DNA of 42,625 bases from Hyphomonadaceae bacterium (GTDB lineage Bacteria > Pseudomonadota > Alphaproteobacteria > Caulobacterales > Aquidulcibacteraceae): contig JAKFWO010000037.1 in NCBI GenBank assembly GCA_021731815.1, forward strand, positions 1 through 42,625, read 5' to 3'. Positions 1 through 42,625 of the stretch are shown here, one piece after another. The position numbers were made by a program, and so were the translations under genes. The notes under the pieces were generated by a model. It had not been told where the DNA came from. It was given only the letters and a program-made list of their open reading frames with translations, and did no database searches. How positions within the stretch are numbered: the stretch's first letter is position 1; the number at the start of each line of letters is the position of its first letter.

Positions 1-18
1 GGAGGGGGGGGACAGAAA

Positions 19-56
19 ATGAAATCCTTGTCTTGATATGAAATCCTTGTCTTCGT
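19..56. repeat. 19-nt tandem duplication upstream of DMT permease
   Basis: Two adjacent 19-nt units (19-37 and 38-56) differ only in their last three bases. Each begins ATGAAATCC. A GGAGG-like purine run lies at positions 1-10. The rest of 57-301 shows no convincing gene: the open frame continues upstream of the permease, but its proline- and charge-rich translation does not look like the start of a membrane protein. Confidence 0.8.
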
Positions 57-301
57 TGTCGGAATCGTCAGCCCAACGCCAGGATTTTAACATTTTCGAA
101 CCGCCACCGGATTCATCTGATCTGCAAAGTCTCTGCGGGCCCCCGCCCCGATCCCCGGATCCGCCACCCTTGCCCATCGCTGTATTGCCGCCTAACAGGG
201 TAAGGATGGGCAAAAGGTTCGGAAAATGGCAGCGCGATGATCCGGATCGGGCAAGTCGCGCCGCGATTTCCGACGATCGGCCTGACAAGGATCGTGATCC
301 C

Positions 302-1219
302 ATGACCTCAGCCCAGGCACCGCGCAATCTGCTTGGTGCGGCGTGGATGGTGGGTTCGGGGCTGACCTTTACCCTGATGGGCGTATGCACCAAGCAATTG
401 GGGGCTCGCTATGATCCTGCTTTACTTGCCTTTTTTCGCGCCGCGCTCGGTTTTGCGCTGATGCTGCCCTGGGTCCTGCGGGCGGGGCCGGCAATCTGGC
501 AATCCAGCCGTCCGGGGAAATTGCTGTGGCGTTCCGCCTGGGGAACGGCCGGCTTCATCCTGTCCTTTTACGCCTTTGTGCTGCTGCCTCTGGCCGAGGC
601 CAATGCGATCAGCTTTTCGCGCACCCTGTTCATCGTGCCGCTGGCCTTCTTCCTGCTGCGCGAGCCGGTCGGCCCGCGGCGTTGGGGGGCCGCACTGGTG
701 GGCTTTGTCGGCGTGCTGGTGATGCTGCGTCCGTGGGAGCGCTGGAACGGTTCGGGTGACGGCCTGTCCTTTGGCGCGCTGGCGGCGCTCGGAGCGGCCT
801 TTTCCTTTGCGGTGTCGATCATCACGGTCAAGGACATGACCCGCGACCATTCCCCGCTGACCTTGCTGCTCTATTCCAATCTGCTGACCGGGATCATGAT
901 CGCGCCGTTTCTGCTGACCGCGTGGCGGGTTCCCGACCCGGCCGATCTACCGCTCATCCTTGCCATGTCGGCAGCGGGGCTCGCGGCGCAGGGATGCTAT
1001 ATCAAGGGCCTGTCGGTGGGCGAGGCCTCGGTGGTGTCGGCCGTGGATTATCTGCGCCTGCCGATGACCGCCAGTGCCGATTTCCTCCTCGCCCGGATCA
1101 TCCCTGGAACCTTTACCTTGCTCGGCGCGGCGATCGTCATTGCCTCCACGCTCTATATCACCTTGCGCGAGGCACGGCTGAAGCTCTGGAATCCGTGGCG
1201 CAAATCCGAAGGCATGTGA
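302..1219 (+). CDS. DMT-superfamily (EamA) permease
   Basis: An inner-membrane transporter-like protein of 305 residues, the usual length for the EamA/DMT family (two EamA repeats, about ten transmembrane helices). Hydrophobic segments run through the whole sequence, beginning at 'AAWMVGSGLTFTLMGV'. The second EamA half starts near 'LSFGALAALGAAFSFAVSII'. The frame is open back to position 38, but the extension is hydrophilic and unlike the family. The ATG at 302 has AAGGAT nine bases upstream, so it is preferred. Substrate cannot be inferred; relatives export amino acids, nucleotides or other metabolites. It is a single gene, followed by rnpB on the opposite strand. Confidence 0.85.
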   Translation: MTSAQAPRNLLGAAWMVGSGLTFTLMGVCTKQLGARYDPALLAFFRAALGFALMLPWVLRAGPAIWQSSRPGKLLWRSAWGTAGFILSFYAFVLLPLAEANAISFSRTLFIVPLAFFLLREPVGPRRWGAALVGFVGVLVMLRPWERWNGSGDGLSFGALAALGAAFSFAVSIITVKDMTRDHSPLTLLLYSNLLTGIMIAPFLLTAWRVPDPADLPLILAMSAAGLAAQGCYIKGLSVGEASVVSAVDYLRLPMTASADFLLARIIPGTFTLLGAAIVIASTLYITLREARLKLWNPWRKSEGM

Positions 1220-1313
1220 GCCGCCGGGCGCATTTCAGGGAACGGCCGGAAGATTTCGGACGAATGGATTCTCCGCCTCTTTTGCCCGGCCCCCATTCTC
1301 TCTTTCCCCTGAA

Positions 1314-1715
1314 GTCAGACGGCCTGTAAGCCGGGTTCTGTCTCCCCGAATGAACGGGGCGGCGACCATTCCTCTGGACCGGCCATTGCTGGCCGGTTCG
1401 CGCGACCGACCCGGGAAACGACGCGGAGACGCGTCCCGATCCGACCCGAAGGCCGATCGCGGTTTCCCCTATTTGGTCTTGCTCCATGCGGGGCTTGCCG
1501 TGCCGCTTCCCTTGCGGGTCGCGCGGTGGGCTCTTGCCCCACCGTTTCACCCTTGCCGCCGGAGTGCCGAAGCGCTCCGGTGTGGCGGTTTGTTTTCTGT
1601 GGCGCTGTCCCTGGGGTCACCCCCGGCGGGAATTACCCGCCGCATTGTCTCCGTGGAGCCCGGACTTTCCTCGACGATGCAGTGATGCACCGCCGCGGCC
1701 GCCCGGCCGTCTGAC
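1314..1715 (-). ncRNA. rnpB: RNase P RNA (bacterial type A)
   Basis: This is the catalytic RNA of RNase P, which removes the 5' leader of pre-tRNAs. On the minus strand the conserved 5' block GAGGAAAGTCCGGGCTCC and the near-universal 3' block ACAGAACCCGGCTTACAGG are both present about 400 nt apart. The ends are set by helix P1: GTCAGACGGCC at the 5' end (1705-1715) is perfectly complementary to GGCCGTCTGAC at the 3' end (1314-1324). The length of 402 nt is normal for an alphaproteobacterium. Open frames across this stretch are not genes. Confidence 0.96.
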
Positions 1716-1720
1716 CCGGC

Positions 1721-1765
1721 CATAGAGCGGGCACAGACATCCCCTGTCAAGCATCCCCTGTCAAG
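1721..1765 (-). promoter_or_regulatory. rnpB promoter with a duplicated -35 box
   Basis: Reading the minus strand, a consensus -35 TTGACA lies at 1750-1745. After 18 nt comes a -10-like TCTATG (1726-1721), which places the start about six bases on, at the P1 end of rnpB. A 14-nt tandem duplication (1738-1751 and 1752-1765) creates a second, upstream TTGACA (1764-1759). Element positions are seen in the sequence; promoter use is inferred. Confidence 0.7.
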
Positions 1766-1795
1766 CGCGGCCACCCTCGCCCGGTGCCCGACTTC

Positions 1796-1847
1796 GGATT
1801 CAGGCTCAGGATTCAGGCTCAGAATTCAGGCTCAGAATTCAGGCTCC
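1796..1847. repeat. 13-nt tandem array, four units
   Basis: Four consecutive units of the form GRATTCAGGCTCA, with the last ending in C, fill 52 nt between rnpB and valS. The unit length is not a multiple of three, and the array lies in non-coding DNA. Confidence 0.9.
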
Positions 1848-1925
1848 GACAATGGGCCTTTTCCTTCGGCCCGCGGTTCGTTAAGCGGGGGATCCCGTTC
1901 AGCTTCCCGTGAAAAGACCGATTCC

Positions 1926-4616
1926 ATGCTCGATTCCCGTTTCGATCCCAAAACCGCCGAACCGCGCATCTTTGCGTTGTGGGAGCAGACGGGCGCGTTC
2001 AACCCTTCCGAAGATCCCGCCAAAACGCCTTATTGCATCATGATCCCGCCGCCCAATGTCACGGGATCGCTGCATATCGGACATGCACTCAACAACACGC
2101 TCCAGGACATCACCACAAGGTTCGAGCGGATGCGCGGCAAGGCCGTTCTGTGGCAACCGGGCACCGACCATGCCGGAATCGCAACGCAATTGGTGGTCGA
2201 GCGCATGCTCGCCCGATCGGGGGGCAATGAGGATCGCCGCAGCCTCGGGCGCGAGAAATTTCTCGAACGCGTCTGGAAATGGAAGGCGGAATCGGGCGGC
2301 ACGATCATCGGGCAATTGAAGCGGCTGGGGGCCTCCTGCGCCTATGACCGCGAGCGCTTCACCATGGATGAAGGGCTGTCGGCGGCCGTGCGCACGGTGT
2401 TTGTGCGCCTGCACAAGGAGGGCCTCATCTATCGCGACAAGCGGCTCGTGAACTGGGACCCGCATTTTGAAAGCGCGATTTCCGATCTCGAGGTCGAGAA
2501 TCGCGAGGTCAAGGGCTCGATGTGGCGCATCGCTTATCCGCTGGCCGACGGGCCACTTCGTGAAGGATCGCCGGGCGAAGTCACGGAAATCGTCGTGGCA
2601 ACCACACGGCCCGAAACGCTGCTCGCCGACCAGGCGGTGGCGGTTCATCCCGATGACGAACGCTATCGCGATCTGATCGGCAAGCTGGTTGTTCTGCCTT
2701 TGACCGGCCGGCGCATCCCGATCATTGCCGATGATTATTCCGACCCCGAAAAGGGCACCGGCGCGGTCAAGATCACGCCGGCGCATGATTTCAACGATTT
2801 CCGGGTGGGCAAGCGGCATGGCCTGCCGCTGCTCAATATTTTCGACTCGCGTGCGCGGCTCAATGAATCTGCGCCCGGGGCCTATCGCGGGCTCGATCGC
2901 CATGTGGCGCGCAAGCAAATCCTCGCCGATCTCGACGCATTGGGCCTGCTTCGGGGCGAGGACAAACAGACCATGACCCAGCCTTTCGGGGATCGCTCGG
3001 GCGTGGTCATCGAGCCCTGGCTGACCGACCAATGGTATGTCGACGCGGCAACCCTCGCCCGGCCGGCGATGGCGGCGGTCGAGGCCGGGCGCACCCGCTT
3101 CGTGCCGGCGGTCTGGGAAAAGACCTGGTTCGAATGGATGCGCAATATCGAACCCTGGTGCGTGTCGCGGCAATTATGGTGGGGCCATCGCATCCCGGCC
3201 TTTTATGGACCCGACGGCACGATCTTTGTTGAGGAGACAGAGGACGAAGCCCGCGCCGCCGCCCTCCGCCATTATGGCAGGGAGGCCATGCTCGTCCAGG
3301 ACGAGGACGTCCTCGACACCTGGTTTTCCTCGGCACTCTGGCCGTTTTCCACCCTGGGCTGGCCGGGGGCGGAGGCGGATCTCCGGCGCTTTTATCCGAC
3401 CACCACCCTGTTCACCGCCTTCGACATCATCTTCTTCTGGGTTGCCCGGATGATGATGATGGGCCTCCATTTCATGAAGGAAGTGCCGTTCGACACAGTC
3501 TATATTCACGCCCTGGTTCTCGATGAGAAGGGCCAGAAAATGTCGAAGACCAAGGGCAATGTCATCGATCCCCTGTCCCTCGTCGAGGAATATGGGGCCG
3601 ACGCATTGCGCTTCACGCTGGCCGCCATGGCCGCCCAGGGGCGCGACATCAGGCTCTCGACCGAGCGGATCGAGGGATATCGCAATTTCGGTTCCAAATT
3701 ATGGAATGCCGCGCGCTTCTGCCAGATGAATGAATGCGTCTTGTGGGAGGATTTTCGCCCCGATCTGGCCCGCCAGTTGGTCAATCGCTGGCTGAGGGCG
3801 GAGATCCTGCGCTGCGCCGAACGCGTGACCGCCGAGCTTGCCGCCTTCCGCTTCAACGAAGCGGCCAATGCGATCTACCGCTTCATCTGGAACATTTTCT
3901 GCGACTGGTATCTCGAACTCATCAAACCGGTGCTCCAGAGCGAGGACGAGGCCGCCAAGGCCGAAACCCGCCAGATGGCGGCATGGGCGCTTGATCAGGC
4001 ACTGCTGCTGCTCCATCCCTTCAGCCCGTTCCTGACCGAGGAATTATGGGAACGCACCGCCGAATTCGGCCGCAAGCGCAGCCAGATGCTGATCGAGAGC
4101 ACCTGGCCGGAATTTCCGCCGCATTGGGCCGATGAGGAAGCCGAAGCCGAACTGGCATGGGTCATCGACCTCATCACCGAAATCCGTTCGATCCGCGCCG
4201 AATTGCGGGTCGTGCCGGGTGCAAAACTGCCCTTCACCCTGTCGGGCGCGCGGGATGAGGACCGGGACCGGCTTGTCCGCTACCGCGAGCTGATCGAAAG
4301 GCTGGCGCGCCTCGAAAGCTGCGTGGAAGCCGAAGAGCCGCCGCAAGGCAGCGTGCAATTCGTCCATTGCGGCGCAGTCGCGGCATTGGGAATCACCGGC
4401 TTTGTCGATCTTGTAGCGGAAGCCGCACGACTGGAGAAGGAACTCGACCGGCTGGCCAGCGAGATTGCGCGCCTCGATGGCAAGCTTGCCAATGAAGGGT
4501 TCATCGCGCGCGCCGATCCTGAAATCGTCGCCGCCGAGCGTGAAAAGCGCATGGATTTCATCGCCGAACGCGAGAAAATCGCCGCCGCTTTCGCCCGCCT
4601 GCGCGATCTGGCGTAG
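1926..4616 (+). CDS. valS: Valyl-tRNA synthetase
   Basis: Charges tRNA-Val with valine in the cytoplasm. At 896 residues it is close to the usual bacterial length. The class I signature HIGH is at residues 50-53 inside 'PPPNVTGSLHIGHALNN', and the second signature is KMSKT at 538-542 (Thr replaces the more common Ser). The editing domain lies between them, and 'WWGHRIPAFY' in the catalytic half is typical of ValRS. The last hundred residues are charged and heptad-like ('EAARLEKELDRLASEIARL'), matching the C-terminal coiled coil that contacts tRNA. The stop is TAG. It is monocistronic or the first gene before dnaG, 134 nt downstream. Confidence 0.98.
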   Translation: MLDSRFDPKTAEPRIFALWEQTGAFNPSEDPAKTPYCIMIPPPNVTGSLHIGHALNNTLQDITTRFERMRGKAVLWQPGTDHAGIATQLVVERMLARSGGNEDRRSLGREKFLERVWKWKAESGGTIIGQLKRLGASCAYDRERFTMDEGLSAAVRTVFVRLHKEGLIYRDKRLVNWDPHFESAISDLEVENREVKGSMWRIAYPLADGPLREGSPGEVTEIVVATTRPETLLADQAVAVHPDDERYRDLIGKLVVLPLTGRRIPIIADDYSDPEKGTGAVKITPAHDFNDFRVGKRHGLPLLNIFDSRARLNESAPGAYRGLDRHVARKQILADLDALGLLRGEDKQTMTQPFGDRSGVVIEPWLTDQWYVDAATLARPAMAAVEAGRTRFVPAVWEKTWFEWMRNIEPWCVSRQLWWGHRIPAFYGPDGTIFVEETEDEARAAALRHYGREAMLVQDEDVLDTWFSSALWPFSTLGWPGAEADLRRFYPTTTLFTAFDIIFFWVARMMMMGLHFMKEVPFDTVYIHALVLDEKGQKMSKTKGNVIDPLSLVEEYGADALRFTLAAMAAQGRDIRLSTERIEGYRNFGSKLWNAARFCQMNECVLWEDFRPDLARQLVNRWLRAEILRCAERVTAELAAFRFNEAANAIYRFIWNIFCDWYLELIKPVLQSEDEAAKAETRQMAAWALDQALLLLHPFSPFLTEELWERTAEFGRKRSQMLIESTWPEFPPHWADEEAEAELAWVIDLITEIRSIRAELRVVPGAKLPFTLSGARDEDRDRLVRYRELIERLARLESCVEAEEPPQGSVQFVHCGAVAALGITGFVDLVAEAARLEKELDRLASEIARLDGKLANEGFIARADPEIVAAEREKRMDFIAEREKIAAAFARLRDLA

Positions 4617-4750
4617 GGTCAAAATCTGGCGTTCGGTCAACCGGAACCAGTTTCGCTACCGGTTTCAGGCAGGCCAGGCTATCAGAGAATCGCAAAATCA
4701 TCTAGCCTTGGGGTTTCTTTGGAGGACGCGCGCAGGCGCAATCATCGACC

Positions 4751-6898
4751 ATGCGGTTTTCAGAAGATTTCCTCGCTGAACTCAAGAACCGCACGACCCT
4801 GTCGGCGCTGATCAGCGCGAGCGTACCGCTGAAGCGCCAGGGGCGCGAATATGTCGGGCTGTCTCCGTTCAACAAGGAGAAATCGCCGAGCTTCTATGTC
4901 AATGACGAGAAGCAATTCTATCATTGCTTTTCCTCGGGAAAACATGGTGACGCCATCACTTTTCTGATGGATGTCGAGCACTTGTCCTTTCCCGAAGCCG
5001 TGGAGAAACTGGCTGCCGTGACCGGCATGGCCCTGCCGGCCGAAGACGGCAAAGCCCCGCTCCAGACCGCCCGGCGCAAGGATGCGCTGCATTTCATCGA
5101 CCTCGCCACGAAGTTTTTCGAGACCCGCCTGCGGGGAGCGGATGGCGCGAAGGCGCGGGCCTATCTGGCCAGGCGTCAGGTGGCCGAGCGTTTCTGGCCG
5201 CAATTCCGGCTGGGTTACGCGCCCGCGGGCGATCGCCAGGCGCTGGCCCGGCATCTGAAAGCGGCCGGGGCGGAGGATGCCCTGCTCGTCGAAGCCGGCC
5301 TGCTGATCCGCCCCGAAGATGGCCGCGCGCCGTTCGACCGCTTCGCCGACCGGCTGATCTTTCCGATTGCCGATCCGCAGGGCCGGATCTGCGGCTTTGG
5401 CGGCCGCACGCTCGATCCCGAGGGCAAGCCCAAATATCTCAACAGTCCGGAGACGCCGTTTTTCGACAAGGGCCGGCTGCTTTATCGCTATCCCGAGGCC
5501 CGCAAGGCACTTGGTCCGGGCAAGAGCAATAATTTCCTGCTGGTCGAGGGCTATATGGATGTCGTGGCCCTTGAAATCGCGGGCTTTGACAGCGCGGTGG
5601 CCCCGCTCGGCACGGCGCTGACGGCCGATCAGCTCGGGCTCCTCTGGCGCAATGACGATCAGCCCTTTCTGTGCTTTGACGGTGACCCCGCGGGTCTGCG
5701 CGCAGCCTGGCGCTCGATCGAGCGCGCATTGCCACTGCTCAAGCCCGACAAGTCGCTGCGCTTCTGCTTTCTGCCGGACGGGCTCGACCCCGATGACCTC
5801 CTCCGACGCGACGGGCCCGAAGGGATGCGCAAGGCACTCGAGCAGGCGCAGCCATTGGTCAGGGTGCTGATCTCGGCCGAAGAAAGCCTCTATCCGCTCG
5901 ATACGCCCGAGCGCGTCGCCGGTCTGCGCGCCCGCCTTCGCGCCCGGGTGGGAACAATTACCGATCCCGATGTCCGCAACGCCTATGCCGCCGCGATCCG
6001 CGATCATCTCGCCCCGAAACCCGCACCCTCCCAGCCTTTCAGCGCGTCCTCGCCGAACCGCCCGCCCGTCATCGTCAACCGTTTTCGTCCCGGCAGAAAA
6101 GGCGAGCCACCACCGCCTTTTCCGGGTGGGCCGACCGAGGACATTCGCGCCCGGGCCCACAGGAAGCATGGCGAAAAAACCGCGGGCGACCGCCGCGCGT
6201 TTGACGCGCTGGTCCGCGTGCTTGCGGCCCCTGAATTGCTGGATGAGTTGACCGATTGTCTGGTGCGACTGGATATCGGAGCGCCGGGGCTCGATCTCGT
6301 GCGCCATGCAATTCTCGATGCGTGGTTTGCAGGTGAGGCTCTTGACCGCGAAGGACTCGACCGCCATCTGTCACAGGTTGCAGACCAATCGACGCGCGCA
6401 ATTGCCGACGCCCTGTGGGCGGGGGCAGACCTTGCCCGCCGGACACTCGAGGAAGCCTCCGAACGCGCAGGGAGCCAGGGCGACCGCAGCGAGCGGGCGG
6501 AAATCCTCGCCGCCTGGCGTCAGGCGGTAACGGCGTCGCAGGCAGAGGCGGATCTCAGCCGCGATCTGGCCGAGGCACGCAAGGGCGTCCGTGCTGCCGA
6601 GGCCGTGTCCACCGGAACGGCACAGAAAGAAGGAGACGCAAGCGGAGAAGCCGATGCCCTGCGCCGATTGCAGGATCTGGTGCGCGCGCGCCAGAATGCC
6701 GGCAAAAGCGCCGACGAACAGAATTTGCCCCGGCAAATCCGAATATCGTCTGCATCGGGCACAAGGCCCCGAAACCAGAATGAAGAGGTTATCGGAGAAC
6801 CGGCTGTTGGGCGCGATACGAAGCCGGAGGCCGGGGTACAGACAGGGATTGATGCACCGGATTCACCAGCAGGGCCACCGGATGAAAGCGCTTTCTGA
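4751..6898 (+). CDS. dnaG: DNA primase with degenerate zinc site
   Basis: Synthesises RNA primers at the replication fork. It has 715 residues. The N-terminal CHC2 zinc-binding domain is recognisable but has lost three of four zinc ligands: Ser38 and Asn41 replace Cys and His in 'LSPFNKE', Cys59 remains, and Ser62 replaces the last Cys in 'HCFSSGKHGD'. The TOPRIM catalytic core is intact, with 'LLVEGYMDVVAL' and 'FDGDPAG'. The C-terminal third is variable, as expected of the helicase-binding domain. A GGAGG lies 29 nt upstream of the ATG, further than usual, and no closer in-frame start exists. The stop codon lies inside a tandem repeat. The dnaG-rpoD order is the classical macromolecular synthesis arrangement. 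Confidence 0.97.
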   Translation: MRFSEDFLAELKNRTTLSALISASVPLKRQGREYVGLSPFNKEKSPSFYVNDEKQFYHCFSSGKHGDAITFLMDVEHLSFPEAVEKLAAVTGMALPAEDGKAPLQTARRKDALHFIDLATKFFETRLRGADGAKARAYLARRQVAERFWPQFRLGYAPAGDRQALARHLKAAGAEDALLVEAGLLIRPEDGRAPFDRFADRLIFPIADPQGRICGFGGRTLDPEGKPKYLNSPETPFFDKGRLLYRYPEARKALGPGKSNNFLLVEGYMDVVALEIAGFDSAVAPLGTALTADQLGLLWRNDDQPFLCFDGDPAGLRAAWRSIERALPLLKPDKSLRFCFLPDGLDPDDLLRRDGPEGMRKALEQAQPLVRVLISAEESLYPLDTPERVAGLRARLRARVGTITDPDVRNAYAAAIRDHLAPKPAPSQPFSASSPNRPPVIVNRFRPGRKGEPPPPFPGGPTEDIRARAHRKHGEKTAGDRRAFDALVRVLAAPELLDELTDCLVRLDIGAPGLDLVRHAILDAWFAGEALDREGLDRHLSQVADQSTRAIADALWAGADLARRTLEEASERAGSQGDRSERAEILAAWRQAVTASQAEADLSRDLAEARKGVRAAEAVSTGTAQKEGDASGEADALRRLQDLVRARQNAGKSADEQNLPRQIRISSASGTRPRNQNEEVIGEPAVGRDTKPEAGVQTGIDAPDSPAGPPDESAF

Positions 6899-6941
6899 CG
6901 ACTTCAACTTTCTGACCACTTCAACTTTCTGACGACTTTAC
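6891..6941. repeat. 17-nt tandem array starting at the dnaG stop
   Basis: Units 6901-6917 and 6918-6934 (ACTTCAACTTTCTGACC/G) follow a partial unit at 6891-6900 that carries the dnaG TGA. Each unit therefore repeats TTTCTGAC, including an extra stop triplet. Confidence 0.88.
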
Positions 6942-7051
6942 TTGCAATTCTGTTGCCATTCCGGAGACTGAGGCAAAACCGCGATCGCCCCGAACATGGG
7001 ACGCCCCGCAAAATCCGTCCGCGGCGGCGCTGCCCCGGACAATCGGATAGC

Positions 7052-7087
7052 CATCTGTCGGGTAAACATCTGTCGGGTAAACATCTG
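7052..7087. repeat. 15-nt tandem array upstream of rpoD
   Basis: CATCTGTCGGGTAAA occurs at 7052-7066 and 7067-7081, followed by CATCTG. It lies in the 272-nt dnaG-rpoD spacer, about 85 nt before the rpoD start. No clear promoter could be assigned in this spacer. Confidence 0.88.
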
Positions 7088-7170
7088 CCACGGCCTGAAA
7101 TCCATTCATCACCGCGTCGAATTAAAGCAATTCACCCACCCCATACCCCCACCGCATACCGGAGTCCTCG

Positions 7171-9138
7171 ATGAGCAAAGTTGAGAAACAGGCCGCCAAT
7201 GCCCGTCCCGAGCGCCCCGAGGGGTCGGATGGGCCGCTGCTCGACCTCAACGATGCCGCTGTCCGCAAATTCATCAAGGCCGCCAAGGCGCGCGGCTATG
7301 TCACCATGGACGAGCTCAACAAGCTCGTCCCGGCGGAGGAGTTCACGGCCGATCAGATCGAGGATCTGATGGCCAATCTCACCGAACAGGGCATTCAGGT
7401 CGTCGATAGCGAGGAAGAGGGCGAGGAAGCCCAGGCCGCGGGCGAGGAAGAGGAAGGCCGCGAAGTCACGGTCCGCGAAGGCGCACCGCCGCCCGCCAGC
7501 AATATGCGCGCCGATTCCGACCGCACGGATGATCCGGTGCGCATGTATCTGCGCGAAATGGGCTCGGTCGAGCTTTTGTCCCGCGATGGCGAGATCGCCA
7601 TTGCCAAGCGCATCGAAGCCGGCCGCGATGCCATGATCCGCGGCCTGTGCGAAAGCCCGCTGACCTTTGAAGCCATGATCGTCTGGCGCGACGAACTGAG
7701 CGATTCGAAGATCCTTCTGCGCGACATCATCGATCTCGAAGCCACTTATGGGGCCGAGATCGGCGCGGCATCTGCCGTGGTCGCGGCAGAAATCAACGAG
7801 GCAGAAGTCGCCGAAAAAGCGGAACCCGCCGAGGCCGGGATCGATGGCGAGGATGATTTCGATGACGAAGGCGGTCCCACGCTTTCGGCCATGGAAGCCG
7901 AGCTGAAGGAGGGGGTGACCCGCACACTCGACGCCATCGCGAGCGATTTCGAGACCTATCGCCGACTCCAGGATCTGTCGGTGGAAAAGCGCGTCAAGGG
8001 CGAGGAACTTTCGGCCACCGAGCAGGACGAGATCAGCGCGCTGCACGGACGCATCACCGAAAACCTCAAGACCATGCATATCAACAATGCCCGGATCGAG
8101 GCATTGATGGAGCAATTATACGCCATCAACCGGCGACTGATGGGGCTCGAAGGCAAATTGCTGCGGCTGGCGGATTCCTATGGCGTGCCGCGCAAGGCGT
8201 TTCTGGAAAATTATTTCGGCTCGGAACTCGATCCCGATTGGCTCGACAAGGTCGGCAAGCTGTCGCGCGCCTGGACCGCGTTCACGACGCGGGAAAAGGC
8301 CTCGATCAACGCTTTGCGCGGAGAAATCCGGGCGCTGGTGCGCGAAACCGGCGTGCCGGTCGACCAGTTCCGCCGCATCGTCCATTCGGTGCAAAAGGGC
8401 GAACGCGAAGCGCGCGAGGCCAAGAAGGAAATGGTCGAGGCCAATCTGCGTCTCGTCATCTCGATCGCCAAGAAATACACCAATCGTGGCCTGCAATTCC
8501 TTGACCTCATTCAGGAAGGCAATATCGGCCTGATGAAAGCAGTCGACAAATTCGAATATCGGCGGGGCTATAAATTCTCGACCTATGCTACCTGGTGGAT
8601 CCGGCAGGCGATCACCCGGTCGATCGCCGATCAGGCGCGCACCATCCGCATCCCCGTCCACATGATCGAGACCATCAACAAGATCGTGCGCACCAGCCGG
8701 CAAATGCTCCACGAGATCGGGCGCGAACCGACACCGGAGGAATTGTCGGAAAAGCTCGGCCTCCAGCTCGACAAGGTACGCAAGGTTCTCAAGATCGCCA
8801 AGGAGCCGATCTCGCTTGAAACCCCGATCGGGGACGAGGAAGACAGCCATCTCGGCGATTTCATCGAGGACAAGAATGTGGTTCTGCCGGTCGATCACGC
8901 GATCCAGAGCAATCTGCGCGAAACCACGACACGGGTACTCGCCTCGTTGACCCCGCGCGAGGAACGCGTGCTGCGAATGCGGTTCGGCATTGGCATGAAT
9001 ACCGATCACACGCTCGAGGAAGTCGGCCAGCAATTCTCGGTGACGCGCGAGCGGATCCGCCAGATCGAGGCCAAGGCTCTGCGCAAGCTCAAACATCCCA
9101 GCCGCTCCCGGAAATTGCGGAGCTTTCTGGACAATTGA
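7171..9138 (+). CDS. rpoD: Primary sigma factor (sigma-70)
   Basis: The housekeeping sigma subunit of RNA polymerase, 655 residues. In order: region 1.1 at the N terminus ('[20 protein letters not shown]'); region 1.2 at '[19 protein letters not shown]'; a large acidic non-conserved region (about residues 210-330); regions 2.1-2.4 with '[20 protein letters not shown]' and the -10-reading helix '[19 protein letters not shown]'; region 3 at '[12 protein letters not shown]'; region 4.2 with '[20 protein letters not shown]'. The start ATG follows GGAG by seven bases. It follows dnaG with its own 272-nt spacer, so it may be separately transcribed. Confidence 0.98.
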
Positions 9139-9219
9139 GCGACGGATGAGCGCGGCCCAACCGGACTGGCGCTTCGGGGCGGCGGGGATGCATGCCTTGG
9201 GGAACGAAGTCGAAAATGT

Positions 9220-9402
9220 TCAGCCTGCGATCGCAGTCACGATTTTATCGGATGAACTGTTGAACAATCCTGTTCCTTCTTCGGAAAAGGTCGTCAAGGC
9301 ACCGAGAATGGCGACGGCAATCAGGGCCACCATCAGGCCATATTCAATACTCGTCGCACCATTGCGGCTGAGCAATATCCGTCGACTGGCTGCTGTTTTC
9401 AC
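9220..9402 (-). CDS. Flp-type pilin
   Basis: A 60-residue type IVb (Flp/Fap) pilin subunit. After a short basic leader comes 'RNGATSIEYGLMVALIAVAI', which matches the family's processing region (G before ATxIEYGL, with the conserved Glu at +5) and its hydrophobic assembly helix. The start is taken as the GTG at 9402, whose last bases overlap the mutT TGA (GTGA), implying translational coupling. An upstream ATG at 9468 would run 66 bases inside mutT. No tad/cpa assembly genes lie in the window, so any secretion machinery must be elsewhere. Confidence 0.82.
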   Translation of the reverse strand: MKTAASRRILLSRNGATSIEYGLMVALIAVAILGALTTFSEEGTGLFNSSSDKIVTAIAG

Positions 9403-9818
9403 GCCACGCCCTCGCTTGTCATTGCCCGCGCGAGCAGCGGAAGAAGGGGGAGATCCGCGGGAACCCATTCACGTCCTCCAAGGGCTTCGACACTCGTCCA
9501 CTCGATCGTCTGTCCCTCACGCGGCATTGCGTGACCGGCCCATTGGCGCGTGGAAAACACCGGCATGAGCAAATGGAACTCCGGATAGGCATGCGAGGCA
9601 AAGCCCAGAGGAGCCAGATGTGACATATCGATCCTCACGCCGAGCTCCTCTTCCATTTCGCGCCGAATTGCGGCTTCCGGGCTTTCCCCCGGCTCGATCT
9701 TGCCGCCGGGCAATTCCCAATATCCCGCCATCGCCTTGTGGGCCGGACGCCGGCTGACCAGCAGCTGACCCGATGGGTTGATCAGGGCGGCAGCGGCAAC
9801 GAGAACCAGGCGTGTCAT
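9399..9818 (-). CDS. mutT: MutT-like Nudix hydrolase (8-oxo-dGTP diphosphatase)
   Basis: A cytoplasmic pyrophosphohydrolase expected to cleanse 8-oxo-dGTP from the nucleotide pool. It has 139 residues. A complete Nudix box spans residues 39-61 (GKIEPGE, seven residues, then REMEEELGV). 'RRPAHKAMAGYWELPGGK' before the box is typical of MutT rather than of other Nudix proteins. The C-terminal 'EWTSVEAL' also fits. It is the first gene of a two-gene unit with the overlapping Flp pilin gene and diverges from the desaturase across a 117-nt spacer. Confidence 0.92.
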   Translation of the reverse strand: MTRLVLVAAAALINPSGQLLVSRRPAHKAMAGYWELPGGKIEPGESPEAAIRREMEEELGVRIDMSHLAPLGFASHAYPEFHLLMPVFSTRQWAGHAMPREGQTIEWTSVEALGGREWVPADLPLLPLLARAMTSEGVA

Positions 9819-9935
9819 ATTACTTCCGCTTTCTTTTACGCATATCCGGCTTGAAACGGTCTTTTCGGCGAGACATCAATTGCGTGCAATTGATAAACAA
9901 ATGTCCAGGGCGTATCGGGACAGGAAACATCGCCC

Positions 9936-10940
9936 ATGCAGGAGAACGGGCGCGGGATGACCCCAGCGAAACCTCAATTGGTGGCCTCTCGTCCGCCAGC
10001 CCTATTGCCGCAGAACATCTTTACGGCTGACGAATGGGCGCAATTGCGCCGCCATTCCCCGGTGACGGGGCCATTGCTGGTGGCGCATGCCTGGGGGCTG
10101 ACTTTTGCTGCCATGGCACTGTTTGTGGCCGTTCCCCATCCCGTCATCCAGGTGACGGCCATCATGGTGATCGGGACGCGGCAATTGGGGCTTGCAGTGC
10201 TCATGCATGATGCGGCCCACCGGGCCCTGCATCCGGATGCACAATTGAACGATTTTTTGGGGCAATGGCTCTGCGCGGCACCCCTGGGTGCGCGGCTCGC
10301 GGAATATCGGCCCTGTCATCTCGCCCATCATCGCTTCGTGCAACAGGCGGAGGATCCCGATCTCGGGCTCTCGGCCCCGTTCCCGATCACGCGGGCCAGC
10401 CTGTGGCGCAAGATTTTGCGTGACCTTTCAGGCCTGACATTTCTGCGGCAGCGTTCGGGTGTATTTCTGGCCGCGGTCCGGCGCGCCAAAACCGATCCTG
10501 CCCAAAAACGCAATGTGGTGGCCGATAATGCCGGATCGGCACTGCCCGGGTTTTTCCTTGCCAATCTCGTGCTTGTCGGAGTGCTGGCGCTGGCAGGCCA
10601 TGCGGAATTGTTTATCTATCTGTGGCTTCCGGCGCTGGCGACCTGGTTTCCGCTGGTCACACGCTTGCGAAATATTGGCGAACATGCCTGTGTGCCCGAC
10701 AATGACGACCCGTTGCGCAATGCGCGCACCGTGCTTGCGGGGCCGCTCGAGCGCCTGTTCATCGCCCCATATTGGGTGCATTTTCATGTCGAGCATCATT
10801 TGTTCATGTATCTGCCCTGTTATCGGCTTGAGGCTGCGCATAAAATGCTGATCGCAAAGGGCTTTGGCCCACGCATGGAAATCCGGCGTTCCTATCGTGA
10901 GATGCTGGCCATGGCTGCGCCGAAATCGGGGGCCCGGTGA
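9936..10940 (+). CDS. Membrane fatty acid desaturase family protein
   Basis: A di-iron integral membrane desaturase/hydroxylase, 334 residues. All three histidine boxes are present: HDAAH at residues 91-95, HLAHH at 128-132 and HVEHH at 284-288. Hydrophobic segments flank them. The family introduces double bonds into acyl chains or modifies carotenoids and similar lipids; this sequence does not show which. The ATG at 9936 has AGGA ten bases upstream; a second ATG at 9957 with AGGAG upstream is an alternative start. The stop overlaps the start of the next permease (GTGA), so the two are probably co-translated. Confidence 0.88.
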   Translation: MQENGRGMTPAKPQLVASRPPALLPQNIFTADEWAQLRRHSPVTGPLLVAHAWGLTFAAMALFVAVPHPVIQVTAIMVIGTRQLGLAVLMHDAAHRALHPDAQLNDFLGQWLCAAPLGARLAEYRPCHLAHHRFVQQAEDPDLGLSAPFPITRASLWRKILRDLSGLTFLRQRSGVFLAAVRRAKTDPAQKRNVVADNAGSALPGFFLANLVLVGVLALAGHAELFIYLWLPALATWFPLVTRLRNIGEHACVPDNDDPLRNARTVLAGPLERLFIAPYWVHFHVEHHLFMYLPCYRLEAAHKMLIAKGFGPRMEIRRSYREMLAMAAPKSGAR

Positions 10941-11827
10941 CAAATACCGGTGCGACAGGCAGGCTGAGTCAGGGCCGGGCGATCCTGCTGCTGATTTTCG
11001 GTGCCCTGATGATCGGCTTTGCGCCGATCGCGGTGCGCTTGTCGGAAGTCGGGCCGCAAGCGACCGCCTTCTGGCGCTTTGCCTTCGCGCTGCCGATCAT
11101 CATGCTGCTCGCCCGCCGGTTTGACAGCAGCCTGATGGCACCAGCTTCTGCCCGCGGTTTCCTGATCGCCGCAGGCATGTGTTTTGGCGTCGACATCGCG
11201 TTCTGGCACGCCTCGATCACCCTGACTTCGGTTGCCAATGCCACGCTCTTGTCCAATCTCACGCCGATCGTGGTGGGCGTGATCAGCCTGCTGTTCTTTC
11301 GGGAGAGGATTGGCCGGAATGTCGTGATGGGCGGGGCGCTGGGCATGGTGGGCGCGGCCTGCCTGGCCGGAGCGAGCTTTTCTTCCGCCCCCGGGCGTTT
11401 GCCAGGTGATGGGCTCGCGATCTTCACCGCTTTCTGGTACGGCCTCTATTTCGTGTTCATCCGTCAGGGCCGCCTGACTTCCGGTCCGTTCGTGGCCAGC
11501 CTGTGGGCGAGCATCTGTGCGCTCTGCGTATGTCTTTTGACCACATTGTGGTTCGAGGACCGGTTCTTCCCCGAGACCATCCAGGGCTGGGCAGTTCTGG
11601 TGGGGCTCGGCGCACTCGTCCATGCACTGGGGCAAGGGGCGATCGTCTTTGCACTGGGCCGCGCGCCGGCGGCTCTGGCTGCGGTGGTCGTGCTGGTGCA
11701 GCCGGTCATGGCATCGCTTCTGGGCTATGTGCTGTTCGGCGAGGCCTTCGGGGCGCTCGACTTTCTCGGAGCCGGGCTGGTCTTGTTTGGTGTCTGGATT
11801 GCCCAGCGCCCTCAGGGCAAAGAATGA
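10937..11827 (+). CDS. DMT-superfamily (EamA) permease
   Basis: A second EamA-type inner-membrane permease, 296 residues with about ten hydrophobic helices. The first EamA repeat has 'GALMIGFAPIAVRLSEVGP' and the second ends 'FLGAGLVLFGVWIAQR'. It starts with GTG overlapping the desaturase stop by four bases, so it is translationally coupled. It is not closely similar to the permease at the start of the window. The substrate is unknown. The 179 nt downstream hold no gene I can support. Confidence 0.87.
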   Translation: MTNTGATGRLSQGRAILLLIFGALMIGFAPIAVRLSEVGPQATAFWRFAFALPIIMLLARRFDSSLMAPASARGFLIAAGMCFGVDIAFWHASITLTSVANATLLSNLTPIVVGVISLLFFRERIGRNVVMGGALGMVGAACLAGASFSSAPGRLPGDGLAIFTAFWYGLYFVFIRQGRLTSGPFVASLWASICALCVCLLTTLWFEDRFFPETIQGWAVLVGLGALVHALGQGAIVFALGRAPAALAAVVVLVQPVMASLLGYVLFGEAFGALDFLGAGLVLFGVWIAQRPQGKE

Positions 11828-12006
11828 TTGACCCGCCCGCACAAGCCATGAGAAAATCTTCCGACTGATTTGCGGCGGATTTGTCTCTGGCTTGCGTTCG
11901 GTCCGGGCGGAGTGCCGGTCACCGCCGGAACTGAAGCCGCCCGCATGATCCTTTCCACACGATCTTCCCCTCACCTTGTCTGCACCAGAAGAACAGGTTT
12001 CAGCCG

Positions 12007-12645
12007 ATGAACCGATTCCGGAAGCCTGTTACATTTTGTAGATCGGGGCTCGACCTATGGAAGCACGCGGCGGTGTTTGTTGGTCTCCTGTTCGGAATCG
12101 TCTGGACCATCCCGGCCCAGGCGGCGGACCGAATGGTCGCCCGCTACAAGGACTGGATCGTCTATGAGGGCGAAGGGCCGGACGGGCGCGTCTGTTATGC
12201 CGCCTCCGAAGCCAATGAATATTCCCCGCGCGATATAGATCATGGCGAGGTCTATTTTACCGTCGCTAGTTTCGCCAACCGCAAAGCGATCGAACAGCCC
12301 GGATTTTCGGGCGATGCGCCGCTCAACCGGGCGGGGTCTGCGCGCGCGATCACCGGCGATGTCCGGCTTTCCCTGTTCGTGGATGATCGCGAGGCATTTT
12401 TGCGCCTTGGTTCGGATGAGAAGAAGCTGGTCAGCGCCATGCGCAAGGGGGCCGATCTGCGCGTTGAGGCCCAGCACGAAAACGGCGAGCGCCTGTTCTA
12501 CCGCTTCTCGCTGGCGGGTGTGACCGACAGCCTCGCGGCAGCGGCGCGCCAATGTGGGCTGCCAAATCCCGTTGCCGCCAAGGCAAAGGCCGCACCTCCG
12601 CGGCGCGGCAAGCGCCGGGCTCCGATCAGGGGACGTCGGCGCTAG
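12007..12645 (+). CDS. IalB-family exported protein
   Basis: A secreted or periplasmic protein of 212 residues. A hydrophobic signal sequence ends at 'TIPAQA-ADR' (about residue 40). The mature part has 'RYKDWIVYEGEGPDGRVCYAASE', matching the invasion-associated locus B (IalB) family signature of a Trp-containing strand followed by a conserved Cys, with a second Cys in 'AARQCGLP' suited to a disulfide. The C terminus is strongly basic ('RRGKRRAPIRGRRR'). The family name comes from Bartonella, but homologues are widespread in free-living alphaproteobacteria. The TAG stop is the first base-triplet of an inverted repeat. Confidence 0.75.
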   Translation: MNRFRKPVTFCRSGLDLWKHAAVFVGLLFGIVWTIPAQAADRMVARYKDWIVYEGEGPDGRVCYAASEANEYSPRDIDHGEVYFTVASFANRKAIEQPGFSGDAPLNRAGSARAITGDVRLSLFVDDREAFLRLGSDEKKLVSAMRKGADLRVEAQHENGERLFYRFSLAGVTDSLAAAARQCGLPNPVAAKAKAAPPRRGKRRAPIRGRRR

Positions 12646-12692
12646 AGTGCGTTCAGAAAAAGTGGAATCCGGTTTTCGCCTGAACGCGCTCT
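12644..12692. repeat. Palindrome on the ialB stop codon
   Basis: AGAGTGCGTTCAG and CTGAACGCGCTCT form a 13-bp stem (one G-T pair) around a 23-nt centre containing AAAAAGTGGAATCCGGTTTT. The left arm includes two bases of the TAG stop of the upstream gene. It resembles dispersed palindromic repeats common in alphaproteobacteria and could act as a terminator or 3' stabiliser. Confidence 0.8.
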
Positions 12693-13063
12693 AAATCATT
12701 GAATCCGGGCATTTTCAGATTGAACTGAAACTGTTTGATCGGACGACGCTCCGGAAGGAGAATCTCAACAAATTTTTGGCGCTTCCCCAACAGGCCGCGC
12801 ATCCGCGCGCAGTTGATTTCATCCAGCGGACAGAGCAATCCATTGTTTGCGCTGACGCGCTGGCTTGCGGCGACTGCAAAGGTTTATTCCGCAAATTCAA
12901 TACATTATTTAGCCAAGGACAATTTGCTGAGCCAAAACACCTGGTCCGTAATCAGGGTCCCGGCCGATCGACCTGGTGGTTGGAATCTTACATTTGCATC
13001 CCATTTTGGCCGTGCGCGATTGCAAATGTCAGATTCATAAAAACCACTCTGTAAACATGAGCT
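12693..13063. other. Intergenic region with repeat remnants
   Basis: No gene is supported here. At 12721-12753 the sequence TGAACTGAAACTGTTTGATC and the following GGACGACGCTCC resemble the minus-strand reading of the palindrome at 18642-18686, so this is probably a decayed copy of the same family. The rest is of lower GC than its neighbours and shows no further structure. Confidence 0.55.
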
Positions 13064-13141
13064 TAGTGGAGCTTATGGACCAAACATTCGCGTCGGAGGT
13101 TGGCGCGCAAGTGGGTAGCGAATGTTTGGTCCGCTCCACTA
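13064..13141. repeat. Long inverted repeat on the flgE stop codon
   Basis: The left arm is 13064-13091 and the right arm 13118-13141, around a 26-nt loop. TAGTGGAGC pairs with GCTCCACTA, and GGACCAAACATTCGC pairs with GCGAATGTTTGGTCC. The only interruption is a four-base bulge (TTAT) in the left arm, so the stem is 24 bp without mismatch. The right arm contains the TAG of flgE on the minus strand. No T-run follows, so a simple intrinsic terminator is not certain. Confidence 0.92.
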
Positions 13142-14479
13142 GCCGGCGACCTGGATCAATTCGGTCAGCAATTCGTCGGCGGCGTTGATCACCCGGGTTG
13201 CTGCGGAATAAGCGCGCTGTGAAACGATGAGATTGGTGAATTCGGTGCCGAGATCGACATTGGAATTTTCCAATGCCCCCGCCTGAATGCTCCCGGCCCC
13301 GCCCTCGGTGGCAAAGGCCAGCGTCGGCGCACCCGAATCAACCGAAATCTGGAACACCGAACCCGGGCGGGCGTTCAATCCGTCGGGATTGACGAAGGTC
13401 GCAAGCGGGATCCGCGCCACGCGCTCGGTCTGGCCATTGGTGAACAAGGCCGAGACAAAGCCTTCCTCATCGACGCTCACCGATTGCAGCGCGCCGAAGG
13501 GCCGTCCGTCCGCCGCCACCGATTCGAGCGTAGAATCACCACCGAATTGCGTGAAGCCGCCCTGACCATCCGAACTGTCGAGGTCGAGATTGATGATCTG
13601 CGGCGTGGTTGCAGCCGACACTGCCGGATTGAAATTCAGGCTGAGCGGGGCAAGAAGTGCGGGCGTCGTCGCGGTGAGATCAGTGACGCCATTGCCGTCG
13701 AAGATCAGCGTCCCCGAAGTCACCAGCCCGTTCGGCCCCGCAATGGCGGGCGGCGAGGCCGGATCGAAGATTTCCACGAAATATTGATTGGGCGTGGGGC
13801 TGCGCAGGAAACTCACCGTCAGGGTGCGGGCCTGACCCAGACTGTCGAAATATTGGAAATCGCGCGCAAAATCGGCGGTGACACCGCTGGCCGGATTGGC
13901 CAATTGGCCGGGGGCATAGGCCGCCGCCGCCGCCGAGGGCAGGATTCCCGCGCTGATATTACCATTCAGGGTGATGTTTTCCGTGGGCTGTGCCGCACCC
14001 GTGATATTGACGACATTGAGTGGTTCCAATTGGGTGATGTCCCCATTGGCGACCGTGCCACCGGTGCCGTCGGGCGCAAGGGGAATTCCGCGCAGGTAGA
14101 AACCGGAACTGTTGCGCAGAAAGCCTTCCTCATCGGGGGCAAAATCACCGGCCCTTGTGACAAAGGTCTGATTGGTGGTGTTGTCGTCGCGGCCGGCCGA
14201 GACGACGAAAAAGCCGTTGCCCTGGATGGCGAGATCGCCCTGGGTCGCCGAGACGATGGGTCCCTGCGCTGAAATAAGGCTGCGCTGGGCAACCGACACA
14301 CCGGCGGCATTATAGGTGGTCCGGGCGCTCTGGGTAGAAACCAACGCCGAAAAATCATTGCGCAGCCGCTTGAAGCCGGTCGTGTTGACGTTCGAAATAT
14401 TGTCGGAGATCGCGGCGATCGCCGAGGCCTGGGCGGTGATGCCGGAGGCTCCCGATAAAAGTGCGCTGTAAAGGCTCAT
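13139..14479 (-). CDS. flgE: Flagellar hook protein FlgE
   Basis: Structural subunit of the flagellar hook, exported by the flagellar type III system. It has 446 residues from the ATG at 14479, which has AGGAG seven bases upstream; an in-frame ATG 33 bases earlier is less likely. The N terminus has the conserved rod/hook motif 'SDNISNVNTTGFKR', and 'GDLAIQGNGFFVV' follows as in FlgE/FlgF/FlgG. The C terminus 'LIVSQRAYSAATRVINAADE' is the matching D0 helix. Length and position behind flgD favour FlgE over FlgF or FlgG. Last gene of the fliK-flgD-flgE operon. Confidence 0.93.
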   Translation of the reverse strand: MSLYSALLSGASGITAQASAIAAISDNISNVNTTGFKRLRNDFSALVSTQSARTTYNAAGVSVAQRSLISAQGPIVSATQGDLAIQGNGFFVVSAGRDDNTTNQTFVTRAGDFAPDEEGFLRNSSGFYLRGIPLAPDGTGGTVANGDITQLEPLNVVNITGAAQPTENITLNGNISAGILPSAAAAAYAPGQLANPASGVTADFARDFQYFDSLGQARTLTVSFLRSPTPNQYFVEIFDPASPPAIAGPNGLVTSGTLIFDGNGVTDLTATTPALLAPLSLNFNPAVSAATTPQIINLDLDSSDGQGGFTQFGGDSTLESVAADGRPFGALQSVSVDEEGFVSALFTNGQTERVARIPLATFVNPDGLNARPGSVFQISVDSGAPTLAFATEGGAGSIQAGALENSNVDLGTEFTNLIVSQRAYSAATRVINAADELLTELIQVAG

Positions 14480-14560
14480 TGTCTTCTCCTGATTGGGGCC
14501 CGTGCCCGGCACGGGAGATGGATGGTTAGGTCAGGGTCAGGATGGCTGCATCCTGGCCGG

Positions 14561-15241
14561 TCAATTTCGGCGGGCGGTGTCAGGTTCGTCCACGCGGAGG
14601 ATTTCGGCGAGGGGCACCGGTCCGAGGGCGGTGATCACCGTCGGCTCGGTCGCGGACAGATCGATGCCGGTCACGCGTACCCGCGCATTGACATCGGTTC
14701 CCACCGCCTCATTGCCGCGTAGCGCCGCGACTTCCAGCGTGTAGAGTCCATTGGGATCGCCTGTCCCGCCAATGGCCCGGCTGGTGTCGAAGCTGAAACC
14801 CGTATTCCCGCTTCCGGTTGCGCCGGCCCCTTCGAAAACGACCCGCCCGAGGCTGTCGCGCACTCTCAGGACGGAGGAATCGGCAGCCCCTGCAAGGCTG
14901 TATTCAAAGCGCGCGACGCCATTTTCGGCCCGGGTGATCGGGCTGTCGATCAGCGCGTCGCGGCCAAGATAGACGCTCGCGGCCGAGGCCTGTGACAGCC
15001 GGCTGACCGAAACGAGACTCTCCAGGGTCTCATTGGTACGGATCTGCTGCTCCACCCCCGAAAATTGCACCAATTGCCCGGTGAATTCATTGGTATCGAG
15101 CGGACTCAGCGGGTCCTGGTTCTGCAATTGCGTGGTCAGCAGGGTAAGAAACGTATCAAAATCCTGGGTCAGCGACTGGCGTGCGGCCGGAACGATGGGG
15201 GCCTGCGGGCTGACCGTCGGGTTCGTGGTGATCTCGGGCAT
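14561..15241 (-). CDS. flgD: Flagellar hook capping protein FlgD
   Basis: Scaffold that caps the growing hook and is discarded when assembly ends. It has 226 residues. The N-terminal family motif is clear: 'FLTLLTTQLQNQDPLSPLDT' followed by 'TGQLVQFSGVEQQ'. The remainder fits the FlgD Tudor/Ig-like region ('LRVRDSLGRVVFEGAG', 'GLYTLEVAAL'). It lies 25 nt after fliK and 81 nt before flgE on the same strand, consistent with one transcript. Confidence 0.95.
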   Translation of the reverse strand: MPEITTNPTVSPQAPIVPAARQSLTQDFDTFLTLLTTQLQNQDPLSPLDTNEFTGQLVQFSGVEQQIRTNETLESLVSVSRLSQASAASVYLGRDALIDSPITRAENGVARFEYSLAGAADSSVLRVRDSLGRVVFEGAGATGSGNTGFSFDTSRAIGGTGDPNGLYTLEVAALRGNEAVGTDVNARVRVTGIDLSATEPTVITALGPVPLAEILRVDEPDTARRN

Positions 15242-15266
15242 CGGGTGGTTCCTTTGGCTCTATGGA

Positions 15267-16754
15267 TCAGGCGACCAGATCGAGGCGGCCGGAAATGACT
15301 CGCCGTACCGCCGCTTTGAGCCCCTCATCGGGCCCGGAAAACTGAAAATCATTGCCCGCCCGGCCGCGATTGGCCGCGCCTGCCGCCCCCCGGGAATCCG
15401 CGTCGCCCGGGAAGCCCTGACCTGCACCGGGATTGGCATTCGGGTCCTGACCGGCCAGCTCGAAGCGCAATCCATCATCGCCAAGCGTCAGGCCGCTCTG
15501 GCGCAAGGATGTTTCGAGCGCCCGCGCATTCCTGGTCAGCTCGGCCAGCGCTTCGGGACGCTCGGCCGCGATCACCGCCTGGGCACGATTGTCGGCATCG
15601 ATCTCGATGCGAACCGAAATGCGCCCCAGTTCGGCCGGATCGAGGCGCAGATCGAACACCGAATTGCCGGCCTCGTGGCGCTTTGCGATCCGTGCAGCGA
15701 GACCCGCGAGGGAATCGACATTGATGCGTGGCTGGCTCGTGGCACCTGCCGCGTCACGGGCTGCTTCGGCACCAGCACCTCCGCGCGTAGTGGCGGCAGG
15801 ATCAAGCCCGGACAGAAGGGAATTGTCCTCGCGCGGGCCATCGGTGACGGGCGTAAAGCCTTCGAGCGAAATTTCACCCGGCAAGGGATTGGCACCGGGA
15901 TTCGCCAGCGGATTGGGTAATGGTGCCTGAAGCGGCTCTGCGCCCCCACCGCTGCCCGGCTCCGTCGACGGTGCCGCGCGTGTTTCAGGCCCGGCAGGGC
16001 CTGGCTTTGCCGCACCGCCCCCCGCTGCGAGACCCGCAGATCCGCCCGGCGTCCGGCTTGCGGGCGTTCCGGTTTGCAGAAAAGCAAGCGCGAGCAGCGC
16101 CGATGCAGGCGAAAGCTCTGCGGGCTGTTCGGGCGCGCCGGACGACTCCGGCCCGGCCCCATCTCCGGCCGGCGCTTCCGCGGCGAGCAATTGCGCGGCA
16201 GTCAGGGAAAGCCCGGTCTGGGCAATAAGTGTCTGGGCAATCAGGTTCTGGGCGGTTGCGCCGGCGCTCTGGCCAAAAACCCCTCCCACTGGATTGGCCG
16301 TGGGGCCAGCATTCGGCGCGCCTGCGCCTTGCGTCGGTGTGGAACTCGCGGCCGTGGCCGCCTCCCCCGTTTCGGGATCTCCGGTTTCAGGATCGAAGCC
16401 TGATTCTTCAAGCTTTACCGTGCCCGGGGAATTGGTGCGTGACTTTGCCTCCGCACCGCCCGCTTCAGAGGCGTAGGAAATATCGTCGACAAAGCCGGAT
16501 TCGGAAGATGAATATGAGTCAGCCTCAGCCCCGCGCACTCCGTCGGCCCCGGCATAGATTGCATCCTCGCGGAACCCCGGCCCGGCAGAGGCCGCGCGCG
16601 CCGGCACCTGGGATCCGGACGCGCCAGGAGACCGCGGAAGGAACTCGGCGAAAGAAGGCCCGTCTTGCACAGAATCGTTTCTGTTGCGCCCCGATGCATT
16701 GGAATTGTCCCCGATCCGGGGGGCGAAGGCGGCAGTAGTGTCAACCCGGCTCAT
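15267..16754 (-). CDS. fliK: Flagellar hook-length control protein FliK
   Basis: Molecular ruler and export-specificity switch for the hook. It has 495 residues. The first 340 are low-complexity, rich in Ala, Gly, Pro and Ser, typical of the secreted ruler segment. The C-terminal Flg_hook domain is conserved: 'FDLRLDPAELGRISVRIEID', then 'LRQSGLTLGDDGLRFEL'. It starts with ATG at 16754, about 42 nt after the predicted start site of a sigma-54 promoter, and is followed by flgD and flgE. The order and promoter type resemble hook operons of other stalked and marine alphaproteobacteria. Confidence 0.93.
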   Translation of the reverse strand: MSRVDTTAAFAPRIGDNSNASGRNRNDSVQDGPSFAEFLPRSPGASGSQVPARAASAGPGFREDAIYAGADGVRGAEADSYSSSESGFVDDISYASEAGGAEAKSRTNSPGTVKLEESGFDPETGDPETGEAATAASSTPTQGAGAPNAGPTANPVGGVFGQSAGATAQNLIAQTLIAQTGLSLTAAQLLAAEAPAGDGAGPESSGAPEQPAELSPASALLALAFLQTGTPASRTPGGSAGLAAGGGAAKPGPAGPETRAAPSTEPGSGGGAEPLQAPLPNPLANPGANPLPGEISLEGFTPVTDGPREDNSLLSGLDPAATTRGGAGAEAARDAAGATSQPRINVDSLAGLAARIAKRHEAGNSVFDLRLDPAELGRISVRIEIDADNRAQAVIAAERPEALAELTRNARALETSLRQSGLTLGDDGLRFELAGQDPNANPGAGQGFPGDADSRGAAGAANRGRAGNDFQFSGPDEGLKAAVRRVISGRLDLVA

Positions 16755-16806
16755 ATCGCGACCAGCTTCCCCGGACCATGAAATGGAATTTGCGCATTAG
16801 TCAAAA

Positions 16807-16821
16807 GCAAGGCGCGTTCCA
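16807..16821 (-). promoter_or_regulatory. Sigma-54 promoter of fliK-flgD-flgE
   Basis: On the minus strand the sequence TGGAACG-CGCC-TTGC matches the consensus TGGCACG-N4-TTGC at all specified positions but one. GG and GC are exactly ten bases apart, as RpoN requires. The predicted start is about position 16796. Hook genes in Caulobacter are sigma-54 dependent, which supports the call. The rest of 16755-17081 has no gene; an activator (FlbD/FleQ-like) site could not be identified. Confidence 0.82.
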
Positions 16822-17081
16822 GCCTGGTAATGCCGCGGGGGAAATTATTTTCGTTACAGGACAATGCGTTGAGAAAATGGCGGCGGGTGCATGGCATCGG
16901 GCTTACGGCAGAAATCGCCGGGCACCGGGCAGTTTTTGCCACATGCACTGGCTGGCATCGGGAAAGATCGGCGCGATTGGTCCTTGACCAAATTCCGCGC
17001 CCATGGTGGAGAGAGAGGTGCCGCAACCCGATCTGCACGCGAAATTTCGGTTTCGTGCGCTGGTGTGCGTGGGCATTGTGT

Positions 17082-17174
17082 GGTGACGTGGCCGAGCGGC
17101 TGAAGGCGGCGGTTTGCTAAACCGTTATACGCTGTCAAGGCGTATCGAGGGTTCGAATCCCTCCGTCACCGCCA
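17082..17174 (+). tRNA. tRNA-Ser (anticodon GCU)
   Basis: A 93-nt class II tRNA. The acceptor stem is GGTGACG/CGTCACC with an encoded GCCA end. The D arm is GCCGAGCGGCTGAAGGC. The anticodon GCT is at 17116-17118 in the loop TTGCTAA, reading AGC/AGU serine codons. There is a long variable arm (TATACGC...GCGTATC) and the T loop is GGGTTCGAATCCC. A T-run follows at once. Confidence 0.97.
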
Positions 17175-17396
17175 TTTTTCCCATTGGTCTCGCGGCCCCT
17201 GATTTGCGCGATCCGGCTGGGGCGGGTTTGCGGGGGCCCGTCCTTCCGTAATCGCCGGGGATGCCCGGGTTACCGGAAAATCGCGCGATGCGGCGTGGCC
17301 CGATCACAGCTGCATGATTTCCCCTGAAGCGGCTTTACGCCACGCGATTTCGGCCGCACGCTGCCGGTCCGGACAGCCTCAGGGATCGGAGCGGCC

Positions 17397-18146
17397 ATGG
17401 CGAGGAAGCACGCGCGACAGATCTGGCAGGCACTTTGGAAGCGATCCTCCACCGGAGCAATTCCGGTCTGGCGCTGGCTGGTGCCGGTGGCGCTTTCGGC
17501 AATTGTCGGGGTGTTTGCTTTTGCGGGGCCAGGGATCGCGCCGGCCGGAGCCGAAAAGCGTCTGATCCGGATCCAGCAGGAGGTGCCTTCCCCTCCCCCC
17601 GGTTCCGGCGCGGAGAAGCCTGAATCGCCGCCCCTCAGTGACGAGGAACAGGCCCTCCGCCGCATCGAGGCTTCACGCGCGGCTTTTGCCCGGCTGGCGG
17701 CGATCATACTGGCGCTCGATCCCAAGGCTCAGCGCGTCAATAACAGTTTTGCCTTCACGATCGACGGGATTCCGCTCAATGTCGTAACCGACCCGGAGGC
17801 CGACCGCATGCGGATTTTCACGATGGTAACACCCGAAGCCGCGATCGGCCCCGATCTGCTCACGCGGCTCCTGCAGGCCAATTTCGATACCGCGCTTGAT
17901 GCTCGCTACGCGCTGGCGCAGGGCTTTTTGTGGTCGGTCTATATCCATCCCCTGAGCCCGCTGACCGAGGATCAGATCGTGTCGGGAATTTCCCAGACCG
18001 TGACCCTGGTCAAGACCTTTGGTTCGACCTTCACTTCCGGCGTCTTCAGTTTTGGCGGCGGCGATTCTGTCGGGATCCTCGAGGACGAATTACGCAAGCG
18101 GCTGGAGAAGAATCCGCCGGTCATCCCCGATGACGATTCGATTTGA
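17397..18146 (+). CDS. Predicted exported or membrane-anchored protein, YbjN/CesT-like fold possible
   Basis: Function not recognised. It has 249 residues. A basic N terminus and one hydrophobic segment ('WLVPVALSAIVGVFAFAGPG') are followed by 'APAGA', so it is either secreted or anchored. A proline-rich linker (about residues 58-80) leads to an alpha/beta domain, 'NNSFAFTIDGIPLNVVTD' then 'LLTRLLQANFDTALDARYAL'. The layout of that domain recalls YbjN or type III chaperone folds; this is a guess from pattern only. A glycine-rich tail precedes an acidic end. The ATG has GGAG six bases upstream. It stands alone between the tRNA and a convergent gene 36 nt away. Confidence 0.6.
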   Translation: MARKHARQIWQALWKRSSTGAIPVWRWLVPVALSAIVGVFAFAGPGIAPAGAEKRLIRIQQEVPSPPPGSGAEKPESPPLSDEEQALRRIEASRAAFARLAAIILALDPKAQRVNNSFAFTIDGIPLNVVTDPEADRMRIFTMVTPEAAIGPDLLTRLLQANFDTALDARYALAQGFLWSVYIHPLSPLTEDQIVSGISQTVTLVKTFGSTFTSGVFSFGGGDSVGILEDELRKRLEKNPPVIPDDDSI

Positions 18147-18181
18147 GTGCGGGCTGAGCGCGGGCGACACGTCCCGACCTT

Positions 18182-18607
18182 TTACCCCGTCTCTTCGTCA
18201 GAATTTTCCGGCGATGTGCGTCGTGCCTTTTTCGATCGCCCGAATGATTGCCGCGACAGACCCTTTTTGCGCATGACGGGGGATTCCCGCCCGCCAATGA
18301 TCTGTGGTTCCTGCCCGGATTTTGTTTCCGGATTCGCTCGGGTCTTTTTCAGCAATTCCCTGAGCTTTTGCCCCTGAAGTGCCGACAGGGGTTCCTCAAG
18401 CGCGCCCTTGGCACCGTCACGAAACGCGGATCCAAAAGTTGACAGGCGCGCACTGACGCCCTCGACGAAATCCGTCTCCCACGCCGAGAGATCCGCCCCG
18501 TGCTCAGCGGCCGCCTCGGTCACGCGCGCCAGCTTGCGCAGGGCCTTGCGCGTCTTGCGGGCATCGACATCGCGCGTCAGGGCGTGGCTCCCTGAAAATG
18601 AGGCAAT
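18182..18607 (-). CDS. Conserved alphaproteobacterial protein, probable ATT start
   Basis: Function unknown. The charged helical core 'RDVDARKTRKALRKLARVTE' and 'FVEGVSARLSTFGSAFRDG' looks like uncharacterised short proteins I recall from alphaproteobacteria. The tail is basic. The frame is open to an ATG at 18658, but that lies inside a dispersed palindrome. The only strong ribosome site is GGAGGAGGTT, ending two bases before an in-frame ATT at 18607-18605, which gives a 141-residue product. No ATG, GTG or TTG in frame is as well placed. The ATT start is therefore an inference. It may be read from the fba transcript upstream. Confidence 0.55.
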   Translation of the reverse strand: MASFSGSHALTRDVDARKTRKALRKLARVTEAAAEHGADLSAWETDFVEGVSARLSTFGSAFRDGAKGALEEPLSALQGQKLRELLKKTRANPETKSGQEPQIIGGRESPVMRKKGLSRQSFGRSKKARRTSPENSDEETG

Positions 18608-18641
18608 GGAACCTCCTCCGGTCGAGGACCAGGCCCGGCTG

Positions 18642-18750
18642 GAGCATCGTCCGATCAAACAGGTTCAGTTTGATCGACCGATGCTCTGAATATTTAAATC
18701 AAGAGCTTTTTGTTCCGGTCGAATGCTTCCATTCGATCGGAAAAAGCTCT
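18642..18750. repeat. Pair of palindromes downstream of fba
   Basis: Palindrome one (18642-18686) has 19-nt arms GAGCATCGTCCGATCAAAC and GTTTGATCGACCGATGCTC around AGGTTCA. Palindrome two (18702-18750) pairs AGAGCTTTTT and AAAAAGCTCT, with CCGGTCGAATG/CATTCGATCGG inside. The second begins, on the minus strand, with the TAG stop of fba. Both could form strong RNA hairpins. Confidence 0.88.
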
Positions 18751-19765
18751 ATCCGGCTTCGAGTTCCGGCGACCATTGACCGAGACTGGCCAGCGAATTC
18801 ATGCGCGCCCGATGGGCGAAAGCGGCCGACGCCGCCGCCGCATTTTCCGGGCGGCCAGCCCAGGCGCGTTGCGGTGCCGCTTGCAAGGCGCGGCTATAGC
18901 TGAAGGTCAGCGGCCAGGGGGCGGTTTTCAGGCGCGCCATGGCATCGAGATGGGCGGTGGCATCCTCATCGCTCTGCCCGCCCGAGAGAAAGGCGACGCC
19001 CGCGACCGCCGCCGGCGCATGGGCGCGCAGCACCGCCAGCGTGCGTTCGGCGACCTCGGCACGGCCTGCCTGCACCCCGTGTTTCCGCCCCGAAACCACC
19101 ATATTGGGCTTGAGAATCATGCCCTCGAGCGCGACTCCGGCGAAATAGAGCTCGCGAAACACTTCATCGAGCGCCCAGGCGGACACTTCCTGACAGGCCT
19201 CGACCGAATGGCCGCCATCCATGAGAATTTCGGGCTCGACGATCGGCACGATCCCATGGGCCTGACACAAAGCCGCATAGCGGGCCAGCGCATGGGCATT
19301 GGCGTGGATCGCATTATGCGAGGGCAGGCCCGCACCGATTTCATAGACCGCCCGCCATTTGGCGAAGCGCGCGCCCCGGGCATGATATTTCGGCAGCCGC
19401 CGCGACAGATGATCGAGCCCCTTGGTGATCACATCGCCATTGCCATTGGGCAGGGCTTCCGTGCCCTCATCCACCTTGATGCCCGGAATGACGCCCGCCG
19501 CCCCGAGGATCGACGACAAGGGGGTTCCGTCCGCCGCTTCCTGCCAGATCGTCTCGTCATAAAGAATGACACCGGAAATAAAATCCGCCATTGCGGGCGA
19601 GCGGAAAATGATCTCGCGATAATCGCGGCGGCTTTCGGCCGTGCATTCGACACCGATCAGATCGAAGCGCCGCTTGATGGTGGTGGCGCTCTCATCGGCC
19701 GCCAGAATCCCCTTGCCCGGTGCCATCAATGCTGCGGCAATTGCCTTTAACGCTTCCAGGTCCAT
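18749..19765 (-). CDS. Class I fructose-bisphosphate aldolase
   Basis: Cleaves or forms fructose-1,6-bisphosphate by Schiff-base chemistry. It has 338 residues and is of the eukaryote-like class I type. The N-terminal 'APGKGILAADESATTIKRRF' and 'VDEGTEALPNG' are diagnostic, and the Schiff-base lysine is Lys219 in 'GMILKPNMV'. The ATG has AGGA closely upstream. It is 54 nt from the end of pgk on the same strand, so it belongs to the gap-HAD-pgk-fba group. Class II aldolases are more usual in this operon position in bacteria. The stop TAG starts a palindrome. Confidence 0.95.
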   Translation of the reverse strand: MDLEALKAIAAALMAPGKGILAADESATTIKRRFDLIGVECTAESRRDYREIIFRSPAMADFISGVILYDETIWQEAADGTPLSSILGAAGVIPGIKVDEGTEALPNGNGDVITKGLDHLSRRLPKYHARGARFAKWRAVYEIGAGLPSHNAIHANAHALARYAALCQAHGIVPIVEPEILMDGGHSVEACQEVSAWALDEVFRELYFAGVALEGMILKPNMVVSGRKHGVQAGRAEVAERTLAVLRAHAPAAVAGVAFLSGGQSDEDATAHLDAMARLKTAPWPLTFSYSRALQAAPQRAWAGRPENAAAASAAFAHRARMNSLASLGQWSPELEAG

Positions 19766-19819
19766 GTCCTGTCCTCCCTTTCGGTCCAGTGCGATTTCCG
19801 ATTGAACGGATTCACCCGA

Positions 19820-21103
19820 TCAGACGATGCTCTCATGCGCGCCCCGATCGCGCCCTCCCGGCGCGAGTGCGGCGATTCCGGGCAAGACCCTGCCCTCCAG
19901 CCATTCCAGAAACGCCCCGCCCGCCGTCGAAACAAAGGTGAAATCCCCGGCCACTCCGGCATGGGCAAGTGCGGCCATCGTGTCACCGCCGCCGGCCACG
20001 ACCATTGCGGCACCCGATTTCGCACATTCAGCGGCGGCTCGCGCCGCAGCAATGGTGCTGCGGTCGAAGGGCGGCAATTCGAACGCGCCCAGCGGTCCGT
20101 TCCACAGAATGGTGCGCGCGCCTTGCATCGCCGCGACCAGGTCATCGACGCTTCGGGGACCGCAATCGAGGATCATTTCATCGGCCCCGACCTGATCGGC
20201 ATCGCAGATCCGATGGGGGGCATGGGCGGCGAAGGCACTGGCGGCCACAACATCGACTGGAAGCAGGATGCGGCAACCGCGCCCGGCCGCCCGCGCCAGA
20301 ATGGCGCGGGCATTTTCGAATTTATCGGGCTCGCACAGGCTTTTGCCCACGTCCATGCCTTGCGCGGCGAGGAAGGTGTTGGCCATGCCACCAGCGATTG
20401 CGAGCATATCGACCTTGTCGAGCAAATGGCGCAGCACATCGATCTTGGAGGAAATCTTGGCCCCCCCCACAATCGCCAGCGCCGGACGCGCTGGTGCCGT
20501 CAAGGCGCGCTCGAGATGATCGAGCTCGCGCGCCATCGCTTCACCCGCAAAGGCGGGCAGGACATGGGCCAGTCCCTCGGTCGAGGCATGGGCGCGATGG
20601 GCCGCTGAAAATGCGTCATTGACATAAAGATCGCCGGGTTCGGCGAGTGCTGCGACAAATTCCGGGTCATTGGCTTCTTCCCCGGCATGGAAGCGCAGAT
20701 TTTCCAGCAGCAGCACGCCACCTTCGGGCAGGCGCGCGATTGCCGCGCGCGCGGGCTCGCCGATGCAATCATCGGCAAAGGCCACCGGGGCACCGAGACG
20801 CCGGGCAAAGGCCGCCGCAATCGGCTTCAGGGAATATTCGAGAACCACCCGGCCTTTGGGGCGTTCGAAATGCGCCATAAGGATTGTGCGCGCCCCGGCC
20901 CGCTGGAGAAATTTGACGCTGTCGATTGCCGCATCGAGGCGCGTGAAGTCGCGCACCTCGCCATTTTCGACCGGCGCATTGAAATCCACGCGCAGCAGAG
21001 CCCGCTTGCCCCGCAGACCACGCGGGTCAATGGCCAGAGCGCCGGCCAGAGCGTCAGACAGCCGCAAAAAACGCGCAGATGGTGCCGGATCGGCCTCGAT
21101 CAT
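19820..21103 (-). CDS. pgk: Phosphoglycerate kinase
   Basis: Interconverts 1,3-bisphosphoglycerate plus ADP and 3-phosphoglycerate plus ATP. It has 427 residues from the ATG at 21103, with AGAGA upstream; the frame is open to 21166. Motifs in order: 'LLRVDFNAPVENGEV', 'LLLENLRFHAGEE', 'IVGGAKISSKIDVL' and the nucleotide-binding 'VAGGGDT'. The N terminus has about 25 residues more than typical PGKs ('APSARFLRLSDALAGALAID'). A small GGCGGTT/AACCGCC hairpin sits just upstream (21126-21140). Its neighbours are fba downstream and a HAD phosphatase upstream. Confidence 0.96.
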   Translation of the reverse strand: MIEADPAPSARFLRLSDALAGALAIDPRGLRGKRALLRVDFNAPVENGEVRDFTRLDAAIDSVKFLQRAGARTILMAHFERPKGRVVLEYSLKPIAAAFARRLGAPVAFADDCIGEPARAAIARLPEGGVLLLENLRFHAGEEANDPEFVAALAEPGDLYVNDAFSAAHRAHASTEGLAHVLPAFAGEAMARELDHLERALTAPARPALAIVGGAKISSKIDVLRHLLDKVDMLAIAGGMANTFLAAQGMDVGKSLCEPDKFENARAILARAAGRGCRILLPVDVVAASAFAAHAPHRICDADQVGADEMILDCGPRSVDDLVAAMQGARTILWNGPLGAFELPPFDRSTIAAARAAAECAKSGAAMVVAGGGDTMAALAHAGVAGDFTFVSTAGGAFLEWLEGRVLPGIAALAPGGRDRGAHESIV

Positions 21104-21200
21104 GAGGAATCTCTCTTTTTCGGCTGGCGGTTCAACCGCCGGCATCGGGCAAAACAGGGTGTACAATCATTCCGATTGCCGGTCTTCCGGGACCCGGCTC

Positions 21201-21905
21201 TCAGGAGGCCGGCGGTTCAAGCTCCGAAATCAGGTTCGGCAATTGCGACAATTCCGGAATTTCACGAAAGCGGGGATGGGCGCTCGGGGCTTCGGCATGT
21301 TCATAGGCCCAGGACAGATCATGCGGTACATAGACGCCCCAGCCCCCGGCCTCGATCGCCGGGCTGATATCCGACCGCAAGGAATTGCCGACCATCGCGC
21401 AGGCCTCGGGTGCAGGGCCGTAGCGGGCAAAGACATCGCGATAGGTGTCAGGGGTTTTGTCGGAGACGATTTCGAGGCCCGCAAAATAATCGGCAAGGCC
21501 CGAAGCCGCGATCTTGCGTTCCTGGTGAAACAGATCGCCCTTGGTCACGATGACAAGCTTGTGCGTGCGCGCCAGCGCGTCGACGGCTTCCCCGGCACCG
21601 GGCAGCAATTCCACCGGATGGGCGAGCATTTCGCGCCCCTCATCAAGGATTTTCCGGATGACGCTGGCCGGAAGATTGGCGTTTGAGACCTCGATCGCGG
21701 TTTCGATCATGGACAGGGTAAAGCCCTTCACCCCGAAGCCATAGCGGTCGAGATTGCGCTTTTCCGCCTCATAAAGCCGCGCGCCGAGATCCTCGGGCGC
21801 GGCATAATCGGCCAGCCATTCGACGAAGCGCTCTTTGGTCAGCTGAAAGAAGCGCTCATTGTGCCAAAGGGTGTCGTCGGCATCAAAGGCGATGACTGCA
21901 ATCAT
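21201..21905 (-). CDS. HAD-family hydrolase
   Basis: A haloacid-dehalogenase-fold phosphatase of 234 residues from the ATG at 21905, which has GGGAGG nine bases upstream. All four HAD motifs are visible: DADDT near the N terminus ('AFDADDTLWHN'), Thr in 'LVIVTKGD', Lys in 'VSDKTPDTY', and 'MVGNSLRSDISPAIEAG'. The cap between motifs I and II is helical, as in YjjG-like members. The substrate is unknown. It lies 19 nt after gap and 97 nt before pgk, so a role in sugar-phosphate metabolism or repair is suggested by context only. Confidence 0.88.
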   Translation of the reverse strand: MIAVIAFDADDTLWHNERFFQLTKERFVEWLADYAAPEDLGARLYEAEKRNLDRYGFGVKGFTLSMIETAIEVSNANLPASVIRKILDEGREMLAHPVELLPGAGEAVDALARTHKLVIVTKGDLFHQERKIAASGLADYFAGLEIVSDKTPDTYRDVFARYGPAPEACAMVGNSLRSDISPAIEAGGWGVYVPHDLSWAYEHAEAPSAHPRFREIPELSQLPNLISELEPPAS

Positions 21906-21924
21906 GATCCGGTTCCTCCCTGCA

Positions 21925-22935
21925 TCAGAGAAACCGGCCCATGACGAGCGCCACATCGGCCATGCGGGTGGCAAAGCCCCATTCATTGTCATACCAGGCC
22001 AGCACGCGGACCAGCTCGCCATCATCGATGGTCTGGGTCTGGGCCAGGGCAAAGGTGCCCGATGCCGGGTCATGATTGAAATCCGAGGACACCAGCGGTT
22101 CGTCCGTCACCGCGAGCACGCCCTTCATCGGCCCTTCGGCCGCCGCCCGGGCAAACCCATTGATTTCCTCCACGCTGGTGCGCCGGCCCGGCACGAAGAC
22201 CAGATCCACCACCGAGACATTCGGCGTGGGAACCCGGATCGAGGAGCCGTCGAGTCGGCCCTTCAGTTCCGGCACGACGAGACCCAGCGCCTTGGCCGCC
22301 CCGGTCGAGGTCGGGATCATGGAGGTGGCTGCCGCGCGGGCGCGGTAAAGATCCTTGTGCATCTGGTCGAGGGTCGGCTGGTCATTGGTATAGGAATGCA
22401 CGGTCGTCATGTAACCGCGCACGATGCCCACGCTGTCATTGAGCATTTTCGCGACAGGTGCGAGGCAATTGGTGGTGCAGGACCCGTTGGAAACCACAAG
22501 GTCATCGGCGGTCAGCACCTGTTCATTCACCCCGAACACCACCGTCTTGTCGGCACCATCGGCCGGGGCGGAAACCAGCACGCGTTTTGCGCCCGCCGCG
22601 AGATGGGCGGAAGCCTTGTCGCGGCTGGCAAAAATTCCGGTACATTCCATGGCGATGTCGATGCCGAGTTCCTTCCACGGCAATTGCGCGGGGTCACGGA
22701 CCGCCGAGACCCGGATGCGCTCGCCTGCAACGATCAGGTCATCGCCCTCCACCCCGACTTCGGCAGGGAAGCGGCCATGGGCACTGTCATATTTCAGCAG
22801 ATGGGCATTGGTTTTGGTTGGCCCGAGATCATTGATCGCCACCACCTGGATATCGGTCCGGCCATGTTCCACGATCGAGCGCAAGACGAGACGGCCGATG
22901 CGACCAAAACCGTTGATGGCGATCCGAAGGGTCAT
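21925..22935 (-). CDS. gap: Glyceraldehyde-3-phosphate dehydrogenase
   Basis: Oxidises glyceraldehyde-3-phosphate with NAD(P) and phosphate. It has 336 residues. The Rossmann motif 'INGFGRIGR' is at the N terminus, the catalytic cysteine is Cys153 in 'SNGSCTTNCLAP', and the C terminus has 'WYDNEWGFATRMAD'. The start is the ATG at 22935 with AGGAG upstream; an in-frame codon at 22977 is less likely. It is the first gene of the minus-strand gap-HAD-pgk-fba set, with its promoter presumably in the spacer shared with the DUF4164 gene. Confidence 0.97.
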   Translation of the reverse strand: MTLRIAINGFGRIGRLVLRSIVEHGRTDIQVVAINDLGPTKTNAHLLKYDSAHGRFPAEVGVEGDDLIVAGERIRVSAVRDPAQLPWKELGIDIAMECTGIFASRDKASAHLAAGAKRVLVSAPADGADKTVVFGVNEQVLTADDLVVSNGSCTTNCLAPVAKMLNDSVGIVRGYMTTVHSYTNDQPTLDQMHKDLYRARAAATSMIPTSTGAAKALGLVVPELKGRLDGSSIRVPTPNVSVVDLVFVPGRRTSVEEINGFARAAAEGPMKGVLAVTDEPLVSSDFNHDPASGTFALAQTQTIDDGELVRVLAWYDNEWGFATRMADVALVMGRFL

Positions 22936-23194
22936 GCCCGTACTCCTTTTACCGATCTGCTTTTCAATTCCATGCAAGCCGCCATATCAGACGAAGCGCC
23001 GCGGCAATCAAGCCAAAGTCCGGTCCCGACCCTGACAAAACCGGGACTTCGCTGCAATTTTCCGCCCGCGCTTTCATCCCGGTGCGACTTGACGATAACA
23101 CCCGGCCTGGCGCAGATGGCCTGGCTGCAAATGCGGACATTGTCCCTGACTTTCCCCGCAATCCAATCGCCAATTGGCAACAGAGCAAATTCCA

Positions 23195-23620
23195 ATGCCA
23201 AATTCCCGTTCACATCTGCCGGAAGGGTCGCCTGGATATGCGCTCGACCGGGCGCTGGATCGGCTCGAAATCCGGATCGGGACATTGTGCGACGATCGCA
23301 AAACCCGCTTTTCTACGCCCCAAACAGCGGCCTTTCACGCCATGAACGAAGATCGGGCGAGGCTCGCGCTCGACCTCGATGAAACCCTCGCCCGGATGCG
23401 CGAACGCGAGGCGGAATTGGCCGACCTCGCCGAGCAGGCATCGCAATCGGTCGCCGCCGCTATCGAGGAAGTCCGCGCGGCACTCGGTTATGGCCCGCAG
23501 CCCGATCTGCCCTTCGGCGAGGACAATGAAAGCGAAGTCCTTGCGCAGCCGCCGTCCGAAGATGATCCCAACCAGCTGAAATTGTTCGAGCCCCGCCCTG
23601 AATTTCCGGAGGAGCACTGA
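23195..23620 (+). CDS. DUF4164-like coiled-coil protein
   Basis: A small cytoplasmic protein, 141 residues from the ATG at 23195; an in-frame TTG at 23174 is an alternative start. It is mostly helical with heptad character ('LALDLDETLARMREREAELA'). The N-terminal 'ALDRALDRLEIRIGTL' matches the DUF4164 proteins that precede zapA in alphaproteobacteria. The C-terminal tail is acidic and ends 'DDPNQLKLFEP'. The zapA ATG follows its stop immediately. A role with ZapA in division is inferred from this conserved neighbourhood, not from sequence. Confidence 0.75.
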   Translation: MPNSRSHLPEGSPGYALDRALDRLEIRIGTLCDDRKTRFSTPQTAAFHAMNEDRARLALDLDETLARMREREAELADLAEQASQSVAAAIEEVRAALGYGPQPDLPFGEDNESEVLAQPPSEDDPNQLKLFEPRPEFPEEH

Positions 23621-23998
23621 ATGGATTCTCATTCGCCGGAAATGCCGGCGTCAGACGTCACACCATCCACGACCAATGCGCATTCGGGAGAGGCAACGCT
23701 GACCCTGCTCAACCGCAATTTTCGCCTGATCTGCGCGGCGGAAGCAAAGCCTCAGATCGAAGCGCTCAATCGCCAGCTCGATGCGCGGCTTGCCGAACTG
23801 ACGGCCGTAGCCGGTTCCGATCCCTTCACGGTGCTGGCGCTCGCCGCCTTGCAGCTTCAGGATGAGGCCAATCTGGCCCATGAATCTGCTCAAGCCGCTT
23901 TTGAGGCGCTGCGGCGGGCCGAAACCCGCACCGAAGCCCTGACGGCGCGGATCGACCAATGGCTCGGGCCATTGGTCGGGGACGAGCCGATCCCATGA
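23621..23998 (+). CDS. zapA: Cell division protein ZapA
   Basis: A FtsZ-ring stabiliser acting at midcell. It has 125 residues. After a 25-residue extension, 'ATLTLLNRNFRLICAAEAKP' matches the ZapA N-terminal strand-turn ('v.l.gr.y.l.c..g'), and 'VLALAALQLQDEANLAHESA' begins the long dimerising helix. The ATG directly follows the upstream stop, with GGAG inside the preceding gene. Its stop overlaps the next start (ATGA). Downstream one would often find 6S RNA or the 5-formyl-THF ligase gene; neither is seen here. Confidence 0.8.
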   Translation: MDSHSPEMPASDVTPSTTNAHSGEATLTLLNRNFRLICAAEAKPQIEALNRQLDARLAELTAVAGSDPFTVLALAALQLQDEANLAHESAQAAFEALRRAETRTEALTARIDQWLGPLVGDEPIP

Positions 23999-24705
23999 AT
24001 CCCGCCGATCGGGACGCCAGCGACCGCAAATTCATGGCGCGCGCGCTGGAACTTGCGGGCGCAATGCTCGGCAGGACCGCGCCCAATCCGGCGGTGGGAT
24101 GCGTCATCACCTTTGGCGGGCCAGAGGGCGAAACCGTCCTTGCCGAGGCCGCGACCGGTGCCGGCGGCCGCCCCCATGCCGAAGAGCAGGCTGTTTCCAT
24201 GCTGGCCGGAGCGGAATTTTCCAAAGCCGGCCTGACGGTCTATGTGACACTCGAACCCTGCGCCGCACGCAGCCAGACGGGGCATCTGTCCTGCGCCGCA
24301 CGTATCGCAGCGCTCGCCCCCGGCCGGGTGGTGATCGCGGCACTCGATCCCCATTTTGACCCGACTTCTGACGCGACTTCTGACGCGACCGGGCTCCCCG
24401 CCCGACGTCCGGCGCTTGTCTTGCTGGAGGAAGCGGGCGTCAGGGTCGAAACCGGCGTGCTCGAAACGGAAGCCCTGGCCCTCAATATCGGCTTTCTCAC
24501 ACATCTTCGGACCGGTCGTCCCCATGTGGCCGTGGATTCCCGCGCCGAACTCTATGACGCACCCTTTACCCTCGCCCCCCTTGAGAGCTTTGAGGACGCA
24601 TTGAACCGAATGGGGAAAGCAGGGCTGACGCGGATCTGTGTGGTGCCGGGTTCGGCATTGGCGGCGCAATTGCTCGGGCGCGGGCTGGCATCACGGCCGG
24701 GCTGA
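23995..24705 (+). CDS. RibD-like deaminase with eroded reductase half
   Basis: It has 236 residues and starts with ATGA overlapping zapA. The N-terminal half is a RibD-type zinc deaminase: 'AGAMLGRTAPNPAVGCVI', the zinc/catalytic 'HAEEQA', and 'TLEPCAARSQTGHLSC', whose two cysteines are 11 residues apart (usually 9). The reductase half, normally over 200 residues, is reduced to its two ends: 'ALNIGFLTHLRTGRPHVAVD' resembles the domain start, and 'GLTRICVVPGSALAAQLLGR' resembles a strand near its end. A 12-nt tandem duplication (24362-24385) encodes SDAT twice. It may deaminate a pyrimidine without reducing it, or be a degenerating paralogue. Confidence 0.75.
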   Translation: MNPADRDASDRKFMARALELAGAMLGRTAPNPAVGCVITFGGPEGETVLAEAATGAGGRPHAEEQAVSMLAGAEFSKAGLTVYVTLEPCAARSQTGHLSCAARIAALAPGRVVIAALDPHFDPTSDATSDATGLPARRPALVLLEEAGVRVETGVLETEALALNIGFLTHLRTGRPHVAVDSRAELYDAPFTLAPLESFEDALNRMGKAGLTRICVVPGSALAAQLLGRGLASRPG

Positions 24706-24811
24706 AATCACCAAACCTGAAATGTCAAATATTTTCAATTATATCGTGAAAACCCGGTAAATTGTGAAAATCCGGACGATGCCGGCCGGGGGGAAGGACC
24801 GGCACCGTCCG

Positions 24812-24837
24812 CTCCCTGACGGGGAAGGGTCAGGGAG
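24812..24837. terminator. Hairpin between RibD-like gene and hsp20
   Basis: CTCCCTGAC and GTCAGGGAG form a perfect 9-bp stem around GGGGAAGG. It lies between convergent genes and just after a second, imperfect GC-rich hairpin (about 24776-24810). There is no long T-run on either side, so intrinsic termination is plausible but not certain. Confidence 0.6.
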
Positions 24838-24872
24838 AAGGGATTTCCTCAAACAATCTGTCGGGTAGCCTG

Positions 24873-25412
24873 TCAGGCGGCTTTGGTGTCCCCCTTTTTC
24901 GCGCCATCGATGGCTCTGGCTCCGGAATTACGGGCCGGGATCGCCCCGCTATCCACTGGCCCGGAATCCACTGATTTGGCATCGGATGCGCCGGTAATCG
25001 CGATCTTGCGCGGCTTCGCCGCTTCAGGAATTTCGCGCACCAGATCGACGCAAAGCAGCCCGTTTTCCAGCCGGGCACCTTCGACCCGCACATGGTCGGC
25101 CAGCTGGAAGCGACGCTCGAAACTGCGCTCGGCAATGCCACGATGGACGAATTTGCGCGTCACACCCTCGGAGGGTTCGGCGCGCTTGCCCGAAATGGTC
25201 AGCAAATTCTCTTTCACTTCGATCGAGATCTCGCTTTGGCTGAAGCCAGCGACCGCCAGTTCGATATGCCAGGTGTTTTCAGAGGTTTGTTCGATGTTGA
25301 ACGGCGGGTAGCCGGGGGTCGCGTCGAGGCGCGACGCCTGATCGAGAAGCCCGGCAATCCGGTCAAACCCAACGAGGGTACGGTAAAGCGGGGTGAAGTC
25401 ATAGGCAGACAT
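24873..25412 (-). CDS. Small heat-shock protein (Hsp20/IbpA type)
   Basis: An ATP-independent chaperone that holds unfolding proteins. It has 179 residues. The alpha-crystallin domain runs from about residue 37 ('YPPFNIEQTSENTWHIELAV') to about 135, with 'AGFSQSEISIEVKENLLTIS', 'HRGIAERSFERRFQLAD' and the signature 'LENGLLCVDLVREIPE'. The C-terminal 'KIAITG' supplies the conserved I-x-I/V motif. A longer than usual polar tail rich in Ser, Asp and Ala follows. It is monocistronic, with a ROSE-like thermosensor over its ribosome site. Confidence 0.94.
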   Translation of the reverse strand: MSAYDFTPLYRTLVGFDRIAGLLDQASRLDATPGYPPFNIEQTSENTWHIELAVAGFSQSEISIEVKENLLTISGKRAEPSEGVTRKFVHRGIAERSFERRFQLADHVRVEGARLENGLLCVDLVREIPEAAKPRKIAITGASDAKSVDSGPVDSGAIPARNSGARAIDGAKKGDTKAA

Positions 25413-25415
25413 TGG

Positions 25416-25435
25416 TTCCTCCAGTGAGCGAAACA
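25416..25435 (-). promoter_or_regulatory. ROSE-like RNA thermometer hairpin of hsp20
   Basis: On the minus strand the leader reads GTTTCGCTC-ACT-GGAGGAAC, directly before CCA-ATG. The Shine-Dalgarno GGAGG (25422-25418) can pair with an upstream TCGCT (25431-25427), matching the ROSE anti-SD pattern U(U/C)GCU, with a G facing an A inside the stem. The stem is short with G-U pairs and so would melt easily. Further small hairpins occur upstream in the leader (GTCC-GGA-GGAC). Pairing is read by eye; thermosensing is inferred. Confidence 0.6.
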
Positions 25436-25871
25436 GACTATAACGACAACAATTTCAGACAAAGCACAGTGCAGTCCTCCGGACATCCTGCAATAAAGGA
25501 GGAAAGACCCTTGAATACAATTGCACTTCATTCCGAAATCGCACTTCATTTCCAAAAATGTATCCCCTGCCGGGCGATACATTATCGGGACAGTCGCCGA
25601 TCCCGATGACCATGATCTGGGAATTACAAAGCAAGGATCAAGCCCCCGCGGGCACAATTGGCAATCCTTTGGCAGATTCCATTCACCGGACAGTCTTTGG
25701 CGGGATGAAGCCCGGACCGGCTCCATCGGTCACGCGAAATTGAGCCCCTGGCTCCCCCTCCCCCCGGAACGCCCCTTGCGCTTGTCGTCCGTCCCGATTA
25801 TCGCCGTGGAGAGCAGAATCATTCGGCAGACGTCCCGCATTCGCCGGGCGCGCTTTGGGAGATGAAGCGAC
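25436..25871. other. Intergenic region between hsp20 and lipoprotein gene
   Basis: No gene is supported. It should carry the hsp20 leader and promoter on the minus strand and the promoter of the lipoprotein gene on the plus strand. I could not find a convincing sigma-32 -35/-10 pair. A small imperfect duplication, GCACTTCATT at about 25523 and 25541, is present. Short open frames here have no recognisable content. Confidence 0.5.
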
Positions 25872-26807
25872 ATGAAATTCGGGATCTTCAATATGCGAAC
25901 AATCGGCAGGCTTGCTGCGGTCACGCTCACGGGCCTGGCGCTCGCCGGCTGTGCGGGAACGACGCAGGATGCCGCGGTGTCGGCACCCGCTGCCAGTGCA
26001 AAACCCGTTGCCAGTGCAAAACCCGCTGCCAGGCCCGCGCCCGCCGCCGATTCACTGGCCACCGCGATTGCCGGCCCCTGGCGGAGTGAGGCGGATCGTG
26101 CCCGCGATGTGTTTCGCCATCCCTATGAGACGCTCACCTTTTTCGGGGTGAAGCCCGATCAGGTTGTGGTGGAAATAACGCCGGGCGGCGGCTGGTATTC
26201 GGCCATTCTCGCGCCATGGCTTGCCAAAGGCGGCGGAACCTATGTGGTGGGCACCGCCGATCCGGCGAAAATGAGCGAGCGCGGCCGCGCCAATTTCGAG
26301 GCGTTCAAGGGCCGCTATGCGGACAGCACGGTGTTCGGCACGCTGCAATTCTCGAAATTCGGCCCCCAGGAAGACGGTGCCTGCCCCGCTGGCACCGCCG
26401 ATGTGGTGCTGACTTTCCGTAATGTGCATAATTGGATGACCGGCGGATGGGCCGAAAAGGCGTTTGCGGACATGGCCAAATGCCTGAAGCCGGGCGGCGT
26501 GCTTGGCCTTGTGGAACACCGGGCCTTTGAGGAATCCGAATTCGACCCCAAGGGTTCGAGCGGCTATATCAAGGTTTCCACAATGAAAGCCTTTGCCGAG
26601 AAGGCCGGTCTGGTGTTCGAGGCGGAATCCGACGTCAATTTCAACCCGAAGGACACGCGCGACCATCCTTATGGCGTGTGGACCCTGCCGCCGGTGCGCA
26701 ATGGCGCGCCCGCCGACAAGCCGGACCCGTCCTTCGACCGCGCCAAATATGACGCGATCGGCGAATCCGACCGCGCGACCCTGCGCTTCCGCAAACCGGC
26801 GAACTGA
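25872..26807 (+). CDS. Methyltransferase-fold lipoprotein (COG4798-like), copy 1
   Basis: It has 311 residues. A signal peptide ends in lipobox LALAGC with Cys27, so it should be a lipoprotein outside the cytoplasm. An Ala/Pro-rich linker follows, in which an 18-nt tandem duplication (25991-26026) encodes repeated ASAKP. The folded part resembles class I SAM-dependent methyltransferases: 'VVVEITPGGGWYSAILAPWL' is motif I, 'VVLTFRNVHNW' sits where motif IV is expected, and 'CLKPGGVLGLVEHR' is motif VI-like. The pattern fits predicted exported methyltransferases of COG4798, whose role is unknown. The ATG follows GGGAGA. A paralogue follows immediately. Confidence 0.8.
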   Translation: MKFGIFNMRTIGRLAAVTLTGLALAGCAGTTQDAAVSAPAASAKPVASAKPAARPAPAADSLATAIAGPWRSEADRARDVFRHPYETLTFFGVKPDQVVVEITPGGGWYSAILAPWLAKGGGTYVVGTADPAKMSERGRANFEAFKGRYADSTVFGTLQFSKFGPQEDGACPAGTADVVLTFRNVHNWMTGGWAEKAFADMAKCLKPGGVLGLVEHRAFEESEFDPKGSSGYIKVSTMKAFAEKAGLVFEAESDVNFNPKDTRDHPYGVWTLPPVRNGAPADKPDPSFDRAKYDAIGESDRATLRFRKPAN

Positions 26808-27767
26808 TTGGGTCCGCAATATCCTGTTGGCGCGCCCGCGCCCGCCCTGTCGGCCGGTCGAAAGCCTGGTCTCAGGGCGGGCGTGCTGCTGTGCGCGGTG
26901 ATGGCGCTGGCCGCGTGTCGGGCTCCGGAAGATCCGGCACCTTCTGCCCGGATCGCGGTCGAGCCAGGGCCGAGCAGGGGGTCGCTCGACTGGGCGATCG
27001 CCGGCGAATGGCGCCTGCCAGAAGAAAAGGCCCGCGACCAATGGCGCCACCCGCTCGAAACCCTGCGTTTCTTCGGAATAAAGCCCAATTCGGTGGTGGT
27101 GGAGGCCCAGCCCGGTGCCGGCTGGTACAGCGCCATTCTCGCGCCTTATCTGAAAGAGGGTGGCGGCGAGCTGATCGCGGCGGGTTTCGACCCGCAATCG
27201 CCTAATCCCGCTCAACAGGCAGCGCTTGCGGCCTATCGCAAGCGCTTCGGATTGCGGCCGGATGTCTATGGAAATGTCCGTTTCACCATATTCGATGCCG
27301 CTGGTGGCCGCGCCTGCAATGCCAATGAAGCCGATCTCGCACTCACCTTTCGCAATGTCCACAATTGGATGGCCAATGAATGGGCGGAAGAGTCGTTCTT
27401 GGAATTATATCGCTGCCTGAAGCCGGGCGGGATTCTGGGCGTGGTCGAACATCGGGGCGATCCGTTGGGTGAACAGGATCCGCGAGCGCTCTCGGGCTAT
27501 GTCCAGGTGGCTTTTGTGCGCCAATTGGCGACGGAGGCCGGATTTGAATATCTGGAATCCTCAGAAATCAATGCCAATCCCGCCGACGCAACCAGGGATT
27601 ATCCCTTCGGGGTGTGGACTCTGCCGCCTGTGTTGCGCACGGCCCCATTCGGCGCACCGCCCGATCCCGATTTCGACAGCGCCCCTTATGTCGCGATCGG
27701 TGAATCCGACCGTATGACACTGAAATTCCGTAAACCTCTGCCGCCCGAGATTCCAACCCCGCCCTGA
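26808..27767 (+). CDS. Methyltransferase-fold lipoprotein, copy 2
   Basis: A paralogue of the preceding gene, 319 residues. A TTG start lies directly after the upstream stop. The lipobox is MALAAC with Cys37. The fold core is conserved with copy 1: 'FFGIKPNSVVVEAQPGAGWY' (motif I altered from GGG to GAG), 'LALTFRNVHNWMANEWAEES', 'CLKPGGILGVVEHRGDP', and the shared C-terminal 'GVWTLPPVLR' and 'AIGESDRMTLKFRKP'. The linker differs and has no ASAKP repeat. The pair evidently arose by tandem duplication and then diverged well beyond recent copying. Start choice is uncertain because GTG codons lie further in. Confidence 0.78.
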   Translation: MGPQYPVGAPAPALSAGRKPGLRAGVLLCAVMALAACRAPEDPAPSARIAVEPGPSRGSLDWAIAGEWRLPEEKARDQWRHPLETLRFFGIKPNSVVVEAQPGAGWYSAILAPYLKEGGGELIAAGFDPQSPNPAQQAALAAYRKRFGLRPDVYGNVRFTIFDAAGGRACNANEADLALTFRNVHNWMANEWAEESFLELYRCLKPGGILGVVEHRGDPLGEQDPRALSGYVQVAFVRQLATEAGFEYLESSEINANPADATRDYPFGVWTLPPVLRTAPFGAPPDPDFDSAPYVAIGESDRMTLKFRKPLPPEIPTPP

Positions 27768-27899
27768 GCGGGCGCGGTCTTTCCCGGGCGCAATTTTTCC
27801 TGACGCAACCGTCATTTTCGTCACAATCCGCGCGTGACACCATTGCGCTCACAGAGGCTTCGTGGTGTAAAGGCCGCAACATTTTTCAGGGAGACAAAC

Positions 27900-28208
27900 A
27901 TGGATCTGGCCACCATCACCACTATGATCAAGAACGCCGTCGGCAGCGATTCCGGCCTCGGCAAGACGGTCCGTTTCGATTTCAAGGATGGCAATTTCAT
28001 CCATATCGATGGCGGCGATGTCACCAATGAGAACAAGCCGGCCGATCTTGACCTCAAGCTGAGCCTTGAGGACGGAATGAAGCTGTTTCAGGGCCAATTG
28101 GATGCGATGTCGGCCTTCACCCAGGGCAAGCTTCAGGTCAATAATCCGATGCTCGCCATGCAATTGCAAGGCAAGCTGACGGCCCTTTTCTCGAAAATCG
28201 TGAAGTAA
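27900..28208 (+). CDS. SCP2 sterol-binding domain protein
   Basis: A 102-residue single-domain SCP2 protein. 'GKTVRFDFKDGNFIHIDGGD' and 'ADLDLKLSLEDGMKLFQGQL' match the family's beta-sheet and 'd..l..s..df..l..G...p..a...Gkl.i.Gd' pattern, ending 'LQGKLTALFSKI'. Members bind hydrophobic ligands such as acyl-CoAs or polycyclic lipids. The start is the ATG at 27900, after CAGGGAGA. Its TAA stop overlaps the next ATG by one base, so it is coupled to the hydrolase gene. Confidence 0.88.
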   Translation: MDLATITTMIKNAVGSDSGLGKTVRFDFKDGNFIHIDGGDVTNENKPADLDLKLSLEDGMKLFQGQLDAMSAFTQGKLQVNNPMLAMQLQGKLTALFSKIVK

Positions 28209-29194
28209 TGCAAATGCATATGGTGGAGGGTGCCGGATGGACCGAAGCACCTCTCCACCTGACTGCCGACAATCGCGCTCCTCCGGACGCGCAGGCCTTC
28301 TGGCTGGCCGGGGCAGCGGGAAAGCGCGTACGGGTGCTATGGGTCCCGGCGGATCCGGTCGCGCATGGGGAATCCGGCCCGCGCGGTACAATTACCCTGT
28401 CGCCCGGCCGCATCGAATGCGTCGAGAAATATTTCGAGACAGTCAGTTATCTGCGCGCCCGGGGCTTTGCGGTTCTGGTCATGGACTGGCGCGGGCAGGG
28501 CCTGTCGGATCGCCTCGCCTCTGCGCCCGAGCGCGGCCATCTCGACCGGCTCGACCATTGTGTCGCGGATCTTCTCGCCGCGCGGACGGCGTTGGGGAAC
28601 CGCGTGTCGGGGCCGCAAATCCTGCTCTGCCATTCCATGGGCGGTGCGATCGGACTGCATATCCTGTTGTCAGGGCGCGCGAAATTCGCCGCCGCCGCCT
28701 TCAGCGCGCCAATGTGGGGGATAAAGAACCTGCCGCCAGGGGCCTTTCAACTGGCGGCGGTGGCATCGGCCCTCGGTTTTGGCACGGCCCCGGCTCCCGG
28801 CCAGCCTCTGGTCTGGAGCCCGACGGCTTTCGAAGGCAATATCTTCACCCGCGACCCCACCCGCTTTTCCCGCAATGAGCGCATTCTGATCGAACATCCT
28901 GCACTCCGGCTGGGCGGGCCCAGTTTTGGCTGGGTGCATGAATTCCTGAAAGCGCACCGGGCCATGGCAACGGCCGGGGCCATCGAATCGCTGACCATTC
29001 CCGCTTTCATCGCCCGCGCGGGCCAGGATGCATTGATCGACAATGTGGCGATCGCGGCGATCGCCCGCCGCTGGCAGGGTGCCGAAATCCTCGATTTGCC
29101 CGAGGCGCGCCATGAAATCCTTCAGGAAACCGACGATGCCCGCATTGCGTTTTGGGCCGGCTTCGACCGGCTGCTGGCGCGCGCCGGCATCTGA
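28208..29194 (+). CDS. Alpha/beta hydrolase (lysophospholipase-like)
   Basis: A serine hydrolase of the PldB/monoacylglycerol-lipase type, 328 residues. 'RGFAVLVMDWRGQGLSDR' is the oxyanion/strand-4 region, the nucleophile elbow is 'CHSMGG' (first Gly replaced by Cys), the acid is probably Asp in 'AGQDALIDN', and the base His is in 'ARHEILQE'. No signal peptide is seen, so it is cytoplasmic or peripheral. It is coupled to the SCP2 gene upstream and lies 33 nt before the glycosyltransferase gene. Context suggests lipid or acyl-ester metabolism. Confidence 0.88.
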   Translation: MQMHMVEGAGWTEAPLHLTADNRAPPDAQAFWLAGAAGKRVRVLWVPADPVAHGESGPRGTITLSPGRIECVEKYFETVSYLRARGFAVLVMDWRGQGLSDRLASAPERGHLDRLDHCVADLLAARTALGNRVSGPQILLCHSMGGAIGLHILLSGRAKFAAAAFSAPMWGIKNLPPGAFQLAAVASALGFGTAPAPGQPLVWSPTAFEGNIFTRDPTRFSRNERILIEHPALRLGGPSFGWVHEFLKAHRAMATAGAIESLTIPAFIARAGQDALIDNVAIAAIARRWQGAEILDLPEARHEILQETDDARIAFWAGFDRLLARAGI

Positions 29195-29227
29195 AGCATG
29201 GACCGGCCGTTCCGCCGAGGGGATGCG

Positions 29228-30103
29228 ATGACCGGGGAACCTGACGCAGCGCTGCCCTTTCCACCCGAAGGACCCAAACCCGATCTGCGCCCGGGCTGGA
29301 GCGTCATCGTCCCTTATTTCAACGAGGAAAAATTCCTCGAGCCCACCCTGCGGGCCCTGTTTGCGCAGAAAACGCGGCCGCTCGCGCTCATCCTTGTCGA
29401 TAATGCCTCGACCGATTCATCCCCCGCGATCGCCCGGCGAATCGCCGGCAGCGTTCGGGACATCGAAATTCTCCACCTCACCGAAGCGCAACCGGGAAAG
29501 ACCCGGGCGCTTATGGCCGGCCTTGCCGCTGTGACCAGCGAATTCGTGGCCATGTGCGACGCCGACACTTTTTATCCGCCCGATTATCTGGCGAAGGCCG
29601 CGCAAATCCTGATGGGCGCGAATCCCGCGGATGCTGCTCTGGCCTTTGGCCTGTCGGGTGATCCCGAAAGCCTGCGCAACCGGCTGAAACGCACCAAGGG
29701 CATGGCGGCGGCGGCGCTGATGCCGCGCCAATGCCATTCCGGCGGCTTCGGCCAGAGTTTTCGCACGGAAGCCTTGCGCCGCGCGGGCGGGTTTTCCGCC
29801 GAACGCTGGCCCTTCGTGCTGGAAGATCACGAAATTATGCATTGCCTGACGCGGAATGGTGGGCGGCTCGGCTATGGCTTTGACCATTGGTGCCGTCCCT
29901 CCGACCGCCGCGCCGACCGGAAAAAGGTCGACTGGACGCTGGTCGAGCGCCTGTTCTACCATTTCACACCCTTCGGGCGGAAGGATTGGCTGTTTTATTG
30001 CTTCCTTGCTCCGCGTTTTGCCGCCCGCGGGATGAAGGCCATTGCGTTGCGGGAGAAGAATTGGGAGACATCACCCGATACCCCGCCAGCGCCCGGTTCC
30101 TGA
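29228..30103 (+). CDS. Family 2 glycosyltransferase
   Basis: A GT-A fold glycosyltransferase of 291 residues from the ATG at 29228, which has GAGGGG closely upstream; an ATG at 29198 lacks one. 'WSVIVPYFNEEKFLEPTLRA' is the family N terminus, 'ILVDNASTDSS' the nucleotide-binding loop, 'MCDADTFYPPDYL' the DxD metal site, and 'VLEDHEIMH' the catalytic E/D-D-H region. There is no transmembrane segment except a weak hydrophobic stretch near the C terminus ('DWLFYCFLAPRFAARG'). Donor and acceptor are unknown; lipid-linked acceptors are possible given its neighbours. Confidence 0.88.
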   Translation: MTGEPDAALPFPPEGPKPDLRPGWSVIVPYFNEEKFLEPTLRALFAQKTRPLALILVDNASTDSSPAIARRIAGSVRDIEILHLTEAQPGKTRALMAGLAAVTSEFVAMCDADTFYPPDYLAKAAQILMGANPADAALAFGLSGDPESLRNRLKRTKGMAAAALMPRQCHSGGFGQSFRTEALRRAGGFSAERWPFVLEDHEIMHCLTRNGGRLGYGFDHWCRPSDRRADRKKVDWTLVERLFYHFTPFGRKDWLFYCFLAPRFAARGMKAIALREKNWETSPDTPPAPGS

Positions 30104-30153
30104 CCCTCACCCTCCGACACATTCCTCGACGACATTTGGAAATTCCGGCGATC

Positions 30154-31239
30154 ATGACCCTCCCCGCCTCCCCGAAAACCAATAATGGCCGCTTCTTCGA
30201 GGATTTCTGTCCTGGCGAGATCATTGACCACCCGATCGCGCGCACATTGACCGATGGCGATCACGCGCTCAATCTCGCGCTCACGGGATCCCGACATGCA
30301 TTGTTTTCCGACCGGACGCTCGCCTTTTCCTGCGGTCTTGACCCGGGGATGGTGGACCCCATGCTGGTGTTCCATCTGGTCTTTGGCAAGACGGTCGGCG
30401 ATATTTCGCTCAATGCGATCGCCAATCTCGGCTATGCGGAGGGGCGTTTCCTCGCCCCGGTGGTGATCGGCGACACTCTGCGTGCGCGTTCGACCATTCT
30501 GGGAATCAAGGAGAATTCGAGCGGCGAAAATGGTGTGGTTTATGTCCGCAGTGAGGGCTTCAACCAGTATGATCATTGCGTTCTGACCTATGCACGCTGG
30601 GTGATGGTCAGGAAACGCGACCGCAACCGGGCCGCGCCGGTACCGCAAATTCCCGTGCTCAGCCCAATTGTTGCGGCTTGTGACCTCGTTCTTCCCCACG
30701 GCCTGCGCTTTGAAAATCTCGATCGCATCCGCTTCGGTGGGCCCCATGCCTATGAGGATTACGCGATCGGCGAGCGCATCGACCACGCCGAAGCCATGGC
30801 GGTCGAGGAAGCCGAACACCAGATCGCCACCCGGCTCTATCAGAACAATGCGCGCCTGCATTTCGACCTGCATGGCCAGAAGGCGACGAAGCTCGGGGCC
30901 AGGCTGATCTATGGCGGCGTGGCGATCTCGCTGGCACGCGCTTTGTCCTGCAGTGGGCTTGGCGGGGCCTCGCTGATGCTGGCCATCAATGGCGGGCGTC
31001 ATGTCAATCCGCTGCTGGCCGGCGACACGCTCTATGCCTGGTCGGAAGTGCTTGACCGGGCTGAGCTTTCGGAAACTATCGGGGCCCTGCGCCTGCGGCT
31101 CGTGGCGCTGAAAAACCGCCCTGCGGCCGATTTCACGCTGAGGACCGGCACTGCGCCCGATGCGCCTTATGCGCCGGAAGTCGTGCTCGATTTCGATTAT
31201 TGGGCGGCCATTCCGCGGCGTTCGGCTTTTTCGGCCTGA
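30154..31239 (+). CDS. MaoC-family dehydratase (mesaconyl-CoA hydratase-like)
   Basis: A double hot-dog hydratase of 361 residues, close to the length of the mesaconyl-CoA (beta-methylmalyl-CoA) hydratases of the ethylmalonyl-CoA pathway. The N terminus 'GRFFEDFCPGEIIDHPIART' and 'TDGDHALNLALTGSRHALFS' are typical MaoC sequence; a second hot-dog follows at 'YEDYAIGERIDHAEAMAVEE'. The CoA-ligand partner genes are not nearby, so the exact substrate is not fixed. The ATG at 30154 is preferred over earlier codons that would extend into the glycosyltransferase gene. The stop is followed within three bases by a tandem repeat. Confidence 0.82.
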   Translation: MTLPASPKTNNGRFFEDFCPGEIIDHPIARTLTDGDHALNLALTGSRHALFSDRTLAFSCGLDPGMVDPMLVFHLVFGKTVGDISLNAIANLGYAEGRFLAPVVIGDTLRARSTILGIKENSSGENGVVYVRSEGFNQYDHCVLTYARWVMVRKRDRNRAAPVPQIPVLSPIVAACDLVLPHGLRFENLDRIRFGGPHAYEDYAIGERIDHAEAMAVEEAEHQIATRLYQNNARLHFDLHGQKATKLGARLIYGGVAISLARALSCSGLGGASLMLAINGGRHVNPLLAGDTLYAWSEVLDRAELSETIGALRLRLVALKNRPAADFTLRTGTAPDAPYAPEVVLDFDYWAAIPRRSAFSA

Positions 31240-31242
31240 ATT

Positions 31243-31279
31243 TTGGGAAAGGCTGTTTTGGGAAGGGCTGTTTTGGGCA
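31243..31279. repeat. 15-nt tandem array carrying Shine-Dalgarno and TTG start
   Basis: TTGGGAAAGGCTGTT, TTGGGAAGGGCTGTT and a partial TTGGGCA follow one another. Each unit supplies a GGGAARGG five bases before the next unit's TTG, so the array duplicates a complete translation start. Confidence 0.85.
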
Positions 31280-31818
31280 AAATCACTGACACGGAAAACC
31301 GGCACTCTTATGCATCCATGCGGCCGGGCGAAAGGCGCGCGTTCACTTCGGGCGAGCGGGCGATCGCCGATTCCGTGCTCGGCCCGCATTTCGATCCCGG
31401 TCCCTGTCGGATTCGGGCCGCGGCCCATCCGCTGACCCGATGGTCGATGAGGCCGCTCATCATGGTGCGGGGTGCGGAGATTTTCTGGCCGGTGCCTGCG
31501 CCATGCGATTGCGCGCCGGATGCCCGGCCTGCGCTCACGGCCTTGTTCGTCCACGAGCTCGTGCATCTGTGGCAATATCAGAGCGGCCGCTTTTCGGTGC
31601 TGGCCTATGCTGCCACACTCGCGCCCTTGCGCTACCATTACCGCCTTTCACCCGGGCGCGGGTTTCTGGGCTTTGGCTATGAGCAGCAGGCCGCGATTGC
31701 CGAGGATTACTGGCGCCTGACCCATGGCCTCCCGCCGCGCTGGGCGCTGGCCGAAGCGAAGGTCAGCGATTATGCGGACCTGCTGGGTGCGGCCTTTCCG
31801 AAGGCCAGCCTTGCCTGA
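31273..31818 (+). CDS. HExxH-containing protein ('vgr-related' family)
   Basis: A putative metallopeptidase-like protein, 181 residues from the third TTG of the repeat (alternatives: TTG 31258, ATG 31318). 'LFVHELVHLWQYQSG' contains HExxH, and a downstream Glu in 'GYEQQAAIAEDYW' could be a third zinc ligand. The N-terminal 'GERAIADSVLGPHFDPGPCR' is like short proteins I recall being labelled 'vgr-related' in sphingomonads and like the DUF4157 zincin-like family. No signal peptide. No Vgr, Hcp or other secretion-system gene is present, so that label should not be read as type VI secretion. Confidence 0.68.
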   Translation: MGKITDTENRHSYASMRPGERRAFTSGERAIADSVLGPHFDPGPCRIRAAAHPLTRWSMRPLIMVRGAEIFWPVPAPCDCAPDARPALTALFVHELVHLWQYQSGRFSVLAYAATLAPLRYHYRLSPGRGFLGFGYEQQAAIAEDYWRLTHGLPPRWALAEAKVSDYADLLGAAFPKASLA

Positions 31819-31845
31819 TATCGGGCGCGCCTCAATTGCCCAAAG

Positions 31846-32685
31846 TCACTTCGCCCAACTCACTTCCCCGAGCGTTACCAGCACCAAAGCCCCCAGCGCG
31901 ATGCGGTACCAGGCAAAGGGCGCAAAGCCATAGCGCCCGACAATGGCCAGAAACAGCTTCACCACTACCAATCCCGCCAGAAAGGCCCCGGCAAAGCCGA
32001 GCCCGATCGTGCCCAATCGGGAAAAATCCAGCGCATCCCGGTTTTTCCAGAACGAATAAGAAAACGCCCCGAGCATGGTCGGCATTGCGAGGAAGAAGGA
32101 GAATTCGGCGGCCGTACTGCGCTCGACCTTCATCAGCATCGCGCCCACGATCGTCGCGCCGGAGCGCGATACGCCCGGAACCAGCGCGAGACATTGAAAA
32201 AACCCGATGGCGAGGCTCTTCCACAGCGGAATCGCTTCCAGCCGGTCGACATTCGGCACCGGGCGAAAACGCTCCACTGCCAGCATCACCAACCCGCCAA
32301 GGATCAATGTTGACGCAATGATGCGCGCCGCCGCGGGGCTGGCTTCGCCCTCGAGAAACACACGCTCGATCAGATCGCCGAGCATTATCCCGAAAAACAC
32401 GGCCGGAAGGAAGCCGATGAAAATCGCCAGCGCAAAGCGCCGGGCTTCGGGCCGGGTTGGCAAATCGCGGGTCGTGGCGAAAATCTTGCCCGAAAACATG
32501 ACGATGATCGCAAGAATCGCCCCGAACTGGATCATCACCTTGAAGGAGCCGGTCGGATCGTCAAAACCCAATGCCCGGCCCAGAAGGATGAGATGGGCCG
32601 TGGAGGACACCGGCAGAAATTCGGTGATCCCCTCGATGAGCCCGAGCAGGAAAGCGAGCCAGTCCTGGGAGACCGCCCGCGCCAT
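31846..32685 (-). CDS. uppP: Undecaprenyl-diphosphatase UppP (BacA)
   Basis: Integral membrane enzyme that recycles undecaprenyl pyrophosphate for peptidoglycan and polysaccharide synthesis. It has 279 residues from the ATG at 32685. Active-site motifs: 'EGITEFLPVSSTAHL' near the N terminus and 'LVPGVSRSGATIVG' in the second half. About eight hydrophobic helices are visible. A GTG at 32736 has a better ribosome site (GGGAGAG eight bases upstream) and would add 17 residues. It is convergent with the HExxH gene, with a 27-nt gap. Confidence 0.94.
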   Translation of the reverse strand: MARAVSQDWLAFLLGLIEGITEFLPVSSTAHLILLGRALGFDDPTGSFKVMIQFGAILAIIVMFSGKIFATTRDLPTRPEARRFALAIFIGFLPAVFFGIMLGDLIERVFLEGEASPAAARIIASTLILGGLVMLAVERFRPVPNVDRLEAIPLWKSLAIGFFQCLALVPGVSRSGATIVGAMLMKVERSTAAEFSFFLAMPTMLGAFSYSFWKNRDALDFSRLGTIGLGFAGAFLAGLVVVKLFLAIVGRYGFAPFAWYRIALGALVLVTLGEVSWAK

Positions 32686-33028
32686 TCCGCCGGACAGGGC
32701 ATCACCGGCCCCGGAATCAAGGAATATTTCGGTCACCTTATGCTCTCTCCCGCTCGCGGATCCGTGCGTTATCGAAGCGGTCCTCACCGCAAGCAAGCGG
32801 GCATCGCAGACGGCCGTGATCATTTCGAGGACCAATGCGTCGCTCGCAGGATGATTGGCCAAATGTGATCAGGGATTCCTGAACTTCCGGTCCCGCGCCC
32901 TCGCCTTCACGGCCGGGGCATTTCTCCGGATTCCGCGCGGAAATCTGCCTGCCAATATTGCGATCGGATCGCCATGTGATAGGTTTTGGATGGGTGAGGG
33001 ACAAAAGGCGGTACGCATGGTGGAAAGG

Positions 33029-33078
33029 GCTCCGCCTCTTGAGCTCCGCCTCTGGGGCTCCGCCTCTGGCGCTCCGCC
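33029..33078. repeat. 14-nt tandem array
   Basis: GCTCCGCCTCTKRR is repeated at 33029-33042, 33043-33056 and 33057-33070, with a fourth partial unit. It lies about 55 nt before the secreted protein gene in non-coding DNA; unit length is not a multiple of three. Confidence 0.9.
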
Positions 33079-33132
33079 TTTTCGGCACCACCCAGGGCCC
33101 CGCCCTGAAAACTGATCCGGGGGGACAGATCG

Positions 33133-34542
33133 ATGCAACGAATTTCCTTGACGCGCGCGCTGGTATTTTTCGCCATCACGATCGGAATTATCATCGGCAT
33201 TTCGGATACCGGTTCGGCTTTTGCGCAAAATCGCAGCCGTCTCGTGCGCCCGCCCGAATATGGACAGATCCGCCACGTTCATGGGCAAACGCTGATCGCG
33301 CTGAAGCCGGGGACCGCGCAATGCCCGCGCGATCTGGTGTGGGAGACGACCTGTCTTTCCACGGCAATTGAACAGATGCGGCAATTGCGGCTTTCCCGCG
33401 CGTCGGGATTCCTGCCCTCAAGCGAGACCTATGACGGTGCCGTCAGGGGCGAGATCGTTGATATTGTTCTGGAGGCTTCGGGATGGTCGGCACAATGGCG
33501 GCTCGAGGGAGCCATCGGGGTCTATGTGCCAAAGCAATGTGCGGCCCTTCCCGGGGAAGGTATTCGTTACACCCGCGGCTATGAGGACCGGATCGACGTC
33601 ATCCGGGAAAGCCAGATCGTGGTTTGCAATGGGCCCGCTCCTTCCAAAGGCGCGCCCTGGATCCCTCAGGGGGAAACGATCCCCGCCAGAGCGCCGCTGA
33701 TCGGCCCGGCGGGACCTCCGGCCTGGCCGATCTGGCCTGCCGCGCATTATCCGATTGTCGAGGGCCCACGTCTTGACATCATCGGCATCGAGCCAGGATG
33801 TCCAACACAATGGCTGCTCAAGGACGGTTTGTGTTTCCGGCGGCCGGCCGAAATGCTTGCTGCGCAAATTGCCGCAAACCCCAAAATGACCGCGATCACC
33901 ATCTTTGGCTCGGCCCAATCGCTGGCTGCGGGAACGCAGTTGAAAGCAATTGAGAAATATGAACTGAAACAAAAGAAAAAGGGTCTTTCCGCCAGCCGGA
34001 AATATTTTTCCGGCTACGAGATGCCGACCCCACCCGATTGCACATTGTCGGGAGAGCCCGAATATCTGGTCGAGGGTGAGACCGGAAAGTTCCAGGTCCA
34101 TGCGGTCCAGACCGCGGCCTGCGGGGGCCCGCCTCCGGCACCGAAAGGTTTGTCGGTTGTGGAATTCTACGGCTATGCCTATCCGGTGGCGCGCCCGGGC
34201 AATTGCGATCCGGCCGATCGCCTGGTCGGCGGCAATCTTTGCTTCGGCGCAGTAAAATCCTACATGCAATCACGCGGAATCGACCGGCTTCAGGCCGTGT
34301 TGCTGTACGAGAATAACCGGGTCGGGACTGTGCTCGAGCATGGAAAACACAAATATGATTTCGCCCTCGTGACCACCAATCCGGAATACACCGAATTCAA
34401 AGCCGACCGACGGGCGAGCTACAGCACCGGCTTGCAATCCGATTCCGGTTGCCGAAGTCCCGCGTCAGCCGCTCCAAGAGGCGTCATCGTGCAGGGTGAT
34501 GGCACAGCGCTCTATTGGGAATGGAAAGAATGCCCTGAATGA
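33133..34542 (+). CDS. Secreted protein with three four-cysteine modules, unknown function
   Basis: Not recognised. It has 469 residues with a signal peptide ending 'GSAFA-QN' (about residue 31). The mature protein has exactly twelve cysteines in three sets of four: 64, 74, 136, 165; 223, 234, 303, 330; and 358, 370, 440, 467. Spacings within sets are 10/62/29, 11/69/27 and 12/70/27. Each set opens with a similar segment: 'QCPRDLVWETTCL', 'GCPTQWLLKDGLCF' and 'NCDPADRLVGGNLCF'. This points to a triplicated disulfide-bonded domain of about 105-120 residues. A Pro-rich linker (about 170-208) separates modules one and two. It is monocistronic, and its stop lies in a tandem repeat. Confidence 0.75.
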   Translation: MQRISLTRALVFFAITIGIIIGISDTGSAFAQNRSRLVRPPEYGQIRHVHGQTLIALKPGTAQCPRDLVWETTCLSTAIEQMRQLRLSRASGFLPSSETYDGAVRGEIVDIVLEASGWSAQWRLEGAIGVYVPKQCAALPGEGIRYTRGYEDRIDVIRESQIVVCNGPAPSKGAPWIPQGETIPARAPLIGPAGPPAWPIWPAAHYPIVEGPRLDIIGIEPGCPTQWLLKDGLCFRRPAEMLAAQIAANPKMTAITIFGSAQSLAAGTQLKAIEKYELKQKKKGLSASRKYFSGYEMPTPPDCTLSGEPEYLVEGETGKFQVHAVQTAACGGPPPAPKGLSVVEFYGYAYPVARPGNCDPADRLVGGNLCFGAVKSYMQSRGIDRLQAVLLYENNRVGTVLEHGKHKYDFALVTTNPEYTEFKADRRASYSTGLQSDSGCRSPASAAPRGVIVQGDGTALYWEWKECPE

Positions 34543-34587
34543 CGCCAAGCTGAATGACGCCAGGCTGAATGACGCCAGGCTGAATGA
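34536..34587. repeat. 15-nt tandem array on a stop codon
   Basis: TGAATGACGCCARGC is repeated at 34536-34550, 34551-34565 and 34566-34580, with a partial fourth unit. The first unit contains the TGA (34540-34542) of the secreted protein gene, so the stop is multiplied in tandem. Confidence 0.9.
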
Positions 34588-35050
34588 AGCGGCACCGCTG
34601 CCGGGGGCTTCAGCCGGACGCAATGTGAACGATCACCGCCGGTCCGGATGCCAGGTGCGAATTTTCGGGCGCGGCGGTGCCGCCAGGAAACGGAAGCCCG
34701 GAAGGGCCCGCATTTGCAAATATGGCAAGCCGCACAAACCCTGTCGCGAGCCAGACCCAGACCAGCGAGCGTATTCCGCGTTCAATCCCGACCAGGACCG
34801 AAAAGATCATGCATTGTCCCGCAACGATCCGGTCCTGCGGGTAAATTCCCTGCGCAAGACGGTATGAAGCAGCCTGCTGCAAGAAGCATGCAAGCGCCTT
34901 GTCCGATCGAACGGAATCATCCGATGCGCCCGACAGCCATCGGGGCTTGCGTTAACGCCGGTAAGACCTGAGAATCCGGAATATTTCCATCCGGCACGCG
35001 TCCCGCAAGCCGGCCGTCACTTCTCCCCCGCCTTTGTTCCGGAGCCTGCC
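34588..35050. other. Intergenic region before the SDR gene
   Basis: No convincing gene. Short frames on both strands lack recognisable motifs. At about 34898-34930, GTCCGATCGAACGGAATCAT, followed by CCGATGCG, resembles the repeat near 19797-19832 and the palindromes at 18642, suggesting another decayed family member. A GGAG sits eight bases before the SDR start. Confidence 0.5.
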
Positions 35051-35818
35051 ATGACCCTGTTCGACCTTTCCGGCCAGACGGCGCTCGTCACCGGTTCCTC
35101 ACGCGGGATCGGCCGCGCGATCGTGGAGCGCATGGCCGAGCACGGCGCGCGCGTAGCGGTGTCCTCGCGCAAGATCGATGCCTGCCGCGAGGTAGCCGAA
35201 GCGATCAATGCCCGGCATGGCGCGGGGCGCGCAATCGCGATCGCCGCCAATATCGCCTCGAAAGACGACCTTGCGCGCCTCGTCGAGGAAACGCAGGCCG
35301 CTTTCGGCCAGATCGACCATGTCGTATGCAACGCCGCCTCCAACCCCTATTTCGGCCCCCAGGCCGGCATTTCCGACGATCAATTCACCAAGATCCTGCA
35401 CAACAACATCATTTCCAATCATTGGCTGATCCAGCTGACGGCACCGGCCATGCGCGCGCGTCAGGCGGGCTCGATCACCATCATTTCCTCGATCGGCGGG
35501 CTCAAGGCCTCGACCATGATCGGGGCCTATAATGTCTCGAAAGCCGCCGACATGCAGCTCGCGCGCAATCTGGCGGCCGAATTCGGGCCCGACAATGTGC
35601 GCGTCAATTGCATCGCACCGGGTCTGGTCAAGACCGATTTCGCCCGCGCCCTATGGGAGAACCCGGAAATCCTCAAAATCTCCACCGCCCAATCCTGCCT
35701 GAAACGGATCGGCGAGCCCGATGAGATCGCCGGCATGGCGGTCTTCCTTGCAGCCAAAGCCGGGGCCTTCACGACCGGCCAGACCTTTGTCATCGATGGC
35801 GGCGCGACGATCGTTTGA
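35051..35818 (+). CDS. Short-chain dehydrogenase/reductase
   Basis: A classical SDR oxidoreductase of 255 residues. The NAD(P)-binding motif TGSSRGIG is at residues 14-21, 'CNAAS' replaces the usual NNAG, the catalytic Ser is at 146/147 ('IISSIGG'), and Tyr160 and Lys164 form YNVSK. The C-terminal 'GQTFVIDGGATIV' is typical. SSR after the first Gly, with a basic residue, suggests NADP preference; the substrate is unknown. The ATG has GGAG eight bases upstream. It is convergent with tilS. Confidence 0.93.
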   Translation: MTLFDLSGQTALVTGSSRGIGRAIVERMAEHGARVAVSSRKIDACREVAEAINARHGAGRAIAIAANIASKDDLARLVEETQAAFGQIDHVVCNAASNPYFGPQAGISDDQFTKILHNNIISNHWLIQLTAPAMRARQAGSITIISSIGGLKASTMIGAYNVSKAADMQLARNLAAEFGPDNVRVNCIAPGLVKTDFARALWENPEILKISTAQSCLKRIGEPDEIAGMAVFLAAKAGAFTTGQTFVIDGGATIV

Positions 35819-35869
35819 GGGAAGAAAGCCTGGCCCGGAGCCCGGCCCTGCGCCTGGCGAATGCCGGCT

Positions 35870-36970
35870 TCAGGACACCAACAGGTCCCGGGCCCGGGCC
35901 GCGGCCGAGGGACGTGGCCCAGGCGAGGGACGTGGCCCATGAATCGCAGGCGGGGCCCGGCGTCGTGCGGGTGCGCGCGCCACCTGTAATTGCCCCGAAC
36001 GCGCTGAAACCAGGGTCAGGTGAAAACTCGTGACCTTTGCCCCGGTAATCGCGGCCAGAAAATGACGCCGCGCAGCCCCGGCCGCGGGCAAAAGCGGCCG
36101 GTCCGCGATCGCGGCAACCAGGGCCTGGGCGAGCAACGCCTGCGCGGACACCGGCAATTCTGAATATATCTCGCCGGGCAGAGCAAGCTTTTCGGATCCT
36201 TCGTCGAAACTGACCCTCGCCAGTGCCTTGCATGCGGTTGCCGCCGCCCGCGCGCGGCGCGCCCGCAGCCTTTCATAGAGGCCGAACATTCGCTGAAAGC
36301 GCCGGGCATCGGCCTCTGCATCCGCATCCGCCCACAACGCCCGTAAACGCGCCCGCTCGAAGAGCGAATCGGCATTCATCGGGTCTTCCACCCAATCGCG
36401 CCCTGCCCCCCGCAATACGGCCCGTAATTGCGCGCGGCGCAGACCGAGAAAAGGCCGCCCCAAAAACAGCCCTGCCCCCTCCGGCCAATTGGGAAAGGGC
36501 GCAAGCGGCCGTAACCCGGCGAGCCCGAGCAGACCCGGCCGCCGCTGCAACCGCATGGCAAGGGTCTCCACCGCGTCATCGGCATGGTGGCCGGTGAGCA
36601 CCAGCCCAAGCCCACGCATCCGCGCCCAGGCCGCCAGCGCACCATAGCGGGCATTGCGGGCGCGTTCTTCGACGCCCCCGCGAATTCTGGCCTCCGTACC
36701 GGCCAACAAAATCTCGGGCGGCGGCCAAAAACCTTGCGCAACGCGACAGGCTTCCGCCCCGCTTTCCGGGCGTAATCCGTGATCGACAATGGCAAGGGGA
36801 ATTTGTGGGTCAAGTCGACGGGCAGCGAGCGCCAGCGCCAACGAATCTGCCCCGCCCGATAAAGCGACGCCGGCAGCGCGAGGGCCAATCCGCGCGGCCA
36901 TGTCGTTCAACGCCGCGGCAAGCGTGAATGCCAATCCTGCGAGCGGGTCGGCTTCGGTTACTGCGTGCAC
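35870..36970 (-). CDS. tilS: tRNA(Ile)-lysidine synthetase
   Basis: Modifies C34 of the CAU-anticodon tRNA-Ile to lysidine so that it reads AUA. It has 366 residues. The PP-loop SGGADS is at residues 38-43, followed by 'IVDHGLRPES' and 'VLTGHHADDAVETLAMRLQR', all characteristic of TilS. The C-terminal part is short and Arg/Pro-rich and includes an 18-nt in-frame tandem duplication (35907-35942, encoding GPRPS twice). The start overlaps the cpoB stop by 13 bases, implying coupling. The ftsH gene often found after tilS is absent; the SDR gene converges instead. Confidence 0.93.
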   Translation of the reverse strand: MHAVTEADPLAGLAFTLAAALNDMAARIGPRAAGVALSGGADSLALALAARRLDPQIPLAIVDHGLRPESGAEACRVAQGFWPPPEILLAGTEARIRGGVEERARNARYGALAAWARMRGLGLVLTGHHADDAVETLAMRLQRRPGLLGLAGLRPLAPFPNWPEGAGLFLGRPFLGLRRAQLRAVLRGAGRDWVEDPMNADSLFERARLRALWADADAEADARRFQRMFGLYERLRARRARAAATACKALARVSFDEGSEKLALPGEIYSELPVSAQALLAQALVAAIADRPLLPAAGAARRHFLAAITGAKVTSFHLTLVSARSGQLQVARAPARRRAPPAIHGPRPSPGPRPSAAARARDLLVS

Positions 36971-37968
36971 CCGGCGGCCCGTCCTTCGGACGCCGCCCGG
37001 GTCCGTACCGCCGCCGGAGCCTTGGGATAGCGTTTCGCGAATTCCACCAGCGTGTCACAGGCGCGCTGCTTTTCCCCCAATTGCCGCAAGGAGGCCGCAA
37101 GCTTGACGAAACTGTCCGGCGCGCGCGCGCTTTTGGGATAGGACTTCACAACTTTCAGATAGGCTTCTGCCGCCTCGACAAAGGCACCGCCCCGTAAATA
37201 GCGCGCCTCACCGAGATAATATTGCGCATCCGCGGCCAGCACATGGGTGCCGTTGCTGCCCAGAAACTCGCCCAGCACTTTTTCGGCCCCGGCATAATCT
37301 TCATTGACCAGCAGATTCCGCGCCCGCGTCAAAGCGGCCTCACCCGCATCCTTTGGTGTTGCGGCAGCAGGAGCGCTCGCGGCCGGTTCTGCCGGAGGAG
37401 ATGCCAGCGCGCGTGGGCCGCTTCTGCTTGCGCCGGCGGTTTCAGGGCCCGCACGGGAAGCAGGTTCTGTTTCAGGAGCGATCGCGGCGGCCGGAGCCGC
37501 ATCTGCGGCCACGCCCGAAGTCTCGAGCAATTGCTGCAACCGGACAATCTCGGCCTGGGCTGCCGCAAACTCATTCTGCAATGAGACATTTCGGGCCGAG
37601 AGATCGGCAATCACGCGCCGGTCTTCGGTCCGGGCGTTCCGGGCCTGGGTCAGCTGGAATTTGCCGTCCTCAAGCGCACTGGTCAGCGACCGGTTCGAGG
37701 CCTCGAGCCCGATGACCCGCTCGCGCAATGCCACCAGTTCCGGATCAACCGCAAAAGGTCCGCAATTGGGATTTACGGCCGGGGCGGCGGCCGTTCCGGG
37801 GGCTGTTGTCGCCGGAGTGGCCGATCCCGGTTCGAGGGGCGCACAGGGCGCGAGCGGAAGCCCGATTTTCGGTTTTCTCTTTGCCAGTGCCGGATCTGCG
37901 ACGAAAACCACAGCCGCCAAACCGAGAAAAGCCATGAGCACAAGGGAGGATTTCTGGAGCATTTTCAT
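36958..37968 (-). CDS. cpoB: Cell division coordinator CpoB (YbgF)
   Basis: A periplasmic protein that links peptidoglycan synthesis with Tol-Pal-driven outer-membrane constriction. It has 336 residues. The signal peptide ends 'ADPALA-KR'. A coiled-coil region follows ('RVIGLEASNRSLTSALEDGK', 'NVSLQNEFAAAQAEIVRLQQ'), then an Ala/Pro linker, then TPR repeats ('AADAQYYLGEARYLRGGAFV', 'YLKVVKSYPKSARAPDSFVK'). The last residues contain a Cys. The usual upstream neighbours pal and tolB are not present. It is the first gene of a cpoB-tilS pair. Confidence 0.88.
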   Translation of the reverse strand: MKMLQKSSLVLMAFLGLAAVVFVADPALAKRKPKIGLPLAPCAPLEPGSATPATTAPGTAAAPAVNPNCGPFAVDPELVALRERVIGLEASNRSLTSALEDGKFQLTQARNARTEDRRVIADLSARNVSLQNEFAAAQAEIVRLQQLLETSGVAADAAPAAAIAPETEPASRAGPETAGASRSGPRALASPPAEPAASAPAAATPKDAGEAALTRARNLLVNEDYAGAEKVLGEFLGSNGTHVLAADAQYYLGEARYLRGGAFVEAAEAYLKVVKSYPKSARAPDSFVKLAASLRQLGEKQRACDTLVEFAKRYPKAPAAVRTRAASEGRAAGCTQ

Positions 37969-38411
37969 GTGCCTGTCAGGTTCACAATCCGGGTTCGGAG
38001 CATAAACGGGGGGAGCTGAAAGGAAAAACCAGTACCGAACGACCCGTTCTGCAAGTGCCCCACGCCAATTTCCGGCAGCGATTCGACCGATATCTCATGG
38101 TTGCGGCTGATAAAGGATGGGCTTGCCAAACGCAATCACCGCGCATGGCGAAACCGCCGCGCGATGGAGCCGAAACATTTCGGCCAAACATGATACGCAG
38201 GACACTGGGGCATTTTGATGGCATCCGGATCTGGTGCCGGCTGCCAGATTGCCAGGAAAATGCGCGGCCCCGTTCCGGCGGCTCCCTGCTTCGACGCCTT
38301 GAGAATATGCTGGCGCAGTCACTGCAATCGCCCGTTCGGAAATGTCGCTCCTGTGGGTTCGCAGCCCGTGGGTTCGCAGCCCGTGGGTTCGCAGCCCGTG
38401 GGCTTGCTTTG
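37969..38411. other. Intergenic region between cpoB and imuA, with a 15-nt tandem array
   Basis: GTGGGTTCGCAGCCC occurs three times at 38353-38397, followed by a diverged partial unit to about 38407, directly upstream of the SOS box. A 124-codon frame crosses the region (38055-38429) and reads the array as GFAAR repeats, but it resembles no known family and ends over the imuA promoter, so it is not called. Confidence 0.75.
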
Positions 38412-38426
38412 GTTCTTCTTTTGTTC
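38412..38426 (+). promoter_or_regulatory. LexA (SOS) box of imuA-imuB-dnaE2
   Basis: GTTC-TTCTTTT-GTTC is a direct repeat GTTC-N7-GTTC, the known alphaproteobacterial LexA operator. It lies 12 bases before the first possible imuA ATG and 51 before the preferred one. Its placement ahead of SOS mutagenesis genes makes DNA-damage induction very likely. Confidence 0.88.
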
Positions 38427-38477
38427 TAGAGTCGATATATGTTAAATCCCGTCCCCCGTTCGGCGCATCGCCCTGAT

Positions 38478-39269
38478 ATGCATTCGGCGCTTTCGTCCGC
38501 GGCTCCTTTTCCCATCACGGGCAGGACGTTTGATGCCTGTTTTGCGGCGGCCCTCGCCGCCCCCCTCACCGAGGCCGGGCCTGAAGCGCCGGCTGATCGG
38601 GCGGCGGCGCTGGGCTTTGCGCTCGCCTGGCTGTCGGGTGCGATGGATGCGAAAGGCCCACGCGTCTGGATCGTGACAGAGGCCGCCTTCAGCGAGGATG
38701 GCGTGCCTTTTGCCGAGGGGCTCTGGCAATTCGGCGTCCGGCTCGACCAAATAATCCTGGCGCGCGCTCCGAAGGCGAAAGACGCATTATGGGCAGCCGA
38801 ACAGGCGCTTGGCGTGCCCGGAGCCCGGATATTGTGCGAAGTCGGGGCCTTCGGGGCCGGACTCGATTTGGCGGTTACGCGACGGCTCTTGCTGCGCGCC
38901 GAAGACCGGGGCTCTGCCTGTCTGTTGTTGCGCACACCCTGTGGGGGGCCGAGCGCAGCCTGGACACGCTGGGGCCTCCGCGCTGCGCCAATGGCGGAAA
39001 AAGGCTCAGGAACAGATCACGAACTTGGTCCGCCCTGTGCGCTTGCCCGGCTCACCCATAACCGCAGAGGCCCGGGCAATCTGGTCTGGAGGCTCGAATG
39101 GAATGCCCATGAACGCTGTTTTTCCGCCGAAAATATCCCCGGAAATCCGCGCGCCGGTGAGAATACCGGTCACAGCGCGCTGGATGTCACTATGGCTGCC
39201 TTTTCTGCCCACGGACCGGTTGCGGCGCAGCGGGCGGGTGCCGCCAGAGCCGGAAAAGCCCCGCCCTGA
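38478..39269 (+). CDS. imuA: SOS mutagenesis protein ImuA
   Basis: A RecA-like accessory factor for translesion synthesis with ImuB and DnaE2. It has 263 residues from the ATG at 38478; an ATG at 38439 is only 12 bases from the LexA box and has no ribosome site. 'GLWQFGVRLDQIILARAPKA' is the conserved ImuA segment after the degenerate nucleotide-binding region, and 'RAEDRGSACLLLR' and 'NLVWRLEWNAHERCF' follow. It overlaps imuB by about 167 bases in another frame. Its TGA stop is the first base-triplet of the 15-nt array that expands imuB. Confidence 0.88.
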   Translation: MHSALSSAAPFPITGRTFDACFAAALAAPLTEAGPEAPADRAAALGFALAWLSGAMDAKGPRVWIVTEAAFSEDGVPFAEGLWQFGVRLDQIILARAPKAKDALWAAEQALGVPGARILCEVGAFGAGLDLAVTRRLLLRAEDRGSACLLLRTPCGGPSAAWTRWGLRAAPMAEKGSGTDHELGPPCALARLTHNRRGPGNLVWRLEWNAHERCFSAENIPGNPRAGENTGHSALDVTMAAFSAHGPVAAQRAGAARAGKAPP

Positions 39270-40950
39270 ACGCGCCGGAACCGAACGCGCCGGAACCGAA
39301 CGCGCCGGAACCGAACGCGCCCGAACCGAACGCGCCGGAACTGAACAGCCGGCACCTTTCGCGGTCTATGCCAAAAGCGCCAATGGCTTCCGGATCGCGG
39401 CCATCGATCGACATGCAGGGCCGAATTGCGGCTTGTCGTCCGGCATGAGCGTCGCCGATGCGCGCGCCATTCGCCCCGATCTGGTCCTGTTCGAGGCCGA
39501 TGAGGCCGCCGATCGCGCAGTGCTTGCAGGGCTCGCGGCCTGGTGCGAGCGCTTTTCACCCTTTGTGGCACTGGATGGCAGGGACGGCCTGTTTCTCGAC
39601 CTCACAGGGGTCGCGCATTTGTTCGGCGGTGAGGGAGCGTTGCGGCGCGATCTCCTTTCGCGGCTCAATGCCCGGGGCTTTAAAGCGCGCGCCGCGATTG
39701 CGCCCTGTCCAGGGGCCGCCTGGGCGCTGGCGCGTTTCGGGGACGAGGAGGCATTGCAACACGACATCCGGAATCCGGATGCCTTTCCGGATCCGGCAAT
39801 GATCCTCGCCCCCCTGCCTGTTGCGGCGTTGCGGCTGGCACCGGCCCCGGCGGCTTTGCTGCGCAGGCTGGGGCTCACGCGCATCGGGCAAATTTTCAAC
39901 GCCCCGCGGGCACCTTTGGCCGCGCGGGCCGGTCAGGCGGCGCTGCACCGGCTCGATCAGGCAATGGGCCGCGTGCCCGAACCCCTGACCCCCTTCCGGC
40001 CGCCGCCGCCTTGCTTTGCCCTGCGCCGTTATGCCGATCCCCTGATGACGACCGGGGCCCTGTTCCACGCCATTGACGGGCTCTGCGCCGATCTCGCCAC
40101 CGACCTTGCCGCGCGCAATGCCGGGGCGATGCGGCTGGAATTGACGCTGTTCCCCCCCGATCACCCGGGGCACCCGGGCCGGACGCGGCGCGTCAGCCTG
40201 CGCCTTGCCCGGCCCGAATATCGGGCATCGGCGATGATGCGGCTCCTGGGCGAATATATCCGGGCCCGCGCCGATGAATTTTCAACCGAAACCGGCTTTG
40301 AGACGCTGCGACTCGACGCCATTCCCGATCGCCGGGAGATGCGGCAAATGGCGCTGGGCACCGGGGAAAGCAGCCCGGATACCAGGGGGATTGCCAGGAT
40401 TAATTCGGGGCCGGATTCTGGTGCAGGTGCCGCGGGCTTCATTGGATTCACAGGTGATCCCGACGGGGCGGAAGCTGCGGGTGATCTCGTCAATCTCCTC
40501 ACCGCGCGGCTGGGTGCCGGGCGGGTCGGCCGGCTTTCCGTCTGCGCGGTTCACGCCCCCGAACGCGTCAATCACTGGGCACCGGAAACAGGGCGAAACT
40601 CCGCGCCTGGTGCCCCCTCCATCGCTCCGCCCGCAGACGGCGTGATGCGGCGGCCTTTGACCCTGTTTCCGCGCCCTTTGCCGATCGAGGTCATGGCCGC
40701 TTTGCCCGATGGCCCGCCGGCGCATTTCCGCTGGCGGCGTGTTTTGTACCGGATTGCGCGCGCCGAAGGGCCTGAACGCATCACACCCTTCTGGCTGCGC
40801 GCGCCTGATTCCCGAACCCGCGATTATTATCGCATCGAGGACAAGGAGGGTCGGCGGTTCTGGGTGTTTCGCGAGGGTCGCTATGATGCGCCGGCAAGCG
40901 GGCCCGGGACCACCGCACCCAAATGGTTCGTACACGGATTATTTGCATGA
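39103..40950 (+). CDS. imuB: Y-family-like protein ImuB
   Basis: A catalytically inactive Y-family polymerase relative that links ImuA and DnaE2 to the beta clamp. It has 615 residues from ATG 39103, which has GGAGG ten bases upstream; the family start 'MSLWLPFLPTDRLRR' begins at the in-frame ATG 39184. Diagnostic segments are 'LDGRDGLFLDLTGVAHLFGG' and 'LRRLGLTRIGQIFNAPRAPL', and the C-terminal 'YYRIEDKEGRRFWVFREG'. Between the first strand and 'PFAVYAKSANGFRIAAID' lies a five-fold ERAGT repeat. The polymerase acidic triad is missing, as is usual for ImuB. The stop overlaps dnaE2 (ATGA). Confidence 0.92.
   Translation: MPMNAVFPPKISPEIRAPVRIPVTARWMSLWLPFLPTDRLRRSGRVPPEPEKPRPERAGTERAGTERAGTERARTERAGTEQPAPFAVYAKSANGFRIAAIDRHAGPNCGLSSGMSVADARAIRPDLVLFEADEAADRAVLAGLAAWCERFSPFVALDGRDGLFLDLTGVAHLFGGEGALRRDLLSRLNARGFKARAAIAPCPGAAWALARFGDEEALQHDIRNPDAFPDPAMILAPLPVAALRLAPAPAALLRRLGLTRIGQIFNAPRAPLAARAGQAALHRLDQAMGRVPEPLTPFRPPPPCFALRRYADPLMTTGALFHAIDGLCADLATDLAARNAGAMRLELTLFPPDHPGHPGRTRRVSLRLARPEYRASAMMRLLGEYIRARADEFSTETGFETLRLDAIPDRREMRQMALGTGESSPDTRGIARINSGPDSGAGAAGFIGFTGDPDGAEAAGDLVNLLTARLGAGRVGRLSVCAVHAPERVNHWAPETGRNSAPGAPSIAPPADGVMRRPLTLFPRPLPIEVMAALPDGPPAHFRWRRVLYRIARAEGPERITPFWLRAPDSRTRDYYRIEDKEGRRFWVFREGRYDAPASGPGTTAPKWFVHGLFA
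39268..39342 (+). repeat. 15-nt tandem array, five units, inside imuB
   Basis: GAACGCGCCGGAACC occurs five times with one substitution each in units four and five. In the imuB frame it encodes ERAGT repeats. It begins at the imuA TGA (39267-39269), so only imuB is lengthened by it. Confidence 0.95.
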
Positions 40951-42625
40951 GCGGCTTTGCGGAACTTGCGGCGGCCAGCAATTTCTCCTTTCTGCGCGCT
41001 TCCTCCCATCCTGAGGAAATGGTCCGCGAGGCAAAGGCGCTCGGGTTCGACGGGCTGGGCATTGCCGATCGCAACACGCTGGCGGGAATAGTGCGTGCCC
41101 ATGCCTGCGCCAAAACCGAAGGGCTGAGGCTCGGCATCGGGGCGCGGCTGGAGTTCAGCGACGATACGCCTGACATTCTCGCTTTCCCCACAGACCGTGC
41201 GGCCTACGGACGGTTGGCGCAGCTGCTGACACTTGGCAATCGCCGCGCCGCCAAGGGCGAATGCGATCTCCGTTTCGAGGATTGGCTGGCGCATGCCGCT
41301 GGTATGCAGGCGATTGTCGCGCCGGTGCTCGCACCCGGTGCGCTGCCCGATCAGCGTTTGGCCGAATGCCTGCGCGCCGCCAAAGCCGCTTGCGGAGGCA
41401 GAATCTGGCTCGCCGCGCGCCAGGTTTTCGATGGCGAGGACAAGCGCCGGCTGCGGCTTCTGGCGGGGCTCGCCGCCGCCAAGGGCGCGCGCCTCATCGC
41501 CACCACCGAGCCCCTGCACCATATTCCCGCCCGCCGCCCGCTGCTGGATGTGCTGACCTGTGTGCGGGAGAAAACCACCCTCGCGGATGCCGGGCGCCGG
41601 CTCGCCCCCAATGCCGAGCGCCATCTGAAAGCCCCGGCCGAAATGGCACGGCTTTATGCGGCCGCGCCCGAAGCCGTGGCCGAGACGCGACGTTTTCTCG
41701 CCGGGCTGCATTTTTCACTCGATGAACTCAGCCATCATTATCCAACTGAAATGATGGCCGATCATGCCGACCCGCACAGCGCGCTTGCCGCCCTCACCTG
41801 GGCGGGTGCGGCCCGGCGTTATCCCGCGGGGATACCCGAAAAGGTACGCGAAAGCCTCGATCGCGAACTCGATATCGTCGCGCAGCTTAAATTCGCGCCC
41901 TATTTCCTGACAGTCGCCGATATTGTGCGCTTTGCGCGCGAGGAGCGCGGCATTCTCTGCCAGGGGCGCGGATCGGCGGCCAATTCGGCCATTTGCTATT
42001 GCCTCGGGGTGACTTCGGTGGATCCGGAGGCCAGCACGCTGTTGTTCGACCGCTTCATCTCCACCGAGCGCAACGAGCCGCCCGATATCGATGTCGATTT
42101 CGAACATGAAAGACGCGAGGAAGTCATCCAGTATGTCTATGAAAAATATGGCCGCAATCGCGCGGCCCTTGCGGGATCGCTGATCTGTTATCGCCGCAAA
42201 AGCGCGCTGCGCGATGTCGGAAAAGTCTTCGGCTTTTCGGAGGATTGTATCGCGGCCCTCGCAAAGGCCGGGCATCATTGGCAGGGAGGAATGGCCAGTG
42301 AGCCGCCACCGGGCCTCGACATGAATGATCCGGCCTTGCGGGCCTGCCTTGCGCTGTGCGAGGAATTGCGCGGCTTTCCACGCCATTTGTCCCAGCATGT
42401 CGGGGGCTTTGTCATCACCGCCGACCGGCTGGACACAATGGCCGTCATCCAGAACGCGGCCATGGCCGACCGCACGGTGATCGAATGGGACAAGGATGAC
42501 CTCCGGGAACTGAATATCCTCAAGGTCGATATCCTTGCGCTGGGCATGCTGACCGCCTTGCGCAAGGCCTTTGCGATGATCGACGAATTCTATCCGGATT
42601 CAACGGAGCGGGGGGCGGAAAAGGG
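40947..42625 (+). CDS. dnaE2: Error-prone DNA polymerase III alpha DnaE2 (partial, runs off the window)
   Basis: Translesion polymerase of the SOS mutasome. Only the first 559 codons are in the window, and the frame is open to the end. The N-terminal PHP domain starts 'FAELAAASNFSFLRASSHPE' and includes 'LGIADRNTLAGIVRAH'. The polymerase active site is present: 'GRGSAANSAICYCLGVTSVD' and the catalytic aspartates in 'RNEPPDIDVDFEHERRE'. 'RFISTERNEPPDIDVD' and 'GFPRHLSQHVGGFVIT' are characteristic of DnaE2 over DnaE1. The start overlaps the imuB stop (ATGA), giving a three-gene translationally coupled operon under the LexA box. Confidence 0.95.
   Translation, partial: MSGFAELAAASNFSFLRASSHPEEMVREAKALGFDGLGIADRNTLAGIVRAHACAKTEGLRLGIGARLEFSDDTPDILAFPTDRAAYGRLAQLLTLGNRRAAKGECDLRFEDWLAHAAGMQAIVAPVLAPGALPDQRLAECLRAAKAACGGRIWLAARQVFDGEDKRRLRLLAGLAAAKGARLIATTEPLHHIPARRPLLDVLTCVREKTTLADAGRRLAPNAERHLKAPAEMARLYAAAPEAVAETRRFLAGLHFSLDELSHHYPTEMMADHADPHSALAALTWAGAARRYPAGIPEKVRESLDRELDIVAQLKFAPYFLTVADIVRFAREERGILCQGRGSAANSAICYCLGVTSVDPEASTLLFDRFISTERNEPPDIDVDFEHERREEVIQYVYEKYGRNRAALAGSLICYRRKSALRDVGKVFGFSEDCIAALAKAGHHWQGGMASEPPPGLDMNDPALRACLALCEELRGFPRHLSQHVGGFVITADRLDTMAVIQNAAMADRTVIEWDKDDLRELNILKVDILALGMLTALRKAFAMIDEFYPDSTERGAEK

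Follow-up and report, generated by a model that had tools for sequence, protein, structure and literature searches.

A tandem pair of predicted lipoproteins from a protein family that combines export signals with a class I methyltransferase fold

Results

A tandem gene pair in a Hyphomonadaceae contig

The window analysed here is the whole stretch of 42,625 nucleotides from contig JAKFWO010000037.1 (Hyphomonadaceae bacterium, assembly GCA_021731815.1). It contains two adjacent genes, copy 1 and copy 2, whose predicted products combine a lipoprotein signal with a methyltransferase-like domain (Table 1). A ribosome-binding-like site, GGGAG, lies about ten bases upstream of the ATG of copy 1. The TTG of copy 2 immediately follows the TGA of copy 1 without a change of frame, and a ribosome-binding site could not be clearly made out ahead of it, so that translation of copy 2 is likely to be coupled to that of copy 1. 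The two proteins are 50% identical over 277 amino acids (E 5e-93) and both contain the segments TFRNVHNW and CLKPGG, in support of the original prediction, which had proposed a shared function under selection. Both N-termini display the features of a lipoprotein signal, with Lys/Arg followed by a hydrophobic run and then by the lipobox. A search of the genome returned this pair as the only two family copies; a third, weak match (E 0.0051) covered residues 8-67 of the query only.

Table 1 Features of the tandem gene pair and its surroundings in the window
Feature	Coordinates	Strand	Basis
ORF whose sole domain match is cytidine-deaminase-like, between the ZapA gene and the Hsp20 gene	23959-24705		PF00383
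Hsp20 gene, divergent, upstream	24873..25412	-	PF00011, E 2.3e-18
Copy 1, predicted methyltransferase-fold lipoprotein	25872..26807	+	ATG start, 311 aa, in-frame ORF
Copy 1 predicted lipobox LAGC, aa 24-27	25941..25952	+	sequence; family-wide signal count
Copy 1 motif I loop EITPGGGWY, aa 101-109	26172..26198	+	alignment, model
Copy 2, predicted paralogous methyltransferase-fold lipoprotein	26808..27767	+	TTG start, 319 aa, in-frame ORF
Copy 2 predicted lipobox LAAC, aa 34-37	26907..26918	+	sequence; family-wide signal count
Copy 2 motif I loop EAQPGAGWY	27102..27128	+	alignment
Small SCP2 (sterol-transfer type) protein, downstream	27900..28208	+	PF02036, E 2.3e-9
Alpha/beta hydrolase, downstream	28208..29194	+	PF12146, E 2.3e-35

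The Hsp20 gene recurred in 52 of 80 related loci, always upstream and on the opposite strand, and a homologue of the hydrolase in 51 (downstream on the same strand in 50); SCP2 was found in five, some of the 80 loci being shortened by contig ends. We considered the possibility that the family shares heat-shock control with Hsp20. An RpoH-like promoter pattern was sought in 53 intergenic stretches, the ends of which were set roughly. In its strict form it was directed at hsp20 in 15 of them, vs a mean of 0.3 and a maximum of 2 after shuffling, and at the methyltransferase-like gene in none; with a looser form the counts were 16 and 1, respectively. No RpoH-like pattern was found in the window's own intergenic stretch. 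These counts indicate that the adjacency of Hsp20 is no evidence for shared heat-shock control. Caulobacter genes beside small heat-shock proteins were also considered as a functional lead, which ended with CCNA_02342, called a pentapeptide-repeat protein in PMC11005374.

Neighbours were also inspected in the 21 loci without Caulobacterales neighbours (two of which, L089 and L090, represent the window). From 18 of them, 70 neighbouring ORFs were picked by length, and 57 were scanned with Pfam after omission of 13 short or doubtful frames; wrong frames may persist among the 57. Response regulators accounted for five of the 57, histidine kinase domains for four and every other family for at most two, so that no recurrent partner that would name a substrate was apparent among these ORFs outside Caulobacterales.

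Copy 1 is predicted to adopt a class I methyltransferase fold

All matches of full-length copy 1 and copy 2 to Pfam and NCBIfam models were below the model cut-offs. Across 39 family sequences less than 75% identical to one another (alignment A1), the best match was at E 2.1e-6 for Pfam and at E 3.5e-4 for NCBIfam; cut-offs were compared for the first of the 39 members only, and this member was under all of them. A single-sequence search of solved structures returned matches at E 0.25 or worse only, and a profile search reached SAM enzymes (best E 2.2e-6). From alignment A1, AlphaFold2 produced a model that covers residues 55-311 of copy 1, with a pLDDT of 94.2 and a pTM of 0.92. With this model, Foldseek found 798 PDB matches at E <= 0.001, headed by RebM (3bus, E 1.1e-10), and the best match in VIA-align was 1vl5, with Z 17.2 and an rmsd of 3.4 for 196 residues; 3dh0 gave Z 16.8 with an rmsd of 2.8 over 174 residues. 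As judged from the model, copy 1 is a class I methyltransferase fold, and the methyltransferase-like core originally proposed for the pair is thereby supported.

The family resembles class I SAM methyltransferases (Pfam Methyltransf_11/12/25; 1vl5, 3dh0 and RebM) in the fold of the whole domain, and shares with them the motif I acid, the glycine and the motif IV acid. Unlike them, it carries export signals, does not have the strand-2 acid, has a C-terminal block of its own (GESDRxTLxFxKP) and includes a clade devoid of the strand 2-helix-strand 3 segment. The third protein in the profile search was CysG(N-16) from Kitasatospora (9fcs, 9fd3 and others; 9fcs at E 3.9e-4), whose structures carry bound SAH according to the entry titles. 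The sequence match spans only about 80 residues. Within it, the family's H186 is aligned with the first His of the IHH of CysG(N-16); the entry for the H122N mutant reads IHN, which makes the aligned residue H121, itself mutated by the depositors. A precedent for another reaction on a methyltransferase fold is the [4+2]-cyclase SpnF (4pne; Z 14.7 with an rmsd of 4.1 for 204 residues), a biosynthetic enzyme that retains its SAM site.

All 61 genomes searched, that of the window and 60 relatives, contained family members. Among 398 genomes of the phylum, 164 had a match at E <= 0.001; many of the weak matches among these we take to be ordinary methyltransferases. Family loci occur in Pseudomonadota, Acidobacteriota and Myxococcota and, through plasmids, in Cyanobacteriota. 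The annotated plasmid-borne members are named class I SAM-dependent methyltransferase, methyltransferase or methyltransferase domain protein. No publication that we could recognise as dealing with this family turned up in the literature searched for COG4798, exported methyltransferases and methyltransferase folds without SAM, a body from which subscription papers are mostly absent. The term COG4798 did not occur in it, and none on the family was recognised under the identifiers PIRSF031679, IPR016980 and Alr7345. The expression 'secreted methyltransferase' is in use, including for Plasmodiophora brassicae and Mycobacterium tuberculosis, which indicates that an exported methyltransferase is not unheard of.

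In a tree of 98 rows (the two window copies, 90 rows of the close branch A and 6 of the distant branch B, leaving out A rows more than 80% identical to retained ones and the rows of L099 and L138), copy 1 and copy 2 fell into different paralogue groups. Copy 2 grouped with Tat-type lipoproteins of Caulobacteraceae and with long-tailed proteins of the window's own bacterial family, copy 1 being outside; this group of 38 rows had an SH-aLRT of 93, and the subgroup of 21 rows containing copy 2 one of 85. This argues, with moderate support, that the two copies are not recent duplicates. In two relatives from the window's own bacterial family (L095, about 2317-3402, and L111), the domain runs into a tail of more than 300 residues in which Lys, Thr, Ala and Pro abound. 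Both tails finish in a similar PDW..P-K stretch, and that of L095 had no Pfam match; other members in that bacterial family have open frames about as long.

Export signals are nearly universal in the family

With a simple rule of our own, distinct from SignalP, in which the best start codon was chosen for family and controls alike, a signal-like N-terminus was found in 189 of 192 family ORFs vs none of 30 ordinary PF08241 methyltransferases. The controls were those fetched as loci among 128 PF08241 matches in seven genomes (that of the window included), and several are orthologues of one another. The 192 ORFs comprise 166 A members and 26 others, counted after removal of ORFs without the N-terminal part or with an identical 80-residue stretch; five of the 26 (L111, L154, L156, L157 and L159) are A-like fragments truncated where their loci end, and were counted apart from B. 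Signal-like N-termini were present in 164 of 166 A members, in 20 of 21 B members and in all five fragments. As for the three misses, L150 is truncated by a contig end, and L160 and L135 look signal-like by eye. Plasmids yielded 23 records with a match; eight members were examined, three of them cyanobacterial, and all had a signal or lipobox by eye, six of them from the annotated start and two (L195 and L198) only when translation was taken to begin 3 and 12 codons, respectively, ahead of the annotated start. Some members from Sphingobium and Indioceanicola (L064, L065, L083, L195) have mature N-termini rich in His or in His and Met that look metal-binding, a possible hint of a metal or copper role.

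It is therefore well supported by these counts that the proteins of this family are exported, and we infer for copies 1 and 2 themselves a location outside the cytoplasm with a lipidated cysteine. The description of the pair as two tandem exported lipoproteins, made beforehand from the letters of the DNA, is thus upheld by the lipoboxes LAGC and LAAC and by the family-wide signals. Nothing in the signal counts points to an uncleaved N-terminus on a protein that stays in the cytoplasm, the finding that would have spoken against this description.

The signal-bearing A members differ in the export route that they suggest. A strict twin-arginine motif (S/T-R-R-x-hydrophobic) was present in 40 of 164 (200 shuffles: mean 1.9, maximum 5), and RR motifs were also seen by eye in one Rhizobium, one Nostoc and one Variovorax member. 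In 35 of 40 loci with at least two A members, a copy of the signal-peptidase-I (Sec) type stands upstream and a Tat lipoprotein downstream, but these loci are mostly from Brevundimonas and its kin and are not independent. Neither window copy contains the strict motif, which is absent from 124 of the 164 signal-bearing A members. Sec exports unfolded chains, and the window proteins should thus carry no cofactor outward. The suggestion that they methylate before export consequently appears unlikely for this pair.

A conserved predicted substrate side and a variable adenosine side

Sixteen positions were identical in all 166 A members: R82, P104, D177, H216, G231, Y232, N256, N258, D261, G297, E298, S299, D300, R301, T303 and K308. 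H186 (165), R217 (164) and R183 (162) were nearly invariant. The first set of loci, which supplied 107 of the 166, had been found via conserved peptide patterns, which favours residues within those patterns; in the 59 members that came from a profile search, the same residues were invariant and H186 was present in 58. Much of the set extends to branch B (n = 21), with R82, H186 and D261 in all 21 members, H216 in 19, and N258, D300 and K308 in 18 each. A divergent plasmid member, L198, is without R183, Y232 and R301. By the predicted strands, the invariant positions come after strands 4, 5 and 6 and before strand 7, which places them at the C-terminal edge of the sheet, the substrate-binding side in class I methyltransferases. 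From this invariant polar set, we consider that the proteins probably catalyze a reaction rather than only bind a ligand.

For the roles of the cofactor-side residues, we relied on Kozbial and Mushegian (PMC1282579). In their description, the carboxypropyl portion of SAM is touched by the motif I loop, its ribose hydroxyls are bound by the strand-2 acid and its base is contacted by the strand-3 acid, the latter two acids being only partially conserved among class I methyltransferases.

In the family, the motif I acid (E/D101) was present in 166 of 166 A members (150 E, 16 D), as was the motif IV acid D177, and G107 was found in 165. The GGG of copy 1 and the GAG of copy 2 had been noted in the original prediction and are indeed there; the meaning sought in this difference did not hold up. 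The middle position of GxG is variable (G in 62, A in 37 and S in 36 of the 166, others in the remainder), and judged by the alignment GGG vs GAG says nothing about function. The glycine loop itself is shortened in seven of 166 members, by three residues in six of them and by fewer in the seventh. The six (L032, L050, L054, L067, L071 and L087) are from Hellea, Litorimonas and other Caulobacterales and retain the other conserved residues.

The ribose- and base-binding positions behaved differently. Strand 2, which ends at position 128 in the model, terminates in an acid in none of the 166 A members, none of the 39 A1 sequences and 1 of 21 B members vs 28 of 30 controls judged by eye; the two exceptions, L187 and L188, are of a GVT type that by eye resembles cyclopropane synthases. 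At the end of strand 3 (columns 160-164), no column was acid-dominated among the family members, to which this count was confined. In 35 of the 166 A members, fewer than 20 residues separate positions 128 and 174, vs 35 to 58 in the others, and the strand 2-helix-strand 3 segment is absent. Nearly all 35 belong to one Caulobacteraceae clade and therefore represent few events. A model of one short-type member, L021 (pLDDT 95.3, pTM 0.91), showed neither the helix nor strand 3, and its best match was still 1vl5 (Z 15.2, rmsd 3.9 over 172 residues). In Brevundimonas loci, of which L021 (2953-3865) is an example, it is the upstream member of the tandem pair that is shortened. An acid (D or E) occurs two residues beyond strand 2, at position 130, in 61 of 166 A and 20 of 39 A1 members, and both window copies have Asp there. 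This residue could replace the missing strand-2 acid. Its presence in 20 of 39 non-redundant members slightly lowered our confidence in a reading without SAM.

Discussion

The family to which copies 1 and 2 belong joins three features: export signals, a conserved substrate edge and a cofactor pocket of which mainly the methionine side is kept. We tentatively lean, at rather less than even confidence, toward the interpretation that these are envelope proteins that reuse the methyltransferase fold without canonical use of SAM and carry out a different periplasmic reaction at the conserved polar set. The precursor would be exported by Sec in this genome and by Tat in Brevundimonas and related Caulobacteraceae. 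The lipobox cysteine would then be lipidated, and a flexible linker would hold the folded domain outside the cytoplasm. With an adenosine side that is unconserved, or deleted in one clade, ordinary SAM-dependent methyl transfer would most likely be absent. The putative active site would consist of R82, E/D101, D177, H186, H216, Y232, N256, N258, D261, E298-S299-D300-R301 and K308, and would act on a ligand whose binding does not require an adenosine pocket. That these proteins may bind another ligand had been suggested at the outset, and the sequence comparison agrees with it.

The most serious competitor, though on balance unlikely, is a true SAM-dependent methyltransferase with an unusual pocket that uses SAM leaked or released outside the cytoplasm. 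It would account for the retention of the motif I acid and glycine and of the motif IV acid, for the acid at 130 in both window copies and about half of the non-redundant members, for the methyltransferases among the closest solved folds and for the position of H186, which sits where CysG(N-16) has H121. Moreover, the cyclopropane-synthase class uses SAM, and the two controls resembling it are equally devoid of the strand-2 acid. It has more difficulty with the lack of this acid in every close member, with the end of strand 3, where no column is acid-dominated, and with the 35 members from which the adenine-side segment is missing. We also know of no periplasmic supply of SAM, which we count against it. 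We infer that the better reading is one in which SAM is not used in the ordinary way.

A non-catalytic lipoprotein, i.e. a pseudo-enzyme that binds a ligand or serves as a scaffold on a methyltransferase fold, is in our estimate improbable. The degenerate cofactor side, the predicted lipid anchor and the long basic low-complexity C-terminal tails of two relatives from the same bacterial family are what one would expect of it. Yet more than 12 residues, the majority of them polar and located at the catalytic edge, are invariant across 166 members from at least three phyla, which in our judgement exceeds the usual need for binding.

A smaller ligand might also take the place of SAM. The methionine-side residues are kept, the adenine segment is dispensable in one clade and export is nearly universal; compatible with this would be a periplasmic transferase with only the methionine-side half of the pocket, which at the cell envelope would use a small non-adenosyl sulfonium such as S-methylmethionine or dimethylsulfoniopropionate, or a similar small ligand, instead of SAM. 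We give this idea a small chance.

Export of a protein that has folded and loaded SAM or another cofactor in the cytoplasm, as Tat permits, would suit the members with twin-arginine motifs, which greatly exceed the shuffled expectation, and those from Rhizobium, Nostoc and Variovorax with RR motifs seen by eye. It seems very improbable as a general explanation: the window copies and three-quarters of the signal-bearing A members are without the strict motif, a cofactor cannot travel with Sec-exported chains, and SAM brought along would serve a single turnover. That the N-termini are unused as signals, and the proteins ordinary cytoplasmic methyltransferases, is hardly credible given signals in nearly all family ORFs vs none of the controls, and a signal that is itself retained while its type varies (Sec or Tat, with or without a lipobox).

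The interpretation that we favour, an envelope protein acting without canonical SAM use, bears on annotation. For this family, the usual name 'SAM-dependent methyltransferase' is probably incorrect or incomplete. If its members act outside the cytoplasm without SAM, one automatic annotation misleads across many genomes, and a widespread enzyme fold has acquired a conserved function in the envelope. If, on the other hand, they use SAM outside the cytoplasm, the source of this SAM becomes a testable question.
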